Of a stretch of DNA of 64,000 bases, positions 1-64,000 are shown piece by piece. How positions within the stretch are numbered: the stretch's first letter is position 1; every line of letters begins with the position of its first letter. This DNA is from Bacteroidales bacterium (lineage in GTDB: Bacteria > Bacteroidota > Bacteroidia > Bacteroidales > Rikenellaceae). The translations under genes and the position numbers were made by a program. Below the pieces are notes generated by a model. That model saw only the letters and a program-made list of their open reading frames with translations, was not told the DNA's origin and made no database searches. The stretch lies in assembly GCA_910575495.1 (NCBI GenBank), contig CAJTFS010000002.1:372001-436000 (forward strand), read 5' to 3'.

Positions 1-915
1 CACCGAATTGTCGTCGCGACGATAGAAGACGCCCTTGGCGAGTCCCTCCTCGACGAGCGACTTGCCCAGCAGGTAGGTCTGCGACTCGTAGTAGACCTTG
101 TCGAAATCGACGCCCAACGCCTTGTAAGTGACGTCGAAGCCCTCGTAGACCCAACCGTTCATGGTCTCCCACAAGGCGTAGACCTCGGGATCCTTGGCCT
201 CCCACTTGCGCAGCATCTCCTGCGCCTGCAACATGACGGGCGCCTGCTTCTTGGCCTCCTCCTCGGAGAGTCCCTGCGCCACGAGCTCCTTGATCTGGGC
301 CTTGTAGTGCTTGTCGAACTCGACGTAGTATTTGCCGACGAGATGATCGCCCTTCATGCCCGACGATGCGGGAGTCTCGCCGTTGCCGTAGAGCTTCCAC
401 GCGAGCATCGACTTGCAGATGTGGATGCCGCGGTCGTTGACCAGGTTGGCCTTGATGACGCGGTGGCCGTTGGCGGCGAGGATGCGCGCCACGGAGTAAC
501 CCAGCAGGTTGTTGCGGATATGGCCCAGGTGCAGGGGCTTGTTGGTATTGGGCGACGAATATTCGATCATGACCGTGCGGCCCGTAGGTGCGGCCTCGCC
601 GAAGCGCTCGTCGGCCGCGATCCCGGCGAAACGCGCCGCCCAGAACGAAGCGTCGAACGAGAGATTGAGGAAACCTTTAACGACGTTGAACGCCTTGATT
701 TCCGGAACGTTGGCCGTCATGTACCCGCCTATCTCGGCGGCGGTGGCTTCGGGCGACTTGCGGCTTCGTCGCAGCAGCGGGAAGACGACGAGCGTATAAT
801 CGCCCTCGAACTCCCTGCGGGTCTTCTGGATCTGCAACTGCTCGCCGTCGAGCGGACCGTAGAGCGCTTCCGCCGCACGGCGGACCGCCTCCGAAAGAAA
901 GGTTTCGATATTCAT
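1..915 (-). CDS. argS: Arginyl-tRNA synthetase, C-terminal part cut off by window edge
   Basis: Charges tRNA-Arg with arginine in the cytoplasm. Translating the minus strand from the ATG gives an N-terminal Arg-tRNA-synthetase domain (about residues 1-90, with EFEGDYTLVVFP) followed by the class I catalytic core. The HIGH motif appears as HLGH near residues 129-132, inside the family-typical SPNTNKPLHLGHIRNN. The reading frame stays open to the window boundary, so only about 305 codons are present and the KMSKS loop and anticodon-binding domain lie outside. The gene diverges from dusB. Family assignment is secure. Confidence 0.95.
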   Translation of the reverse strand, partial: MNIETFLSEAVRRAAEALYGPLDGEQLQIQKTRREFEGDYTLVVFPLLRRSRKSPEATAAEIGGYMTANVPEIKAFNVVKGFLNLSFDASFWAARFAGIAADERFGEAAPTGRTVMIEYSSPNTNKPLHLGHIRNNLLGYSVARILAANGHRVIKANLVNDRGIHICKSMLAWKLYGNGETPASSGMKGDHLVGKYYVEFDKHYKAQIKELVAQGLSEEEAKKQAPVMLQAQEMLRKWEAKDPEVYALWETMNGWVYEGFDVTYKALGVDFDKVYYESQTYLLGKSLVEEGLAKGVFYRRDDNSV

Positions 916-970
916 CTTTTCTCTGTGGGATTTGATGTGCAAATTTAACGCTTTATTGCCAAATAACAAC

Positions 971-978
971 TACCTTTG
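971..978 (+). promoter_or_regulatory. -7 promoter box TACCTTTG for dusB
   Basis: An exact match to the Bacteroidetes TAnnTTTG element, 21 bases before the chosen dusB ATG. It rules out a reading-frame start at 976, which would lie inside the promoter. Confidence 0.75.
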
Positions 979-999
979 CAGCCAAAATCGCCCCCTGTC

Positions 1000-2022
1000 A
1001 TGAAGATTGCCGACATAGACCTCGGAGAGCGCCCGCTGCTGCTGGCGCCGATGGAAGACGTGACCGACCCCTCGTTCCGCTACATGTGCAAGCACTTCGG
1101 AGCCGACATGGTGTACACGGAATTCATCTCGTCGGACGGACTGATCCGCGATGCGGCCAAGTCGCTCAAGAAACTGGAGATCGACGAAGCGGAACGCCCG
1201 GTGGGCATCCAGATCTACGGCCATCTGATAGAACCGATGGTGGAGGCGGCCCGCATGGCCGAAGCGGCCGGACCGGACGTGATAGACATCAACTTCGGGT
1301 GTCCGGTGAAGAAGATCGCGGGGCGCGGGGCAGGATCGGGGATGATGCGCGACGTGCCGACGATGGTGGAGATGACGCGGCGCATTGTGGAAGCGGTGCG
1401 CAAACCGGTGACGGTGAAGACCCGGCTGGGCTGGGACGACGAACACAAAAACATCGAAGAGATAGCCCTGCGCCTGCAGGACGTCGGCATTGCGGCGCTG
1501 ACGATTCATGGCCGCACGCGGGCCCAGATGTACCGCGGCGAAGCGGACTGGACGCTGATAGGCAAGGTGAAGAACAACCCGCAGATACGCATACCGATCA
1601 TCGGCAACGGCGACGTGGACTCGGGGCCCCGGGCGGCGGAGATGTTCGACCGCTACGGAGTGGACGGCGTGATGATCGGCCGCGCGACCTACGGCCGTCC
1701 GTGGATTTTCCGCGAAGTGAAACATTACCTTGCGACGGGCGAGGTGCTGCCGCAGCCGTCGGTGGCGGAGCGGGTGGCGATAGCGAAGGAACACCTTCGC
1801 AAATCGCTCGAAATCAAAGGCGACCACGTAGGAATCCTGGAGATGCGGCGCCATCTGACCAACTATTTCAAGGGACTGCCCAACTTCAAGGAGACGCGGC
1901 TGAAACTGGTGACATCGCTCGACATCGACGAACTCTTCGCCACGCTCGACCTTATCGCCGACCGCTGGGGCGATTTCGATGCCGGCAACGCTGTCCCTGC
2001 CCCGCTGTCGCACAACCTCTGA
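1000..2022 (+). CDS. dusB: tRNA-dihydrouridine synthase (DusB type)
   Basis: FMN-dependent enzyme that reduces uridines to dihydrouridine in the tRNA D-loop. The 340-residue product has the TIM-barrel opening LAPMEDVTD (residues 15-23) and the catalytic cysteine in NFGCPVKK (Cys101), both standard for the family, followed by the small helical C-terminal domain. The ATG was chosen because the earlier in-frame start falls within the -7 promoter box. It is divergently transcribed from argS, with a gap of about 80 bases holding the promoter. The exact Dus subtype is inferred from overall similarity rather than from a tRNA-position determinant. Confidence 0.93.
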   Translation: MKIADIDLGERPLLLAPMEDVTDPSFRYMCKHFGADMVYTEFISSDGLIRDAAKSLKKLEIDEAERPVGIQIYGHLIEPMVEAARMAEAAGPDVIDINFGCPVKKIAGRGAGSGMMRDVPTMVEMTRRIVEAVRKPVTVKTRLGWDDEHKNIEEIALRLQDVGIAALTIHGRTRAQMYRGEADWTLIGKVKNNPQIRIPIIGNGDVDSGPRAAEMFDRYGVDGVMIGRATYGRPWIFREVKHYLATGEVLPQPSVAERVAIAKEHLRKSLEIKGDHVGILEMRRHLTNYFKGLPNFKETRLKLVTSLDIDELFATLDLIADRWGDFDAGNAVPAPLSHNL

Positions 2023-2035
2023 CCCGCCCTGACGG

Positions 2036-2070
2036 ATACCTATATAAAATAAAATAGGTATGGCACCTAT
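2036..2070 (+). repeat. Three-armed inverted repeat after dusB
   Basis: ATACCTAT (2036-2043) is the exact reverse complement of ATAGGTAT (2054-2061). ATAGGT in the second arm can instead pair with ACCTAT (2065-2070). The two pairings are mutually exclusive. An A-rich loop separates the first two arms. It may act as a terminator or a binding site; its role is not established by sequence. Confidence 0.5.
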
Positions 2071-2269
2071 CCGTGACCTCGGACGGTTGCGGTCCTTTGC
2101 CGGAAAAAATTGAGGCCGGGCGGCTCCGGGCGCCGCGCGCAAAGGGCAGAAGCATATTTTTACGGATCGGCATAAAAAATTCCGAACGATTGCCGAAAAC
2201 AAACCGGCCGGCGACTGCAATAAATCCGGGAAAAGTGCGTTAGCGAAACGAACAGAATCCCGAAACTCC

Positions 2270-3694
2270 ATGAGAATCATCCTCCTTTCGCTGCTGCTTG
2301 CGGCAAGCACCCTCAGCGCCCGGGCCGAAGAACCCGACACCCCCAAAGGCCGCTCGGTGTCCATCGCCGGCCGCTGCTTCGCCATGCTGGACTACAAACT
2401 GCCCCGCACGCGTGTGGGTCTGGAAAGGAATCTCCACCGCGTCCCGCGCCATCCGGGGCTCGATTCGCTCCTCTCCCCCGCCGAAAAAGCCGAAGTGCTG
2501 GCCGAGATCAACGCCCGCTGCGATGCGCTGGGCAAGGATTCGCTGCTGACCTCCGACCTGTTCTGGGTCATGCGCCCCTATTACGACCGGCTGCACCACG
2601 AAGACCCGCACTACCGGATCACCCCGGTACCGTACGGCGACTCCGAAGTCTACACGAAAAAGAGCGACCAACGCAGGCTGAGCCGCGAACTGCGGATGCC
2701 GGCCTTCTCGCTGCTGCAGATCAACGACACGCTCGTCGTCGACCGCTCGCTCGACCCGCAGTTCCGGCGCGGCGACCGTGTGGCGGCCATCAACGGAGTG
2801 GCGGCGGCCGACTATCTGAAATACGGCTACGACGACCGGCACACGATACCGACCTCGCTGATGAACCGCTATTTCTACAGCCAGGCCGTCGGGCGGTTCC
2901 GCATCGACCTGGAACGCAACGGCGAAATGCTGACGGTGGAGACGGCGGGACAACCGGCCCGAAAAGCCATCTTCGCCCTGAACAAGGCCGAAGAGACCGA
3001 CGCCAACATACGCACCTATGCCGACGCCGGAGCGGGCTACATAGCGATCCCTGCGTTTTTCCCCAACAACAGCCGGCTGATACGCATTGTGCGCAAGGCG
3101 ATCGTCGATTTCAAGAAACAAGGGCTGCGAAACGTGATTCTCGACCTGCGGCGCAACCCGGGCGGCAACGGCCACGCGTTCGACGAACTGCTCTCGATCT
3201 TCATCGACAAACCGGTGGTCGGCTACTGCACGGGGCAGCGGGTCAAGGCATCGAAAGAAGCGATGCTCTACTATGATTTTCTGACCGAAGAACAGGCCGG
3301 ACAAACGGTGGAACTGCCCGAGACGGAATATGTCCGCTCGTTCGAGACGAATCCGGAAATGCACGTCGGCGGCATGCGCTGCTACGTACTGGTGAGCCGC
3401 GACACGGGCTCGATAGCCGCATCGTTCGTCAACATGCTGCAATACCACGGTGCGGCGCAGCTGGCCGGCGAACCGCTGCGGCACAACGCGCTGAAATACG
3501 GCGAAGTGCTGGAAGGGCGGACGCTGCATCCGTCGCAACTGGCCGAGAGCTGCGTTTCGATGGTGGAAATCGACGAATGCACGCGCCGCGACGACGGCTA
3601 TGTGGTGCCCGACATCGCGATCCCCTGCGTGGCGGCGGAATACCTGACGGGGCGCGACGCCGTGCTGGAAAAACTGCTCGACCGACTGCGCTGA
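2270..3694 (+). CDS. S41 family serine peptidase, exported
   Basis: A 474-residue secreted tail-specific-protease-like enzyme. It has an N-terminal signal peptide (hydrophobic MRIILLSLLLAAS, cleavage near residue 19), a PDZ-like segment near residues 165-185 (RRGDRVAAING), and the S41 signature DLRRNPGGNG at 292-301. The likely nucleophile is Ser381 in RDTGSIAASF, by analogy with the family. It probably works in the periplasm or on the surface. It is monocistronic: the upstream gap has no clear TAnnTTTG box, and a strong hairpin terminator follows. Substrate is unknown. A general S41 assignment is firm; CtpA orthology is not claimed. Confidence 0.87.
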   Translation: MRIILLSLLLAASTLSARAEEPDTPKGRSVSIAGRCFAMLDYKLPRTRVGLERNLHRVPRHPGLDSLLSPAEKAEVLAEINARCDALGKDSLLTSDLFWVMRPYYDRLHHEDPHYRITPVPYGDSEVYTKKSDQRRLSRELRMPAFSLLQINDTLVVDRSLDPQFRRGDRVAAINGVAAADYLKYGYDDRHTIPTSLMNRYFYSQAVGRFRIDLERNGEMLTVETAGQPARKAIFALNKAEETDANIRTYADAGAGYIAIPAFFPNNSRLIRIVRKAIVDFKKQGLRNVILDLRRNPGGNGHAFDELLSIFIDKPVVGYCTGQRVKASKEAMLYYDFLTEEQAGQTVELPETEYVRSFETNPEMHVGGMRCYVLVSRDTGSIAASFVNMLQYHGAAQLAGEPLRHNALKYGEVLEGRTLHPSQLAESCVSMVEIDECTRRDDGYVVPDIAIPCVAAEYLTGRDAVLEKLLDRLR

Positions 3695-3698
3695 AACG

Positions 3699-3727
3699 AA
3701 AAGGAGTCTCCCAAGAGACTCCTTTTT
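3699..3727. terminator. Bidirectional hairpin terminator between S41 peptidase and mgsA
   Basis: A 12-base stem with a 4-base loop followed by T5 on the plus strand and preceded by A4, so it can serve both converging genes. Confidence 0.85.
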
Positions 3728-3749
3728 CATATCGGGGCGAGGCGGGCGG

Positions 3750-4223
3750 CTACTTCAGCACGCGCTCGACATACTCGCGGTAATCCTTGACCACGGGCTC
3801 GTAGGCATCGTCCTTGAAAAGGGGCGACGAAATCAGAAAATCGGCCGTGGCGCGGTTGATGGCCGTAGGCACGTTGTAGAGCGAAGCGAGACGCAACAAG
3901 GCCTTGACGTCGACGTCGTGAGGCTGCGCCGCCATCGGATCGCAGAAAAAGATCAGCGCGCTGACCTTGCCCGAGACGATGAGCGAACCCAGCTGCTGGT
4001 CGCCGCCCAGCGGGCCCGACTTGAGCAGCGTGATGTCGAGCGAATCGACGTTGCAGGTCTCGTTGCTATGATTCTTGAGGGTCTTTTCCACCATCTTGCC
4101 GGTCGTACCGGTGCAGACCAGCGGATGCAGGGCCAGCACGGCGCAATTCCAGTCGACCCATTCGGCCAGGTCGCGTTTCATGTTGTCGTGGGCGACGAGC
4201 GCCACCATTTTCTTCTTGTCCAT
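3750..4223 (-). CDS. mgsA: Methylglyoxal synthase
   Basis: Converts dihydroxyacetone phosphate to methylglyoxal plus phosphate, a bypass of lower glycolysis used under phosphate limitation. The 157-residue product matches the family along its length. It has the phosphate-binding segment CTGTTGK (residues 37-43), the catalytic aspartate in SGPLGGDQQ (Asp75), a second active-site aspartate in FFCDP (Asp95) and the histidine in QPHDVDVKALLRLA (His102). The start is set at MDKKK; the frame continues upstream, but those residues are not family-like. A TATCTTTG box lies about 140 bases upstream. Confidence 0.95.
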   Translation of the reverse strand: MDKKKMVALVAHDNMKRDLAEWVDWNCAVLALHPLVCTGTTGKMVEKTLKNHSNETCNVDSLDITLLKSGPLGGDQQLGSLIVSGKVSALIFFCDPMAAQPHDVDVKALLRLASLYNVPTAINRATADFLISSPLFKDDAYEPVVKDYREYVERVLK

Positions 4224-4362
4224 AAATTTTGCATCTGCGGGAACCCTCCGGGCTCCCTTTTCCAACATACGTATCTCGATCCGCCGCCGGCACGAAATCC
4301 GAAAACCGGCCCGCTCGGGAACAAACCCGGACGACCCGCGGCGTACGGAGCGGCTCGAAGCG

Positions 4363-4370
4363 CAAAGATA
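4363..4370 (-). promoter_or_regulatory. -7 promoter box TATCTTTG for mgsA
   Basis: The reverse complement of CAAAGATA matches TAnnTTTG. It implies an untranslated leader of about 130 bases. Confidence 0.6.
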
Positions 4371-4849
4371 GTGCAAAAAACCGTGATTAATAAAATTATT
4401 TACGAATATCTCCGGTTGCACCGGACAGGCGGGTCGTCCGGCGGCCCGGTGTCGAGGTCAAGGATGTGTCGGAGCCCTACCCTACCCGGTTTTCGAACGT
4501 ATTGCGCAGCTTGAACGAACCGGCGCCGGACGCGAACAACGCATCCCGCGGCCAGCCGCGGGATGATGCCGCACAGCGGAACGGTTCCATGACATTGCGA
4601 ATTTATGGAACGAAGGGAACTGAAAGGCAAACGGTCCGGAACCGGAAGACGGCACAAAAGCAACAACGGGCCTCAGAGAGCCCGGGAAGCGATTGCAACC
4701 GCGGCAAGCGCCCTTTTATGCTATTTTTCGACCGCGAAATGACATCCGGAAAGGGAGGGGTAATTAAATAATTTTAATTGAATGACACGCAAGCGTTTGC
4801 ACGTCTCACTTAGGATATGCCCGAAAACACCATCCGGAACAGAAGTCCG
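4371..4849. other. Gene-free stretch with hairpins
   Basis: No reading frame here looks like a protein. It contains a perfect 10-bp inverted repeat with a CCAG loop (4542-4565, CATCCCGCGG arms), a second pairing TTCCAT/ATGGAA near 4589-4614 and a CGGGC/GCCCG hairpin near 4668-4685. The flanks are AT-rich (4376-4405 and 4760-4785). The plus-strand frame near 4460-4540 contains a short stretch that could be a decayed coding remnant, but no family was recognised. Confidence 0.4.
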
Positions 4850-4857
4850 TAACTTTG
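4850..4857 (+). promoter_or_regulatory. Orphan -7 promoter box TAACTTTG
   Basis: Matches TAnnTTTG but no convincing coding sequence follows before the strong terminator at 5176-5219. Confidence 0.5.
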
Positions 4858-5219
4858 CAATGCACGAAGAGAGCCATGCCGACGCTTGAAAAAGCACCGT
4901 CAGCATTCCGTATCGCGACGCGGTCGACCGAAGCGACAGCGCCCGCGGCGGAATCCGGCAAGGAGAGCGACGGCCCTGCATGGCTTCGACTGCGACCGAC
5001 CGCCCCATCCCGACCGGAAACGGGCAGAGGTCGTATTCGGAATCATTCTTTCCGGTGCTCCCACACCGCAAAAATGATCAGTGACGCAACTTTCGGGGAC
5101 CGCCGGCACCGGTTCTTCCGCCGGGTTCCCCACATGTGTTCCAGCGCGCATGCCGGATACGAGTTATCCGATCGATTATGGACTGCAGCCGACAAGGCTG
5201 CGGTCCATAAGTTTTTTTT
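4858..5219 (+). ncRNA. Candidate structured non-coding RNA
   Basis: This roughly 350-nt stretch is bounded by a Bacteroidetes promoter box and a strong intrinsic terminator, and it holds no credible protein. Several local pairings are visible: GCGGTCG (4920-4926) with CGACCGC (4997-5003), continued inward by CGAAGC (4929-4934) with GCTTCG (4983-4988). GGGGA...TCCCC encloses CCGGC/GCCGG near 5097-5134, and CGGATA/TATCCG forms a hairpin just before the terminator. It lacks the RNase P core motifs and a tmRNA-like tag or T-arm. A 6S-like or Bacteroidales-specific RNA is possible, but this was not established. Confidence 0.4.
5176..5219 (+). terminator. Strong intrinsic terminator
   Basis: A 15-bp stem (TTATGGACTGCAGCC with GGCTGCGGTCCATAA, one G-T wobble), a GACAA loop and a T8 tail after one G. 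Confidence 0.85.
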
Positions 5220-5285
5220 ACCCTATAGGTTATCAGAGCGTTGCGGCCCGTGATCCTGAATGTTAACCCGGAAAGATCGGAGATT

Positions 5286-5403
5286 CTTCACTGCGTTCAG
5301 AATGACACGGAGGAGAGATGCAGCGAACTGCATTCGGGACGGCACAGCAGAAAGAAGAACCGGAGCCTGCGGAGCGGGGGCTTCACTGCGTTCAGAATGA
5401 CAC
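5286..5403 (+). repeat. Two copies of a short dispersed repeat
   Basis: CTTCACTGCGTTCAGAATGA followed by CAC occurs exactly at 5286-5308 and 5381-5403. Read on the minus strand it yields the peptide VILNAVK, a familiar spurious translation of intergenic repeats in many genomes, so predicted proteins here should be ignored. Confidence 0.75.
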
Positions 5404-5452
5404 GAAAAAGAGGTATTCGGGCCACACTGAAGCAAGTAGAATCCCCGATACC

Positions 5453-5599
5453 AACGTTTTCGACAACCGAGGGCAGAGCCGAACTTGTTCGGGCTATGCC
5501 GAGGCGAGAAAACCTGCCCCAAAAGGGAACGTTTTCGACAACCGAGGGCAGAGCCAACTTGCTTGAACTATGCAAGGCGAGAAACCCAGCTTGAAAGGG
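5453..5599 (+). repeat. Two adjacent copies of a ~75-bp dispersed repeat
   Basis: Each copy starts AACGTTTTCGACAACCGAGG, continues with GCAGAGCC, and ends near an A-rich AAAGGG. The first copy (5453-5527) carries a GGCA-AGCC/GGCT-TGCC hairpin; the second (5528-5599) is diverged. A third copy lies at 51097-51173. All are intergenic. Confidence 0.8.
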
Positions 5600-5637
5600 A
5601 ACAAATAAAAAAGCCCCGACGCGGCGAATGCGTCGGG
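5600..5637 (-). terminator. Terminator of the DUF5606 gene
   Basis: CCCGACGC (5614-5621) pairs with GCGTCGGG, and on the minus strand the stem is followed by a U-run (A-rich on plus). It lies about 25 bases after the stop codon. Confidence 0.8.
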
Positions 5638-5661
5638 ACATGGAATCGGAAAACGCCCAAA

Positions 5662-6069
5662 CTAAGCCTCGGACTCGTCGGGGAGCCTGAACTCGGTGAA
5701 GCCTGCGGCGACCAGCGTATTGAACCACGAAAAACACTTCTTGATGTCGGAAGCATGCACGCGGTCGCGGTCGAACTCGGGGATCACCTCGCCGAAAGCG
5801 GCCCGGAGCTTCTCGGGGCTCTCCTTGTGGCTGATGGCCTCCTTGCCGCCGGTATGGGCGTAGATGCGGGTGAACACCTCGGCCAGGGGAATGTCGTCGC
5901 CCTCGGTGTACATCGAAATTTCGGTCAATGCGCTGACCTTGGACGAAGCCGGGGCGTTGAGCCGCCGCCCGTCGACCAACGACTCGACGATGACGCCGCG
6001 CGTCGACTGCGCGACATATTTGTACAGACCGGGCTGGCCCGAGATGGCCAGAATCTCTTTGAGTTCCAT
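5662..6069 (-). CDS. DUF5606 family conserved protein
   Basis: A 135-residue cytoplasmic protein of the Bacteroidetes-restricted DUF5606 family. The conserved start (ELKEILAISGQPGLYKYVAQ, then IVESLVDGRR) and the following KVSALTEISMYTEGDDIPL segment are family-typical. The C-terminal half includes an Asp/Arg-rich DRDRVHASDIKKCFSWFN stretch. No signal peptide or membrane segment is present. It lies 21 bases downstream of the mechanosensitive channel gene on the same strand, so it is probably co-transcribed and ends at its own hairpin terminator. Biochemical function is unknown. Confidence 0.85.
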   Translation of the reverse strand: MELKEILAISGQPGLYKYVAQSTRGVIVESLVDGRRLNAPASSKVSALTEISMYTEGDDIPLAEVFTRIYAHTGGKEAISHKESPEKLRAAFGEVIPEFDRDRVHASDIKKCFSWFNTLVAAGFTEFRLPDESEA

Positions 6070-6090
6070 GATTTATGCTTTTTATAGATA

Positions 6091-7008
6091 CTACTCTTTT
6101 TTCATGTGCACGTCCATCTGCGGGAACGGGAACGAGATGCCGTGCTCGGGCAGGCGGTTGTAGAAAAGCTCGTTGTTCTGGAAGAAGACGTCCCAATAGT
6201 CGGCGTTGCGCACCCAGGCGCGGATGGTGAGGTTGACCGACGAATCGGCCAGCGCGGCGACCCACACGACCGGAGCGGGCTCGGCGAGCACGCGGCTGTC
6301 GGCGGCGAGGATTTCGAGCAGCGCCTTGCGGGCGGTCTCGACGCTGTCGCCGTAGGAGATGCCGACGGTCCAGTCGACGCGCCGCACGTCGGCGGTGGAA
6401 TAGTTGTCGATGATGGCCGTGGCGATGACGTTGTTGGGGATGTAGATGGTCTGGTTGTCGCCCGTGGTGATGACCGTGGAGAAGAGCTTGATCTCGCGCA
6501 CGGTGCCCGACTGGCCCTGGGCCGAGATGAAGTCGCCGACGCGGTAAGGCTTCATCAGCAGGATCATCACGCCGCCGGCGAAGTTCTGGGCCGTACCGCT
6601 CAACGCCATACCGATGGCCAGCGTGGCGGCCGAGAAGAGGGCGATGATGGAGGTGACGTTGACACCCAGCGTCTGCACGACGATGAGGACGAGCAGCAAC
6701 GTGAAGACCACCTTGATGCTATGGCGCAGGAACGAACGCAGCGACACGTCGACCCTGCGGCGCTCGAAGGCCAGGTCGACCAGCCGGATCAGGCGCCGCA
6801 CGACCCAACGTCCGACGAGGTAGATGGCGACGGCGACCAGAAGTTTCAGTCCGATCCACACGATGTCGCCGAACATGTCGATGAAAAACTGGCGGTAGTC
6901 CATGTGCATCACCTTGTCGATCGTCTGCGCGAAGTTGGCTTTCTGCACGCTGTCGGGCACGAGCAGCGGCTCGTCGACGGGGAGCGCCTGGGCGAAAAAA
7001 TTCCACAT
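6091..7008 (-). CDS. Small-conductance mechanosensitive channel (MscS family)
   Basis: An inner-membrane channel that opens under membrane tension to release solutes during hypo-osmotic shock. The 305-residue protein has two hydrophobic helices (about 49-70 and 98-116) and the pore helix (about 120-152) rich in Ala and Gly (ATLAIGMALSGTAQNFAGG), as in MscS TM3. The beta domain follows (YRVGDFISAQGQSGTVREI, IYIPNNVIATAIIDNYS) and then the alpha/beta C-terminal domain. Length is close to E. coli MscS plus a short N-terminal extension. A TATTTTTG box lies about 25 bases upstream. Confidence 0.93.
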   Translation of the reverse strand: MWNFFAQALPVDEPLLVPDSVQKANFAQTIDKVMHMDYRQFFIDMFGDIVWIGLKLLVAVAIYLVGRWVVRRLIRLVDLAFERRRVDVSLRSFLRHSIKVVFTLLLVLIVVQTLGVNVTSIIALFSAATLAIGMALSGTAQNFAGGVMILLMKPYRVGDFISAQGQSGTVREIKLFSTVITTGDNQTIYIPNNVIATAIIDNYSTADVRRVDWTVGISYGDSVETARKALLEILAADSRVLAEPAPVVWVAALADSSVNLTIRAWVRNADYWDVFFQNNELFYNRLPEHGISFPFPQMDVHMKKE

Positions 7009-7033
7009 AAGTCTGTCGGTTTAAGTTTGCACG

Positions 7034-7041
7034 CAAAAATA
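7034..7041 (-). promoter_or_regulatory. -7 promoter box TATTTTTG for mscS
   Basis: CAAAAATA on the plus strand matches TAnnTTTG on minus, 26 bases before the mscS start. Confidence 0.55.
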
Positions 7042-7126
7042 GGCAAAATCCGCCGAATACGGAAATAATCGGCTGTTCCAGCGCAAAAAAGAACGGATAA
7101 TCTGCTGAAGAAGAAAAGAACTTTGC

Positions 7127-7134
7127 TACCTTTG
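7127..7134 (+). promoter_or_regulatory. -7 promoter box TACCTTTG for serB
   Basis: Exact consensus, 31 bases before the serB ATG. Confidence 0.75.
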
Positions 7135-7165
7135 TATAAATAAAATCGTACGGACGCAACACACC

Positions 7166-8389
7166 ATGCAGAACGACATCGAAATCATACAGATAAACAT
7201 TGCGGGCGCCGACAAACCGGGCATGACCTCGTCGCTGACGGCCATCCTGGCGCGCTACGACGCCTGCATCCTCGACATCGGCCAGGCCAACATCCACCAG
7301 TCGCTGACCTTGGGCATCCTGATCATGACCACCCCCGACAAGTCGGGCAACATCATGAAAGAACTGCTGTTCAAGGCCTCGGAGCTGGGCGTGATGATCC
7401 GCTTCACCCCCATCTCGGAGGAAGACTACGAAGCCTGGGTGGGCCGCCAGGGCAAGAACCGCTACATCATCACGCTGCTGGGCCGCACGGTCTCGGCGCG
7501 CCACATAGCCGAAGCGACGGCCGCGGTGGCGGAACACGGGCTGAACATCGACGCCATCAAGCGTCTGACGGGCCGCATGCCGCTGCACGAGGACGACCGT
7601 GCGGCCAAGGCCTGCATCGAACTTTCGGTGCGCGGCTCGCTGACGGACGAGAGCCGCAGCGCCATGCAGGAACGCTTCATGAACCTGTCGGAACTGGGGC
7701 TCGACGTCTCGTTCCAGAAAGACGACATCTACCGCCGCAGCCGCCGTCTAATCTGCTTCGACATGGACTCGACGCTCATCGAAACCGAAGTGATCGACGA
7801 ACTGGCCGACCGGGCGGGCGCGGGCGACGAGGTACGCGCCATCACCGAAAGCGCCATGCGCGGCGAGATAGACTTCCGCGAGAGCTTCACGCGCCGCGTG
7901 GCCCTGCTCAAAGGGCTGGACGTAGCGGTGATGGACGAAATAGCCCGCAACCTCCCCATCACCGAGGGGCTGGAGCGCATGATGACCATCCTCAAGCGCG
8001 TGGGCTACAAGACAGCCATCCTCTCGGGCGGATTCACCTACTTCGGCAACTACCTGCGTCAGAAATACGGCTTCGACTACGTCTATGCCAACGAACTGGA
8101 AGTCGAGAACGGCCGCCTGACGGGCCGCTATGCCGGCGAGATCGTCGACGGCCGCCGCAAAGCCGAACTGCTGCGCCTGCTGTGCCAGTTCGAGGGCATC
8201 AACATCGCCCAGTCGGTGGCCGTGGGCGACGGAGCCAACGACCTGCCGATGCTCAACCTGGCGGGTCTGGGCATTGCGTTCCACGCCAAGCCCAAGGTCA
8301 AGGCGGGAGTCCGGCAGGCGATCTCGACGATCGGTCTGGACGGCATCCTCTACTTCCTGGGGCTGAAAGATTCGCGCATCGAAGAATAA
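7166..8389 (+). CDS. serB: Phosphoserine phosphatase with N-terminal ACT domains
   Basis: Dephosphorylates phosphoserine, the last step of serine synthesis. The 407-residue protein has two ACT-like regulatory segments (about 5-85 and 98-180) followed by a HAD-superfamily phosphatase domain. The nucleophile motif is DMDST at 199-203, with motif II in AILSGGFTYF and motif III in VAVGDGANDLPML. The long N-terminus is the two-ACT form known from Bacteroidetes and mycobacteria, suggesting amino-acid feedback control. It is followed after five bases by a DUF5689 lipoprotein gene, so the three genes at 7.2-10 kb may form one transcript. Confidence 0.94.
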   Translation: MQNDIEIIQINIAGADKPGMTSSLTAILARYDACILDIGQANIHQSLTLGILIMTTPDKSGNIMKELLFKASELGVMIRFTPISEEDYEAWVGRQGKNRYIITLLGRTVSARHIAEATAAVAEHGLNIDAIKRLTGRMPLHEDDRAAKACIELSVRGSLTDESRSAMQERFMNLSELGLDVSFQKDDIYRRSRRLICFDMDSTLIETEVIDELADRAGAGDEVRAITESAMRGEIDFRESFTRRVALLKGLDVAVMDEIARNLPITEGLERMMTILKRVGYKTAILSGGFTYFGNYLRQKYGFDYVYANELEVENGRLTGRYAGEIVDGRRKAELLRLLCQFEGINIAQSVAVGDGANDLPMLNLAGLGIAFHAKPKVKAGVRQAISTIGLDGILYFLGLKDSRIEE

Positions 8390-8394
8390 CGGCC

Positions 8395-9189
8395 ATGCGG
8401 AGCGTGCCGGGAGCAGGGAGAATGGCAAGAACACGAGGAGTGCTGGCAGGAGCGGCCATGTTGCTGCTGCCGGCCGGATGCTACGATTCGTCGTTCGGCG
8501 AGAAGAAGCGGACGGAGACCCCGGCCCCGGTGACGACGACGCTGAAAGCCCTGCGCGGACAATTCGAGGGCAATCCGACGGTGGTGGAAAGCCCCATGAC
8601 GGTGCGAGGATGCGTGACGAGCTGCGACCGCAGCGAAAACTTCTACCGCACGCTCTGCATCGAAGCCGACGGTGCCGGGCTGGAGATCATGGCGGGGCTC
8701 GACCATCTGCACAACGACTATCCGGAGGGCAGCACCGTGACGGTGCACCTGCAAGGCTGGATGCTGGCCGAAAACCGCGGCCTACTCCAACTCGGCCGCA
8801 AACCGACGACCGACAACGGCTACCCTACCGACTACATCGCATCGCGGCCGGCGCTGGACCGCACGGTAGTGCGCGAAGCCGAACCGCTCCGACCTCCCGC
8901 CGCGGCCCTGTGCACGATCGGAGAACTGCGGCCGACGATGTGCGGCACGCTGGTCCGCATCGAGGGAGTGCACTACGCCCCGCAAGAACCCGTGCCGGGA
9001 ACCTGGGCCGGCGACAACCGCTTTGCGGACGATGCCGGCAACGAAATACGCACCTATGTCCGCCCCTACGCCCGGTTTGCCGACTACGACATTCCGGCGG
9101 GCCGCTGCGCCCTGACGGGCATTCTCCAGCACGACGGCAACCGCTATCTGCTCAAGCTCCGCGATGAAACCGATTGCGAACGGCTGTAG
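8395..9189 (+). CDS. DUF5689 lipoprotein, first of a tandem pair
   Basis: A 264-residue lipoprotein. The signal sequence ends in a lipobox with Cys at LLLPAGC. An alternative start at 8422 (MARTRGVL) would give a more normal signal peptide. The mature part resembles the Bacteroidetes DUF5689 OB-fold family: a VRGCVTSCDRSENFYRTLCI strand pair, then GAGLEIMAG, and a second domain-like segment around MCGTLVRIEGVHY. These proteins usually sit on the cell surface, often with nucleases or other lipoproteins; the function is unknown. The 3' end overlaps the next gene by 26 bases. Confidence 0.78.
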   Translation: MRSVPGAGRMARTRGVLAGAAMLLLPAGCYDSSFGEKKRTETPAPVTTTLKALRGQFEGNPTVVESPMTVRGCVTSCDRSENFYRTLCIEADGAGLEIMAGLDHLHNDYPEGSTVTVHLQGWMLAENRGLLQLGRKPTTDNGYPTDYIASRPALDRTVVREAEPLRPPAAALCTIGELRPTMCGTLVRIEGVHYAPQEPVPGTWAGDNRFADDAGNEIRTYVRPYARFADYDIPAGRCALTGILQHDGNRYLLKLRDETDCERL

Positions 9190-9955
9190 GCTCGTGCTGT
9201 TCGGCCTCCTGCTGACGGCCTGCGACAAAGCCACGGGCCTCGACTACGACGCCCTGCCGGAATCCATATGCACCATTGCACAACTGAAACTGCTCTGCGA
9301 CGGCCAAAGCCACACGATCGCCGGCCAGACCTCGGTGCGGGGCATTGTGACGGCGAACAACCGCTACGGAGAGTTTCCGGGCCAGCTGGTCATCGAAGAT
9401 GCGACGAGCGGCATTGCCATAGCGGCCGACTACCCTGCCGCCGACAACGCCTATCCGCTCGGCGAAGAAGCGGTCGTCTACTGCAACGGGCTGACGCTCT
9501 ATGACTACGGAGGAAAAATCGAACTGGGAAAAATCGGGGACGGCACGACCCGCATCCCGCGCGAAGAACTGGGAAAACACCTGCGCAAAAGCGGAAAAAC
9601 ACCCGTACGGAAGCCGGCGCGGCCGGTGCGGATCGACGAACTGACCGCCGCACATGTGGATACCTACGTACGGATCGACGGCGTGCATTTCGTGGAGACG
9701 GGCACCTGGTGCGACCGCGACCCGGAGACGGGCCGGCCCCGAACCTCGGAACGGACCGTTGCGGACGCGCGGGGCAACAGACTGACCGTGCGCACGGCGG
9801 GCTCGGCGACCTATGCGAACGATCCGCTGCCCGAAGGCAGCGGATCGCTATGCGGAATCGTCGACTATTTCAACGGAGTCTACTCGCTCCGCGTCACCGG
9901 ATTCGAGGCCTACTTCGCAGCTACTCCTGCAACGCCTCCCACAGCATATCCTTGA
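9164..9955 (+). CDS. DUF5689 lipoprotein, second of a tandem pair
   Basis: A 263-residue lipoprotein with a lipobox Cys in LLLTAC. It shares the upstream protein's architecture: an N-terminal Thr-Ile-Ala-Gln-Leu segment, [20 protein letters not shown], then GIAIAADYP, and a second half with [17 protein letters not shown]. The two are probably duplicates. The start overlaps the preceding gene, implying translational coupling. Its last 35 bases run antisense into the end of obgE. Confidence 0.78.
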
Positions 9956-10934
9956 GCTGCCGGATATTGAGCCCCGAGACCGACGAGATGAAGATCGCCG
10001 GAATACCAGCCGGGAGATGGGGCTTCATCTGTTCCATAAGCTCGTCGTCGAGCATGTCGCACTTGGTGACGGCCAGCAGGCGGCGTTTGTCGAGCAGCTC
10101 GGGATTGTACTGCGTGAGCTCGCCCAACAGCACCTCGTAGTCGCGTTGCACATCGTCGCTGTCGGCCGGAATCATGAACAACAACACCGAATTGCGCTCG
10201 ATGTGGCGCAGGAAACGCGTACCGAGCCCCCGGCCCTCGTGCGCCCCCTCGATGATGCCCGGAATGTCGGCCATGACGAACGACTTGTGGTCGCGCACCT
10301 CGACGATGCCCAGGTTGGGTTCGAGCGTCGTGAAAGCATAGTTGGCGATCTTGGGCTTGGCGGCCGAGACGACCGACAACAACGTCGACTTCCCGGCGTT
10401 GGGAAAACCGACCAGGCCCACGTCGGCCAAGACCTTAAGTTCGAGAACGAAAGCCCCCTCGTCGCCCTCCTCGCCGGGCTGCGCATAACGCGGCGTCTGG
10501 TTGGTGGCGCTCTTGAAATGCCAGTTGCCCAAGCCTCCGCGGCCGCCCTTGAGCAGCACCAGCTGCTCGCCGTGCTCGGTCACCTCGCCCACCGTTTCGA
10601 GCACGGTGGAACCGTCCTCCTGCTCCACGAGCCGCTTGGCGACCGTACCGAGGGGTACGGGGATGACGATATTGGGCGCATCCTTGCCCGACGAACGGGC
10701 GCCGGAACCGCACTGCCCGTCCTCGGCGAACTGGTGGCGCTGGTACTTGAGGTGGATGAGCGTCCAATACTGCCGGTCGCCCTGCAATATGATGCTGCCG
10801 CCCTTGCCGCCGTCGCCGCCGTCGGGACCGCCGAACGCCACGAACTTCTCGCGGCGGAAATGGGCCGAACCGGCGCCTCCGTGGCCCGAACGGGCGAATA
10901 TCTTCACGTAATCTACGAAGTTGGAACCTGCCAT
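9921..10934 (-). CDS. obgE: GTPase ObgE/CgtA
   Basis: An essential GTPase that binds the large ribosomal subunit and links ribosome assembly to nutrient status. The 337-residue protein begins with the glycine-rich Obg fold ([25 protein letters not shown], with [12 protein letters not shown]) and continues with the G domain: P-loop GFPNAGKST, switch [10 protein letters not shown], and base-recognition TKCD. It lacks the long C-terminal Obg extension found in some phyla. The start at MAGSNF was chosen because the upstream codons overlap the promoter. It ends within the 3' end of the convergent DUF5689 gene. Confidence 0.95.
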
Positions 10935-10955
10935 GACTTTGGGAAATTTCGTTTG

Positions 10956-10963
10956 CAAAGGTA
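10956..10963 (-). promoter_or_regulatory. -7 promoter box TACCTTTG for obgE
   Basis: Exact consensus on minus, 22 bases before the obgE ATG and back-to-back with the promoter of the DUF4139 gene. Confidence 0.75.
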
Positions 10964-10976
10964 ATAAATAAATCAC

Positions 10977-10984
10977 TACCTTTG
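10977..10984 (+). promoter_or_regulatory. -7 promoter box TACCTTTG for DUF4139 gene
   Basis: Exact consensus, 22 bases before the chosen ATG. The two divergent -7 boxes are only 13 bases apart. Confidence 0.75.
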
Positions 10985-11005
10985 TGTGAAACCGAACAAC
11001 GAAGC

Positions 11006-12889
11006 ATGAAAATCTCCTTTCTTTTGTGTCTGGCGCTGCTGGCCTGCACGACGGCCCGGAGCACCGAAAAAGTGAAAACCGAAGTTTCGAAAGTGACCCT
11101 GTTCCTCGACGGAGCGCAAGTGACCCGCACCCGGCAGATCGAACTGCCGGCAGGCGAAACGACCCTGCGTTTCACCGATCTGTCGCCCTATCTGGATGCC
11201 AAAAGCCTGCAGGTGACGGCCGAAGGCCGGCTGACGATCCTGGGTGTGGAACGCACCTACGACTATGCCGACTCGCTGGTCCGCACCCGGCGCCAACAGC
11301 AACTGGAACAGGAACTCAAGGCGAACGAACGCGAAGCCCGGCGCAACGAAGCGGAGCGGGAAAACGTGCAGTCGGAGCTCAAACTCCTGGAAGTCAACTG
11401 CTCGGCGAGCACCCGGGCAGCCAACATACCCATCGCCACGGTGCGGGAACTCACCGACTACTACGCCGCGCAACTACGCAAACTCCGGGCCCGGCAACTC
11501 GAACTTGAAGAACAACAGAAGACCCTGGCGGAAGAGAAACAGCGCATCAGCAAGGAACTGGCGCAGGCCGGCGGCAAACCGAAGGACCCGATGAGCACCG
11601 TAGAGGTGAAGATCGACGCGAAAACGCGCTGCCAGGCGACCTTCACGCTGGTCTACTATGTGAACAACGCCGGCTGGCATCCCAGCTACGACATCCGTTC
11701 GGCGGGCCTCAATATTCCGCTCTCCCTCTCCTACAAGGCCAACATCCGGCAGAACACGCGCGAGAAGTGGACGGACGTAGAGCTGACCCTCTCGTCGGCC
11801 AATCCGCTTGTCGGCAACATCGTACCCGAACTGCAGACCTACTGGCTCGACTACGGACTCAGCGCGCCCCGCTACGACCTGCGACTGAAAGACAACACCG
11901 TTTCGGGCATGGTCTACGATGCGGAAACGCACGAACCGATCGCCGGGGCCATGGTAACGATTCCGGGCACGACGATCGGCACGGCAACCGATGTGGACGG
12001 ACGCTACTCGCTGACGCTTCCGAACGGAGCCTCGGAACTGAAATTCAGCTTCGTAGGCATGCAGGCGGAAGTACGGCGCATCACGGGGCCGACGATCAAT
12101 GCGGTGCTGCGCCCGAACATGCAGCAACTGGACGAAACGGTGGTTGTAGCCTACGGCACACGGAGCAAACGCGGAATTACAGGCAGTGCGGCACAAAATC
12201 GGGCAATGGCCCTTGAGGCGGGCACCGATTTTGCTGAAGAAGAAGCGAGCGAAACGATCGCCGTAGATCGGACGCAGAACCGCACGGACTACGAATTCGC
12301 GATCCGGCGCCCCTACACCATCCCGTCGGACGGCAAACCGGTCGCCGTGGAGATCGGACGCTACGAACTGCCGGCGAACTATCTCTACGGCAGCACGCCC
12401 AAGATCGACAAGGATGCCTTTCTGACGGCCGAAGCGACGGGCTGGAGGCAGTACAACCTGCTGGAGGGCGAAGCGAACGTCTACTTCGAGGGTACGTTCA
12501 TAGGCAAAAGCATCCTCAGTCCCGATCTTGCGAACGACACGCTTCGCTTCTCGCTGGGCCGCGACCGCGGCATAGCGATCAAGCGGGAAAAAGAACACGA
12601 CTACACGGCCCGGCGCGCCGCAGGCTCGAACCGCACGCAGACCGTAGGCTGGCTGCTCACCGTGCGCAACACGCGCAACGAAGCGGTGACGCTGGAGCTC
12701 CGCGACCAGCTGCCTGTCTCGCGCAACAACGAGATAACGGTGACGGCCGAAGAACTGAGCGGCGGACGGCTGGACCCGGCCAAGGGGCTGGTGACTTGGG
12801 AAATGCAGCTGGCACCCGGGGCACAACGCAACCTGCGCCTGCGCTACAAGGTGAAATATCCCAAAGAACGCCGGCTCGACATCGAATGA
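11006..12889 (+). CDS. DUF4139 (MuiA-like) lipoprotein with inserted carboxypeptidase-regulatory-like domain
   Basis: A 627-residue envelope protein. A lipobox-like LLAC puts the acylated Cys at 14. The N-terminal DUF4140 region (about 28-95, [20 protein letters not shown]) is followed by a charged coiled coil (about 95-190). DUF4139 follows ([15 protein letters not shown] at 217-231, [14 protein letters not shown] at 254-267, and the C-terminal half from about 430). Between these lies a CarboxypepD_reg-like beta-sandwich (about 297-358) plus [20 protein letters not shown] (375-394), which resembles the segment before the plug of SusC-type receptors. The family's function is unknown; MuiA was named for inhibition of mucoidy. 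Confidence 0.82.
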
Positions 12890-12895
12890 CCGGAC

Positions 12896-12925
12896 AGCGG
12901 CCGTCTCCTATAAGAGACGGCCGCT
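12896..12925. terminator. Hairpin between convergent genes
   Basis: A 12-bp perfect stem (AGCGGCCGTCTC arms) with a CTATAA loop. The T-run is weak, so termination strength is uncertain. Confidence 0.65.
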
Positions 12926-12945
12926 TCGATCGAGACCGGACGGGA

Positions 12946-15366
12946 TCAGAAGCTATAGGCGACCGAGAGGTAGAACGAACGCGGATAGGCGCAGGTGTAA
13001 CGCGTGTCGTGGGGCCGGAACCCGACGGCATCGCCGGCCGTGATGCGCCGCACGCGCAGGGATTCGTAACCGTTGTAGAAAGTTGTGCGGCTGCCGGGAA
13101 GGTTGCGCACGATGAGCGAAGCCACGAGCCGCGAACGACCGAAATAAAAGGACTTGAACAACGAAGCGTCGACCGTGAAGGCGTCGGGCAGGCGCTCCTG
13201 GCGGACGAAAGCCTCGAAATCCTCGGGCGAGACACCGCCCTGGCGGGCGATGCGGGCGGTGCGCCGCAAAGGCATGGGCTCGACGTAACGCACGCCGGCA
13301 TAACCTGCCGAGAGGCGGGCGCCCCACCCTTTCGGTCCGAAATAGAGCAATCCGGCGCTGGCGCAGACCCGGGGAGCCCCGCCGACCGAACAACCGCCCA
13401 TGTAGCTTTCGGCGCTGGTGTCGACGGCCCGGTTGTCGCTGTCGGCGATGACCGTCACGCGGGGATTGCGCAGATACTCGTAACGCCCGGCCGAGACGCC
13501 GAGCGACAGCCGCCACCGATAGGAGAGACGCACGGACGCAGCCGCTTCGAGACCGCAGGCCCGGCGCCCGATGCCGGAAACGGCCATGTCGCAATAGAGT
13601 CCCGAGAGGTCGTCGAAATAACGCCTTGTCTCCGAAGCGTCGAACGACGCGGTGACGAACGCCGCGACCTGGAGATCGAGGACAGGACCGGTCAACCGAT
13701 AGTTCAGTTCGGCGGCGTAGCAACGTTCGGGGCTGCACTCCCCGACCGTGAGGTTGTTATAGAGCGGCTGGAAGAAGAGCGCTTCGGGCTCGGGCGCCGA
13801 GGCGCAGGCAGCGGCCGAAAACCCGACATAGCTGCGCGGCGAAAAAGACCACCCGGCCGACGCCATGAAAAGATATTCGGCCGTACGCATCGCCCGCGAC
13901 CGACCGTAGGAACGGGCTCCGGGAAAGAGCTCCTTCTCCATGCGCCCGCGGCGAAAAACGGAAGAAGCGCCCAACCCGGCGGCGGCATCGGCCCGGAAAC
14001 GGTCGGCACGCCACGAAGCCCGCAAACCAGCGCCGGCCCGCAGCTGCACGAGGCTGTAATCGTAGCCGAAGCGGTCGCCCTCGCCGATCAGGCGGCCTGG
14101 ATGGCGCAAATCGTTCTGCAACCGGTTGCTGTAGGTGTCGTCGTCGACCAGGAACCGGTCGATGTCGGCCACGTAGCGGGCGCCCAGCAAGTCGCGCATG
14201 CGCCTGAAACTGCGGGTCGACTCGCGCCGGAGGAAGAAACCGTAGTCGAGTGTCAGGCGCCGCTCGGGACGCGAGGTGAAAGCGGCATCGAGGGCCAGGT
14301 TGCAGAGCCGTCCGACCCGCTCCTCAAGGGCATAGACCGCAGGACCGCCGGCAAGCCGGTTGACGGCGATCAGAGCGTCCCAGTCGATCTGCGTATAGCG
14401 GGGATCGGCCGCGCGCCACGCCTGTTCGGTCTCGGAATCGCCGGCGAACGAGGGCATGTAACGGTAATTGTCGGGCATGGGCGTGCGGGCATCGTACCAG
14501 TCGAGCATGCTATAACGCTGCGAACCGGCCTCGACGCTCACGGCGGCAAGCAACGAAGTGGCGGCCGACAACTCGCTCCGCCATGACACGACGGCCAGAG
14601 GGACCGCTTCGCGCCGCACGCGGGAATTGCGCACCTTGCCGTTCTGAAAGCCCCAGGCGGGGTTGTAGAGCCGGTCGCCGGTGAGGGAGAAAGCCTCCTC
14701 GGTAGCCGACAGCCGGGTGCCGCGCACGGAAAAAGGCGCGACGGCGAGCAAGGCGATCCTGTGGCGCGGTCCGAAACTCCGCTCTGCACGGAAAGCGGCA
14801 GTGAACGCATTGGTGAAAACGCCGTCGACGTAGAGATCGCGCCCGGTGCGGGCGTCGAGAGCGGCGGCATAACGCCAGCCGTGAGACGACTCGCCCACGG
14901 CGGAGAATTTGGCGCCTACGAGGTAATTCCGCCCCGAAAAGGAGACGGAAGCGCGGTAAGGCTGCAAGGGCATTCCCTCCGGGAAATCGAACGCACGCCG
15001 ACCGACGACTCCGCCTGCCCCGCCCTCGGCCAAAGCAATACCCGGCGAACTGCTCTCCGAAGCACCCAAGGTGCGCAAGGCATGAAAGACGCGATAGGGA
15101 ACCTGCGCGCCGTCGACCGTGGCGATTTCTTCATGGAAAGCCCTGCCGCGGCGTTTCGCGGCGACCTGCGGCAAGGTGAAACGCATGTTCTCGTCGTAGA
15201 GGTCGGGCGCCGACTGCACGGCGCGGTAGAAAAGCGCTGAATCGGGCTGAAGGAGAGGCCGCGGCTCCTCGTACGAAGCGAAAGGATAATAACCGTCGTC
15301 GTAATGCTGGGCCGCCGCCGACCCTACGCAAAGCAGAAAGAAAAGAGAAAGGCGACCTTTCGGCAT
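12946..15366 (-). CDS. TonB-receptor-like outer-membrane beta-barrel without plug
   Basis: An 806-residue exported protein. The signal peptide is about residues 1-19 (cleavage after GSAAA), and most of the mature chain is alternating amphipathic beta strands rich in aromatic and Arg/Asp residues. It ends with a terminal phenylalanine (LSVAYSF), the usual OMP recognition signal. The arrangement resembles Bacteroidetes barrels annotated as TonB-dependent receptors, but I see no plug domain, TonB box or CarboxypepD_reg domain at the N-terminus. Substrate is unknown. It has its own promoter and is separated from the glpT-type gene by that gene's terminator. Confidence 0.72.
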   Translation of the reverse strand: MPKGRLSLFFLLCVGSAAAQHYDDGYYPFASYEEPRPLLQPDSALFYRAVQSAPDLYDENMRFTLPQVAAKRRGRAFHEEIATVDGAQVPYRVFHALRTLGASESSSPGIALAEGGAGGVVGRRAFDFPEGMPLQPYRASVSFSGRNYLVGAKFSAVGESSHGWRYAAALDARTGRDLYVDGVFTNAFTAAFRAERSFGPRHRIALLAVAPFSVRGTRLSATEEAFSLTGDRLYNPAWGFQNGKVRNSRVRREAVPLAVVSWRSELSAATSLLAAVSVEAGSQRYSMLDWYDARTPMPDNYRYMPSFAGDSETEQAWRAADPRYTQIDWDALIAVNRLAGGPAVYALEERVGRLCNLALDAAFTSRPERRLTLDYGFFLRRESTRSFRRMRDLLGARYVADIDRFLVDDDTYSNRLQNDLRHPGRLIGEGDRFGYDYSLVQLRAGAGLRASWRADRFRADAAAGLGASSVFRRGRMEKELFPGARSYGRSRAMRTAEYLFMASAGWSFSPRSYVGFSAAACASAPEPEALFFQPLYNNLTVGECSPERCYAAELNYRLTGPVLDLQVAAFVTASFDASETRRYFDDLSGLYCDMAVSGIGRRACGLEAAASVRLSYRWRLSLGVSAGRYEYLRNPRVTVIADSDNRAVDTSAESYMGGCSVGGAPRVCASAGLLYFGPKGWGARLSAGYAGVRYVEPMPLRRTARIARQGGVSPEDFEAFVRQERLPDAFTVDASLFKSFYFGRSRLVASLIVRNLPGSRTTFYNGYESLRVRRITAGDAVGFRPHDTRYTCAYPRSFYLSVAYSF

Positions 15367-15388
15367 ACATTGCGGACTTTTCGGAATA

Positions 15389-15396
15389 CAAAGCTA
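15389..15396 (-). promoter_or_regulatory. -7 promoter box TAGCTTTG for the barrel gene
   Basis: Matches TAnnTTTG on minus, 23 bases before the ATG. Confidence 0.65.
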
Positions 15397-15414
15397 CGAT
15401 AAAAAGCCGAATAC

Positions 15415-15450
15415 GAAAAAATCCGGCTGCAAGAAAGATCCTGCAGCCGG
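15415..15450 (-). terminator. Terminator after the GlpT-type gene
   Basis: CCGGCTGCA (15423-15431) pairs with TGCAGCCGG (15442-15450). On minus a U-run follows (A6 on plus). It ends the phosphodiester locus. Confidence 0.8.
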
Positions 15451-15475
15451 ATGCGGAGAAAGAACCGCGAACGAT

Positions 15476-16849
15476 TCAACTATGCGAACGCCTGGCGACG
15501 AAGAGCGCCAGAATGAACGATACGACCGAAGCGCCGATCCAGAAAACGATCGCCGAATCGAAATTGTAGCTTGTCACACCGTCCAGCTCCGTCTTGCCGG
15601 AGTTGATGAGCCAGCCGCTGACGATGTCTTGCAGGCCTGCGCCGACATAACTTGCCATGCCGACGATTCCCAGCGCTGCGCCCGTCGCTTCGCGCGGCAC
15701 GATGTCGATGGCCATCAGACCGCCCAGAAAACAGATGAGAACGCCGATCGCCACGCCGAACAGAATCATGCTGAGAATGTTGATGACCAACCCGCTGCCG
15801 GAGTAGAGGAACAGGCAGAGCGCGACGGTGTTCAACACGCCGAAACCGAAAGCCGGCACGTTGCGCCGCCCGCTGAAAAAGGCGTCGGAGAGCCAACCCG
15901 AAAAGACCGTGCCCACGATGCCGCACAAGGCGTTGACCGAGATGACCTGGGTGGCCGCGGCCAACGTATAACCCTTGATTTCCTGCAGGAAAAGCACGCC
16001 CCAGCCGTTGATGGCGTAGCGGCTGACATACATGAACGCACTGGAGAGCGCCAGCACCCAGACCAGCGGATTGCGGATCACGGAGCGCTGCAGATCGGAA
16101 GTCTTGCCGCGGTCGCCGGGCGTGCCGGACGGCTCCTCGCCGGTCAGCTCCTCGATCGGAGGCAGCCCCTTCGATTCGGGCGTGTCGTGCATGAGCAGCA
16201 GGATCGTCGCCACGCCGAGCACGCCGGCGACCGACGAACCGACGAAGCCCCATTGCCAACCGCAGAAGCCGACGACCGCGCCGACGAACAGGAACGACAG
16301 AAATTCGCCGAGGTTGTGGCTGGCGCTGAAGAATCCGTAGTAGGTGCCCCGCTTGCTGAGCGGGTACCACCGCGAAAGGGCGATGATGGCCGGAGGAGCG
16401 CCCATCGACTGGCTCCAGCCGTTGACGCCCCACATGACGGCGAACGCGACGAACAACGCCATGTTGCCGACGAAGCCGCCGCCGTTGGCGAAGCCGAGGA
16501 GGCCGACGAGCAGGTTGGCGGCCGCCGAGACGGCAAGGCCCGCGGCCATGAAGCGCCTGATGTTGCTGTGGTCGGAGAGAAATCCGTTGACGAACTTGCC
16601 GACGGCGTAGGCGAACAACAACGCCGAACCGATGACGCCCAGCTGCGCGGCGTCGAGCGCTCCGCTTTCGAGGATGGGCTTCTTGACCACGTTGAGGCTC
16701 GTGCGGCAGACGTAATAGAGGCTGTAGCCGACGGTGCCGGCGATGAAACTCTGCCAGCGGAGTTTCTTATAGAAACGCATCATGGCGGCGCTGTCCTTCT
16801 GCAAGCGCGGCGCCGGTGCGCTTTTTCTGAAAAATGAAAGTAGTGACAT
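15476..16849 (-). CDS. Organophosphate:phosphate antiporter (GlpT/UhpT-type MFS)
   Basis: A 457-residue major-facilitator protein of the OPA family, which imports organophosphates such as glycerol-3-phosphate in exchange for phosphate. About twelve hydrophobic helices are visible. The first loop has the family-typical YYVCRTSLNVVKKPI, and SDHSNIRRFMAAGL follows TM2 as the MFS loop 2-3 motif. A central hydrophilic loop (about 230-260) separates the halves. It is the last gene of the run ECF sigma, PKD protein, EEP lipoprotein, GDPD, EEP. That context favours glycerol-3-phosphate or another phosphodiester product as substrate. Which one cannot be read from the sequence. Confidence 0.88.
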   Translation of the reverse strand: MSLLSFFRKSAPAPRLQKDSAAMMRFYKKLRWQSFIAGTVGYSLYYVCRTSLNVVKKPILESGALDAAQLGVIGSALLFAYAVGKFVNGFLSDHSNIRRFMAAGLAVSAAANLLVGLLGFANGGGFVGNMALFVAFAVMWGVNGWSQSMGAPPAIIALSRWYPLSKRGTYYGFFSASHNLGEFLSFLFVGAVVGFCGWQWGFVGSSVAGVLGVATILLLMHDTPESKGLPPIEELTGEEPSGTPGDRGKTSDLQRSVIRNPLVWVLALSSAFMYVSRYAINGWGVLFLQEIKGYTLAAATQVISVNALCGIVGTVFSGWLSDAFFSGRRNVPAFGFGVLNTVALCLFLYSGSGLVINILSMILFGVAIGVLICFLGGLMAIDIVPREATGAALGIVGMASYVGAGLQDIVSGWLINSGKTELDGVTSYNFDSAIVFWIGASVVSFILALFVARRSHS

Positions 16850-16885
16850 GAGCAGGTTGGTTACATTGTCGGGTTAAAAGAGCGG

Positions 16886-17770
16886 TCACCGCTTCGTGAA
16901 CTCCAGTTCGACCTGTACGGGGAAGTGGTCCGAAGGAGTGCGTGCCCGGAATTTCGGCTCCGCGCCGCCGGGGATTTCCGAACGGTAGGTGTCGGTCAGG
17001 ATTCCGTAGCGGAGCACCCGGAAACCCGGAGTCACGAAGAGGTAGTCGATGCGGCGGAAGGTCTTGATGTCGGGGTCGAACCGGTTTTCGGTGCCTGTTT
17101 CGGCATAGCGGATTCCGGCCGTGTCGTAGGTGTCGGACAAAAGCCCGGAATCGCGGAGGATGGCATAGCTCGGGCTTGTCCGGCCCACGTTGAAGTCGCC
17201 GGTGAGGATGACCCGCTCGCCGTGGCACAACTCTTCGATCTTGGCCAGTATCAGACGGCAGCTCTCGGCCTGGGCCTGTTCGCCGCGGTGGTCGGTATGG
17301 GTCGTGAAGAACCAGAACCTGCGGCGGCTCTCTTTGTCGTAGAACCGGCCCCAGGTGCAGATGCGGACATACTTGGCATCCCAACCCCTGTTGGGTCCCG
17401 AAGGATCTTCGGCAAGCCAGAAGTGGCCCGAATCGAGCAGCTTGAAGCGGCCGCGCTTGTAGAAGATCGCGGAATATTCGCCATCCGTGGCGCCGTCGTC
17501 GCGGCCGACGCCCACATAATCGTAGCCGGGCAGCGCTGCGAGCATGTCCTGCAACTGGCTGTGGAAGACCTCCTGCGCCCCGAAGATGTCGAAGTCGTGG
17601 AACCGGATCAGCGACGAGATGACCGGAAGACGCTGCTCCCAGCCGTTGCCCGCGGCCGTATCCTTTGCGTTGAGCTGGCGGATGTTGTAGGTTGCGGCCG
17701 AAAAACTTTGGGCTGCGACGTTGGCGGCCGACACGCATGCGACGGCCATGCAGATCAGTAATTTGTTCAT
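16886..17770 (-). CDS. Secreted endonuclease/exonuclease/phosphatase-fold hydrolase
   Basis: A 294-residue exported enzyme with a signal peptide (about 1-21, ending in NVAAQ). The EEP fold shows ATYNIRQLN (about 25-33), the metal-binding Glu in FGAQEV, the HTDHRG segment, GDFNVGRTS with the conserved Asp/Asn pair, and the C-terminal SDHFPVQ with its catalytic Asp-His. The family includes sphingomyelinases, inositol phosphatases and nucleases. Its place 12 bases after a glycerophosphodiesterase gene and before a GlpT-type gene suggests phosphodiester or phospholipid head-group cleavage. The substrate is inferred from context only. Confidence 0.87.
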   Translation of the reverse strand: MNKLLICMAVACVSAANVAAQSFSAATYNIRQLNAKDTAAGNGWEQRLPVISSLIRFHDFDIFGAQEVFHSQLQDMLAALPGYDYVGVGRDDGATDGEYSAIFYKRGRFKLLDSGHFWLAEDPSGPNRGWDAKYVRICTWGRFYDKESRRRFWFFTTHTDHRGEQAQAESCRLILAKIEELCHGERVILTGDFNVGRTSPSYAILRDSGLLSDTYDTAGIRYAETGTENRFDPDIKTFRRIDYLFVTPGFRVLRYGILTDTYRSEIPGGAEPKFRARTPSDHFPVQVELEFTKR

Positions 17771-17782
17771 GGTGTTCCGTTG

Positions 17783-18694
17783 TTAGCGCCTGCCCTGCGA
17801 TTCGAGGTAGCGGATCAACAAGTCGGGACGGTCGGTCTGGATGATCGAAGCGCCCATATCGAGCAAGGGGCCGTACACCCGGTCGGGCGACCCGGCGAAA
17901 GCCTTGTCGTCGCTCAGACCGCCGCAGAGCGAATCCCAGAGCGAATTGACCCACAATTTCGAACCGCCGGCGACGACCTGCCGCATGCAGGCCTCCACAT
18001 CGGGCGTATACTCGTTCCAGCACACTTCGTAAGCCAGCGGGACGACGCCTTTGGAGGCATATTCCTCGAAGAGCTCGCGGCCCTGCGGCCTGAGGATGTC
18101 GATGATCGGCATGTACATCATGTTGTGCGGATGCTGCGCGAACTTTGCAGCGACGATCTCCACCGGCCGTTTGCCCTTGATGAGCACCTGATCGGTGACG
18201 CCCAACTCTTCGGTGACGGCGAGCGCGAGGTCGTAATATTCGTATCCCTGGTCGATATTCACCACGATGCGGTCTTTGCAGACGGCGAGCGCTTCGCGCA
18301 GGGTCGGCATACGGAGCGAGGTCTTCACGCCGTGACCGGTTTTCAGCACGCACCGCCGGAGCGAATCGTAGGTGATGTCGCAGACGCGGCCATGGCCGTT
18401 GGTCGTGCGGTCGATGGTCTTGTCGTGGCACAGCACCAGCACGCTGTCCTTGGTGAGCTTGAGGTCGAGCTCCATGATGTCGGCCCCCATGCCGATCACC
18501 GACTCGATGGCCGGGATGGAGTTTTCGGGCCAGTTGCGCCAGTCGCCCCGGTGCGAAACCACCACCACGTAGGGTGAGGAGGGGTTGCGGAGCTCGGCGC
18601 AGACGAAACGGGCTTTGCCGGCCGGACCGGCCGCCGGCTGCGAACAAGCCCAGAGGCCTGCCGCTGCGCACAGGATGAGTAGGAAACGTTTCAT
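17783..18694 (-). CDS. Glycerophosphodiester phosphodiesterase, lipoprotein
   Basis: A 303-residue GDPD-family lipoprotein with a lipobox Cys in GLWAC. It hydrolyses glycerophosphodiesters to glycerol-3-phosphate and an alcohol. The catalytic TIM-barrel motifs are present: SHRGDWRNWPENS (HRG near residue 48), DIMELDLKLTKD (the Glu and Asp metal ligands) and LCHDKTIDRTTNG (general acid His). The C-terminal part has IIQTDRPDLL, typical of the family end. It is flanked by two EEP-fold enzymes, with a GlpT-type transporter two genes downstream, giving a coherent route from phosphodiester to imported phosphate ester. Confidence 0.92.
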   Translation of the reverse strand: MKRFLLILCAAAGLWACSQPAAGPAGKARFVCAELRNPSSPYVVVVSHRGDWRNWPENSIPAIESVIGMGADIMELDLKLTKDSVLVLCHDKTIDRTTNGHGRVCDITYDSLRRCVLKTGHGVKTSLRMPTLREALAVCKDRIVVNIDQGYEYYDLALAVTEELGVTDQVLIKGKRPVEIVAAKFAQHPHNMMYMPIIDILRPQGRELFEEYASKGVVPLAYEVCWNEYTPDVEACMRQVVAGGSKLWVNSLWDSLCGGLSDDKAFAGSPDRVYGPLLDMGASIIQTDRPDLLIRYLESQGRR

Positions 18695-18712
18695 TGGGTT
18701 CGGGTTAGAAAG

Positions 18713-18738
18713 GGAGAACCGGAAAAGTCCGGTTCTCC
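18713..18738 (-). terminator. Intercistronic hairpin in the phosphodiester locus
   Basis: A 10-bp perfect stem (GGAGAACCGG arms) with a 6-base loop and only a short U-rich tail on minus. It could attenuate read-through or protect the upstream mRNA. Confidence 0.5.
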
Positions 18739-18748
18739 TGAAAAGCGG

Positions 18749-20767
18749 TTATTCCAATACGGGGCAGCTCTCCGATGCCACCCATTTGCGCAGGACGACG
18801 TTGGGTTTGCCCGGCAGCGTTGCCTCCGGCGTGTCGTTGAAGATCGCCGCGCCGGCGTTGAGCGCCGCAACGAAACTATCGCACGACTCGTTGCTCGAAG
18901 GAACGGTGACGGCGCCCGATTTCATCTCGCCGAGCGAGAGCAGGGCAAAGGTCGTCTGAGACCAGACCGTACCGGCTTTCTTGTCGCTGCCGACGGCCGC
19001 GTTAGCCGCCGACTTGGACGGACACGCAGAGTTGCCGTAGATGTTCTGCAAGTTGCCTATCTTGCTGTAACCCACGACCGATGCGCAGGAACTGTTGGCC
19101 ACGATCTCTTCCACGGTCGAATAGCAGTTGATGACGAAGCTGTTGTCGCTGACGATGCCGACAATGCCGCCGACGTTGTTGTGCAGCGCTTCGAGTCTGT
19201 CCACCCGGCTGTAGCAGTTGATGACATAACGGCCCGAACCGTCGTCGCCTTTGGCGATCTGTCCGGCGATGCCGCCCATGTTGGGGTCTTTGGGTGCGTC
19301 GGTCTTCATCGTGCCGCCGAGGTTGGCGCAGTTGACGATCGTACCCCGGTTCTGACCCGCGATGCCGCCGAGGGTCTTGGCATTCGCACCGCCCGTGATG
19401 TCGCCCTTGAAGGTCGCACCGTCGACGACGCCGGAGTTCACGCCGACGATGCCGCCCGCGATCTCGAATTCGGTAGAAAGCGCACCTTCGACAGCCAGGT
19501 TGCGGATCGTGCCCTTGTTGGAGCCGAAAACACCGCAGGATTTGCCCGGAGCCACGATCTTCACATTGAGGAGCTTATGCCCCACACCGTCGAACTCGCC
19601 CTCGAAACTGGCCGTGTTGTCGTCCGAGAAGCCGATCGGCGTGAAGTTCTTGTTGTTGAAGTCGATGTCGGCCGTGAGCTTGTAATAAGCCGTCGAAGCG
19701 TAGACGGCGTCGTCGGCCGGCCCGTTGATCGAAGCGGCGACCGTGTTCCAGTCGCTCACGGAGTTGAGCTGCCACGGATCCGCAGCCGTTCCGGAACCCT
19801 CGACCTCGTCGGGCGCGGGTTTCTCGTAGTCGGTGTCGAACCGAATCGTCAGGGGGCAATGGTCCGAAGGATAGATGTTTCCGTAGACGGTATTGTCCAC
19901 CTTGTAGGTTTTGAGTTCGACGTCTCCGCGGACATAGATGTAGTCGATGCGCGCCGTGGCCTGCGTGAGGTCGGCCGAAGTCTTGTGACCGTTGAACGTA
20001 CCGACGGGACCGCTGATGAAATCCGAGTCCACGGTGAGGAACGAATCGTTCCAATGGGTGCGCAGCGTCTTCGACGAAGCATCGTCCATGGTGGCATTCA
20101 TGTCGCCGACCAGGATCGAGGGAATGCCTCCGGGGTTGTACATCTTTTCGCGCTCGATGAGCAGTTTGGCGCCCTCCGCGCGCGCCGCGGCGGCCAACGG
20201 AGCATGGGTGACCATCATGAAGAACTGCTTGTTGTAGAGCTTGTCGGTCACCATGGCGCAGGCGGCGATGCGGTAATAACCCAGCTCGTCCCAACCGTAG
20301 CTCATTTCGTCGGGCGTGGGCGAAATCCAGAAGAAGTGTTTGTCGCTGAGCTCGAACCGATCGGGATTGTAGGCGATGCCCGACGCCTCGCCGCTGGTGC
20401 CGTCCTGCGAATCGCGGCCCACGAACCACCATTCGTAGCTGCCGCCCTGCTGCTCGATGAGGGTCGGCAGCTCGTTCCGGATCGTAGCGTTGGCCTCCTG
20501 GAAGCCGAAGATGTCCCATTCGTTTTTGACGATCGACTGGGCCAACACCGTGCGGCGGTTGGACCACAGGTAGTCGCCCGTGCCCTTGCCCGAAATCCAG
20601 AGGTTGTAACAGCCGAGCGAGAGCGTCTGCTCGGTGATGTCAGGTTCGCGCGAGGGGGTATCGTCCTCGTAGTACTTGTCGTTGAGTACCGTTTCGAAAT
20701 CGTCGGCGCATCCGGCGGCCAGGGTGCAAAATGCCGCGAACAGCGCGAGAATTATTGATTTTTTCAT
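18749..20767 (-). CDS. EEP-fold lipoprotein with C-terminal GLUG-type repeats
   Basis: A 672-residue surface lipoprotein with lipobox Cys20 (LAAGC). An EEP domain occupies about residues 48-310. Its motifs are CYNLWISGKG, FGFQEAN, the conserved VTHAPL, GDMNATMDD and PSDHCPLTI, so the catalytic set is complete. Residues about 325-600 form a beta-helical region of GLUG-like repeats (GGIAGQNRGTIVNC, GGIVGVNSG, GGIVGIVSDNS), as in bacterial adhesins and IgA-protease-like proteins. The combination suggests a phosphodiesterase displayed on, or bound to, a surface. It is the first enzyme gene after the PKD/PQQ gene. Confidence 0.85.
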   Translation of the reverse strand: MKKSIILALFAAFCTLAAGCADDFETVLNDKYYEDDTPSREPDITEQTLSLGCYNLWISGKGTGDYLWSNRRTVLAQSIVKNEWDIFGFQEANATIRNELPTLIEQQGGSYEWWFVGRDSQDGTSGEASGIAYNPDRFELSDKHFFWISPTPDEMSYGWDELGYYRIAACAMVTDKLYNKQFFMMVTHAPLAAAARAEGAKLLIEREKMYNPGGIPSILVGDMNATMDDASSKTLRTHWNDSFLTVDSDFISGPVGTFNGHKTSADLTQATARIDYIYVRGDVELKTYKVDNTVYGNIYPSDHCPLTIRFDTDYEKPAPDEVEGSGTAADPWQLNSVSDWNTVAASINGPADDAVYASTAYYKLTADIDFNNKNFTPIGFSDDNTASFEGEFDGVGHKLLNVKIVAPGKSCGVFGSNKGTIRNLAVEGALSTEFEIAGGIVGVNSGVVDGATFKGDITGGANAKTLGGIAGQNRGTIVNCANLGGTMKTDAPKDPNMGGIAGQIAKGDDGSGRYVINCYSRVDRLEALHNNVGGIVGIVSDNSFVINCYSTVEEIVANSSCASVVGYSKIGNLQNIYGNSACPSKSAANAAVGSDKKAGTVWSQTTFALLSLGEMKSGAVTVPSSNESCDSFVAALNAGAAIFNDTPEATLPGKPNVVLRKWVASESCPVLE

Positions 20768-20841
20768 GTTGAGGTTCCTTTAATTTTCAGGAAGGCGGGG
20801 CGGTTTGCGGTACCGACGCCCCTCCTGAATGCTACATTGGG

Positions 20842-22578
20842 TTATTTCTGGCAGTTGCTGTGGCGTGCGTTCTGTCCGTACTGCGACCACGCCGAAGCGG
20901 CGGGCGAAGCGACGCCGGGCAGCGCAACGCAGTAGACCTTGAGCGCACCGGCTGCGGAGTCCTTGCCGAGGAAATAGGAGTAGCCCCATTCGGAAATCGT
21001 CGGCGAACCGTTCACCGAGTCGGCCAGGTGCTCCTTGTAGCGGAGTTCGCCTTCGGCGCTGAGCACGACGTAATCGCCCGTCTTGGTGCAGAGATGGATC
21101 TGACCGAGGTTGTCGACGGCCGGAATGCTGTTGCTTGCCGCGTCGAGCGTATACGACCAGCAGGTCGAACCGTTGGCGGTGTTCAGCGCGTAAACCACCG
21201 AAGGATCGGCCTTGTCGGCGACGATGTAGAGCGTCGAACCGTCGGCGCTGAGCGATGCACCCGTCTGCGAGAATCCGCCGGGCAGGTTCACGCTCCACTT
21301 CGGGGTCTTCTTGGACGAAGCGGTGAGGTTGGTGCAGTCGAAGCTTGCGAGGTTCCAGGTGCCCGATCCGTAGACGGAGCCGGCGAGGTATACGCAATTG
21401 TCGGCATCGACGCAAGGCTGGCAACGGCCGGCCGAGAGGATCTTGCCGGGAGCGAACGTATCGGAAGTCGGAACCGGCGACCAGACGAACGATGCGTCGG
21501 GAACCATGATGCCGTAGCCGTATTCGGCGGTGTTGGTGAAGATCACCACGCCGCTCTTGAGGGCGATCGTGCCGGAGGTGCCGCCGCCGTTGGCCGGAGT
21601 GGCCGTGGCGGTGTTCTTGCCGGTGGATTTCTCGAACCCGCGGATCGCGCCGTTGGTGCCGCGGCTGCCCACGATGACCATGCTCGGGCTGATGCAGGGC
21701 GTCGAGAAAGCGATGCGCGCTGCCGGAGCGTAGGCCGTCGTGTTCTTCCAGAGGACGGAACCCGTGGCACCGTCGAACGCGTAGGCGACCGAAGCCGAAG
21801 AAGAACCGCCGTAACCATGCCCCACCCAGTAAACCGTGCCGTCGGTGTCGACCGAAGGATAGGAAATTTCGCTCTTGAGGTATACGCCGTCTTTGGCCAT
21901 GGCGTCGTATTCCCATACCTTGGCGCCGTCGGTGTTGAGTGCGACCATCTTGCCGTCGCCCGACACCGCATAGATATAACCCATGTCGCTGGCCGCAACG
22001 ACGCTCGCTGTGCAGAGCGCATCGGCGGAAGCCACAGCAGTGGACCAGAGCAGCGTGAAGGCCCCGACATCGCCCGAGCGGACGTTGATGGTTTTGGAGG
22101 CGGTGCTCGTGCCGCCGCGGTCGTCAGTCACGGTCAGCCGGACGTTGAACATGCCCGCCTGCTGGAAGGTGTAGGTCGCATTGATCTCCGTGGAGATCGT
22201 ACCGTCGGGGAAGAGCCATTCGCGCGACGCGATCGAGCCGTCGGAGTCGGTCGACCGGTCCGTAAAGGTCACGGTCGTGCCGACGCTGACCATCTGGGGC
22301 ATATAGCTGAAGTCGGCCGCCGGCAGCAGGTTGTCCGCAAGGATGGTGAGCGTGCGTGTCGTCGAGGCGCGGTTGCCGTCGGCGCCCCATGCCGTGAGGG
22401 TGACGGTGTAGTCGCCCGGCCGGTCGTAGACGATCGGGTCGAGGCGCTCCCATTCCTCCCACAAGGCGTCGGTCTTTTCGCCCGCATGCTCCCGATTGAG
22501 GCACCATGCCCGGAACTGCTGCTGGGCCTGTTCCGGCATCGGGTTGTGCAGGAAGGTGTGTATGATCTTTTCAATCAT
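20842..22578 (-). CDS. Chimeric protein: FecR-like anti-sigma N-terminus joined to PKD and PQQ-like propeller
   Basis: A 578-residue frame that seems to join two genes. Residues 1-47 (IIHTFLHNPMPEQ, QFRAWCLNREHAGEK, ALWEEWERLD) look like the cytoplasmic N-terminus of a FecR-type anti-sigma factor. From about 48 the chain enters the final strands of a PKD domain (YDRPGDYTVTLTAWG), whose first two-thirds are absent. A complete PKD domain (about 84-160) and a PQQ-like beta-propeller (about 165-575) follow. There is no signal peptide, although such PKD/PQQ proteins are normally lipoproteins. It directly follows the ECF sigma gene, where an intact fecR would be expected. It is either a deletion fusion or a misassembly. 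The product may be non-functional. Confidence 0.7.
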   Translation of the reverse strand: MIEKIIHTFLHNPMPEQAQQQFRAWCLNREHAGEKTDALWEEWERLDPIVYDRPGDYTVTLTAWGADGNRASTTRTLTILADNLLPAADFSYMPQMVSVGTTVTFTDRSTDSDGSIASREWLFPDGTISTEINATYTFQQAGMFNVRLTVTDDRGGTSTASKTINVRSGDVGAFTLLWSTAVASADALCTASVVAASDMGYIYAVSGDGKMVALNTDGAKVWEYDAMAKDGVYLKSEISYPSVDTDGTVYWVGHGYGGSSSASVAYAFDGATGSVLWKNTTAYAPAARIAFSTPCISPSMVIVGSRGTNGAIRGFEKSTGKNTATATPANGGGTSGTIALKSGVVIFTNTAEYGYGIMVPDASFVWSPVPTSDTFAPGKILSAGRCQPCVDADNCVYLAGSVYGSGTWNLASFDCTNLTASSKKTPKWSVNLPGGFSQTGASLSADGSTLYIVADKADPSVVYALNTANGSTCWSYTLDAASNSIPAVDNLGQIHLCTKTGDYVVLSAEGELRYKEHLADSVNGSPTISEWGYSYFLGKDSAAGALKVYCVALPGVASPAASAWSQYGQNARHSNCQK

Positions 22579-22654
22579 GTCTGTTCTTTCTGTGGGTTGT
22601 ATTAGTATGACGGGGAAAAGAAGGGCATCCCTAACCGGAATCGAATTTTTGGGC

Positions 22655-22689
22655 AAAAAAAAAGGACAACACGATTTTGTGTTGTCCTT
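22655..22689 (-). terminator. Terminator directly after the ECF sigma gene
   Basis: AAGGACAACAC (22662-22672) pairs with GTGTTGTCCTT (22679-22689), followed on minus by a U9-rich run. It separates the sigma gene from the chimeric frame. Confidence 0.85.
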
Positions 22690-22718
22690 GGCTTGCCCGG
22701 AAGCGCAGAGCGGAAGAA

Positions 22719-23273
22719 TCAGAAGAAGAAGGCGATGATGCTGATGATCTTTTTCAGCTCGGCGAGCGCCCTGCCGATGTGATATTCCACGGTTTTGGGA
22801 CTGATGCCCAACTGCTGTGCGATTTCCTGATGGGAGAGTCCTTCATAGCGGCTCAGCCGGAAGATCTGCTGCCGCTGCCGGGGCATCTGCTCCACGGCCA
22901 TGTTGATGATCATCATCAGATCCTCGGTGGCGACCTTGGCCGAAAGATCGTCCGTCAGAAGCTCCTCGACGTGCAGGAGCCGCTGCCGGTAGCGTGTCTG
23001 CACGCTCTTGTGTTCGAAGATGTCGAAAACGGCGTTCTTGGTCATCCGGAACAGGTAGCTGCGGAACGATCGGATGTGGACGATGGACTCGCGGGTTTCC
23101 CAGATTTTCAGAAAGATGTCGTGCGCCAGATCCTCGGCTTCGCTCCGGTTTTTCAGCATGCAGAAGGCAAACGCCTCCACATGCGGGGCATAACGCATGT
23201 ACAACGCATCGAATGCGTCGTAGCTGCCCTGCCGGAGGCTCTCCAATATCAATTCGTCCGCCTGCCTGTCCAT
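22719..23273 (-). CDS. ECF RNA polymerase sigma factor (sigma-70 family)
   Basis: A 184-residue extracytoplasmic-function sigma factor of the Bacteroidetes type that partners FecR-like anti-sigma factors and drives SusC/SusD loci. Region 2 is evident (YDAFDALYMRYAPHVEAFAF, AEDLAHDIFLKIWE, SFRSYLFRMTKNAVFDI). Region 4 contains the helix-turn-helix YEGLSHQEIAQQLGISPKTV followed by EYHIGRALAELKK. The start at MDRQADELI was chosen because upstream codons do not match the family. A terminator follows immediately. Its normal partner appears truncated in the next gene, so the factor may be unregulated. Confidence 0.92.
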   Translation of the reverse strand: MDRQADELILESLRQGSYDAFDALYMRYAPHVEAFAFCMLKNRSEAEDLAHDIFLKIWETRESIVHIRSFRSYLFRMTKNAVFDIFEHKSVQTRYRQRLLHVEELLTDDLSAKVATEDLMMIINMAVEQMPRQRQQIFRLSRYEGLSHQEIAQQLGISPKTVEYHIGRALAELKKIISIIAFFF

Positions 23274-23691
23274 TCTTTCGTCGTGAGGTCGAAACCCGGG
23301 TATTGTTTGAGTGTATAAATTGCAAACGGGGACTAAAGTACACAAAAAATTTTAGAAAACAGAGCCAATATATGTTCAATATTTAATATCGAGCGTTTTT
23401 CAGAGCAGGCAGCTTCAATCGTAAAATATTGGTTTTTAATAAAATGATCCGACTTTTGCAACGCGCAGGTTTTTCAACTTGCAACCTGGCATTACGAAAG
23501 ATCGAACCCTGCTGTTCTTGCAATTTTTGCAATGCCTTTCGCAACTCCGCCCGCCCCGGTGCATCTCCTGGCGAAACGGTTCGTGCAGAATTGCTGTCGG
23601 ACGTCGGCCGGCGCTCCTTTCCTAAATCCTTTCCACAAAGTTGTCATGCGGAGGCGATACAACAAATTTTCGGCCGGATTCATCGGCAGAA
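23274..23691. other. Gene-free stretch upstream of the ECF sigma gene
   Basis: About 420 bases without a credible gene on either strand. The part next to the sigma gene (23330-23450) is AT-rich and probably holds its promoter; the closest match to the -7 box on minus is TACTTTAG near 23333-23340. The remainder has no recognisable element. Confidence 0.4.
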
Positions 23692-23725
23692 CAAAAAAGG
23701 AAGCCCTCCTTTTCGGAGGGCTTCC
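23692..23725 (-). terminator. Terminator of pepD
   Basis: GGAAGCCCTCC (23699-23709) pairs with GGAGGGCTTCC (23715-23725), with a U-run on minus. Confidence 0.85.
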
Positions 23726-23747
23726 CAAAATCAAGTGACAATGTAGG

Positions 23748-25199
23748 CTACAAGGTCCGCAACACCTCGCGGAGGAGGTCCCAGAACTTGGGTACGGTGG
23801 CTATTTCGAGCCGCTCGTCGGGCGAATGGACGCCCCGCAGCGTAGGACCGAACGACACCATTTCCAACCCGGGATACTTCTCGAGAAAGAGGCCGCATTC
23901 GAGTCCGGCATGGATGGCCCGCACCTTGGGCTCGGCGGCGAAGAGACGACGATAGGCATCGGCCGTGACCTCGAGCAGCCGCGAATCGGGATCGGGCGCC
24001 CAGCCGGGATAACCGTCGGAGTGGGCGACGTCGGCACCGGCCAAGGCGAAGATCGACTCGACCATCTGCATGACGTAGGTCTTGGCGCTCTCGACCGACG
24101 AACGCTGCGACGAAGTGACGACGATGCGGCCGCCCTCCTCGAACTTGACGGAAGCGAGGTTGGTGGAAGTCTCCACCAAGCCCGGCACGGCGGCCGACAT
24201 GGCGATGACGCCGTTGGGCACGCCGACGAGCGAATAGACGAGCGCGAACTGCGTGCGGGCGTCGAGAACCTCGTCGACCTGGGGCATCTCGTTGAGCGTG
24301 ATCTTGAAATTGGGCTCGCGCAGGCGGAACTCCGATTCGAGATCGGCGGCGAAGAGCTCGTAACGCTTGCGGAACTCCTTGACGAAGCGCTCGGGCACGC
24401 CGAAGATGGCGTAAGCCTCGCGCGGGATGGCATTGCGGAGATTGCCGCCCGAAAAATAACTCAGACGCAACTCGAACGACTGCATGCCGCCCCACAGAAG
24501 CCGTGCGACGGTCTTGTTGGAATTGACGCGGCCCTTGTCGATGTCGTCGCCCGAATGGCCGCCCAGCAGATCGGAGACGTCGACGCGGAAGAACGTATAG
24601 TTCTTGGGGGCCGGCTCCATGGTGTAGCGGAAGGTGGCGACGGTGTCGATGCCGCCGGCGCACCCGATGAAGAGCTCGCCCTCGTCCTCGGAATCGAGGT
24701 TGATGAGGTATTTGCCCTGCAACATCCCGTCGCCCAACTCGAAGGCGCCCGTGAGCCCGGTCTCCTCGTCGACGGTGAAAAGCGCCTCCAGCGGTCCGTG
24801 CTGCGCCTCGGGATCGATCATCATGGCCAGAGCGGCCGCCATGCCGATGCCGCAGTCGGCGCCGAGCGTGGTGCCCTCGGCGCGCACCCAGCCGCCCTCG
24901 ACACGGGCGCGGATGGGATCGTTGTCGAAATCGAACTCGACGTCGGAATTCTTCTCGCACACCATGTCCATGTGCGACTGGAGGACCACGGCGGGCCGCT
25001 CCTCGAACCCGGGAGAAGCGGGCTTGCGCATGACGACGTTGCCGACAGCGTCCTTGCGATACTCGAGGTTGTGTTTCTTGGCGAAGTCGACCAGGAATTC
25101 GATGATCTTGCCCTCCTTTTTCGAGGGACGCGGCACCTTCAGAATGGCGTCGAACTGCTCCCACACAGGGCGGGGCTCCAGATTGGCGATTTCGGACAT
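23748..25199 (-). CDS. pepD: Aminoacyl-histidine dipeptidase (PepD)
   Basis: A cytosolic metallopeptidase of the M20 group that cleaves Xaa-His dipeptides and other dipeptides. The 483 residues match the usual PepD length (about 485). Metal-ligand motifs are visible: QSHMDMVCEKN (His76, Asp78), TLGADCGIGMA (Asp115) and TVDEETGLTGAF (catalytic and bridging Glu). The lid domain begins near SDLLGGHSGDDI. The last part has HAGLECGLF, which carries the final ligands. It has its own terminator and a divergent promoter arrangement with ispF. Confidence 0.94.
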   Translation of the reverse strand: MSEIANLEPRPVWEQFDAILKVPRPSKKEGKIIEFLVDFAKKHNLEYRKDAVGNVVMRKPASPGFEERPAVVLQSHMDMVCEKNSDVEFDFDNDPIRARVEGGWVRAEGTTLGADCGIGMAAALAMMIDPEAQHGPLEALFTVDEETGLTGAFELGDGMLQGKYLINLDSEDEGELFIGCAGGIDTVATFRYTMEPAPKNYTFFRVDVSDLLGGHSGDDIDKGRVNSNKTVARLLWGGMQSFELRLSYFSGGNLRNAIPREAYAIFGVPERFVKEFRKRYELFAADLESEFRLREPNFKITLNEMPQVDEVLDARTQFALVYSLVGVPNGVIAMSAAVPGLVETSTNLASVKFEEGGRIVVTSSQRSSVESAKTYVMQMVESIFALAGADVAHSDGYPGWAPDPDSRLLEVTADAYRRLFAAEPKVRAIHAGLECGLFLEKYPGLEMVSFGPTLRGVHSPDERLEIATVPKFWDLLREVLRTL

Positions 25200-25385
25200 A
25201 GGATTCTTAATTATTTTGCAAAGTCAGTCATGCGTTCCGACGTACCCCTCGACCGTCATTGCAGGTCCGGTGCTCCCGACGCGGTGCACAGCCGCGCAGT
25301 CGCCCGCTTGCCCCGGGAAGGACTCCGGCCGGAACTCCGAAAAAAACGGGATTGCGAGCCGTCGGTACATTATTGCAGGATCGTG

Positions 25386-25416
25386 TTTGCAAAAATAGGG
25401 ATTTTTCCTAATTTTG
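25386..25416 (+). promoter_or_regulatory. Promoter of ispF with -33 TTTG and -7 TAATTTTG
   Basis: TTTG at 25386-25389 and TAATTTTG at 25409-25416 are about 20 bases apart, the normal Bacteroidetes spacing. The ATG lies 25 bases on. Confidence 0.75.
25390..25397 (-). promoter_or_regulatory. Possible -7 box TATTTTTG for pepD
   Basis: Matches TAnnTTTG on minus and overlaps the spacer of the ispF promoter. It would imply a leader of about 180 bases, so this assignment is tentative. Confidence 0.4.
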
Positions 25417-25441
25417 GCAACAGAAAAACAGACGAACACCT

Positions 25442-25921
25442 ATGGATTACAGAATCGGACACGGATACGATGTCCATGCGCTGGCCGGCGGACTGCGGCT
25501 GGTGCTGGGAGGGGTGGAGATTCCTCACACGAAAGGTTTCGTGGCCCACTCGGACGGCGACGTGGCGATCCACGCCGTATGCGACGCACTGCTGGGAGCG
25601 GCCGCGCTGGGCGACATCGGGCAGCACTTTCCCGACACGTCGGCCGACTATGCGGGCATCGACTCGAAAATTCTGCTGCGCCGCGTGGCGGCGATGCTGC
25701 GCGAAAAGGGATACGAGATAGGCAATGTGGACTGCACGATCCGCATGCAACGGCCCAAACTGCGACCCTACATCGACGCGATGCGTGCCGCGATGGCCGG
25801 TGCAATGGGTGTAGACGATGACCGGGTATCGGTCAAAGCTACGACCACAGAGCAACTCGGTTTCGAAGGCCGCGAAGAAGGAGTCTCGGTCACGGCCGTG
25901 GCGCTGATTTACAAAAAGTGA
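25442..25921 (+). CDS. ispF: 2-C-methyl-D-erythritol 2,4-cyclodiphosphate synthase
   Basis: The fifth enzyme of the MEP isoprenoid pathway; it cyclises CDP-methylerythritol phosphate with release of CMP. The 159-residue product has the zinc-ligand motif GHGYDVH (Asp10, His12), SDGDVAIHAVCDALLGA (third ligand His), GDIGQHFPDT, and the substrate-binding KATTTEQLGFEGREEG near the end. Length equals the family norm. It is transcribed alone from a well-spaced promoter. Confidence 0.96.
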   Translation: MDYRIGHGYDVHALAGGLRLVLGGVEIPHTKGFVAHSDGDVAIHAVCDALLGAAALGDIGQHFPDTSADYAGIDSKILLRRVAAMLREKGYEIGNVDCTIRMQRPKLRPYIDAMRAAMAGAMGVDDDRVSVKATTTEQLGFEGREEGVSVTAVALIYKK

Positions 25922-25953
25922 ACGGTTCTCGTTCACCATTCGTCTGCTGACGG

Positions 25954-26679
25954 TCAGTCCAGCTGCCGGTATCTGGGATCGCCCATGCGCTTGTCCCACA
26001 ACCACCCTGCGTAACGCATGGTGACGCCGGGCGTGATGAGCGTGAGGACGGTTTCGCCGGTGACGGTAGAAACGGCTAACTCGGCATGGTAGGAAGCGCT
26101 GCCGTCGAGGAAGTCGAACGATACGCACCACCCCCACTGCATGCGCGAAGCGCGGTAATCGCGGATCGACATCGAATCGAAGTTGAGCATCTCGACATAC
26201 TGCGTGATGCCGCGCTCGGTGGGCAGGTGCACCTCGACGTGGTCGACCAGCAACCCGAAGAAGAAGTAATCGGCATAGATCGAACGGATCAGTCCGCCGG
26301 GCATCTCCTGCATCGAATTGGGATAGAACAGGTAGTTGCGCGACCGGACGATCGAATCGATGTGCGCGGCGTAGACCTTGGCGCGGTAGGCGCGGCGCTC
26401 GGGACGGCTCATGTGCCGCGTCGGGTCCTCGTAGACGGCGGTATGCCCGACGAGCTGCACGGGTGCCTGCTGCACCGTCACGACGGTAGTCTGCGGCACG
26501 CTGTCGGCACCGGCCCGGACGACGGCGACCTGGGGCGCCGGCATGGCCTGCTGCACGACCTGAGGCTGCTGCACGACTTGCATCGGAACAACCTGCTGCA
26601 TGGGGACGACCTGAGGTGAGCGGGCGAAAACGGCACCGGCTGCAAGCAGCGCGGCGCCGATCGGAAAGGCATATTTCAT
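25954..26679 (-). CDS. DUF4251 family exported protein with Gln/Val/Pro-rich linker
   Basis: A 241-residue exported protein with a signal peptide (about 1-19, GAVFA). A low-complexity region follows at about 22-60 (QQVVPMQVVQQPQVVQQAMP), then a DUF4251-type domain. The family's RRAYRAKVYAAHIDSIVRSRNYLFYPNSMQEMP motif is recognisable, as is the beta-rich C-terminus. DUF4251 proteins are Bacteroidetes envelope proteins of unknown role. It is preceded, five bases away, by a paralogue and is probably co-transcribed with it. Confidence 0.75.
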   Translation of the reverse strand: MKYAFPIGAALLAAGAVFARSPQVVPMQQVVPMQVVQQPQVVQQAMPAPQVAVVRAGADSVPQTTVVTVQQAPVQLVGHTAVYEDPTRHMSRPERRAYRAKVYAAHIDSIVRSRNYLFYPNSMQEMPGGLIRSIYADYFFFGLLVDHVEVHLPTERGITQYVEMLNFDSMSIRDYRASRMQWGWCVSFDFLDGSASYHAELAVSTVTGETVLTLITPGVTMRYAGWLWDKRMGDPRYRQLD

Positions 26680-26684
26680 GGAGA

Positions 26685-27227
26685 TCAATAGAGCTGCGAG
26701 ATGGTTCCGGTGTACTGCACGGGATTGTACCAGGGATTGGTGATCGTGAGGTTGGCGCCGCCCGTACGGGAGAAGATCTCGAACGTAAAGGTGTAGTTCG
26801 AAGCTGAGAAGAGCGACGTGGTGAAGGTCACCATCCAACCCTCGTGGGTCTGCTCGGTAGTGTAGCCCTGAACATCGGAGACAGTGTAGTTGATGACCGT
26901 GGCGTAGTAAGGCGGCACGTAACCTTTGATATAAGGCAGGCAGATGTCCACCGTGCCGTCCCAGATGCCGACGTTGAAGGCCGGGTTGATGACCTGGCGC
27001 ATGGGGCCGGCCGGCTGGCGCTGCATCGTCTGGGGATTGAACTGGAAGTTGCGCGAGAGCACGATGGAATCGATCATGCGCTCGTAGTTGGCGATGCGCT
27101 CGGCACGGCGCTTTTCACGCACTTCGCGGCGCTCCTGCTTGGGCGAGAGCATCTTTTTCTGACCGATGACGGTGGCGGCCGCCACGCAGAGCAACAGGCC
27201 GCTGAGGATAATTACTGCTTTTTTCAT
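26685..27227 (-). CDS. DUF4251 family exported protein
   Basis: A 180-residue exported protein with a signal peptide (AVIILSGLLLCVAAA). A strongly basic segment (KQERREVREKRRAERIANYE) leads into the DUF4251 core MIDSIVLSRNFQFNPQTMQRQ and a beta-rich domain ending in GTISQLY. It resembles the downstream gene over the core but lacks its Gln-rich linker. The start at MKKAV was chosen because preceding codons are not signal-like. Function is unknown. Confidence 0.78.
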   Translation of the reverse strand: MKKAVIILSGLLLCVAAATVIGQKKMLSPKQERREVREKRRAERIANYERMIDSIVLSRNFQFNPQTMQRQPAGPMRQVINPAFNVGIWDGTVDICLPYIKGYVPPYYATVINYTVSDVQGYTTEQTHEGWMVTFTTSLFSASNYTFTFEIFSRTGGANLTITNPWYNPVQYTGTISQLY

Positions 27228-27415
27228 GGCACGTAATGGTTTGGTTTGCGGCCATGATTGCAATTTCGGTGCCGGAAACCGCAAGCGACGAAAAACCGCA
27301 GGGTTTCCGGCAACGGAGATCCCTGCGGCGAGGTTCGAAAGTTCGGTTCGGAGAAACGGGCAGCCGTTCGGCTCAGAGTAACGGCCCGGCGGCTCGGGCT
27401 GCGGAAACAAGCCTC

Positions 27416-28642
27416 CTACACCACCCTCTCGTAATGAATGGCGATCTCAACGCCGTTGAACTCCCACGGACTGTTCGTGAATTTCTGCAACGGAACGCTG
27501 CGGTCGTCGAACCACGCTTTCACGACGAACTTGTTGTTTTTGCCGGGGTTGTCGCGGCAACGGAACTCCGTAAGACTCGTATTGCGGTGGATGTCGATCG
27601 ACTCCAAGCGGTTGGAGTTGCAGAACAACTCCTCCAATTTCACGTTGGCGGAGACATCGAGGACGACCAGCCGATTGTCGATGCAGGACAATGTTTTCAA
27701 GAGCGTATTGCGGCTGACATCCAGCGCAGTCAGGCTGTTGGCGAAGCACGACAAGGAGAGCAGGGCCGTATTGCCGGTCACGTCCAACGTCGTCAACTTG
27801 TTATTGCTGCAACCGAGAACCGCCAGATTCGGACTACGGCTTACCGACAACGAAACCAACTTGTTATTGTCGCAATACAGCGTCTCCAACGCGGAGTTGA
27901 CGGACAGATCGAGCTTCGTCAGCTTGTTGTTGGCGCAGTTCAGTTCTTTCAAAGCGGGATTGGCCGAGAGATCGAGGCCGGTCAGCTCGTTGCCGCGGCA
28001 GTTGAGCATCTCCAATGCAGAATGAGCGGAAAGCTCCAGCGCGGTGAGCTTGTTATAGCTGCAATCCAGGCGGATCAGCGATTCGAAGAACCGGAGCCCG
28101 GCCAAAGACGTCAACTCGACACAATCGCTGCCGGACGCCACCGAGAGATCGATGTCGCGGATATTCTTCACCTCGCCGAAAGCGATATGCCCGGCATCGG
28201 CCACATAACCGTGCTTCTGCAACTCGCGGGCGAAATCGGGATCGAAAACCGACGCAATATCCGTTGCGTCGTTCATGGCCTGCTGGACGACGGTCAGCCG
28301 GCACGACTCGCCGGCATAGGAAATATCGACGAAAGCCCTGCGCTCCGTCGTGGCAAAACGACTGCCGGCAGTCAGCGTCAGCGTGGCCTCGCCGGCCGCT
28401 CCGTTCGCGGGGGGGGGTAAAACGAGCCATCCGGAATCGCCCTCGTCGTATGCGACCGACGCTTCCCAGTCGACGTTGACTGCGAACGGAACCTGCACCT
28501 CACCGCCTTCGGCAGCGATCGTATATTCCACGGTCCCGATGGTCAGCTCCGGAGGGAGCTGCCGGTCATCCAAACTCTCCCTGCTGCAACCGGCAAAAAG
28601 AGCCGCCAGGAGAAACAAGCCAAAGATATTTTTCATCGTCAT
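27416..28642 (-). CDS. BACON-domain leucine-rich-repeat lipoprotein
   Basis: A surface lipoprotein of 408 residues (lipobox Cys in ALFAGC; a start two codons later at MKNIF is equally likely). A BACON-like Ig domain occupies about 35-125 (VEYTIAAEGGEVQVPFAVNVDWEAS, then VTVVQQA-like RLTVVQQAMND). From about 165 to 370 there are at least nine 21-residue leucine-rich repeats of the form L.CSNNKLT.LDVTGNTAL, typical of Bacteroidetes surface LRR proteins. The role may be binding of host or dietary glycoprotein (inference). A nine-base G/C homopolymer lies inside the BACON segment (the PPP codons), so the frame could switch by slippage. Confidence 0.83.
   Translation of the reverse strand: MTMKNIFGLFLLAALFAGCSRESLDDRQLPPELTIGTVEYTIAAEGGEVQVPFAVNVDWEASVAYDEGDSGWLVLPPPANGAAGEATLTLTAGSRFATTERRAFVDISYAGESCRLTVVQQAMNDATDIASVFDPDFARELQKHGYVADAGHIAFGEVKNIRDIDLSVASGSDCVELTSLAGLRFFESLIRLDCSYNKLTALELSAHSALEMLNCRGNELTGLDLSANPALKELNCANNKLTKLDLSVNSALETLYCDNNKLVSLSVSRSPNLAVLGCSNNKLTTLDVTGNTALLSLSCFANSLTALDVSRNTLLKTLSCIDNRLVVLDVSANVKLEELFCNSNRLESIDIHRNTSLTEFRCRDNPGKNNKFVVKAWFDDRSVPLQKFTNSPWEFNGVEIAIHYERVV
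28409..28417. repeat. G9 homopolymer inside the BACON/LRR coding region
   Basis: Nine consecutive G on plus encode three Pro codons on minus. Insertion or loss of one base would truncate the lipoprotein soon after the signal peptide and part of the BACON domain. Confidence 0.8.
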
Positions 28643-28688
28643 CTTATTTCAGGAAGATATGCGGGCGCACGTCCCGAAAACGCGCACC

Positions 28689-28697
28689 GGGGGGGGG
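28689..28697. repeat. G9 homopolymer at the BACON/LRR transcription start
   Basis: Nine G on plus (C9 on minus) directly downstream of the -7 box, at the expected start of transcription. Confidence 0.8.
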
Positions 28698-28705
28698 CAA
28701 AGGTA
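28698..28705 (-). promoter_or_regulatory. -7 promoter box TACCTTTG for the BACON/LRR gene
   Basis: Exact consensus on minus, followed at once by the C9 tract and a leader of about 50 bases. Confidence 0.75.
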
Positions 28706-28725
28706 ACGACTTTCCGCCAACAAAC

Positions 28726-31551
<2,826 letters not shown>

Positions 31552-31570
31552 CGGTAAAGAAACGTACGGC

Positions 31571-31594
31571 CGTCCCGGATTATTGGCCGGGACG
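31571..31594 (-). other. Hairpin in the uvrA leader
   Basis: CGTCCCGG pairs with CCGGGACG around an 8-base loop, between the promoter and the ATG. It could affect translation or be an operator. Confidence 0.45.
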
Positions 31595-31604
31595 TGCGAA
31601 TCGG

Positions 31605-31612
31605 CAAAGATA
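31605..31612 (-). promoter_or_regulatory. -7 promoter box TATCTTTG for uvrA
   Basis: Exact TAnnTTTG match on minus, about 54 bases before the ATG. Confidence 0.65.
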
Positions 31613-31692
31613 ACACATTCGGACGGAATACCCCCGGCGGCAGAGGATTTTTTCGGCCCGGAGAGCGGAAAACGCCCCTGCAAAGAGGGCGG

Positions 31693-32457
31693 CTACGCTT
31701 TCAGCTCGAAGTCGTCGGCGTCCTGCCAGGCGGGGAACGACTCGCGGAAAGCGCGCTGCTGGTCGAGGTCGAGCGTCACGACCATCGTCCACTCGCCGCT
31801 GTCGGCACCGGCGATCGTCCGGCCGAGGAAGTCGAGCGCCATCGAATCGCCGATGTAGACGGCATCGGGATCGGTGCCCACGCGATTGACGCCGATGACG
31901 TAGCACTGATTCTCGATGGCCCGGGCCCGCAACAACGCGCACCAGGCGTCGCGCCGCTTGTTGTCCCACGAAGCGCAGTAGATGATGGCGTCGTAATCGC
32001 CCCGGTTGCGGCTCCAGACGGGGAACCGCAGATCGTAACAAATCTGCAGCAGGAACCGGAAGCCCATGTATTCGACCACCACGCGGCGGTTGCCGGGCGT
32101 ATAGTCGCGGCCCTCGCCGCCGGGCCGGAAGAGGTGGCGCTTGTCGTACCACTCGGTCTCGCCCGACGGCCTGACGAAGAACATGCGGTTGCGGTAGGTG
32201 CCCTCCTCGACGATCACGGCGCTGCCGACGACGGCCTTGCCATAGACAGCGGCCCAGCGGCGCATGGTGGTGACGACCAGTCCGTCGCACGGCTCGGCGA
32301 CCACTGCGGGGCGCAGCTTGAAACCGGTGGCGAACATCTCGGGCAACACCACGATGTCGGCATCGGCGGCCGCGACGACCGGTTCGAGACGCTCCAGGTT
32401 GCGGGCGGTGTGCTCCCACTCCATGTCGACCTGGCAAAGGGCAATGCGGATTTTCAT
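31693..32457 (-). CDS. Nitrilase-superfamily amidohydrolase (omega-amidase-like)
   Basis: A 254-residue carbon-nitrogen hydrolase with the Glu-Lys-Cys triad: Glu in [11 protein letters not shown], Lys in [12 protein letters not shown] and Cys in [12 protein letters not shown]. The FATGF and RPGGE context matches YafV/omega-amidase (Nit2-like) members, which hydrolyse 2-oxoglutaramate and 2-oxosuccinamate and so repair by-products of glutamine transamination. The exact substrate is inferred from that likeness. No signal peptide is present. It is preceded by its own -7 box and followed by uvrA on the same strand. Confidence 0.87.
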
Positions 32458-32482
32458 ATCGGAAACGGAATTTTGGATCATT

Positions 32483-32490
32483 CAAAGATA
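32483..32490 (-). promoter_or_regulatory. -7 promoter box TATCTTTG for the nitrilase gene
   Basis: Exact TAnnTTTG match on minus, 26 bases before the ATG. Confidence 0.7.
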
Positions 32491-32544
32491 AACGTTTTTT
32501 CTCAAACGCGCAATCCCCCGGCCAAGAACGAATCGACCGTAAAG

Positions 32545-32575
32545 TTGCGACACAACAAAATAAAACGTACTTTTG
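32545..32575 (+). promoter_or_regulatory. Promoter of cvfB: -33 TTG and -7 TACTTTTG
   Basis: TTG at 32545-32547 and TACTTTTG at 32568-32575 are correctly spaced, and the ATG follows 20 bases on. Confidence 0.65.
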
Positions 32576-32594
32576 CAACCTAATCCCACGAACC

Positions 32595-33431
32595 ATGCTC
32601 AAAGCAGGCCGCAACCACACGCTCACCGTCAGCCGCATATCGGACTACGGACTCTATCTTGAGAACGAGGAACACGACGAAGTGCTGCTCCCCAACCGCT
32701 ATGTCTCGCTGACGGACAAACCCGGCGACCGCAAGGAAGTCTTCGTCTACCACGACTCGGAAGACCGTCTGGTGGCGACTACCGAGACGCCGCTGCTGCG
32801 CGCGGGCGAAGCAGGCTATCTGAAAGTAGTGGACAAGACCGTGCACGGGGCGTTTCTGGACTGGGGGCTGCAGGGCAAGGATCTCTTTCTGCCCAACCGC
32901 AACCAGCAGGGAGGCATCCTGGCCGGCCACAGCTACATAGTCTACCTCTACGAAGACAGCGTGACGGGCCGCTGCGTGGCGACGAACAAACTGAAAACCT
33001 TCATCGACAACGACGAGATAACGGTGCGCCCGCGCGAGGAGGTGGAGGTGCTGGTGGCGTCGGAGAGCCCGATAGGCTACCGGGTCATCGTCAACAACCG
33101 CCACTGGGGCATGATCTACCGCAACGAGATTTTCCGTCCGGTGGCCGTGGGCGACCGGCTGCAAGGCTACGTACGCCGCATCACGGAGGAGAAACGCATC
33201 GACATCAGTCTTCAACAAACGGGCTACGCCCAGGTGAAGGATTCGGCCCGCACGCTGCTCGAACTGCTGCGCGGGAACGGCGGCCGGCTGCCGCTCAACG
33301 ACGCCAGCGACCCGGCGGAAGTGCAGCGGCTGACGGCGATGAGCAAGAAGACGTTCAAACGCTCGGCAGGCGTGCTGCTCAAGCAGGGTACGATCGAGAT
33401 GGACGAAAAAGGAATCAGAATTCGCAGATGA
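32595..33431 (+). CDS. cvfB: S1-like RNA-binding protein (CvfB/YitL family)
   Basis: A 278-residue cytoplasmic protein made of tandem S1-like OB folds and a winged-helix C-terminus. The opening GRNHTLTVSRISDYGLYLENE and the second domain (LKVVDKTVHGAFLDWGLQGKDLFLP) are family hallmarks. A third S1 segment is near AVGDRLQGYVRRITEEKRIDIS. The C-terminal MSKKTFKRSAGVLLKQGTIEM matches the winged helix. Homologues bind RNA and affect virulence-factor expression in staphylococci; the local role is unknown. It is followed by a strong terminator shared with crcB. Confidence 0.9.
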   Translation: MLKAGRNHTLTVSRISDYGLYLENEEHDEVLLPNRYVSLTDKPGDRKEVFVYHDSEDRLVATTETPLLRAGEAGYLKVVDKTVHGAFLDWGLQGKDLFLPNRNQQGGILAGHSYIVYLYEDSVTGRCVATNKLKTFIDNDEITVRPREEVEVLVASESPIGYRVIVNNRHWGMIYRNEIFRPVAVGDRLQGYVRRITEEKRIDISLQQTGYAQVKDSARTLLELLRGNGGRLPLNDASDPAEVQRLTAMSKKTFKRSAGVLLKQGTIEMDEKGIRIRR

Positions 33432-33496
33432 TGGCAGCGTTCAACATAGCGCGACAATAAACGCAGCGGACCGAAGAGGCCGTGAGAAGCAGACAA

Positions 33497-33528
33497 AGCG
33501 GGACGAATGATCGTCCCGCTCTTTTTTT
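33497..33528. terminator. Terminator between convergent cvfB-side transcription and crcB
   Basis: AGCGGGACGA and TCGTCCCGCT form a 10-bp stem around ATGA, followed by C and T7 on plus. Confidence 0.85.
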
Positions 33529-33544
33529 GTCCGTCGGAAAACGG

Positions 33545-33922
33545 CTACGCGGCCTTGATGAGCGACCGGCCCAACCACACGAGCAGCAGGCCCAACGTGA
33601 AACTCAACCCCACGTAGAGTCCGAAACTCAGCCAATGCCGCTGCTGCAAAAGCAGGAACATGTCGTCGGAAAACGACGAGAAGGTGGTGAAGCCGCCGCA
33701 GAAGCCCGTAATCAGAAAGACGTTCATCGAAGGCGAAATCAGGTGCGTCTTCTCGGCCATGCCGAAGAAGATGCCGATGATGAAGCCGCCCACCAGGTTG
33801 ACCGTGAAGGTCCCCCACGGAAAAGCCGCCGCACCGGCGACATGGAAAAGTTTGCCTGTCAGAAAACGCAGGCAGGTGCCGATGAAGCCGCCCAGGCCCG
33901 CAATAAGCATTGCTCGAATCAT
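33545..33922 (-). CDS. crcB: Fluoride ion channel CrcB/Fluc
   Basis: A four-helix inner-membrane protein that works as a dual-topology dimer to expel fluoride. The 125-residue product has GGFIGTCLRF in helix 1, GTFTVNLVGGFIIG in helix 2 (conserved Asn), GFCGGFTTFSSFSDD in helix 3 (the Phe-box and Na-site motif) and a final hydrophobic helix. The start at MIRAM was taken because upstream codons are not family-like. No fluoride-riboswitch consensus was found in the leader. Confidence 0.93.
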   Translation of the reverse strand: MIRAMLIAGLGGFIGTCLRFLTGKLFHVAGAAAFPWGTFTVNLVGGFIIGIFFGMAEKTHLISPSMNVFLITGFCGGFTTFSSFSDDMFLLLQQRHWLSFGLYVGLSFTLGLLLVWLGRSLIKAA

Positions 33923-34008
33923 AGTAGGAAAAAATTTTTTCGACGTCCCCCGCTGCAAATTCCGCACCACCGCCGCCGAACTGCCGGCGACGCGGCGGAC
34001 GCCGGGTA

Positions 34009-34016
34009 CAAAAGTA
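34009..34016 (-). promoter_or_regulatory. -7 promoter box TACTTTTG for crcB
   Basis: TAnnTTTG match on minus, about 87 bases before the ATG. Confidence 0.55.
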
Positions 34017-34116
34017 GTCACGAACGGCGTTCCGTCCGACCGTCCGGCGCACTTTTTTACCTATAAAGAAGTCCGCCGGGCGCAAGAAACGCACCGGCGC
34101 CCCGGGCGGCGTGGCA

Positions 34117-34125
34117 TATTCTTTG
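34117..34125 (+). promoter_or_regulatory. Imperfect -7 box in front of the urease operon
   Basis: TATTCTTTG has three rather than two bases between TA and TTTG, and no -33 element is obvious. It lies about 75 bases before ureA and is the best candidate in the gap. A weak promoter would fit regulation by an activator. Confidence 0.3.
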
Positions 34126-34200
34126 GATTTCAACGCGCCGGACGAACCGTCGGTCTCCGAAGATGACGGCGGACGCCGAACCACAAAAATCCATCCAACT

Positions 34201-34503
34201 ATGCACTTATCACCGAAAGAGATCGACAAACTGATGCTCCTCTCGCTGGGCATGATCGCCGAACGACGCATGAAGAAGGGGCTCAAACTCAACTATCCGG
34301 AGGCTGTGGCCTACATCACCTCGACGGCGCTGGAGGAAGCCCGTGCGGGCAAGACCGTCGAAGAGGTCATGACCAGCGCCGCCAGCGTACTGCGCAAGAG
34401 CGACGTCATGGACGGCGTGGCCGACATGATCGACCTGCTGCAGGTCGAAGCCGTATTCACCGACGGATCGCGGCTGGTCAGCATCCATCACCCCATCAAG
34501 TAA
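34201..34503 (+). CDS. ureA: Urease gamma subunit
   Basis: The small structural subunit of urease. The 100 residues match the family throughout: [23 protein letters not shown] at the start, then [13 protein letters not shown] and the conserved HP pair in SIHHPIK at the end. It is separate from the beta subunit, as in Klebsiella and unlike the fused Helicobacter UreA. It is first in an eleven-gene operon. Confidence 0.96.
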
Positions 34504-34522
34504 TCCCCTAACGCACCGAACA

Positions 34523-35086
34523 ATGGACAACAACACGAATACGCAAAAGACGCCCCAGGCCGGCACGAAGCAGCAGGCCCCGGGACTCTATCCGAACGAA
34601 CCGGGCTTCAAGCCCTCGCAGCCGGTCGCAGCGGGCGGCGAGATACTGGCCTCCGAACCGATCGCCTACAACCTGGGCCGCAAGACGGTCCGGCTGGTCG
34701 TCCGCAACACGGGCGACCGTCCCATCCAGGTGGGTTCGCACTTCCATTTCTTCGAAGTGAACCGCTACCTGGAGTTCGACCGCGACGCCTCGTTCGGCTG
34801 CCACCTGAACATACCGGCGACGACGGCCATCCGTTTCGAACCGGGCGACCAGAAAGAGGTGGAGGTGGTGGCCTTCGCCGGCAAGCGCCGCATCATCGGC
34901 TTCAACGGTCTGGTGATGGGCTACACGGGCGACGAAGACAACCCCGCCTACTTCCCGGCCCGCATGAAGGCCGTGCGCAAGGTGCGTGAGGCGGGATTCA
35001 AGGAGATCGGCGAGAAACAGGCCGAAGCGGACTACAAGAAATACGAAGCCGCCGCCGCACAAAAGAACGACAACGCAAAAAAATAA
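34523..35086 (+). CDS. ureB: Urease beta subunit with long N- and C-terminal extensions
   Basis: The middle structural subunit of urease. The core (about residues 35-135) has the family strands [38 protein letters not shown] and [18 protein letters not shown], then [22 protein letters not shown]. At 187 residues it is far longer than the usual 100-110. The first 30 residues are Gln/Thr/Pro-rich. The last 45 are charged and probably helical ([24 protein letters not shown], ending KNDNAKK). The tail could mediate oligomerisation, as the Helicobacter fusion does, but this is inference. Confidence 0.94.
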
Positions 35087-35091
35087 CGACC

Positions 35092-36810
35092 ATGGCAACC
35101 ATTTCACGGCAAGAATACAACAACCTGTTCGGACCGACCGTCGGCGACAAGATCCGCCTCGGCGACACCGACCTCTACGTGGAGATCGAGAAGGATCTGC
35201 GCGAATACGGCGACGAGATCGTCTACGGCGGCGGCAAGACGCTGCGCGACGGCATGGGACTGGCCAACACGATGACCTCGAAGGAAGGGGCGCTCGACAT
35301 CGTCATCACCAACGTGACGATCATCGACCCGATCCTGGGCGTAGTGAAGGCCGACGTGGGCATCAAGGACGGACTGATCGCCGGCATCGGCAAGTCGGGT
35401 AACCCCAACACCATGCACGGCGTGCACCCCGACCTGGTGACCGGAGTGGCGACCGACGCCATTTCGGGCGAACACCTGATCCTGACGGCGGCCGGCATCG
35501 ACGGCCATGTGCACCTCATATCGCCCCAGCAGGCCTACGCCTCGCTGAGCAACGGCATCACCACCCTCTTCGGCGGCGGCATCGGCCCCACCGACGGCAC
35601 CAACGGCACGACCATCACCTCAGGCAAGTGGAACACCGAACGCATGCTCGAATCGCTGGAAGGGATTCCGGTGAACGTGGGCATGCTGGGCAAGGGCAAC
35701 TGCTCGGTGGCCCAGTCGCTCGAAGAACAGATCGAAGCGGGCGTCTGCGGACTGAAGGTCCACGAAGACTGGGGCTCCACGCCGGAAGCGATCCGCGCGG
35801 CGCTCGACGTGGCCGACCGCTACGACGTACAGGTGGCCATCCACTCCGACACGCTCAACGAAGGCGGCTACGTGGAAGACACGATCGCCGCCATGGACGG
35901 CCGCACGATCCACACCTACCACACCGAAGGAGCCGGCGGAGGCCACGCCCCCGACCTGCTGAAGGTGGCGTCGATGCCCTACGTGCTGCCGTCGTCGACC
36001 AACCCCACGCTGCCGTTCGGCATCAACTCGCAGGCCGAACTCTTCGACATGATCATGGTGTGCCACAACCTCAATCCGAAGATTCCGTCGGACGTGGCGT
36101 TCGCCGAAAGCCGCGTACGCCCCGAGACGCAGGCGGCCGAAAACGTGCTGCACGACCTGGGCGTGCTGTCGATGGTCTCGTCCGACTCGCAGGCCATGGG
36201 CCGCATCGGCGAATCGTTCATGCGCACGTTCCAGACCGCCTCGTACATGAAGAACGCCTGCGGCAAACTGGCCGAAGACGCCGACGGCAACGACAACTTC
36301 CGCGTACTGCGCTACCTGGCCAAGGTGACGATCAACCCGGCCGTGACCTTCGGCGTATCGGACTACCTGGGCTCCGTGGAGAAAGGCAAGGTGGCCGACC
36401 TGGTGCTGTGGGAGCCCCGGTTCTTCGGCGCCAAGCCCAAGATGGTCATCAAGGGCGGCGTCATCAACTGGGCCAACATGGGCGATCCGAACGCCTCGCT
36501 GCCCACGCCGCAGCCGTGCTACTATCGTCCGATGTTCGGAGCCTGCGGGCGCGCGCTGCCGCAGACCTGCATCTCGTTCGTGTCGAACGCAGCCTACGAA
36601 AGCGGCATCAAGGAACGCCTGGCGCTCGAACGCATGGTGCTGCCCGTGCGCCGCACGCGCCAACTTACGAAATTCGACATGGTGCGCAACGGCGGCACGC
36701 CGCGCATCGACGTCGACCCCGAGACCTTCGAAGTACTGGTCGACGGCGTACGCACCTACGTCCAGCCGGCCCGCGAATTCCCTCTGGGCCAGCTCTACTG
36801 GTTCAGCTAA
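35092..36810 (+). CDS. ureC: Urease alpha (catalytic) subunit
   Basis: The nickel metallohydrolase that splits urea to ammonia and carbamate. The 572 residues carry every nickel ligand: both His in GIDGHVHLISPQQ, the carbamylated Lys in GLKVHEDWGS, His in AIHSDTLNEGG, His in HTEGAGGGHAPD, and Asp in SSDSQAMGR. The mobile flap retains the catalytic Cys-His in MVCHNLNPKIPSD. Klebsiella has CHHLD there, so a second His and an Asp are replaced by Asn. Overall length is standard. It lies six bases after ureB. Confidence 0.97.
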   Translation: MATISRQEYNNLFGPTVGDKIRLGDTDLYVEIEKDLREYGDEIVYGGGKTLRDGMGLANTMTSKEGALDIVITNVTIIDPILGVVKADVGIKDGLIAGIGKSGNPNTMHGVHPDLVTGVATDAISGEHLILTAAGIDGHVHLISPQQAYASLSNGITTLFGGGIGPTDGTNGTTITSGKWNTERMLESLEGIPVNVGMLGKGNCSVAQSLEEQIEAGVCGLKVHEDWGSTPEAIRAALDVADRYDVQVAIHSDTLNEGGYVEDTIAAMDGRTIHTYHTEGAGGGHAPDLLKVASMPYVLPSSTNPTLPFGINSQAELFDMIMVCHNLNPKIPSDVAFAESRVRPETQAAENVLHDLGVLSMVSSDSQAMGRIGESFMRTFQTASYMKNACGKLAEDADGNDNFRVLRYLAKVTINPAVTFGVSDYLGSVEKGKVADLVLWEPRFFGAKPKMVIKGGVINWANMGDPNASLPTPQPCYYRPMFGACGRALPQTCISFVSNAAYESGIKERLALERMVLPVRRTRQLTKFDMVRNGGTPRIDVDPETFEVLVDGVRTYVQPAREFPLGQLYWFS

Positions 36811-36887
36811 CCTTACGTTCGGTTCGGACGGCGAAAAAAAAATGCCGCCCGAACCGGATTTCACAACCCCAACGAACACTCCTGCCC

Positions 36888-37463
36888 ATGAAAATCTACC
36901 ATGCCATCGTCGGCAACCTCCGCGACCCCGAATGGGCCGCCCGCGTGAAAGACGCCGACGTCGAAACCATCGAGCTCGACCAATGGACGGCGCAGAAAAG
37001 CCGTTTTGCCGCCACGAGCGACCGCAAGACCGAATATGCCGTAGCGCTCGAACGCCACTCGCAGCTGCTCGACGGCGACATCCTTGAATACGACCCCGCC
37101 GACCGCCGCATGGTGGTGCTGCGCATCCGGCTCAACGAGGTGCTGGTCGCCGACCTGACCTCCCTGGCCCGCGAAACGCCCGAAGAGATCATCCACATAG
37201 CCCTCGAACTGGGACATGCCATCGGCAACCAGCACTGGCCCGCCGTGGTCAAGGGCTGCCGGGTGATGGTGCCGCTCACGGTGGACAAGAAAGTGATGGA
37301 AAGCGTCATGCGCACCCACCGGATCGAACACGTCGACTACGCCTTCCGCTCCGGCGAAGAAGTCATCCCCTACCTGGCGCCCCACGAGATACGCCGCCTG
37401 TTCGGCGGAGCGAGCCATGCCAGCGAAACGGAACACACGCATCACCACCATGCCTGCGTCTGA
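36888..37463 (+). CDS. ureE: Urease accessory protein UreE
   Basis: The nickel metallochaperone that delivers Ni to the UreD-UreF-UreG-apourease complex. In the 191-residue product the N-terminal beta domain (about 1-75) precedes the metal-binding domain. Conserved features are the LGHAIGNQHWPAVV segment with its bridging His, and a His-rich tail (ETEHTHHHHACV) for nickel storage. It lies 77 bases after ureC. Confidence 0.92.
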   Translation: MKIYHAIVGNLRDPEWAARVKDADVETIELDQWTAQKSRFAATSDRKTEYAVALERHSQLLDGDILEYDPADRRMVVLRIRLNEVLVADLTSLARETPEEIIHIALELGHAIGNQHWPAVVKGCRVMVPLTVDKKVMESVMRTHRIEHVDYAFRSGEEVIPYLAPHEIRRLFGGASHASETEHTHHHHACV

Positions 37464-37467
37464 CGCC

Positions 37468-38148
37468 ATGACCACGCTCATGCGGCTGATGGCGCTGACC
37501 GACTCGGCCTTCCCGGTGGGCACGTTCTCCTTCTCGAACGGACTGGAGACGGCGGCCGACACGGGGCTGGTGCACGATGCGGCGACGCTCGAAGCCTTTG
37601 TGCGCGACGTGGCGGTACAGGCGGCCACGACCGACGGCGTAGCGGCCCTGCACGCCTGGCGCGGCCGGCGCGACGAGCGTTTCGACGAGATCGTGGCGGC
37701 CGACCACCAGGCCATTCTCTGCAAGCTCAACGCCGAAGCACGCCTGATGAGCTGCCGCATGGGCAAGAAACTGGCCGAACTCCACACGCACATCGCCGCG
37801 GATGCGACGGTGGCGCGCTGGCTCGACGAAATCGGCGCCGGGCGCACGCCGGGCACCTACCCGGCGGCCCAAGGCATTGTCTTCGCGGCCTGCGGCATCG
37901 GCGAACGCGAACTCTTCTGCTCGCACCAGTACGGCGTAGTCAACACGGTGCTCAACGCCGCGCTGCGCTGCGTACGCGTGTCGCACTACGACACACAGCG
38001 CATCCTTTTCCGTCTCTCGGGCGAAACGCAGGCCCTCTACGACGAAGCGGCCGGCATGGACTACGACGACATGCACGCCTTTGCGCCGCAGACCGACATT
38101 CTGGCGTCGCTGCACGAAAAAGGCACCAAACGACTCTTCATGAACTGA
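37468..38148 (+). CDS. ureF: Urease accessory protein UreF
   Basis: A component of the urease activation complex that gates UreG GTPase activity. The helical product contains [23 protein letters not shown] near the N-terminus, [22 protein letters not shown] in the middle, and a C-terminal [19 protein letters not shown]. All are family-like. The start is either this ATG, four bases after ureE, or one six codons earlier that overlaps ureE; the shorter form aligns better with known UreF. Confidence 0.92.
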
Positions 38149-38209
38149 ACAGGCCGGCCGCATCCGGACACGCCGGCCGGCAATCGCACAAACAACACGA
38201 CTCAAAAAA

Positions 38210-38902
38210 ATGAACAACACTTGCCGCATAGGGATCGGAGGTCCCGTAGGATCGGGCAAAACGGCGCTGATCGAAGCCATCACGCCGCGCCTGCTGGAGA
38301 TGGGCTGCAAGGTCCTGATCATCACCAACGACATCGTGACGACCGAAGACGCCAAACACGTGCGCAAGACGCTCAAGGGCGTGCTTGTGGAAGACCGCAT
38401 CATCGGGGTGGAGACGGGCGCCTGCCCTCACACCGCCGTACGCGAGGACCCCTCGATGAACATCGCCGCCGTCGAAGAGATGGAGGCGCGCTTCCCCGAC
38501 GGCGACGTGGTGCTGATCGAATCGGGCGGCGACAACCTGACCCTCACGTTCAGCCCGGCGCTGGTCGACTTCTTCATCTATGTGATCGACGTGGCGGCCG
38601 GCGACAAGATACCCCGCAAGGACGGTCCGGGCATCTCGCAGTCGGACATACTGGTCATCAACAAGACCGACCTGGCACCCTACGTGCACGCCGATCTGGA
38701 GGTGATGCGCGTCGACTCGGAACGCATGCGCCCGGGCAAACCCTTCCTGTTCACCAACTGCATGACGGGCGAGGGCGTCGACGAACTGGTGGGGCTGATC
38801 CGCCGCATGGCGCTTTTCGATCCGGACGACCGCCGCGAAACCGCCGGTGCAGAAGGCGCCGCCAAGTCCGAAACACCCCCGCAAACCGCCGCCGCACGAT
38901 GA
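38210..38902 (+). CDS. ureG: Urease accessory GTPase UreG
   Basis: A SIMIBI-class GTPase that powers nickel insertion into urease. The 230 residues include the P-loop [11 protein letters not shown], the Cys-Pro-His nickel-binding motif in [11 protein letters not shown], the switch segment [15 protein letters not shown], and base recognition in [10 protein letters not shown] 25-residue Ala/Pro/Glu-rich extension ends the protein. Its stop overlaps the ureD start (ATGA), indicating translational coupling. Confidence 0.96.
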
Positions 38903-39813
38903 ACATCGCCGCCGCCAAAGAGATGGCCCCCTACCTGGCCGAACCCACGGCGATGCCGGTGGGGAGTCCCGGGAAAGCGGGCTATCTGCGCCTGGGATTC
39001 GAACTGGACGACGAGGGGCGCTCGATCCTGCGCGACCTGGAACGCCGCACGCCGCTGATCGTACAACAGGAACTCTACTTCGACGAGGGAATGCCTGAGA
39101 TGCCGTGCGTCTACATTCTTTCGTCGGGAGGTCCCAACGTCGACGGCGACCGCTACGAACAGCGCTTCACCGTGCGCGAGGGGGCGTTCGCCCATGTCTC
39201 GACGGGAGCGGCCACCAAACTGGCCGAGATGCGCTGCAACTGCTCGGGGCTGCGCCAACACTTCGAACTCGAAGCGGGCGCCTATCTGGAGTACCTGCCC
39301 GAGCCGACGATTCCCTGCCGCCACACGCGCTTCATCGCCGACACGACGATCCGCATCGACCCCACGGCCACGCTGTTCTATGCCGAAATCTACATGAGCG
39401 GCCGCAAATACTACGACCGGGGCGAGAAGTTCGCCTACGACATTCTTTCGGTGACGACGCGGGCCGCTCGGCCCGACGGCGAACGGCTCTTTCGCGAAAA
39501 GTTCGTCATCCGGCCCGGACGGCGCTCGCCGGAGACGCTCGGAGTCATGAACGGCTACGACGTCTTCGCCAACGCCATCGTACTGACGCCGCCCGCCGAG
39601 GCGGAACGCATCTACGACCGCACCGAAGCCTTCGTCGACGACCGGCGCCGGCTGGCGGCTGGAATCACGCGCCTGCCCAACGGCTGCGGAGTGCTCTACA
39701 AGGCACTGGGCGCCGAAACCGACCCGGTGAAACGGCTCGTGAGAAGTTTCTGCGCCACGGTGCGCGAAGAAGTGAAACGGCGCCCCATGCCCGACGAATT
39801 CCCGTGGCGCTGA
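38899..39813 (+). CDS. ureD: Urease accessory protein UreD (UreH)
   Basis: The scaffold that binds apourease and recruits UreF and UreG. The 304-residue protein matches UreD segments: [57 protein letters not shown], and [19 protein letters not shown]. It overlaps ureG by four bases. Placing ureD after ureG is less common than the ureD-first order of Klebsiella. Confidence 0.92.
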
Positions 39814-39836
39814 CGACAACCGACAACAAACAGCCT

Positions 39837-40880
39837 ATGATCATGGATACGACCATCTCCTCGCCGACGGCCCAAACCGGCGTCGGCTTTCTGAAAAAAA
39901 TGCTGCGCGGCACGGGACAGGTGATGTTCCAGCCGAGCGCCTGGACCGGAATGCTTTTTCTGATCGGCATCTTCTGGGGTTCCTACGCCAACCATGCCGG
40001 CGTGGTGGCATGGGGCGCCCTGGCAGGCGTGGCGGTCTCGACGCTGACGGGCCGCTGGCTGCGGCTGCCGGCCGACGACGGCGCACAGGGTCTCTGGGGC
40101 TTCAACGGCGTGCTGGCGGGCTGCGCGTTCCCCACGTTCCTGGGCAACACCGTGTGGATGTGGATGGCGCTGGTGCTCTGCGCCGCGCTGACCACCTGGG
40201 TGCGCACCGGATTCAACAACGTGATGGCCCCCTGGAAGGTCAATTCGCTGACCTTCCCCTTCGTCTTCTGCACCTGGCTTTTCCTGCTGGCCGCACGCGC
40301 CATGCACGGGATGCCGCCGACCCACCTGTCGGAACCGACGCTCCCGGCGCTTTTCGCGACGGACGAGAGCCTGCGCTTCGGACATCTGGCGGTCTACTGG
40401 CTCAAGGGCGTCGGGCAGGTCTTCCTGGTCGACTCGTGGGTCACGGGGCTTTTCTTCCTTATCGGGTTATGGATGAGCAGTTACCGCGCTGCACTGTGGG
40501 CCGCCATCGGCTCGGCGGCGGCGCTGGTGGTGGCGATCGCTTTCGGAGCGTCGGGCGTCAACGTGGCCGGCGGGCTCTACGGATTCAGCCCCGTGCTGAC
40601 GGCCATCGCTCTGGGAACGGTGTTCTACAAGCCGGGGCAGCGCTCGGCCGTATGGGCGCTCATCGGCATCGTCGTCACGGTCTTCGTGCAGGCGGGCATG
40701 AACGTTATGCTGGCACCGCTGGGCATTCCGACGCTGACCGCGCCCTTCTGCCTGACGACGTGGCTCTTCCTGCTGCCGCTTATCCGCTTCGACCATACGG
40801 AACACCCCGACCACTCCAACTGGCACCCGGCGAACAAAACCCACCTGGCGCGCCGGCCGATCGAAAAAACGCAAAAATAA
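39837..40880 (+). CDS. Urea transporter (UT family)
   Basis: A 347-residue inner-membrane urea channel with ten or so hydrophobic helices in two homologous halves. Each half carries the UT selectivity-filter motif: GLWGFNGVLAGCAFPTFLG in the first and NVAGGLYGFSPVLTAIALG in the second. LTAPFCLTTWLFLLP near the end matches the family as well. A start two codons later is possible. Its place between ureD and the nickel importer genes makes urea uptake for urease the likely role. The His/Asn-rich C-terminal tail is short. Confidence 0.93.
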   Translation: MIMDTTISSPTAQTGVGFLKKMLRGTGQVMFQPSAWTGMLFLIGIFWGSYANHAGVVAWGALAGVAVSTLTGRWLRLPADDGAQGLWGFNGVLAGCAFPTFLGNTVWMWMALVLCAALTTWVRTGFNNVMAPWKVNSLTFPFVFCTWLFLLAARAMHGMPPTHLSEPTLPALFATDESLRFGHLAVYWLKGVGQVFLVDSWVTGLFFLIGLWMSSYRAALWAAIGSAAALVVAIAFGASGVNVAGGLYGFSPVLTAIALGTVFYKPGQRSAVWALIGIVVTVFVQAGMNVMLAPLGIPTLTAPFCLTTWLFLLPLIRFDHTEHPDHSNWHPANKTHLARRPIEKTQK

Positions 40881-40886
40881 CCGACC

Positions 40887-41861
40887 ATGCACATGTCCGA
40901 CGCTCTGGTCTCGCCGACGGTAGCCGCCGTGGCGGGCACCGCCTCGCTGCTGCTGCTGGGCACGGCGCTGCGCAAACTGCGTCCCGCATCGGGGATGCAT
41001 GCAGCGCCCGAAGCGAACGAACGCATCGTCCCGCTGATGGGCGTGACGGGCGCCTTCGTATTTGCGGCGCAGATGATCAACTTCGCCGTGCCGGGCACCG
41101 GGTCAAGCGGCCACATCGTCGGGGGCATCCTGCTCTCGGCCATCCTGGGGCCGTGGGCGGCGCTGCTGACCCTCTCCTCGGTGCTGGTGCTGCAATGCCT
41201 GCTGTTCGCCGACGGCGGCCTGCTGGCGCTGGGCTGCAACATATTCAACATGGCGGTGCTCTCGTGCCTGGCGGCCTATCCGCTCGTCTACCGCCCGATC
41301 GCGGGCCGCAGCACGTCGCCCGGCCGGATCTTCGCCGCCTCGCTGGCGGCATCGGTCGCGGGACTCGAACTGGGAGCGCTGGCGGTGACCGCCGAGACGG
41401 TGGCTTCGGGCATCACGGCCCTGCCGTTCGGACGCTTTCTGCTCTTCATGCTGCCCATCCACCTGGCGATCGGCATCGGTGAAGGCATAGCGACGGGAAC
41501 GGTGCTCTGCGCCGTACAACGCTACCGTCCCGAACTGCTCGCCGGACGACGCAACGAAAAACAAACCGGAAAAACGCTGGCTGCGATCGCCCTGGCCGCC
41601 CTTGTTGTCGGCGGCTCCTTTTCGTGGATCGCCTCGTCGCGGCCCGACGGACTGGAGTGGTCGATCGAACGGACGGCCGCAGACCCGGAAATAGAAGCGC
41701 AGCCCGACGGCGCCCACCGCACGGCGGCCGCACTCCAGCAACGAACGGCCGCCCTGCCCGACTACGACACCTCGGCCGCGGGACTGGTGGGCTGCGGCGT
41801 CATCCTGCTGGCCGCCTGGGGCGGCACACGGCTCCTGCGCACCCGACGTCGGCAAGCATGA
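40887..41861 (+). CDS. nikM: Nickel ECF importer, fused S component and NikN (NikMN/CbiM-like)
   Basis: A 324-residue membrane protein. The N-terminus MHMSDALVSP gives the Met-His metal site typical of NikM/CbiM substrate-binding subunits. About seven helices follow, with GTGSSGHIVGGILLSAILGPW and LGCNIFNMAVLS. After a linker the C-terminal part (about 225-324) has a helix, SRPDGLEWSIE and a final helix, the arrangement of NikN/CbiN. Nickel rather than cobalt is inferred from the urease operon. It overlaps the next gene (ATGA). Confidence 0.9.
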   Translation: MHMSDALVSPTVAAVAGTASLLLLGTALRKLRPASGMHAAPEANERIVPLMGVTGAFVFAAQMINFAVPGTGSSGHIVGGILLSAILGPWAALLTLSSVLVLQCLLFADGGLLALGCNIFNMAVLSCLAAYPLVYRPIAGRSTSPGRIFAASLAASVAGLELGALAVTAETVASGITALPFGRFLLFMLPIHLAIGIGEGIATGTVLCAVQRYRPELLAGRRNEKQTGKTLAAIALAALVVGGSFSWIASSRPDGLEWSIERTAADPEIEAQPDGAHRTAAALQQRTAALPDYDTSAAGLVGCGVILLAAWGGTRLLRTRRRQA

Positions 41862-42667
41862 AAAACCGGCTTCAATACGCCCTCTGCGAACTCGAAACGC
41901 TGGAAAACTCCGCCCGGACGGAGTCCCCGCTCCAGCGGCTCGACGCGAGATCGAAACTGCTGACGACCGTCGTATTTCTGGCAACGATGCTTTCGGTACC
42001 TCTGACGAGACTCTCGGAAATCCTGCTTTTCGCACTCTATCCGCTGCTGACGGCCCCGCTGGGCGGAATGCGCTACGGAACGATCCTCCGGCGCTCGCTC
42101 TACGTGGTGCCGTTCGCGGCCCTGATCGGCGTTTTCAACTTGTTCTGCGACCACCAACCGGCCCTGCGCATCGGCACGCTTGCCGTCACCGAGGGCTGGG
42201 TTGTCTTCGTGTCGATTCTGCTGCGCGGAATGCTTTCGGTGCAGGCGCTGCTCGTGCTGATCGGATCGACCGGCTTCTTCGAACTTTGCCGGGGAATGCA
42301 GCGCCTGGGCATGCCGCATCTTTTCACCGTGCAGCTGCTTTTCGTCTACCGCTACCTGCATCTGCTGCTCGACGAAGCGCTCCGGCTGTCGTGGGCGCGC
42401 GAGGCGCGCAGTTTCGGCCGCCGCTCCTTTCCGCTTCAGGTGTGGGGCACGCTGGTGGCGCAGCTGCTGGTGCGCACCTGCGACCGGGCCGAACAGATCC
42501 ACCGGGCCATGCTGGCGCGCGGATTCAAGGGCCGCCTGCCCGACGGCATAAGCCCGCACAACCGCTGGCGGCGAGCCGACACGCAATTTCTTGCCGTCTG
42601 GGGTGCGGCGCTGCTGCTTGCGCGGCTGACGGGTCCCGTCGAAACTCTGACACGACTGCTGCCATGA
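41858..42667 (+). CDS. nikQ: Nickel ECF importer transmembrane coupling component
   Basis: The 269-residue T component (CbiQ/NikQ family), which links the substrate subunit to the ATPase. It has an N-terminal amphipathic region containing LQRLDARSKLLTTVVFL, five to six helices, and the coupling-helix motifs LRLSWAREARSFG and RAMLARGFKGRL, the Ala-Arg-Gly signatures that dock into the ATPases. Start and stop overlap both neighbours, consistent with co-translation. Confidence 0.92.
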   Translation: MKNRLQYALCELETLENSARTESPLQRLDARSKLLTTVVFLATMLSVPLTRLSEILLFALYPLLTAPLGGMRYGTILRRSLYVVPFAALIGVFNLFCDHQPALRIGTLAVTEGWVVFVSILLRGMLSVQALLVLIGSTGFFELCRGMQRLGMPHLFTVQLLFVYRYLHLLLDEALRLSWAREARSFGRRSFPLQVWGTLVAQLLVRTCDRAEQIHRAMLARGFKGRLPDGISPHNRWRRADTQFLAVWGAALLLARLTGPVETLTRLLP

Positions 42668-43395
42668 GCCACCACTGCCTGCTTTTCGACCGGGTGCACT
42701 ACCGCTATCCCGACGGCTGCGAAGCCCTGCGGGGCGTAACGCTGCGCCTGCCCCACGGCGAAAAGGCGGCGCTCGTGGGAGCCAACGGGACCGGCAAATC
42801 GACCCTGCTGCTGCATGCGGCGGGGCTGCTGCTGCCCACGCAAGGCGAAGTGGCGGTCGGCGGAGTCGGACTGACGCCCCGCACGCTGCCCTCCGTCCGG
42901 CAGAAGGTGGGCGTAGTATTCCAGAATCCGGACAACCAACTTTTCATGCCCACGGTCGAAGAAGACGTAGCGTTCGGCCCTGCGAACATGGGACTGACGC
43001 CCGACGAGATCGAACAGCGGGTCGCGGCGGCGCTCGAAGCTGTGGGAGCATCGCATCTGCGCAAGAAATCGCCCTACCGGCTATCGGGCGGACAGAAACG
43101 GAGCGTGGCGATCGCCACGGTGCTCTCCATGGAACCTGCGGTGCTGGTGCTGGACGAACCGACCTCCGACCTCGATCCGCGCGCCCGGCGCCAGACGATC
43201 GAACTGCTCCGCCGGTTCGACCACACGATGCTGGTGGCGACGCACGATCTGGAGATGGCGGCGGAACTCTGTCCGCGCACGATCATCCTGCGCGACGGCA
43301 CGGTGGCGGCCGACGGACCCACTACCGAACTGTTCCGCGACACGGCGCTGCTGGAAGCCTGCGCACTGGAACAACCCTGCTCGATGCGGCGGTAA
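42664..43395 (+). CDS. nikO: Nickel ECF importer ATPase
   Basis: The 243-residue ABC ATPase of the nickel importer. Walker A is LVGANGTGKSTLLLH, the Q-loop is VVFQNPDNQLF (the PDNQ form is typical of ECF ATPases), the signature is RLSGGQKRSVAIA, and Walker B is LVLDEPTSDLDP with the switch His in VATHDLEM. It is the only ATPase in the operon, so it would act as a homodimer. It ends the urease operon. No clear terminator was seen in the 100 bases before yajC. Confidence 0.94.
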   Translation: MSHHCLLFDRVHYRYPDGCEALRGVTLRLPHGEKAALVGANGTGKSTLLLHAAGLLLPTQGEVAVGGVGLTPRTLPSVRQKVGVVFQNPDNQLFMPTVEEDVAFGPANMGLTPDEIEQRVAAALEAVGASHLRKKSPYRLSGGQKRSVAIATVLSMEPAVLVLDEPTSDLDPRARRQTIELLRRFDHTMLVATHDLEMAAELCPRTIILRDGTVAADGPTTELFRDTALLEACALEQPCSMRR

Positions 43396-43487
43396 AAACG
43401 GACGCCCGGCGGCCGCGCAACAGACGAACGGACGAAACGAACGGACGATCCGACGAAAAAGAATTTCGCCGATTGGCCGAATTTGTG

Positions 43488-43495
43488 TACCTTTG
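43488..43495 (+). promoter_or_regulatory. -7 promoter box TACCTTTG for yajC
   Basis: Exact consensus, 29 bases before the chosen ATG. Confidence 0.7.
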
Positions 43496-43524
43496 TCGGC
43501 GAAAACCAAAAACAGAACACTACT

Positions 43525-43848
43525 ATGATCGATTTTCTTCAGGCCGCCGTACCGGCCGAACCTCAAGTGAGCTGGCTGCAGCAGTACGGCAGCTTCATCA
43601 TGATCGGACTCATGTTCGTGGGCATCTGGCTGCTGATGTGGCGCCCCGAAGCCAAGCGCCGCAAACAGATGCAGGAGTTCCGCGAAGGCCTGAAAAAAGG
43701 CGACAAGGTAATCACCGCCGGCGGCATCTACGGCACGGTGAAGGAGGTGAAGGAGACGTCGCTGCTGATCGAAGTGGACAGCGACGTGACGCTGCGCATC
43801 GACAAGAACATGATCATGGCCGACAACAGCGCCGCCCAGCAGAAATAG
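43525..43848 (+). CDS. yajC: Preprotein translocase subunit YajC
   Basis: An accessory subunit of SecDF-YajC in the inner membrane. The 107-residue product has a single transmembrane helix (about 20-38, FIMIGLMFVGIWLLMW) followed by the diagnostic RPEAKRRKQMQEFREGLKKGDKVITAGGIYGTVKEV and a short beta domain. The ATG after the promoter box was used; earlier in-frame codons lie within the promoter. Confidence 0.95.
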   Translation: MIDFLQAAVPAEPQVSWLQQYGSFIMIGLMFVGIWLLMWRPEAKRRKQMQEFREGLKKGDKVITAGGIYGTVKEVKETSLLIEVDSDVTLRIDKNMIMADNSAAQQK

Positions 43849-43876
43849 CCCTTTGCGGCGCGCCGCAAGCAACGAC

Positions 43877-43907
43877 GGGGAGCGTTTTCATGGACGCTCC
43901 CCGTTTT
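43877..43907 (+). terminator. Terminator of yajC
   Basis: GGGGAGCGT pairs with ACGCTCCCC, followed by G and T4. Confidence 0.8.
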
Positions 43908-44029
43908 ACTTGACGGCTGTGCCCTGCGACGGGCCGGCGAACGGCGGCGGCCCTGCCCGAGAACGGAACGGCAGCCGGCGGAAAGCGCCGCGACCGACGA
44001 AAAGACTTTCATAATCGCTGGCTTATTGT

Positions 44030-44112
44030 TATCTTTGACTCCGTCTTAGATACTTTCGCCGCGGCAATGCCCCAATAAATTTGGCATTCCGCTCGGCTTA
44101 TTCGTATCTTCG
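44030..44112 (+). promoter_or_regulatory. Two similar promoter-like segments before the TSCPD gene
   Basis: TATCTTTG at 44030-44037 and TATCTTCG at 44105-44112 sit in near-identical surroundings (GGCTTATT before, ACTCCG after), 75 bases apart. The second has a TTTG at 44080-44083 at suitable -33 spacing. Confidence 0.55.
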
Positions 44113-44139
44113 CACTCCGAAACAACGCATATCGACACT

Positions 44140-44397
44140 ATGACCCGAAAACTGACCTATCCCTGCGTGGGAACCTGCTCGAAGCAGATAGAGATCGAAC
44201 TCGAAGGTGACGTTATCCGCAGCGTGGAATTCGCCGGCGGCTGCCACGGCAACACGCAAGGCATTGCGGCGCTGGTAGAAGGCATGCGGGCCGAAGAAGC
44301 CGTCGCACGGCTCAAAGGCATCGACTGCCGCGGCCGCGGCACCTCGTGTCCCGACCAGCTGGCCCGGGCGCTGGAGAGCATGCAGGCCGACCGGTAG
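44140..44397 (+). CDS. TSCPD-domain protein (TIGR03905 type)
   Basis: An 85-residue protein consisting of the TSCPD domain, which is also found at the C-terminus of some ribonucleotide reductases. The four-cysteine pattern is clear: CVGTCSKQ near the start, GGCHGN in the middle, IDCRGRGTSCPDQLA at the end, the last giving the family its name. It probably binds zinc; no pathway is known. It is transcribed alone and followed by a hairpin terminator. Confidence 0.87.
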   Translation: MTRKLTYPCVGTCSKQIEIELEGDVIRSVEFAGGCHGNTQGIAALVEGMRAEEAVARLKGIDCRGRGTSCPDQLARALESMQADR

Positions 44398-44462
44398 CCC
44401 CGATCGCTCCTAAAGAAACACCGAGCCGGCCGTTCATTCCCCGCGGGCGCAGCATCAACGCC

Positions 44463-44489
44463 AAGCGCGGCACCGAGGGTGCCGCGCTT
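44463..44489 (+). terminator. Hairpin after the TSCPD gene
   Basis: AAGCGCGGCACC and GGTGCCGCGCTT form a perfect 12-bp stem around GAG. The tail is only mildly T-rich. Confidence 0.6.
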
Positions 44490-44671
44490 GCTGCTGTTTA
44501 TCAGAGCCGCGGCGAAATCGCCTGCCGCCGGCAAACGTCCCTGCGGCACGGCGCGAAGCTGCCCCGAAAACCCGGCAAACGACCGTTCGCCCCATGCGAC
44601 TTTTCCGTTCCTGCAAATTGGGGAACGGATTTTGCTGTGTCTACTTCCGTTCATGTAAAAAACGAAAGATT

Positions 44672-44929
44672 ATGTATTTCTTATGGTATCTTCTGATCGG
44701 CTTGGCGGCCGGATGGATCGCCAACCTGATCGTCAAGGGCGACGGCTCGGGACTTGTCATCAACCTGATCGTGGGACTTATCGGCGGCGTGCTGGGCGGC
44801 TGGATATTCTCGTGGTTCGGATGGATTCCTGTCGGCACGTTCGGCAGTTTCCTTACGGCCCTGGCCGGCGCCGTCATCCTGTTGTGGATCGTCTCGATGA
44901 TCACCCGACGCAAACATGTTGAACAATGA
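44672..44929 (+). CDS. GlsB/YeaQ/YmgE family stress-associated membrane protein
   Basis: An 85-residue inner-membrane protein with three hydrophobic segments and the family glycine pattern LAAGWIANLIVKGDG, LIVGLIGGVLGGWIF and GAVILLWIVSMI. Homologues are induced by general stress; the molecular role is unknown. Its stop overlaps the next start (ATGA), so the two are translated together. Confidence 0.9.
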   Translation: MYFLWYLLIGLAAGWIANLIVKGDGSGLVINLIVGLIGGVLGGWIFSWFGWIPVGTFGSFLTALAGAVILLWIVSMITRRKHVEQ

Positions 44930-45213
44930 AAAACACGAACGAAATGAACGACACGAAAAACAGCTGGGAAGACCGGCAGACCGCAGACCGCTTTGCCGAA
45001 AAACTGGACAAGGCGACCGACTGCGACAAGAACAAGACGGAAAAGACCGTCGACAAGATGAAAAACGGCGTTGAGAACGCCGCCAACCGCGTGGGCGAAG
45101 CCGGCCGCAAGATGGGCGACAACATCAAACAGGGCGTCGACAAGGCCACCGACAAGATCGGCCACGCCGTCGACTCGGCGACTGACCGTCTTCAGGGCAA
45201 GAAGAACTATTGA
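44926..45213 (+). CDS. Small charged amphipathic (LEA/YtxH-like) protein
   Basis: A 95-residue protein very rich in Lys, Asp, Glu and Asn, without hydrophobic segments. From about residue 30 it shows an imperfect 11-residue periodicity (KMKNGVENAAN, KMGDNIKQGVDKATDKIGH, AVDSATDRLQG), as in LEA-like and apolipoprotein-like proteins that coat membranes or protect proteins in stress. Coupling to a stress-associated membrane protein fits that idea, which remains inference. A start six codons later (MNDTKN) is possible. Confidence 0.78.
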   Translation: MKNTNEMNDTKNSWEDRQTADRFAEKLDKATDCDKNKTEKTVDKMKNGVENAANRVGEAGRKMGDNIKQGVDKATDKIGHAVDSATDRLQGKKNY

Positions 45214-45233
45214 TACGCCTGCCCGAAAACCGG

Positions 45234-45261
45234 AAGCGGAGACCTTTGCAGGTCTCCGCTT
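45234..45261. terminator. Hairpin between the stress genes and tRNA-Gln
   Basis: AAGCGGAGACCT and AGGTCTCCGCTT form a perfect 12-bp stem around TTGC. The T-tail is weak on both strands. It may end both convergent units. Confidence 0.65.
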
Positions 45262-45271
45262 CTGTTCGGAG

Positions 45272-45345
45272 TGGTTGAGCTGCCAGGACTCGAACCTGGA
45301 ACGACAGAACCAAAATCTGCTGTGTTACCATTACACCACAGCTCA
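45272..45345 (-). tRNA. tRNA-Gln (anticodon UUG)
   Basis: On minus the cloverleaf is complete. The acceptor TGAGCTG pairs with CAGCTCA, the D-arm is GTGT/ACAC with an AATGGTA loop, the anticodon stem GCAGA/TCTGT carries loop TTTTGGT (anticodon TTG), and the T-arm CCAGG/CCTGG has loop TTCGAGT. A discriminator A is followed by an encoded CCA. Confidence 0.95.
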
Positions 45346-45366
45346 ATCGTTCGCTCGAAAGCGGGA

Positions 45367-45397
45367 CAAAGATAAACAAAAAAACGCAATATCCAAA
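45367..45397 (-). promoter_or_regulatory. Promoter of tRNA-Gln: -33 TTTG and -7 TATCTTTG
   Basis: On minus, TTTG (45394-45397) and TATCTTTG (45367-45374) are about 19 bases apart, 22 bases before the tRNA. Confidence 0.75.
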
Positions 45398-45436
45398 CGG
45401 TGCACCCGGGAACACGCACCTCTGAAATTCCGAACC

Positions 45437-46765
45437 ATGATCGCAACCATGATCGCGCTCTTCTGCGCAGGCTACCTGCTCATCGCGCTGGAACACAAAA
45501 TCAACGTCAACAAATCGGCCATTGCGCTGCTCATGTGCGGCGCGCTCTGGGCCCTCTTCAGCCTGGCGGGCGGCGGCATGCGGACCGGCACGCAGCTCGC
45601 CGAACAACTGAGCAGCACGTGCGAGATACTGATCTACCTGATCGGCGCCATGACCATCGTCGACCTGATCGACACCCACGGAGGCTTCAACGTCATCACC
45701 TCGCGCATCCGGACCCGCAACAAACGCCGGCTGCTGTGGCTGTTGGCGCTGGTCACCTTCTTCATGTCGGCCGTGCTGGACAACATGACCACAGCGATCA
45801 TCATGATCATGCTGCTGCGGCGCATCGTCCCGGAACAGCGCGACCGGTGGATCTTCGCCGGACTGATCGTCGTGGCGGCCAACAGCGGCGGCGCATGGTC
45901 GCCCATCGGCGACGTGACGACCATCATGCTCTGGATGCGCGGCAACGTGGCGGCCGGCCCCTTGATGGCCAACCTGATTCTGCCGTCGCTGCTCTCGGTG
46001 GCGGTCCCCACCGCCCTGGCCTGCCGCCTGGTGGGCAAGGGCGAAACCGCCGACACCGCAGCCGCACCCCAGGAACTGCCGCAGGGCGTCGAGCCGCGCA
46101 TGAGCCGGCTGATTCTGACGGTGGGCGTAGGCGGGCTGCTCTTCGTGCCGGTGTTCAAGGAAGCGACGGGCCTGCCGCCTTACATGGGCATGACCATCGC
46201 GCTGGGCGCCATCTGGGTGCTGACCGAAATACTCTACGACCGGCGGCGCGACATGGAGGCGTCGATCCAGAACCGGGTGTCGAAAGTGGTGAAACACATC
46301 GACATGCCGACGATCCTCTTCTTCCTGGGCATACTGATGGCGGTCGGTGCGCTGCAGAGCGCGGGCATCCTCACCGACATGGCCCGATGGTTCGACAAAC
46401 ATCTGCACGAACCTTTCCTGATCGCCGGACTGATCGGCATATTGTCGTCCGTAGTCGACAACGTACCGCTCGTGGCGGCCTGCATGGGCATGTACCCCGT
46501 AGCGGGCGCGGCGGGTGCGGCGGCCAGCGCCGACCCGGCCTTCATGCAGAACTTCGTGGCCGACGGGCTCTTCTGGCACCTGCTCTCCTATGCCGCCGGC
46601 GTGGGCGGCAGCCTGCTGATCATCGGTTCGGCGGCGGGCGTCGTGGCCATGGGGCTCGAAAAGATCGATTTCGGCTGGTACCTGCGCAAAATCACGCCCC
46701 TGGCGCTGGCCGGCTATGCTGCAGGCCTGCTGGCCATCTGGCTCCAGCACCTGGCGGGCTGGTAG
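45437..46765 (+). CDS. nhaD: Na+/H+ antiporter NhaD-type
   Basis: A 442-residue inner-membrane antiporter of the ion-transporter superfamily that exports sodium in exchange for protons. About twelve helices are visible. NhaD features include ALEHKINVNKSAIALLMCGALW at the start, FFMSAVLDNMTTAIIMIMLLR, VAANSGGAWSPIGDVTTIMLW, and in the second half LIGILSSVVDNVPLVAACMGMY with the mirrored Asp-Asn pair. The start was chosen as the first ATG of the hydrophobic N-terminus; a second ATG lies four codons on. Confidence 0.92.
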   Translation: MIATMIALFCAGYLLIALEHKINVNKSAIALLMCGALWALFSLAGGGMRTGTQLAEQLSSTCEILIYLIGAMTIVDLIDTHGGFNVITSRIRTRNKRRLLWLLALVTFFMSAVLDNMTTAIIMIMLLRRIVPEQRDRWIFAGLIVVAANSGGAWSPIGDVTTIMLWMRGNVAAGPLMANLILPSLLSVAVPTALACRLVGKGETADTAAAPQELPQGVEPRMSRLILTVGVGGLLFVPVFKEATGLPPYMGMTIALGAIWVLTEILYDRRRDMEASIQNRVSKVVKHIDMPTILFFLGILMAVGALQSAGILTDMARWFDKHLHEPFLIAGLIGILSSVVDNVPLVAACMGMYPVAGAAGAAASADPAFMQNFVADGLFWHLLSYAAGVGGSLLIIGSAAGVVAMGLEKIDFGWYLRKITPLALAGYAAGLLAIWLQHLAGW

Positions 46766-46771
46766 CGGACG

Positions 46772-47146
46772 CTACTTCAGCTTGGCGAGGAAGCGCTCCC
46801 GGTCGACGATGAAGCGGACATGAGTGCCCTCGCCGATCATCCCCTCGGCGTCGCGGGCACCGACATTGAAGGTGATCTTGCGCCCCTCGACCGCCGTGAC
46901 GACGGCCGAAGCGACGATCTCGGCACCCAACCCCGAAGGCTTGATGTGCGAAACGTTCATCTCGGCGCCCACGGTAGCGGCCCCCTCGGGCAACCCGGGG
47001 GCCACGGCCAGCATGGCCGCATTCTCCATGAGAGCCACCATGGCCGGCGTGGCGAAAACGGGCATGTCGCCCGAACCCATCGCTGCGGCCGTATTGGCTT
47101 CGCAGACCGTCGTGCGGCTCTGTGCCGCGGCTCCTTTTTCCAACAT
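46772..47146 (-). CDS. Hotdog-fold thioesterase (FlK-like)
   Basis: A 124-residue single hotdog domain. The segment VFATPAMVALMENAAMLAV contains the active-site-helix pattern of fluoroacetyl-CoA-thioesterase-like proteins, followed by VGAEMNVSHIKPSGLGAEI and FNVGARDAEGMIGEGTHVRFIVDRERF, the usual strand-and-GxH arrangement. The acyl-CoA substrate is unknown, and general detoxification of small acyl-CoAs is possible. It converges with nhaD across a six-base gap. Confidence 0.87.
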   Translation of the reverse strand: MLEKGAAAQSRTTVCEANTAAAMGSGDMPVFATPAMVALMENAAMLAVAPGLPEGAATVGAEMNVSHIKPSGLGAEIVASAVVTAVEGRKITFNVGARDAEGMIGEGTHVRFIVDRERFLAKLK

Positions 47147-47177
47147 GATGCTTGATCGAATATAGAATGATAATGCT

Positions 47178-47185
47178 TATCTTTG
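47178..47185 (+). promoter_or_regulatory. -7 promoter box TATCTTTG for the DUF4294 gene
   Basis: Exact TAnnTTTG match, about 78 bases before the ATG. Confidence 0.6.
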
Positions 47186-47263
47186 CATAAGGCGCGGCAA
47201 CGGCCGGACCCGGCATTGCCCGTGCGCCGTACGACTGTGCGAAGATAAGGATTTTCACGGAGT

Positions 47264-47836
47264 ATGAAAAAGTTGCTTGGGCTTTTGTGCATCCTGTGCG
47301 CCGCGGTTCCGGAAGCCCGGGCGCAGGGAGGCCGCGGCTGCCTCGGGCAGGAGTGGCTCGTCGAAGCGGGCGACTCGACGCCGCTGGTCCACATCGTGGC
47401 GGTGCCGGTGTTCCATCGTCCGGCCGACCTGCGCCGCTACCGCCGGCTGGTCGACGCCGTGAAGAAGGTATACCCCATTGCGCAGACGGCCAAGGCGAAG
47501 ATGGCCGAGATGGAAGCGCGGCTGGCAGGGCTGCCGACCGAAAAAGAGCAGAAAGCCTATATCAGACAACTCTACCGCGAAATCAAGGATGAATATACGC
47601 CCGTGCTGAAACACATGACCCGCACGCAGGGCCGCGTACTGCTGAAACTCATCGACCGCGAAACGGAATACACCGCCTACGAAGTGCTGCGCGAATTCCG
47701 CGGCGGATTCGTGGCGGGATTCTGGCAGAGCGTGTCGAAAATCTTCGGGCAGGACCTCAAGTCGGAGTACGACCGCGAGGGCGAAGATCGCGTCATCGAA
47801 CAGATCGTGATCTACTACGAAGCGGGGCTGCTGTAA
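47264..47836 (+). CDS. DUF4294 exported protein
   Basis: A 190-residue exported protein of the Bacteroidetes DUF4294 family. The signal peptide spans about 1-20 (LGLLCILCAAVPEARA). The core shows RRYRRLVDAVKKVYPIAQTAKAKM, the helical linker EKEQKAYIRQLYREIKDEY and the very conserved LLKLIDRETEYTAYEVLREFRGGFVAGFWQSVSKIFGQDLKSEYD. The high conservation of that last block suggests a structured binding site. Function is unknown. Confidence 0.88.
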   Translation: MKKLLGLLCILCAAVPEARAQGGRGCLGQEWLVEAGDSTPLVHIVAVPVFHRPADLRRYRRLVDAVKKVYPIAQTAKAKMAEMEARLAGLPTEKEQKAYIRQLYREIKDEYTPVLKHMTRTQGRVLLKLIDRETEYTAYEVLREFRGGFVAGFWQSVSKIFGQDLKSEYDREGEDRVIEQIVIYYEAGLL

Positions 47837-47871
47837 AGGCTGCGAAGCCGGGAAGCGGAGCGGAGGACGCG

Positions 47872-47962
47872 GCCGCACGCAGAAGTCGGGAACCGCCCCA
47901 ACCAGCCGCACACGGAGTCGGGAACCAGAGCTGAAGACGGCCGCACGCGGGAATCGGAAACC
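47872..47962 (+). repeat. Three degenerate direct repeats of ~34-bp period
   Basis: GCCGCAC followed within about 8 bases by GTCGGGAACC (or ATCGGAAACC) recurs at 47872, 47905 and 47940, between the DUF4294 gene and the ffh promoter. Confidence 0.55.
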
Positions 47963-48028
47963 GGACCGCAATCCGCTTTTTCCGCGCGCGGGCAGGCGCC
48001 GGGGCTTGCAGGGATACGTTTTTCTGCT

Positions 48029-48036
48029 TACCTTTG
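48029..48036 (+). promoter_or_regulatory. -7 promoter box TACCTTTG for ffh
   Basis: Exact consensus, 21 bases before the ATG. Confidence 0.75.
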
Positions 48037-48057
48037 TGCTGCCAAATTCGGAAAACC

Positions 48058-49389
48058 ATGTTTGAAAACCTGACAGACAAACTCGAACGGTCGTTCAAGA
48101 TACTCAAGGGCGAAGGCCGCATTACGGAGATCAACGTGGCGGAGACGCTCAAGGAAATCCGCCGTGCACTGATCGATGCCGACGTCAACTACAAGGTAGC
48201 CAAGTCGTTCACTGACACGGTGAAGCAGAAGGCGCTGGGTCAGAACGTGCTGACGGCCGTGAAGCCGGGGCAGATGATGACCAAGATCGTGCGCGACGAA
48301 CTGGCCCTGCTGATGGGCGGCTCGGCGACCGACATCCGCCTGGAGGGCACGCCGGCCGTGATCCTGATCGCAGGTCTGCAAGGCTCGGGCAAAACCACGT
48401 TCTCGGGCAAGCTGGCGGCGCAGCTCAAGAACAAGAAAGGCCGCCAGGTGCTGCTCGTCGCGGGCGACGTCTACCGTCCGGCGGCCATCGACCAGCTGAA
48501 GGTGCTGGGCGAACAGATCGGCGTGGAAGTCTACACCGAGGAAGGCAACAACAATCCGGTGGAGATCGCGCAGAACGCCATCAGACATGCACGTCAGAAA
48601 GGTTACAATGCAGTCATCGTCGACACCGCCGGCCGCCTGGCCGTCGACGAAGCGATGATGCAGGAGATAACGGCCATCAAGGCGGCGGTGAACCCCTCGG
48701 AAACGCTCTTCGTGGTGGACGCCATGACGGGTCAGGATGCCGTGAACACGGCCAAGGAATTCAACGACCGTCTCGACTTCGACGGCGTGGTGCTGACCAA
48801 GCTCGACGGCGACACGCGCGGCGGTGCGGCCATATCGATCCGCTCGGTGGTGGACAAACCGCTGAAATTCATATCGAGCGGCGAGAAGATGGACGCCCTG
48901 CAAGTTTTCCACCCGGAACGCATGGCCGACCGCATCCTGGGCATGGGCGACGTGGTGTCGCTGGTGGAACGTGCGCAGGAACAGTTCGACGAAGAGGAAG
49001 CCCGCAGGCTGAAAAAGAAGCTGGTGAAGAACCAGTTCGACTTCAACGACTTCATCGCGCAGATCCAGCAGGTGAAGAAGATGGGCAATCTGAAAGACAT
49101 CGCCTCGATGCTTCCGGGCATGGGCAAGGCGCTCAAAGACATAGACATACCCGACGACGTCTTCAAACAGACCGAGGCGATCATCGGCTCGATGACGCCC
49201 GACGAACGCTCGCACCCCGAGATCATCAACGCCCGGCGCCGCGAACGCATAGCCAAGGGCTCGGGCACGACGATGGCCGACGTCAACCGCCTGCTCAAGC
49301 AGTTCGAGCAGACGCGCAAGATGATGAAGACCGTGGCGGGCGGCAACCTCCGCATGCCCAAATTCCCCGGCGGCATGATGAGGCGGTAA
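48058..49389 (+). CDS. ffh: Signal recognition particle protein Ffh
   Basis: The GTPase subunit of SRP, which targets nascent inner-membrane proteins to the translocon. The 443-residue protein shows the N domain (ETLKEIRRALIDADVNYKVAKSF), the G domain with GLQGSGKTTFSGKLA, DVYRPAAIDQL, VDTAGRLAVDE and TKLDGDTRGGAA, and the methionine-rich M domain, here ending MRMPKFPGG-like (NLRMPKFPGGMMRR). It stands alone, with promoter and terminator. Confidence 0.97.
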   Translation: MFENLTDKLERSFKILKGEGRITEINVAETLKEIRRALIDADVNYKVAKSFTDTVKQKALGQNVLTAVKPGQMMTKIVRDELALLMGGSATDIRLEGTPAVILIAGLQGSGKTTFSGKLAAQLKNKKGRQVLLVAGDVYRPAAIDQLKVLGEQIGVEVYTEEGNNNPVEIAQNAIRHARQKGYNAVIVDTAGRLAVDEAMMQEITAIKAAVNPSETLFVVDAMTGQDAVNTAKEFNDRLDFDGVVLTKLDGDTRGGAAISIRSVVDKPLKFISSGEKMDALQVFHPERMADRILGMGDVVSLVERAQEQFDEEEARRLKKKLVKNQFDFNDFIAQIQQVKKMGNLKDIASMLPGMGKALKDIDIPDDVFKQTEAIIGSMTPDERSHPEIINARRRERIAKGSGTTMADVNRLLKQFEQTRKMMKTVAGGNLRMPKFPGGMMRR

Positions 49390-49407
49390 GTTTTAAACAA
49401 TAGACAC

Positions 49408-49444
49408 CAAAGCGCTCGGATTGAGTCCGAGCGCTTTGTTTTTT
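49408..49444 (+). terminator. Terminator of ffh
   Basis: CAAAGCGCTCGGA pairs perfectly with TCCGAGCGCTTTG around TTGAG, followed by T6. Confidence 0.9.
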
Positions 49445-49453
49445 AGTTGCAAA

Positions 49454-49813
49454 CTACCTAGAATAACATTTAATATCAACATCCTTAACGCCACCGTCGC
49501 TTATATAAGATCGATTAGCAGCGGGATTTGACGCATTGTTTCCTTTGTCATACGTATGATCCCAAGTACCCATCTTATTTTGGGTCGTGCTATTTCGGGT
49601 ATCGTATTCATAGGAGTTGCCATTCCCGGTGGTTACTCGCAGGTTATAGTCCGTGTTTGCATTCGAGCGAACCCGAACAGAATTGTTATCTTTTTGTACG
49701 GATACACCCCTATCTCGGCAATCATTACCGGCAACGGTATTTGTCATCGGAGAATCTGCCAATGCTACAACAGACAGACTAATAAACAGGGTGCTTACAA
49801 ATAACTTTTTCAT
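49454..49813 (-). CDS. Small secreted protein of unknown function
   Basis: A 119-residue protein with a signal peptide (MKKLFVSTLFISLSVVALA, cleavage near 19). The mature part is rich in Asn, Ser, Thr and Asp (KDNNSVRVRSNANTDYNLRV, YDTRNSTTQNK), with two cysteines, one near the mature N-terminus (NDCRDRG) and one at the end (DIKCYSR), that could form a disulfide. I recognise no family. Base composition is clearly more AT-rich than neighbours, and nested hairpins lie upstream. Both suggest horizontal acquisition. The frame is open upstream of the chosen ATG, but those codons cover the hairpins. Confidence 0.65.
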   Translation of the reverse strand: MKKLFVSTLFISLSVVALADSPMTNTVAGNDCRDRGVSVQKDNNSVRVRSNANTDYNLRVTTGNGNSYEYDTRNSTTQNKMGTWDHTYDKGNNASNPAANRSYISDGGVKDVDIKCYSR

Positions 49814-49840
49814 AATTGTTTTTGTGATTTGAGCGGCCGT

Positions 49841-50018
49841 GTCCCACGGCGTTTTTCGGTTTGAAACAAGCATATAAAAAACGTGGGACAAAACTTTATA
49901 TCTGTCTCTGAGGTTCTCGACAACCTTTGGCACAAATACGAAAGTGAAGCCCACGCTGAACACGTGAGCATCAACTTCACTTCTTGTGCCATGTGAAACT
50001 GTCGAGATTTCAGAGACA
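49841..50018. repeat. Nested inverted repeats in an AT-rich patch
   Basis: Two structures are visible. GTCCCACG (49841-49848) pairs with CGTGGGAC (49882-49889), extended by T5/A5. A larger one has three collinear arms: TGTCTCTGA...TCTCGACA (49903-49922) with TGTCGAGA...CAGAGACA (about 49999-50018), TGGCACAA (49928-49935) with TTGTGCCA (49984-49991), and AAGTGAAG (49942-49949) with CTTCACTT (49975-49982). It resembles a miniature mobile element or a structured leader. A further hairpin GTGCCG/CGGCAC lies near 50049-50078. No protein is credible from 49814 to 50180. Confidence 0.6.
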
Positions 50019-50180
50019 AGACGTAAAATTAACGCTTTTTATATGTAGGTGCCGGCGCTTTTAGTGCGTAAACGGCACGGAAAATTCAAATAGAACTAAA
50101 AACAATCAATTTTTATTCACCATAGGCTCTCAATTTGGGTTAATATTTGGCAAATATACGAAAAATCCGCAGAAAATAAC

Positions 50181-50188
50181 TATCTTTG
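50181..50188 (+). promoter_or_regulatory. -7 promoter box TATCTTTG for era
   Basis: Exact TAnnTTTG match, 24 bases before the era ATG. The longer reading frame begins inside this box. Confidence 0.7.
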
Positions 50189-50212
50189 GGAGATAAAAGC
50201 GCAAGAAGAAAA

Positions 50213-51094
50213 ATGCACAAATCGGGCTTTGTAAACATCATCGGAAATCCCAACGTAGGCAAATCGACGCTGATGAACGCGCTGGTGGGCGAGAAGCTCT
50301 CGATCATCACCTCCAAGGCGCAGACGACGCGCCACCGCATCATGGGCATCGTCTCGGGCGACGACTTCCAGATCGTCTACTCGGACACGCCGGGAATCCT
50401 GAAGCCGAACTACAAGCTGCAGGAGTCGATGATGAAATTCGTGACGGGGGCGCTGACCGACGCGGATGTGATCCTCTACGTTACCGACACGGTGGAACAG
50501 AGCGACCGCTCGGAAGAGATCGTCGGACAGATCGCCCGGAGCGGCATCCCGACGATCGTAGTGGTGAACAAAATCGACCTCTCGACGCCCGAAGCGCTGG
50601 AAAAACTGGTCGAACAATGGCATGCGAAACTGCCCGAAGCGCGGATCGTGCCGGTGTCGGCCAAAGAGAAGTTCAACATCGAGGGAGTCTTCGAAACCAT
50701 CCTCGGGCTGCTGCCCGAGGGCCCGGCCTTCTATCCGAAAGATACGCTGACGGACAAGACGCTGCGCTTCTTTGCGTCGGAGATCATCCGCGAAAAGATC
50801 CTGCGCTTCTACGACAAGGAGATACCCTACTGCTGCGAAATCGAGATAGACAGCTACAAGGAAGAACCCGCCATCGACCGCATAGCGGCGACGATCTATG
50901 TGTCGCGCGACTCCCAGAAAGGCATTCTGATCGGTCACAAGGGCGAAAAACTCAAACGCGTGGGCCAGGCGGCGCGCGAAGACCTCGAACAATTTCTGGA
51001 GAAAAAGGTGTTCCTGCAACTTTTCGTGAAGGTCAACGACGACTGGCGCAACAACCCGCGGCAGCTGCGGCGGTTCGGGTACGAACAGGAGTAA
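50213..51094 (+). CDS. era: GTPase Era
   Basis: An essential GTPase that chaperones the 3' end of 16S rRNA during small-subunit assembly. The 293-residue protein has P-loop GNPNVGKSTLMNAL, effector SKAQTTRHRIMG, switch II SDTPGIL, NKID, and the C-terminal KH domain with HKGEKLKRVGQAAREDLEQFL in the GxxG region. A diverged ABC-repeat unit follows the stop directly. Confidence 0.96.
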   Translation: MHKSGFVNIIGNPNVGKSTLMNALVGEKLSIITSKAQTTRHRIMGIVSGDDFQIVYSDTPGILKPNYKLQESMMKFVTGALTDADVILYVTDTVEQSDRSEEIVGQIARSGIPTIVVVNKIDLSTPEALEKLVEQWHAKLPEARIVPVSAKEKFNIEGVFETILGLLPEGPAFYPKDTLTDKTLRFFASEIIREKILRFYDKEIPYCCEIEIDSYKEEPAIDRIAATIYVSRDSQKGILIGHKGEKLKRVGQAAREDLEQFLEKKVFLQLFVKVNDDWRNNPRQLRRFGYEQE

Positions 51095-51096
51095 GG

Positions 51097-51173
51097 AACG
51101 TTTTCGATAAGCCGAGGGCAGAGCCGAACTTGTCCGGGCTATGCCGAGGCGAGAAAACCTGCTTAAAAAAGGA
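51097..51173 (+). repeat. Third copy of the ~75-bp dispersed repeat
   Basis: Starts AACGTTTTCGATAAGCCGAG and continues GGCAGAGCC as in the copies at 5453-5599, with the GGCA-AGCC/GGCT-TGCC hairpin intact. It begins three bases after the era stop codon. Confidence 0.8.
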
Positions 51174-51240
51174 CGATTAAGAATGCGATCGGACCGGACA
51201 AGGAAATAAAACGGAAGCAAAGCGCGTTATAAGGAACGAA

Positions 51241-53229
51241 ATGCGAAAGTGGATCACAGGAATCGTGCTGGGAGCAGCGCTGCTGTGCGCGGCGGAGAGC
51301 CGGGCGCAGTACAACCGGGAGTATTTCTTCTGGATGGGCCGCCGCTGCGTGATGGAAAACGACTACCAGGCTGCCATACGCACGCTCAACACGCTGCTGC
51401 GCTTCGACGAAGATGCCCACGAAGGCTATTTCCTGCGCGGCGTGGCGAAATACAACCTCGACGATCTGATCGGTGCCGAAGCCGATCTTTCGATGGCCAT
51501 CGCCAAAAACCCGGTCTACACCCAAGCCTACTATTATCGGGCCGTGACGCGCTCGCGCCTGGGCAACTATGACGACGCCCTGCAAGACTTCCGCGAAGCG
51601 ATCGACCTGCGCCCCGACCTGCCGGGACCCTACTACAGCCGGGGCATGACGCGTCTGCTGAACGGCCAGTACCGCGAAGCCATCGAAGACTTCGACAAGT
51701 TCATCCGCCAGGACAACAAGGTGGCCGACGCCTACATCTGCCGCGGTCTGAGCTATCTGAATCTGAAAGACACGCTGCGCGCCTACGACAACTTCACAAC
51801 GGCGATCCGCACCAACCGCGAGAACCCGAGCAGCTACAACCACCGCGGCGAACTCTACATGCGGCAGAAACGCTACCCCGAGGCCGAAGCCGACTTCGAC
51901 AAGGCGGTCGAATGCGACTCGACGTTCCTGCTCTCCTACTTCAACCGGGCGCTGGTCTACTCGTCGACCAACCGGCCGGCCCGGGCGCTGGCCGATTTCG
52001 ACCGCGTGATCGGGCTCGACTCGCTCAACTCGCTGGCCTACTTCAACCGGGCCATGCTGCGGACGCAGGTGGGCGACTACAACCGGGCGCTGGAAGACTA
52101 CGACCGGGTGGCGGACTACTCGCCCAACAACGTGCTGGTCTACTTCAACCGCGCCGGCGTCCACACCCGTCTGGGCAATCTGGAAAAGGCCGTCGCCGAC
52201 TACACGACGGCCATCGGACTCTATCCCGATTTCGCCACGGCCTATCTCTACCGCGGGCGGCTGCGCGAATTTCTGCGCGACCCCCGGGGAGCCCGCGCCG
52301 ACCGCAACACGGCGCAACGCAAGATCGCCGAATACCGTGCACGGCTGACCGACAGCACCTACTCGATCTATGCCGACACGACGCAACACTTCGACCGGCT
52401 GCTGTCGTTCGACACCAAACTTTCGGGCGCCAGCTTCGACACCGCCGCGGGCCGCAGAAACTCCCGCGAAGAGATGCGCCTGCTGCCGCTCTTCAAATTC
52501 TCGCTCGTGCAGCCCGACACGATGCCCGTGGTGGAGCGCTACCACCTGCAACGCATCGAAGACTTCAAGCGCCGGATCGGCAATCCCCGCCTGCGGCTGA
52601 CCTGCCGCGTCAGCGACCTGGCGCCCGACACGCTGATGATGCTCGACAAGAACCTGGCGCAACGGCTCAAGAACGGCGAACAGACGTGGGAACTCTACTT
52701 CGAACGGGCCGTGACGCAGTCGCTCATCAAGCAGTACACCAACTCGGTGAACACCTTTTCGGCGGCCATCGACTTCAACCCGACCAACCCGTTCCTCTAC
52801 CTCAACCGCTCGACCACGCGCGCGGAGATGATCGACTTCATCTCGTCGATCGACAACTCGTTTCAGCGCATAACGATCGACTCCGACCCGGCCAACCGGC
52901 TCAACAACACGACCAAACGCACGTACAGCTACGACGAGGCGATCGTCGATCTGAACAAGGTGATCAAGCTCTGCCCCGACTTCGCCCACGCCTACTACAA
53001 CCGCGCCAACCTGCGGGCCCTGTCGGGCAGCCTGCCGGAAGCGTTCGAAGACTATACAAAGGCCATCAAACTCAACCCGTGGTTCGCCGAAGCCTACTAC
53101 AACCGCGGAATCGTGCAGCTCTTCATGAAAGACACGCGCAAGGGCTGTCTCGACCTCTCGAAAGCGGGCGAACTGGGCATCGACGAAGCCTACGAAGTGC
53201 TGAAACAACGCATGCGGACGGAAAACTAA
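51241..53229 (+). CDS. Exported tetratricopeptide-repeat protein
   Basis: A 662-residue exported protein with a signal peptide (about 1-22, ending SRAQ). At least nine TPR units of the form A.Y.R......G....AL.DF..AI follow between residues 35 and 370, with highly regular YFNRA and DYDRV motifs. A central non-TPR region (about 375-480) is followed by four more TPR-like units to the end (YNRANLRALSGSLPEAFEDYTKAI). It is probably a periplasmic or outer-membrane scaffold for protein assembly; no partner is evident. It is 20 bases upstream of an MFS gene. Confidence 0.88.
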   Translation: MRKWITGIVLGAALLCAAESRAQYNREYFFWMGRRCVMENDYQAAIRTLNTLLRFDEDAHEGYFLRGVAKYNLDDLIGAEADLSMAIAKNPVYTQAYYYRAVTRSRLGNYDDALQDFREAIDLRPDLPGPYYSRGMTRLLNGQYREAIEDFDKFIRQDNKVADAYICRGLSYLNLKDTLRAYDNFTTAIRTNRENPSSYNHRGELYMRQKRYPEAEADFDKAVECDSTFLLSYFNRALVYSSTNRPARALADFDRVIGLDSLNSLAYFNRAMLRTQVGDYNRALEDYDRVADYSPNNVLVYFNRAGVHTRLGNLEKAVADYTTAIGLYPDFATAYLYRGRLREFLRDPRGARADRNTAQRKIAEYRARLTDSTYSIYADTTQHFDRLLSFDTKLSGASFDTAAGRRNSREEMRLLPLFKFSLVQPDTMPVVERYHLQRIEDFKRRIGNPRLRLTCRVSDLAPDTLMMLDKNLAQRLKNGEQTWELYFERAVTQSLIKQYTNSVNTFSAAIDFNPTNPFLYLNRSTTRAEMIDFISSIDNSFQRITIDSDPANRLNNTTKRTYSYDEAIVDLNKVIKLCPDFAHAYYNRANLRALSGSLPEAFEDYTKAIKLNPWFAEAYYNRGIVQLFMKDTRKGCLDLSKAGELGIDEAYEVLKQRMRTEN

Positions 53230-53249
53230 CTCAAAAACAACGATAAGAA

Positions 53250-54620
53250 ATGACAGCAACTATCCAACGAAAACTCAACGATTCGGCCTTCGTGCGCTGG
53301 ACCGCTCTGGTGCTGATCGCGTCGATGATGTTCTTCGGCTACATGTTCGTCGACGTGATGTCGCCGCTCAAGTCGCTCGTCGAATCGGCGCGCGGCTGGG
53401 ACAGCGCCACGTTCGGCACCTATGCCGCCTCGGAGTACTTCCTCAACGTGTTCTTCTTTTTCCTGATCTTCGCAGGCATCATCCTCGACAAGATGGGCAT
53501 CCGCTTCACGGGCCTGCTGTCGGCGGGTCTGATGGTGGCCGGCGCCACGATCAAGTTCGTGGGCATCACCGACTGGTTCCAGACCACGGAGCTCTGCGCG
53601 TGGCTCGACAGCTGGTGGACGGCGCTCCCGGGCAGCGCGAAGATGGCATCGCTGGGCTTCATGATCTTCGGCTGCGGCTGCGAAATGGCCGGCACGACGG
53701 TCTCGAAAGCCATCGCCAAGTGGTTCCAGGGCAAGGAGATGGCCATGGCCATGGGTCTCGAAATGGCGATCGCCCGACTAGGTGTCTTCGCCGTGATGTG
53801 GCTGGCGCCGATGATCTCGAACCGCTACGACCAGTCGATCGTGGCTCCGGTAGCGTTCTGCACGGCCCTGCTCGTCATCGGCCTGCTGAGCTACACGGTA
53901 TTCGTCTTCATGGACCGGAAGCTGGACAGCCAGCTGATCGCCGCCGGCGAAATGAAAGAGGAGAAGTCGTCGGACGAAGAATTCCACCTCAGAGACCTCG
54001 GCAAGATTTTCACCAGCAAGATGTTCTGGCTCGTGGCGCTGCTGTGCGTGCTCTACTACTCGGCCATCTTCCCGTTCCAGCGCTACGCACCCAACTTCCT
54101 CGAAGTAACGCTCGGCATCGACGCCGAATCGGCGGCCCGGCTGTTCAGCTGCTTCCCCATTCTGGCCATGGTGCTCACGCCATTCCTCGGCGCGCTGCTC
54201 GACTTCAAGGGCAAGGGCGCAACGATGCTGATGGTCGGAGCCATCATCATGATCGGCTGCCACCTGAGTTTCGCCTTCATCCTGCCGATGTTCCCCTCGC
54301 AGGGACTGGCGCTGCTGCTGATCGTAACGCTCGGCGTGTCGTTCTCGCTGGTGCCGGCAGCGCTGTGGCCCTCGGTTCCGAAGATCATCGACGAAAAGAT
54401 CCTCGGCTCGGCCTACTGCGTGATTTTCTGGATTCAGAACATCGGGCTCTGCCTGGTGCCGCTGCTCATCGGACTGGTGCTCGACGCCACGGGCGGCTAC
54501 ACGATGCCGATGATCATCTTCTCGTCGTTCGGCGTGGCCGCTTTCATCATCAGCTTCTATCTTAAGATCGAAGACCACAAGAAAGGTTACGGGCTCGAAC
54601 TGCCCAACATCAAGAAGTAG
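53250..54620 (+). CDS. MFS transporter
   Basis: A 456-residue inner-membrane carrier with about twelve helices. It has the MFS loop pattern after helix 2 (IILDKMGIRFTGLLSAGLM, a D-x-x-G-x-R form) and its mirrored copy in the second half (LLDFKGKGATMLMVGAI). A cytoplasmic central loop lies near residues 225-250 (GEMKEEKSSDEEFH). It resembles the MFSD1-like group that may carry small peptides, but the substrate cannot be read from sequence. It shares a transcript with the TPR gene and ends at a strong terminator. Confidence 0.85.
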   Translation: MTATIQRKLNDSAFVRWTALVLIASMMFFGYMFVDVMSPLKSLVESARGWDSATFGTYAASEYFLNVFFFFLIFAGIILDKMGIRFTGLLSAGLMVAGATIKFVGITDWFQTTELCAWLDSWWTALPGSAKMASLGFMIFGCGCEMAGTTVSKAIAKWFQGKEMAMAMGLEMAIARLGVFAVMWLAPMISNRYDQSIVAPVAFCTALLVIGLLSYTVFVFMDRKLDSQLIAAGEMKEEKSSDEEFHLRDLGKIFTSKMFWLVALLCVLYYSAIFPFQRYAPNFLEVTLGIDAESAARLFSCFPILAMVLTPFLGALLDFKGKGATMLMVGAIIMIGCHLSFAFILPMFPSQGLALLLIVTLGVSFSLVPAALWPSVPKIIDEKILGSAYCVIFWIQNIGLCLVPLLIGLVLDATGGYTMPMIIFSSFGVAAFIISFYLKIEDHKKGYGLELPNIKK

Positions 54621-54646
54621 CCCAAGCTACACTTAATAAATGAAGA

Positions 54647-54685
54647 AGCGCCGGCGATCCTTGCAACGGATCGCCGGCGCTTTTT
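54647..54685 (+). terminator. Terminator of the TPR/MFS unit
   Basis: AGCGCCGGCGATCC and GGATCGCCGGCGCT form a perfect 14-bp stem around TTGCAAC, followed by T4. Confidence 0.9.
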
Positions 54686-54783
54686 GCTGTCCGACCGGAA
54701 AAGCCGCAACCGACGCACAACCAGCCTGCGACGCAAAGCACCGAACGAATGCGGGCGCCGGGATGCAAATGCCGTGATGGCAT

Positions 54784-54912
54784 GGGATGAAGCGGGATGA
54801 AGCGGGATGAAGCGGGATACAGGCGACGGAACACAGATACCGGAACGGAGCGGGATGCAGGATACCGACGCCGGAGTGGAGCTGGATGCGGGATACCGAC
54901 GCCGGAACACAT
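54784..54912 (+). repeat. Tandem and degenerate short repeats
   Basis: GGGATGAAGC is repeated exactly three times (54784-54813), then degenerates. Further along GGATACCGACGCCGGA occurs twice before the glycosyltransferase stop codon. No gene is credible between 54690 and 54919. Confidence 0.75.
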
Positions 54913-54919
54913 ATCCGCC

Positions 54920-56056
54920 CTACTTCACCTGCCCGTAGAGCTCCTCGATGCGGCTGCACATCTCCTCCCACGAAAAACGCTTGCGCTCTTCGAGGCAGTT
55001 TTCCCTAAAGCGCTCCAGCACGCCGGGCCGGCAGATACGCTCGATGGCATCGGCCACACCCTCGGCAGTCGGCGGGCAGACATACCCCACCTGCCCGTCG
55101 GGCACGATCTCGGCCAGACCGCCGACCGCCGTGACGATCATCGGCGTACAGAACTGGTAGGCGATCTGCGTTACGCCGCTCTGCGTGGCGGTCTTGTAGG
55201 GAAGCACGACGCAGTCGGCTGCCGAGAAGTAATATTTGACCTCGGCATCGGCTACGAACCGGTCGTGAAGAATCACTTCGTCCTGCAACCCGAGTGCGGC
55301 GATCTGCGCCAGATAAGGCTCTCTGGAAGCGTAGAACTCCCCTGCGATGATGAGTTTCCTGTCCGTGATGCGCCCCTCGCGCCGGAGTTTCGCCCACGCG
55401 TCGAGGAGCAGATCCAACCCCTTGTAATCGCGGATCAGACCGAAGAAAAGCGCATAGCCGCTCGCCGGGTCGAGTCCCAGGCGCACGCAGGCCTCGCTGC
55501 GGGCGACCCGCTCGCCGAAATGCTCGAACCGCGGGTGCGGCGAAAAGAGCGCCGGAGCATCGGTGTAAGCCGCCAGTTCGCGGTGCACCTGCTCGGACAT
55601 GTAGACGAACCCGTCGACCGAGCGCAGGAAATAGCGGTTGAAAGGCCGGTCGACAAAATGGTGCTCGTGCGGCTCGACGTTGTCGATCTGACACAGCACG
55701 CGGGTGTGGCCGTTGCGGCGGGCCAGCCGGGCGATCGTCCCGAAACAGGGCGCCATGAAGGGCGTCCAGTATTTCAGCAGCACGAAATCGGGCCGCTCGC
55801 GCCGCAAACGCCGCCCGACACGCAGCCAGTTGAACGGATTCACCGTATTCACGCTGCGCTCGATGCGCAGGTCGGCGGGAGGCGGCGTGTCGACCGTCTG
55901 GCTCTTTCCGGGAAAGAGCCACGAGGGATACTGCAAGCTGAAGGTGTCGATCTTCACCTCGTGGCCCCGGTGCCGGAAGACACGGGCCATCGTCTCCATG
56001 ATCGACGCCAGACCGCCCCGGTAGGGATGCGCCGGGCCAAGAATCGTGATTTTCAT
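54920..56056 (-). CDS. Glycosyltransferase family 4
   Basis: A 378-residue GT-B-fold sugar transferase. The N-terminal domain begins KITILGPAHPYRGGLASIMETMA, the usual nucleotide-domain start with its glycine-rich loop. The C-terminal donor domain has ALFFGLIRDYKGLDLLLDAW and the conserved acidic pair region DCVVLPYKTATQSGVTQIAYQFCTPMIVT, with GGLAEIV following. It is likely involved in cell-envelope or extracellular polysaccharide synthesis. Donor and acceptor are unknown. It lies 13 bases downstream of the transglutaminase-like gene. Confidence 0.88.
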   Translation of the reverse strand: MKITILGPAHPYRGGLASIMETMARVFRHRGHEVKIDTFSLQYPSWLFPGKSQTVDTPPPADLRIERSVNTVNPFNWLRVGRRLRRERPDFVLLKYWTPFMAPCFGTIARLARRNGHTRVLCQIDNVEPHEHHFVDRPFNRYFLRSVDGFVYMSEQVHRELAAYTDAPALFSPHPRFEHFGERVARSEACVRLGLDPASGYALFFGLIRDYKGLDLLLDAWAKLRREGRITDRKLIIAGEFYASREPYLAQIAALGLQDEVILHDRFVADAEVKYYFSAADCVVLPYKTATQSGVTQIAYQFCTPMIVTAVGGLAEIVPDGQVGYVCPPTAEGVADAIERICRPGVLERFRENCLEERKRFSWEEMCSRIEELYGQVK

Positions 56057-56069
56057 AGAAAGAGTGGAA

Positions 56070-57302
56070 TCAATTCGTTTCTTCGTAGGGCGACTGCCAG
56101 AACCGCCGGTCGTCCGACGTCAGCTGCACCGCGCTTTCGTCGGGACGGAAGCCCTCGGGCACCAGAGCGACATAGGACATCCTGGGCCGGCCCTCACACC
56201 GGGTTTCGGTGTTGTACATGCTCCATTCGGAACAGACCACGTAATAAAGATTCTTGGCCATATAATAATCGAGGTAATGTTCCTTGGTCTCTGCCTCCTT
56301 GCGATTCCAGTTGGCATCCTCGTTCAGCACGAGCGGCCGGCCGTCGCGCAGGCGCTCGCGCACCTCGGCAATCGAAAGCAGGGTGCCGTTCTCGTCCATT
56401 ACATAGGCATTGAACGTCGGATCGACCCACACCCATTTGTCGAGCGTCGCGGAATAAACCGCATTGATAACATGGCAATCGTTGAACAACTTGCGGGGCA
56501 TGCAGGTAACGAACCGCGACTTGAAGCCCATGGCCAGGTAGCATTCGTTGAGAATCTGGGCCAGCATGCGGCAATTGACACCCCGGCCCTCGCGCCGGCA
56601 AAGTTCGATCATCGCCTCGGCATTCCTTTCCGAGGGGTTGTCGGAGCCGCCGTCGTGGCGTACGGCATCGTGCACCCAGGTCATCAGATTCAGTATCTTC
56701 GATATTTCATCCCCGGCCCCGGCGATGCTGTCGAGATCGAACTTCCGGCGCAGGCGCACCAGATTGCGGTCGTTGGGCGCAGCGTAGCGGAAGCGCGGCA
56801 TCGTATCGACGCTGTCGGCCCGGTAAGGAGCCGCACTGCACAGAACCGATTTGTAGTCGCCGTACTGCGAAAGGCGTTCGAGAACCCGTCGGAACCGCTT
56901 GTCGGAGCGGATGTTGTCGAGGTCGGAATCCTGGCATATCCAGGGGAAATCGACTTCTTCGCGGCCGATTACCCGGTCGGCATAGTGTTCGAACGTCTCC
57001 ACAGCGGCCTTGCGGCGTCCGGCCATCGAGAGGTAGCAGGCTTTGTTGTAATAAAAACCGCCAAACAGCTCCCCGTCATCGGAAAACTGCGTGCGGAGGG
57101 AATCGGGCAATTCGGCAAAAACTTTTTCGGCCTCCTCGTAACACTTCACGCACGATGCGTAATCGCCTTGCTTGACAAACTCGCGAGCACGGTTGAGCAA
57201 AGCATCAAACGGCGGCAGGGAATCGGTCTGCGCCGCAGCACCGGACGTAGTGACAGCCAAAAGCAAAAGCAAAAGCAAAAGCAGGAAGAGTCGTTTCATC
57301 AT
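56070..57302 (-). CDS. Exported transglutaminase-like protein
   Basis: A 410-residue exported protein. The signal peptide is unusually leucine-rich (MMKRLF, then nine Leu with one more after a break) because of an exact hexanucleotide repeat. The N-terminal half is helical (about 30-170, TPR-like spacing). A transglutaminase-like cysteine-protease fold follows, with the triad Cys in REGRGVNCRMLAQ, His in NDCHVINAVYS and Asp in KWVWVDPTFNAYV. The substrate is unknown. Such domains often act as peptidases or cross-linkers in the envelope. Confidence 0.85.
   Translation of the reverse strand: MMKRLFLLLLLLLLLAVTTSGAAAQTDSLPPFDALLNRAREFVKQGDYASCVKCYEEAEKVFAELPDSLRTQFSDDGELFGGFYYNKACYLSMAGRRKAAVETFEHYADRVIGREEVDFPWICQDSDLDNIRSDKRFRRVLERLSQYGDYKSVLCSAAPYRADSVDTMPRFRYAAPNDRNLVRLRRKFDLDSIAGAGDEISKILNLMTWVHDAVRHDGGSDNPSERNAEAMIELCRREGRGVNCRMLAQILNECYLAMGFKSRFVTCMPRKLFNDCHVINAVYSATLDKWVWVDPTFNAYVMDENGTLLSIAEVRERLRDGRPLVLNEDANWNRKEAETKEHYLDYYMAKNLYYVVCSEWSMYNTETRCEGRPRMSYVALVPEGFRPDESAVQLTSDDRRFWQSPYEETN
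57259..57282 (-). repeat. Four exact AAAAGC hexamers in a signal-peptide coding region
   Basis: AAAAGC occurs four times in a row on plus, encoding Leu-Leu pairs on minus. Each gain or loss would lengthen or shorten the hydrophobic core by two residues without breaking the frame. Confidence 0.8.
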
Positions 57303-57328
57303 ATATCCGTTGTTTTCAGCGAATATAC

Positions 57329-57360
57329 AAAAAAACCGGGACTCCGATGTCGGAATCCCG
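57329..57360 (-). terminator. Terminator downstream of bacterioferritin gene
   Basis: CGGGA-TCCGA pairs with TCGGA-TCCCG (57337-57360) and is followed on minus by a U7 run. It lies about 160 bases after the bacterioferritin stop codon. The space between holds nothing recognisable. Confidence 0.7.
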
Positions 57361-57517
57361 ATAATTTCCGGCCCTGACCTTACACTTCGATGCTTCGACA
57401 GCAGAGGAACGGCATCTCCGATCCGGGCGCAACCGTCCGCCCCGTCATTCTGCCGAAAGCCAGGTTCGGAGAACAGATGTTGCGGGGAGCAGCCGTTCCG
57501 GATGTTTGCGTTCCGGA

Positions 57518-58051
57518 CTACTCCTCGCCGTGCGAATGGTGCAGCGCACCGGCCGTCTGCTTGCTTGCGGCAACGGACTGGAGCGCCAGGTACTCCTCGC
57601 CGTAGTCGGTGAGATTCTGCAATTCGGTGCGGAACGTATCGAGGTGCGACTCCTCCTCGGCGATGATGTCCTGGAACATCTTGTGCGTGACGGCGTCGTT
57701 GTGCTCCGAAGCCACGCGCGAAGCCTCATTGTAGGAATCGATCGTGCTCTGCTCCAGCTGCACGGCGAAAGCCAACATCTCCTTGACGTCGGTGATCTGC
57801 CGCGTGCGGAACGCCGCGTTCATGTCGACGTCGCCCTCCAGAAAGAGAATGCGGTCGGAGAACTCCTCGATATGACGCATCTCGGCGATCGAAATCTCGC
57901 GCATGATGCGCGACAGATAACGATAGCGGGCATCTTCGAAATGGGTGTGGAAATACATGTACTGGAGCGACGCGGCGATCTCCTTGCCGACGGCGTCGTT
58001 CAGCAGGTCGATGCTGACCTGGTGTTTGGTTTTGAGTTCGGTGGTCTCCAT
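57518..58051 (-). CDS. bfr: Bacterioferritin-like iron-storage protein
   Basis: A 177-residue four-helix ferritin-like protein. Diiron ligands are recognisable in GKEIAASLQYMYFH, EISIAEMRHIEEFSDRILFLEG (Glu-x-x-His), the QLEQSTIDSYNEA helix and FQDIIAEEESHLDTF. The Met in AEMRH corresponds to the haem-ligating Met of bacterioferritins. The C-terminal tail is His-containing (ALHHSHGEE). It probably stores iron or protects against peroxide. No oxidative-stress operator was recognised. Confidence 0.87.
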   Translation of the reverse strand: METTELKTKHQVSIDLLNDAVGKEIAASLQYMYFHTHFEDARYRYLSRIMREISIAEMRHIEEFSDRILFLEGDVDMNAAFRTRQITDVKEMLAFAVQLEQSTIDSYNEASRVASEHNDAVTHKMFQDIIAEEESHLDTFRTELQNLTDYGEEYLALQSVAASKQTAGALHHSHGEE

Positions 58052-58112
58052 GGATGAAAAGGGATTTTGCAGGCGCAGTGCAAAACCCGTTCCAGCCGCT
58101 TCGCCCCGACGA

Positions 58113-58844
58113 CTATTTCCACTCGATCGCAGCGCGAACGGCCACGGCGCCCTCGTCGCTCACAATCTCGAAAAGGGCCCCGTCGTCGCGGAATTCGGCC
58201 CCGACGGCGAGCGTCTGCCCGTAGCGGCACTCCTTCATGAAATGGATGTCGAGGCGCATGGGCGCCCCGTCGGTGAGCCGTTCGATGGGCAGCATGTCGA
58301 GCATCATTTCGATGTAACGCATCGTGTTGACATGGCGGTTGAAGTCGATGTCGCTGTAGACCACGCGGTGCTCGTACCGCTCGGAGGGAGTCACGGACCG
58401 TATCTTGCGCGGCTTTTCGGCGGGAGGCGGCACGTCGACGATGGCGTCGGCATGCGCGTCGCCCACCCACGAAAGGTCGACGGCCGCGCGGCTCCCGAGG
58501 TCGATCATCGCCCATTGCGACACGGCGCGGCCGAACTCGCGGCCTGCCGCATCGCAGAGCGTGAAGTTGCGGGTGGAGAGCAGACGACCGTAGTCGCTGA
58601 TCCAGGTGGCGATGGTATAGTCGTCGTACTGCTGGGGGCGGCTGTCGAACTCGAAAGCGATGCGCGAGAGCACCCACGAACGGTTGCCGGCACTGAGCGC
58701 ATCGACCCCGAAGCCCTTGCCATGGGCATCGGCCCCGGCGGTGTTGAGTACGGCGCTGCCCAGCGCAGGAATCGTGGCCCGCAAGGTGAAGTCGACCTCG
58801 TGCGGCTCGACGCGATAGCGATACAACGTTTTTTCAGCTTTCAT
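58113..58844 (-). CDS. Acyl-ACP thioesterase (FatA/FatB-like)
   Basis: A 243-residue protein of two hotdog domains that releases free fatty acids from acyl carrier protein. Family features are the N-terminal VEPHEVDFTLRATIPALGSAVLNTAG, VLSRIAFEFDSRPQQYDDYTIATW, and the second domain YSDIDFNRHVNTMRYIEMMLDML, in which the Asn and His of DFNRHVN are the catalytic residues. It is the usual bacterial length. A TATCTTTG box lies about 90 bases upstream. Confidence 0.9.
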   Translation of the reverse strand: MKAEKTLYRYRVEPHEVDFTLRATIPALGSAVLNTAGADAHGKGFGVDALSAGNRSWVLSRIAFEFDSRPQQYDDYTIATWISDYGRLLSTRNFTLCDAAGREFGRAVSQWAMIDLGSRAAVDLSWVGDAHADAIVDVPPPAEKPRKIRSVTPSERYEHRVVYSDIDFNRHVNTMRYIEMMLDMLPIERLTDGAPMRLDIHFMKECRYGQTLAVGAEFRDDGALFEIVSDEGAVAVRAAIEWK

Positions 58845-58935
58845 AGATTCCGGTTTCAAAGGATAGAAGAAAGTAGGCCGGGCCACAGGCGCATCCGGTG
58901 CGGAATTGCCGCAACGCAGCCTCCCTCTCCTTCTG

Positions 58936-58943
58936 CAAAGATA
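58936..58943 (-). promoter_or_regulatory. -7 promoter box TATCTTTG for the acyl-ACP thioesterase
   Basis: Exact TAnnTTTG match on minus. Confidence 0.6.
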
Positions 58944-58959
58944 GGCAATTTAGCCGGAT

Positions 58960-59118
58960 TCAGAACGTTTCGCGGAACACTTTTGCCGGATTGCCCCGCT
59001 CAAGCCGGTTGCGGTTGTTCCACACGGCCTGCTCGCGGGCCTGCCGCCGCTCCTCTTCCAGCGACCGGAGCCGGAGAAAGGCATCGACACCCGCGAACCG
59101 GTTCTTGCGGGGATGGTG
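58960..59118 (-). pseudogene. Possible 52-residue remnant of a coding sequence
   Basis: One minus-strand frame reads as normal protein up to a TGA: RKNRFAGVDAFLRLRSLE, then EEERRQAREQAVWNNRN and RLERGNPAKVFRETF. The frame extends upstream without a credible start codon, and the residues there (Pro/Gly/Arg-rich) are not protein-like. It may be the 3' end of a decayed gene, or a small gene with an unrecognised start. No family was recognised. Confidence 0.35.
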
Positions 59119-59199
59119 CGGCGGACAACCGCGCCGCTGCCGATGAGGAGAACGAAACGGACCGGGACCGGGAGCGATGCAACGGTAAAAACAGCATAT

Positions 59200-59218
59200 T
59201 TTATCGTAGAACGATAAA
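59200..59218. promoter_or_regulatory. Palindromic operator candidate before the DUF2975/Xre pair
   Basis: TTTATCGT and ACGATAAA flank AGA, a perfect 8-bp palindrome 29 bases upstream of the -7 box. It is a plausible binding site for the Xre protein encoded two genes downstream. Confidence 0.5.
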
Positions 59219-59223
59219 TATTA

Positions 59224-59254
59224 TTTGTTTTTCAGAAAGTAAATCGTACCTTTG
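59224..59254 (+). promoter_or_regulatory. Promoter of the DUF2975/Xre unit: -33 TTTG and -7 TACCTTTG
   Basis: TTTG at 59224-59227 and TACCTTTG at 59247-59254 are about 19 bases apart, the normal spacing. The leader is about 80 bases. Confidence 0.75.
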
Positions 59255-59339
59255 TCATGTAACGAATGCCGCTGCGGCCCGACGGGGAGACGGAGAAGCT
59301 CCCCGAAAGGCAGGCACGGCGACAAACGAACCAACGGAG

Positions 59340-60053
59340 ATGCAAAACAAAAGACCGTTTTTACAGCGGCTGCTGATCATCTACATCGCATTCTTCGGTG
59401 CGCTGGTAGCCGGGCTCGCACTGGAATTCCTGCCCGGATTCAGCCAGGGCTATGCCGACGGCGACGAAATCAGCATGGACCTGGCCAAGAACTGGGGCTC
59501 GGGAACGCCCCGCCTGATCTACATGCTCGAAAACATCCGGGTGAAAGAAGGACCCCAAACGAGCATCGAACTGCCGACGGCACCCGACATGAAGATCGGC
59601 ACCAAAATCCGCAACATCGGGATGGTGGTCGAGCAGGAAGCGCCCGGAGCCTCGATCGTCGGACTGGCGTTCCGCTCGCTGGGCGGCAGCGGCTGGATCT
59701 ATGCGTCGGTGATGCTGACGCTGGTGGCCTACCTGACCATCGTGGCGCTGATGTTCCTGATCATCAACTCGGTGCGCCGCTCGATACGCGAAGAACGCAC
59801 GCTCGGCAAACGCAACATCTGGTACCTGCGCGCCATCGGCGGACTGGCCATCGTCACGGAACTGACCGACAGCATCGTCGACTGGACGATGAATTCGCGC
59901 GCCGCCGAACTGCTGGCCGGAAGCGAATACACCGTCGACACCGCGTTCCACCTCTCCTACTCGACGATCATCATCGGCATCCTGATCATCTTCGCAGCCG
60001 AGGTGTTCGCCATCGGACGGAACCTGAGCGAAGAACAGAAACTGACCATCTGA
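59340..60053 (+). CDS. DUF2975 membrane protein
   Basis: A 237-residue inner-membrane protein with a first helix near residues 10-32 (LLIIYIAFFGALVAGLALEF), an exported loop, and three further helices (about 123-147, 158-180, 203-225). The arrangement ending LSYSTIIIGILIIFAAEVFAIGRNLSEEQKLTI is characteristic of DUF2975. These proteins are repeatedly encoded with a tiny Xre-type regulator, as here. Their function is unknown; a sensor or ion-flux role paired with the regulator is a guess. Confidence 0.85.
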   Translation: MQNKRPFLQRLLIIYIAFFGALVAGLALEFLPGFSQGYADGDEISMDLAKNWGSGTPRLIYMLENIRVKEGPQTSIELPTAPDMKIGTKIRNIGMVVEQEAPGASIVGLAFRSLGGSGWIYASVMLTLVAYLTIVALMFLIINSVRRSIREERTLGKRNIWYLRAIGGLAIVTELTDSIVDWTMNSRAAELLAGSEYTVDTAFHLSYSTIIIGILIIFAAEVFAIGRNLSEEQKLTI

Positions 60054-60090
60054 AAGCAACATGACAACTGCAACTTATACTATTACGAAA

Positions 60091-60099
60091 GGGGGGGGG
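60091..60099 (+). repeat. G9 homopolymer at the ribosome-binding position of the Xre gene
   Basis: Nine G end two bases before the ATG, where a Shine-Dalgarno sequence would sit. Slippage would change spacing or initiation of the regulator. Confidence 0.8.
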
Positions 60100-60101
60100 C
60101 G

Positions 60102-60329
60102 ATGGCTATAATCATCAACATCGACGTCATGATGGCCCGCCGCAAGGTGTCGCTCGGCGAACTGGCCGAACGCGTGGACATCACGCCCGCCAACCTTTCG
60201 ATCCTCAAGAACGGCAAGGCCAAGGCCATCCGTTTTTCGACGCTCGAAGCGATCTGCCGCGAGCTGGAATGCCAACCGGGCGACATCATCGAATACCGCC
60301 CCGAAGCTCCCGAAGCCGACAACCGGTAA
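60102..60329 (+). CDS. YozG-like Xre-family transcriptional regulator
   Basis: A 75-residue one-domain DNA-binding protein. The sequence IIINIDVMMARRKVSLGELA, then ERVDITPANLSILKNGKAKAIRFSTLEAICRELECQPGDIIEYRP is a complete Cro/CI-type helix-turn-helix, and the NLSILKNGKAKAIRFSTLEAIC block is nearly invariant in the small regulators that accompany DUF2975 proteins. It probably controls its own operon through the palindrome at 59200-59218 (inference). It is 48 bases after DUF2975, with a G9 tract in the gap. Confidence 0.92.
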   Translation: MAIIINIDVMMARRKVSLGELAERVDITPANLSILKNGKAKAIRFSTLEAICRELECQPGDIIEYRPEAPEADNR

Positions 60330-60341
60330 TACAAACAAATA

Positions 60342-63167
60342 ATGCGTATGAAAAAACTGATGTTATTGTTCCTGGCGGCGATCGTCGCAGGGAGCACGGC
60401 GGCACAGCCGATGATGCCGATTCCGGCCGACGAAGCGGTACGCACGGGCACGCTGGAGAACGGCATGACCTACTACATCCGCCACAACGAAAAGCCCAAG
60501 GGGCAGGCCGACTTCTACATCCTGCACGACGTGGGCGCCATCCAGGAGGACGACAACCAGCAGGGACTGGCCCACTTCCTGGAGCACATGGCCTTCAACG
60601 GCACGAAGAACCTGCCGGGCAAGATGCTCACCGAATACCTGGAGACCGTAGGCGTGAAGTTCGGCTACAACCTCAACGCATCGACCGGCTGGGACCAGAC
60701 GACCTACCAGATCAAGGACGTGCCGACGGCCCGCGAAGGGGTGATCGACTCGGCGCTGCTGATCCTGCACGACTGGTCGCACTTCATCGCCCTGGAGGGC
60801 GACGAGATCGACGCCGAGCGCGGAGTGATCTGCGAGGAGCTGCGCACGCGCGACGGTGCTTCGTGGCGCTCGACGATGGCCCTGATCAAGGCTCTGGGCA
60901 AAGACTCGAAGTATGAACACCGCAACCTGATCGGCTACCTCGACTACCTGAAGAGCTTCGACCATCAGGCATTGCGCGACTTCTACCACCAGTGGTATCG
61001 TCCCGACTATCAGGCCGTCATCATCGTGGGCGACATCGACGTCGACACGATCGAAGCGAAGGTGAAGAAGCTCATGAGCGACATCCCCGCACCGGCGGCC
61101 GACGCCTCGCACAAGGAGATGATCGTCGTGCCCGACAACGAGAAACCCATCGTCAGCATTCTGTCCGATCCCGAGATGCAGGGTTCGCGCACCCAGATCT
61201 TTATCAAGCGCCCGGCGCTACCCAAGGAGATGAACAACACCGTACAGGCCGAAACGCTCGATGTGATCCAAGCCTACATATCGGCTATGGAGGACGCCCG
61301 TCTGCAAGAAATCGCCATGCAGCCCGACGCTCCGTTCCTGGGTGCCGGCATGGACTGCGGCGACATTCTGGGCGTCATCCCGACGATGAACCTCACGGCC
61401 TTCATCGCCGTGACGCAGGACGGCAAACTCCCGCGGGGCTTCGAAGCACTCTGCACCGAGATGGAGAAAGTCCGTCGCTTCGGCTTCACGCAGGGCGAAT
61501 TCGAACGTGCGCAGACCAACCTGCTGCGCCGTGCCGAGCGGAAATACACCAACCGCAACGACCGCACCAACAACGAATTCGTGCGCAGCTACCTCTCGAA
61601 CTTCAGCAAGAACACGCCGATCCCCTCCGCCGAAACGGAGTGGCAGATCGACAGCATGCTGATCGTGTCGGTGGACCTCAATTCGGTCAACGCCGTGGCC
61701 CGGCAGCTGATCACCCCGAACAACCAGGTAATCACGGTCACCGTACCGGAGAAAGAGGGCATCGAGACGCCGACCGAGGAGGAGATTCTGGCCATCCGCG
61801 ACAAGGTGACGGCCGCCGAACTGCAGCCCTACGAAGACACCACCGTGAAGGAACCCCTGCTGCCCGAAGGACTCAAGCTGAAGGGATCGCCGGTGAAGAA
61901 GACGGTAGAGGACGCAGCCTACGGCACGACGGTCTGGACGCTGAAGAACGGCGTGAAGGTCGTCGTGAAGCCGACGACTTTCAAGGCTGACGAAATACGC
62001 ATGAACGCCATTGCCGAAGGCGGCCTTTCGGTGCTCTCCGACGAAGAGGTGCCCGTAGCCGAATTCCTCCCGGTCATCCGTTCGATGTCGGGCGCCGGCA
62101 AATTCTCGTCGACCGAGCTGCGCAAACAGCTGGCCGGCATCACGGCCTCGGTGAACATCGATGTCGACAACTACTTCAGCACGGTCAACGCTGCGTGCTC
62201 GCCCAAAGACATCGAGACGATGCTCCAGCTGCTCTACCTCAACTTCGCGCAGCCCCGCTTCGACGAGGCCGACTACAACACGCTCATGAAGATGATCCGC
62301 TCGCAGCTGGAGAACGCCAAGACGAACCCCGACTTCGTCATGGAGGAGCACTTCATCGATGCGGCCTACGGCCATAACCCGCGCCGCCGGATGACGACGG
62401 CCGAAATGACCGACGAATTCCGCTTCGAAACCCTGCCCGCCATCCACGAGAAACTCTTCCCGGGGGCCGACAGCTTCACGTTCATATTCGTTGGCAATGT
62501 GAACCTCGACACGCTCAAGCCGCTGGTGGAGAAATACATCGGTTCGCTGCCCGTAACGGGCAAGAAGATGCAGGCCGTCGATGACAAAGCCGCTCCCGTC
62601 AAGGGCGAAGTGACGGAAAACTTCCGGTTCGCCATGCAGCAGCCCAAGGTTTCGGTGCACTATCTCTTCTCGGGCGACATGCCCTACAACTTCACCAACC
62701 GCCTGGCCCTCACGTTCCTCACGCAGGCGCTCGATTCGCGCTACCTGGTTTCGATCCGCGAGGAGAAGGGCGGCACCTACGGCGTAAGCACCTACGGCTC
62801 TGCGGAGTACCTGCCCAACGAGACCTACAAGATGCACATCGTCTTCGACACCAACGAGGAGATGGCCGACGAACTGCTGGCGATCGTGATGAAGGAGATC
62901 GAGAAGATCGCCGAGGAAGGCCCGCTGACCGAGGACATCGAGAAGAACCGCGAATTCATGCTCAAGAGCTGGAAGAACAGCCTGGAGCAGAACAACAGCT
63001 GGATGCGCTACGTACAGACGAAGTACACGAACGGCGCCGACTACCTCGCCGACTACGAAAAGGCCCTGCGCGAGCTCACCAACGCCGATGTACAGGCTTT
63101 GGCCAAGAAGATGCTCGACGACGGCAACCTGGTGAAGGTCGTCATGCGTCCCGCACAGGCGGAATAA
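60342..63167 (+). CDS. M16 family zinc metallopeptidase, exported
   Basis: A 941-residue exported pitrilysin-like protease. A signal peptide (about 1-21, ending STAAQ) precedes the inverted zinc motif HFLEH (78-82), with the distal Glu in DEIDAERGVICEE. The second homologous half (from about 510, YGTTVWTLKNGVKVVV) lacks the zinc motif, as expected for the non-catalytic half of an M16 clamshell. EEKGGTYGVSTYGSAEYLP is the conserved substrate-binding region. It probably degrades peptides in the periplasm. A start two codons later (MKKL) is equally plausible. Confidence 0.93.
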   Translation: MRMKKLMLLFLAAIVAGSTAAQPMMPIPADEAVRTGTLENGMTYYIRHNEKPKGQADFYILHDVGAIQEDDNQQGLAHFLEHMAFNGTKNLPGKMLTEYLETVGVKFGYNLNASTGWDQTTYQIKDVPTAREGVIDSALLILHDWSHFIALEGDEIDAERGVICEELRTRDGASWRSTMALIKALGKDSKYEHRNLIGYLDYLKSFDHQALRDFYHQWYRPDYQAVIIVGDIDVDTIEAKVKKLMSDIPAPAADASHKEMIVVPDNEKPIVSILSDPEMQGSRTQIFIKRPALPKEMNNTVQAETLDVIQAYISAMEDARLQEIAMQPDAPFLGAGMDCGDILGVIPTMNLTAFIAVTQDGKLPRGFEALCTEMEKVRRFGFTQGEFERAQTNLLRRAERKYTNRNDRTNNEFVRSYLSNFSKNTPIPSAETEWQIDSMLIVSVDLNSVNAVARQLITPNNQVITVTVPEKEGIETPTEEEILAIRDKVTAAELQPYEDTTVKEPLLPEGLKLKGSPVKKTVEDAAYGTTVWTLKNGVKVVVKPTTFKADEIRMNAIAEGGLSVLSDEEVPVAEFLPVIRSMSGAGKFSSTELRKQLAGITASVNIDVDNYFSTVNAACSPKDIETMLQLLYLNFAQPRFDEADYNTLMKMIRSQLENAKTNPDFVMEEHFIDAAYGHNPRRRMTTAEMTDEFRFETLPAIHEKLFPGADSFTFIFVGNVNLDTLKPLVEKYIGSLPVTGKKMQAVDDKAAPVKGEVTENFRFAMQQPKVSVHYLFSGDMPYNFTNRLALTFLTQALDSRYLVSIREEKGGTYGVSTYGSAEYLPNETYKMHIVFDTNEEMADELLAIVMKEIEKIAEEGPLTEDIEKNREFMLKSWKNSLEQNNSWMRYVQTKYTNGADYLADYEKALRELTNADVQALAKKMLDDGNLVKVVMRPAQAE

Positions 63168-63189
63168 ACATCGGCTCCGCCGCATACGA

Positions 63190-63221
63190 TACGGCCGCCC
63201 CAAGGGGCGGCCGTACTTTTT
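63190..63221 (+). terminator. Terminator of the M16 peptidase gene
   Basis: TACGGCCGCCC and GGGCGGCCGTA form an 11-bp stem, followed by C and T5. Confidence 0.85.
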
Positions 63222-63588
63222 GCCGCAACTTGTCTTCGGCGCAACCCGCCCGGAAACCCCGAAAAGAAACGCTTCGTACCGCTGCCTGCACGGCCCCACC
63301 CAATCGCCGCAAACCAAACGCAAACGCCGACTCCCGCAACCGACTTTGAACAAGACAGGCCGAAGCGGGAACGCGCCGACCGAAAACCACGTCTGCACGA
63401 AATCGCACGAATGCCGAACAATAGCAACGGGTCGACAAGCCCCGGTTAAAGATACCGGACCGGAGCTGCCGGGACACACTACCGATCCGTAGAGCTACTC
63501 AGACACAGAGGAACCTACATGCTTAGCACCTTCGACGGAGCTTAGGGAGGGTCTTGTCCTGCATGTCGCAAGCATCCCTGCCAAACAC
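63222..63588. other. Gene-free stretch before the sugar transferase
   Basis: About 365 bases with no credible gene on either strand. The segment at about 63500-63575 has short internal repeats (GCTTAG twice, ACATGC/GCATGT pairing) and could hold a structured RNA, but nothing recognisable was found. Confidence 0.4.
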
Positions 63589-63620
63589 AGCACACCCCGA
63601 ACTTTGGTTCGGAGTGTGCT
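63589..63620 (-). terminator. Terminator of the sugar transferase gene
   Basis: AGCACAC-CCGAAC pairs with GTTCGG-GTGTGCT around TTTG, 29 bases after the stop codon on minus. Confidence 0.75.
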
Positions 63621-63648
63621 GCTATCATCTGTGGGGTGCCGGACCGGC

Positions 63649-64000
63649 TCACTTGGTCACGATCTCGCGGAAAGTCATGAAAATCAACTTGAGATCGTAC
63701 CAGAACGAATGGCGGGCGACATACTCCAGGTTGATGCGCAACTTGTCCGGCATGATGACCTCGACATAATACCGGTCGGGATCATCGGCCTGCGCCAACA
63801 ACTCGTTCTCGTTGCGATAACGGATCGATGCCAGATCGGTGATGCCGGGACGCACATCCAACACGTGAAGCTGCTCGGGCGTATAGAGATCGACATACTT
63901 GCGCACCTCCGGCCGCGGCCCCACGAGGCTCATGTGGCCCCAGAACACGTTGACGAGCTGCGGCAGTTCGTCGAGCTTGTATTTGCGGATGAAGTAACCC
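63649..64000 (-). CDS. Bacterial sugar transferase (initiating glycosyltransferase), N-terminal part cut off
   Basis: The C-terminal part of a polyprenyl-phosphate sugar-1-phosphate transferase of the WcaJ/PglC type. The frame stays open to the window edge. The visible part reads [28 protein letters not shown], the hallmark of the family, followed by [14 protein letters not shown] and the C-terminal helix [15 protein letters not shown]. It would start assembly of a capsule or O-antigen-type glycan on undecaprenyl phosphate. The sugar is unknown. Confidence 0.93.

Follow-up and report, generated by a model that had tools for sequence, protein, structure and literature searches.

Contingency loci built on poly-G/C tracts are well described in Campylobacter jejuni, Neisseria and Helicobacter, where tracts near nine nucleotides in length occur many times per genome, are concentrated in surface-protein genes and include out-of-frame alleles. 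In the Neisseria porA/opc type, the homopolymer lies between two core promoter elements, and slippage changes the spacing between them. To our knowledge, phase variation in gut Bacteroidales has been credited mainly to DNA inversion. A 2025 review treats phase variation in Bacteroides as inversion (PMC11868660). We found no description of slipped-strand phase variation in Alistipes in the literature searched, which did not extend to preprints or subscription journals.

The window analyzed here, by which we mean the whole stretch of 64,000 nt under study, comes from a 2.22 Mb assembly that a whole-genome search places in the genus Alistipes together with its closest relative, G012. On the minus strand at 27416–28642, the open reading frame list and Pfam profile matches identify a gene for a lipoprotein of 408 residues, which comprises a lipoprotein signal peptide with a lipobox cysteine, a BACON-like domain and leucine-rich repeats. 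The repeats match LRR_4 (7e-18), and the BACON-like region matches BACON_2 (1.3e-4) and BACON (1.6e-3), both under their gathering scores. A sequence-only reading of this DNA had reported two nine-base tracts in the gene, and both are present at exactly that length, the plus strand reading nine G at 28409–28417 and again at 28689–28697. That reading described the first as three proline codons in which a slip would cause frameshift and truncation. We agree: on the minus strand the tract is CCC CCC CCC, encoding Pro76–Pro78 in frame, and computed translation runs through 9 more codons to a stop when one base is lost, and through 117 foreign codons to a stop when one base is gained. By sequence, a change of a single unit is therefore sufficient to abolish or alter the product.

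The second tract begins, as had been claimed, directly after the minus-strand −7 box TACCTTTG (28698–28705), at the predicted transcription start, and its 3′ end is 46 nt ahead of the lipoprotein ATG. The box fits the Bacteroides −7 consensus TAnnTTTG (PMC7366714). The nearest upstream candidate for a −33 element, a TTTG at 28721–28724 on the same strand, is separated from the −7 box by only 15 nt, and the stop codon of the upstream gene, uvrA (28726–31563, minus strand; open reading frame and profile match), adjoins the promoter. We ruled out an invertible promoter of the Bacteroides type for this gene because no suitable inverted repeats flank the promoter, the only pair found there being 11 nt long and overlapping coding sequence. 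A third tract, G9 at 60091–60099 on the plus strand, lies 2 nt ahead of the start codon (ATG) of a gene for a small HTH regulator; it is also nine long in G012, with diverged flanks, and a short upstream open reading frame ends across it. Elsewhere in the window, the minus strand at 35246–35540 matches the Rfam family 5_ureB_sRNA (59.7 bits), which is unexpected for the genus.

The sequence-only reading had taken two such tracts in a single gene as a strong sign of phase variation. Taken alone the pair is insufficient: when 8-mer G/C matches were counted in 100 dinucleotide shuffles of the window, the 6 observed compared with 3.2 expected and were reached in 13 of the shuffles, an unremarkable result. 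The spectrum of run lengths has a different form. The window contains 35 G/C runs of length 5, none of length 6, 7 or 8, and three of length 9, and a first-order Markov model predicts about 23, 6, 1.4 and 0.3 runs of 6, 7, 8 and 9; not one of 60 Markov simulations either yielded three 9-runs or lacked runs of 6–8. The lipoprotein gene thus carries long homopolymers beyond chance expectation in coding or promoter DNA. Moreover, the window tracts belong to a genome-wide and genus-wide class, a point absent from the earlier reading. Runs of 7, 8, 9 and 10 or more number 9, 15, 47 and 2 in the source genome and 249, 331, 794 and 71 summed over 37 Alistipes genomes, compared with 608, 149, 62 and 31 in 24 genomes from other families of the same order. 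Runs of nine outnumber runs of eight in 31 of the 37 Alistipes genomes versus 2 of the 24 others. In 1.42 Mb of G012, runs of nine number 37 where about 2 are expected, an enrichment of about twenty-fold, and there is a three- to five-fold depletion of runs of six and seven (74 and 8, with expectations of about 200 and 42). One genome from another family of the order (G044) has 4, 5, 10 and 7 runs in the length classes 7, 8, 9 and 10 or more, those of the last class all lying on one strand; its poly-G tracts are possibly an independent system.

A purely mutational origin of the preferred length has to be weighed against these data. G/C runs longer than about six might expand in Alistipes and runs longer than nine contract, so that nine accumulates wherever little harm is done; surface genes and spacers would then merely tolerate the tracts, and frameshifted alleles would be slightly harmful by-products with no selected switch. 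The length-9 peak is equal in coding and noncoding DNA, as this explanation would have it, and many tracts (about 21 of 47 in the source genome, and most of the 21 in G023) are intergenic with no visible promoter role, which makes a mutational bias toward nine a live partial rival. The depletion of runs of six and seven instead suggests selection against mutable runs elsewhere in the genome. We judge a mutational tendency toward length nine probably to contribute, but regard the mutational explanation by itself as unlikely.

Among 180 Alistipes genomes, only G012 contains a close copy of the lipoprotein stretch. The two proteins are 81% identical, and the coding tract of G012 is likewise exactly C9 and in frame, so that it has length nine in both genomes compared, which represent two species. 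No length variation is visible at the coding tract because this sole close relative also has length nine. In G134 and G151, more distantly related members of the family have their in-frame C9 elsewhere, just after the lipobox. Of the shared tracts that could be aligned between the source genome and G012, 12 of 13 are exactly nine in both, often with diverged flanks. The retention of nine in conserved coding tracts while their flanks diverge argues against a mutational attractor, and the shared length in 12 of 13 tracts speaks for stable tracts without appreciable slippage, kept at nine by reading frame and chance. Synonymous sites within the tracts are conserved at 28 of 33 positions versus 72% elsewhere, a difference that is not significant (p 0.08) and hence is suggestive only.

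We compared the reading frames on the two sides of every tract, calling each frame by codon usage, scored with the window as training set, and restricting the counts to tracts strongly coding on both sides. Tracts of length nine are in frame in 24 of 25 cases. At lengths 8 and 10, one tract is in frame and six of seven are strongly shifted (Fisher p 5e-5 for 9 versus 8/10), in each case by exactly the tract length minus nine; a further shifted tract, L200, is weak. The shifted alleles are recognizable genes once their two halves are translated in separate frames. They include a SusC/TonB receptor with a recognizable SusC plug (L137), two hybrid two-component regulators with Reg_prop/HisKA domains (L211 and L212), a lipoprotein (L206) and, in the source genome, a kelch-type protein (L191), and the one shifted tract of length nine lies in a BACON lipoprotein (L176). 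L036 was considered as a frameshift at its G9 and rejected, since its reading frame continues unchanged across the tract. Thus, within the same tract class across the genus, length differences occur together with out-of-frame alleles.

The in-frame tract genes of the source genome encode lipoproteins, TonB receptors, a GH26 lipoprotein, a glycosyltransferase, a sulfatase-like membrane protein and a hybrid regulator; about 12 of the 17 products were assigned by inspection, as a raw count, to the surface or outer membrane. Two of the source-genome lipoproteins, L010 and L027, have a DNA/RNA non-specific endonuclease domain and an in-frame C9 near residue 80 in both. The codon phase of the tracts varies among 0, 1 and 2, indicating that the relevant unit is the nucleotide run and not the peptide. 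Peptide-level selection for Pro3 or Gly3 was rejected, since the tracts fall in every codon phase and also between genes.

In the assemblies, nearly all coding tracts keep the reading frame, as stable sequence would too, and this counts against a switch. If the tracts were stable, the shifted alleles would be sequencing or assembly errors, and many of the genomes used are indeed metagenome assemblies. Such an artefact should, however, also affect genomes from other families of the order, and in those of the same collection run counts fall off with length in the ordinary way; a sequencing artefact is therefore disfavored. Intergenic tracts, which are free of any reading frame, also peak at nine, and one promoter, described below, differs in tract length across species. 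We consider stable tracts with erroneous alleles very improbable.

Several of the intergenic tracts sit between a TTTG and a TAnnTTTG. We searched for this arrangement with the pattern TTTG-N0-3-G8-N6-14-TAnnTTTG, using the reversed pattern as a control. Poly-G between −33 and −7 boxes was found at 87–88 sites in 52 of 151 Alistipes genomes, and the control gave none. The pattern admits spacers of 14–25 nt, yet 45 of the 76 distinct promoter sites have one of 18 nt. The downstream gene, where it could be called, starts roughly 20–290 nt from the promoter, and several of these genes encode OMP_b-brl outer-membrane barrels, CarboxypepD_reg proteins or an M16 peptidase. This non-random placement, in promoters that drive outer-membrane proteins, is difficult to reconcile with tracts that are merely tolerated. 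One orthologous promoter carries G11, G10, G11, G9 and G9 in five species. The promoter and coding arrangements can also coincide on one gene: the SusC-type gene L208 (G002) has a G9 promoter spacer and an out-of-frame G10 in its signal peptide, the latter found by hand beyond the frame counts. To this extent a double arrangement of tracts, the basis of the earlier argument, does occur in the genus. Poly-G promoters are also found in a repeated unit, in which the promoter precedes a stretch of about 100 nt that contains a hairpin, a conserved GGGATGAAGACGCAACTCACATCC core and a strong terminator. This unit occurs at L029, L033 and L050 near 1501 in the source genome and at L123 in G012, with related promoters at L292–L295; a search of it against Rfam returned nothing at the gathering threshold, and it is a candidate small RNA under a poly-G promoter.

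The second tract of the lipoprotein gene is of another kind. The usual Alistipes promoter tract lies between the −33 and −7 boxes, unlike the start-site tract of the window, and a poly-G promoter-spacer switch can be set aside for the lipoprotein gene because its tract sits after the −7 box. The sequence-only reading had proposed that slippage or reiterative transcription at this position would change expression. From its position directly after the box, the C-run could act as a separate control, with reiterative transcription on it, or a change in how far the first purine lies from the −7 box, setting promoter output. The distance from the box to the GG is indeed 9 nt in the window and 6 nt in G012, and the two genomes share an identical stretch of about 30 nt around the box. 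However, G012 has T-C5 in place of C9, and poly-C directly after a −7 box was found at 15 sites in 180 Alistipes genomes versus about 20 for a reversed-pattern control, and we therefore do not regard start-site C-tracts as a promoter class that recurs in the genus. Judged from the nearest species, the C9 probably arose by expansion of a shorter run, a history that would suit the mutational explanation considered above. The tract may change where transcription starts or how strong it is, which is speculative, and we find a dedicated role in expression control doubtful.

The interpretation of these results that we favor, and to which we assign a probability of roughly 0.6, is that the in-frame C9 of the lipoprotein gene is a slipped-strand contingency site and one of a genus-wide set of reading-frame and promoter-spacer tracts. 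Polymerase slippage on the C9 would yield a tract of 8 or 10, the frame would shift after residue 78 with loss of the leucine-rich repeat part of the lipoprotein, and a reverse slip would restore it. In the genus, one group of tracts with consensus length nine would act in this way within the frames of lipoprotein, SusC/TonB receptor and hybrid two-component regulator genes. A second group, between the −33 and −7 boxes of outer-membrane-protein promoters, would alter the box spacing around 18 nt. We infer that slipping is reversible, takes place within a population and changes expression. The earlier proposal of phase variation by slippage accordingly holds up for the in-frame tract through the evidence from its class, namely the frameshifts at lengths 8 and 10 and the promoter that varies among 9, 10 and 11, and fares poorly for the start-site tract. 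Because G/C9 runs occur in surface genes and promoters and altered lengths can break genes, the lipoprotein gene probably belongs to a large set of random on/off switches in Alistipes. We hold at even odds the wider proposal that phase variation by strand slippage is a programme of the whole genus, with nine as the preferred tract length, acting on the frames of surface proteins and regulators and on −33/−7 spacing, sometimes with both on a single gene. If this is so, cells of a common gut genus would come to differ in their receptors and lipoproteins by a second route, one spread across dozens of surface genes and promoters and bearing on phage escape, glycan use and immune contact. A homopolymer system of this kind would be overlooked by inversion-finding software and masked in consensus assemblies, and the length-9 peak and the 18-nt spacer provide simple predictions that can be checked in existing read data.

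The Alistipes tracts resemble the contingency loci of Campylobacter jejuni, Neisseria and Helicobacter in tract length, number per genome, concentration in surface-protein genes and the presence of out-of-frame alleles. They differ in belonging to a commensal of the Bacteroidota and in having lengths that are unusually uniform at nine, and their switching is here predicted from sequence. The promoter set shares with the Neisseria porA/opc type the placement of a homopolymer between core elements, but does so in a −33/−7 promoter (TTTG / TAnnTTTG) with a modal spacing of 18 nt; the start-site tract of the window is not of this spacer type. With the invertible promoters and invertases of Bacteroides (PMC11868660), the proposed system has in common the stochastic control of surface structures in the Bacteroidales, whereas the variable element here is a homopolymer, and no suitable inverted repeats flank the lipoprotein promoter.
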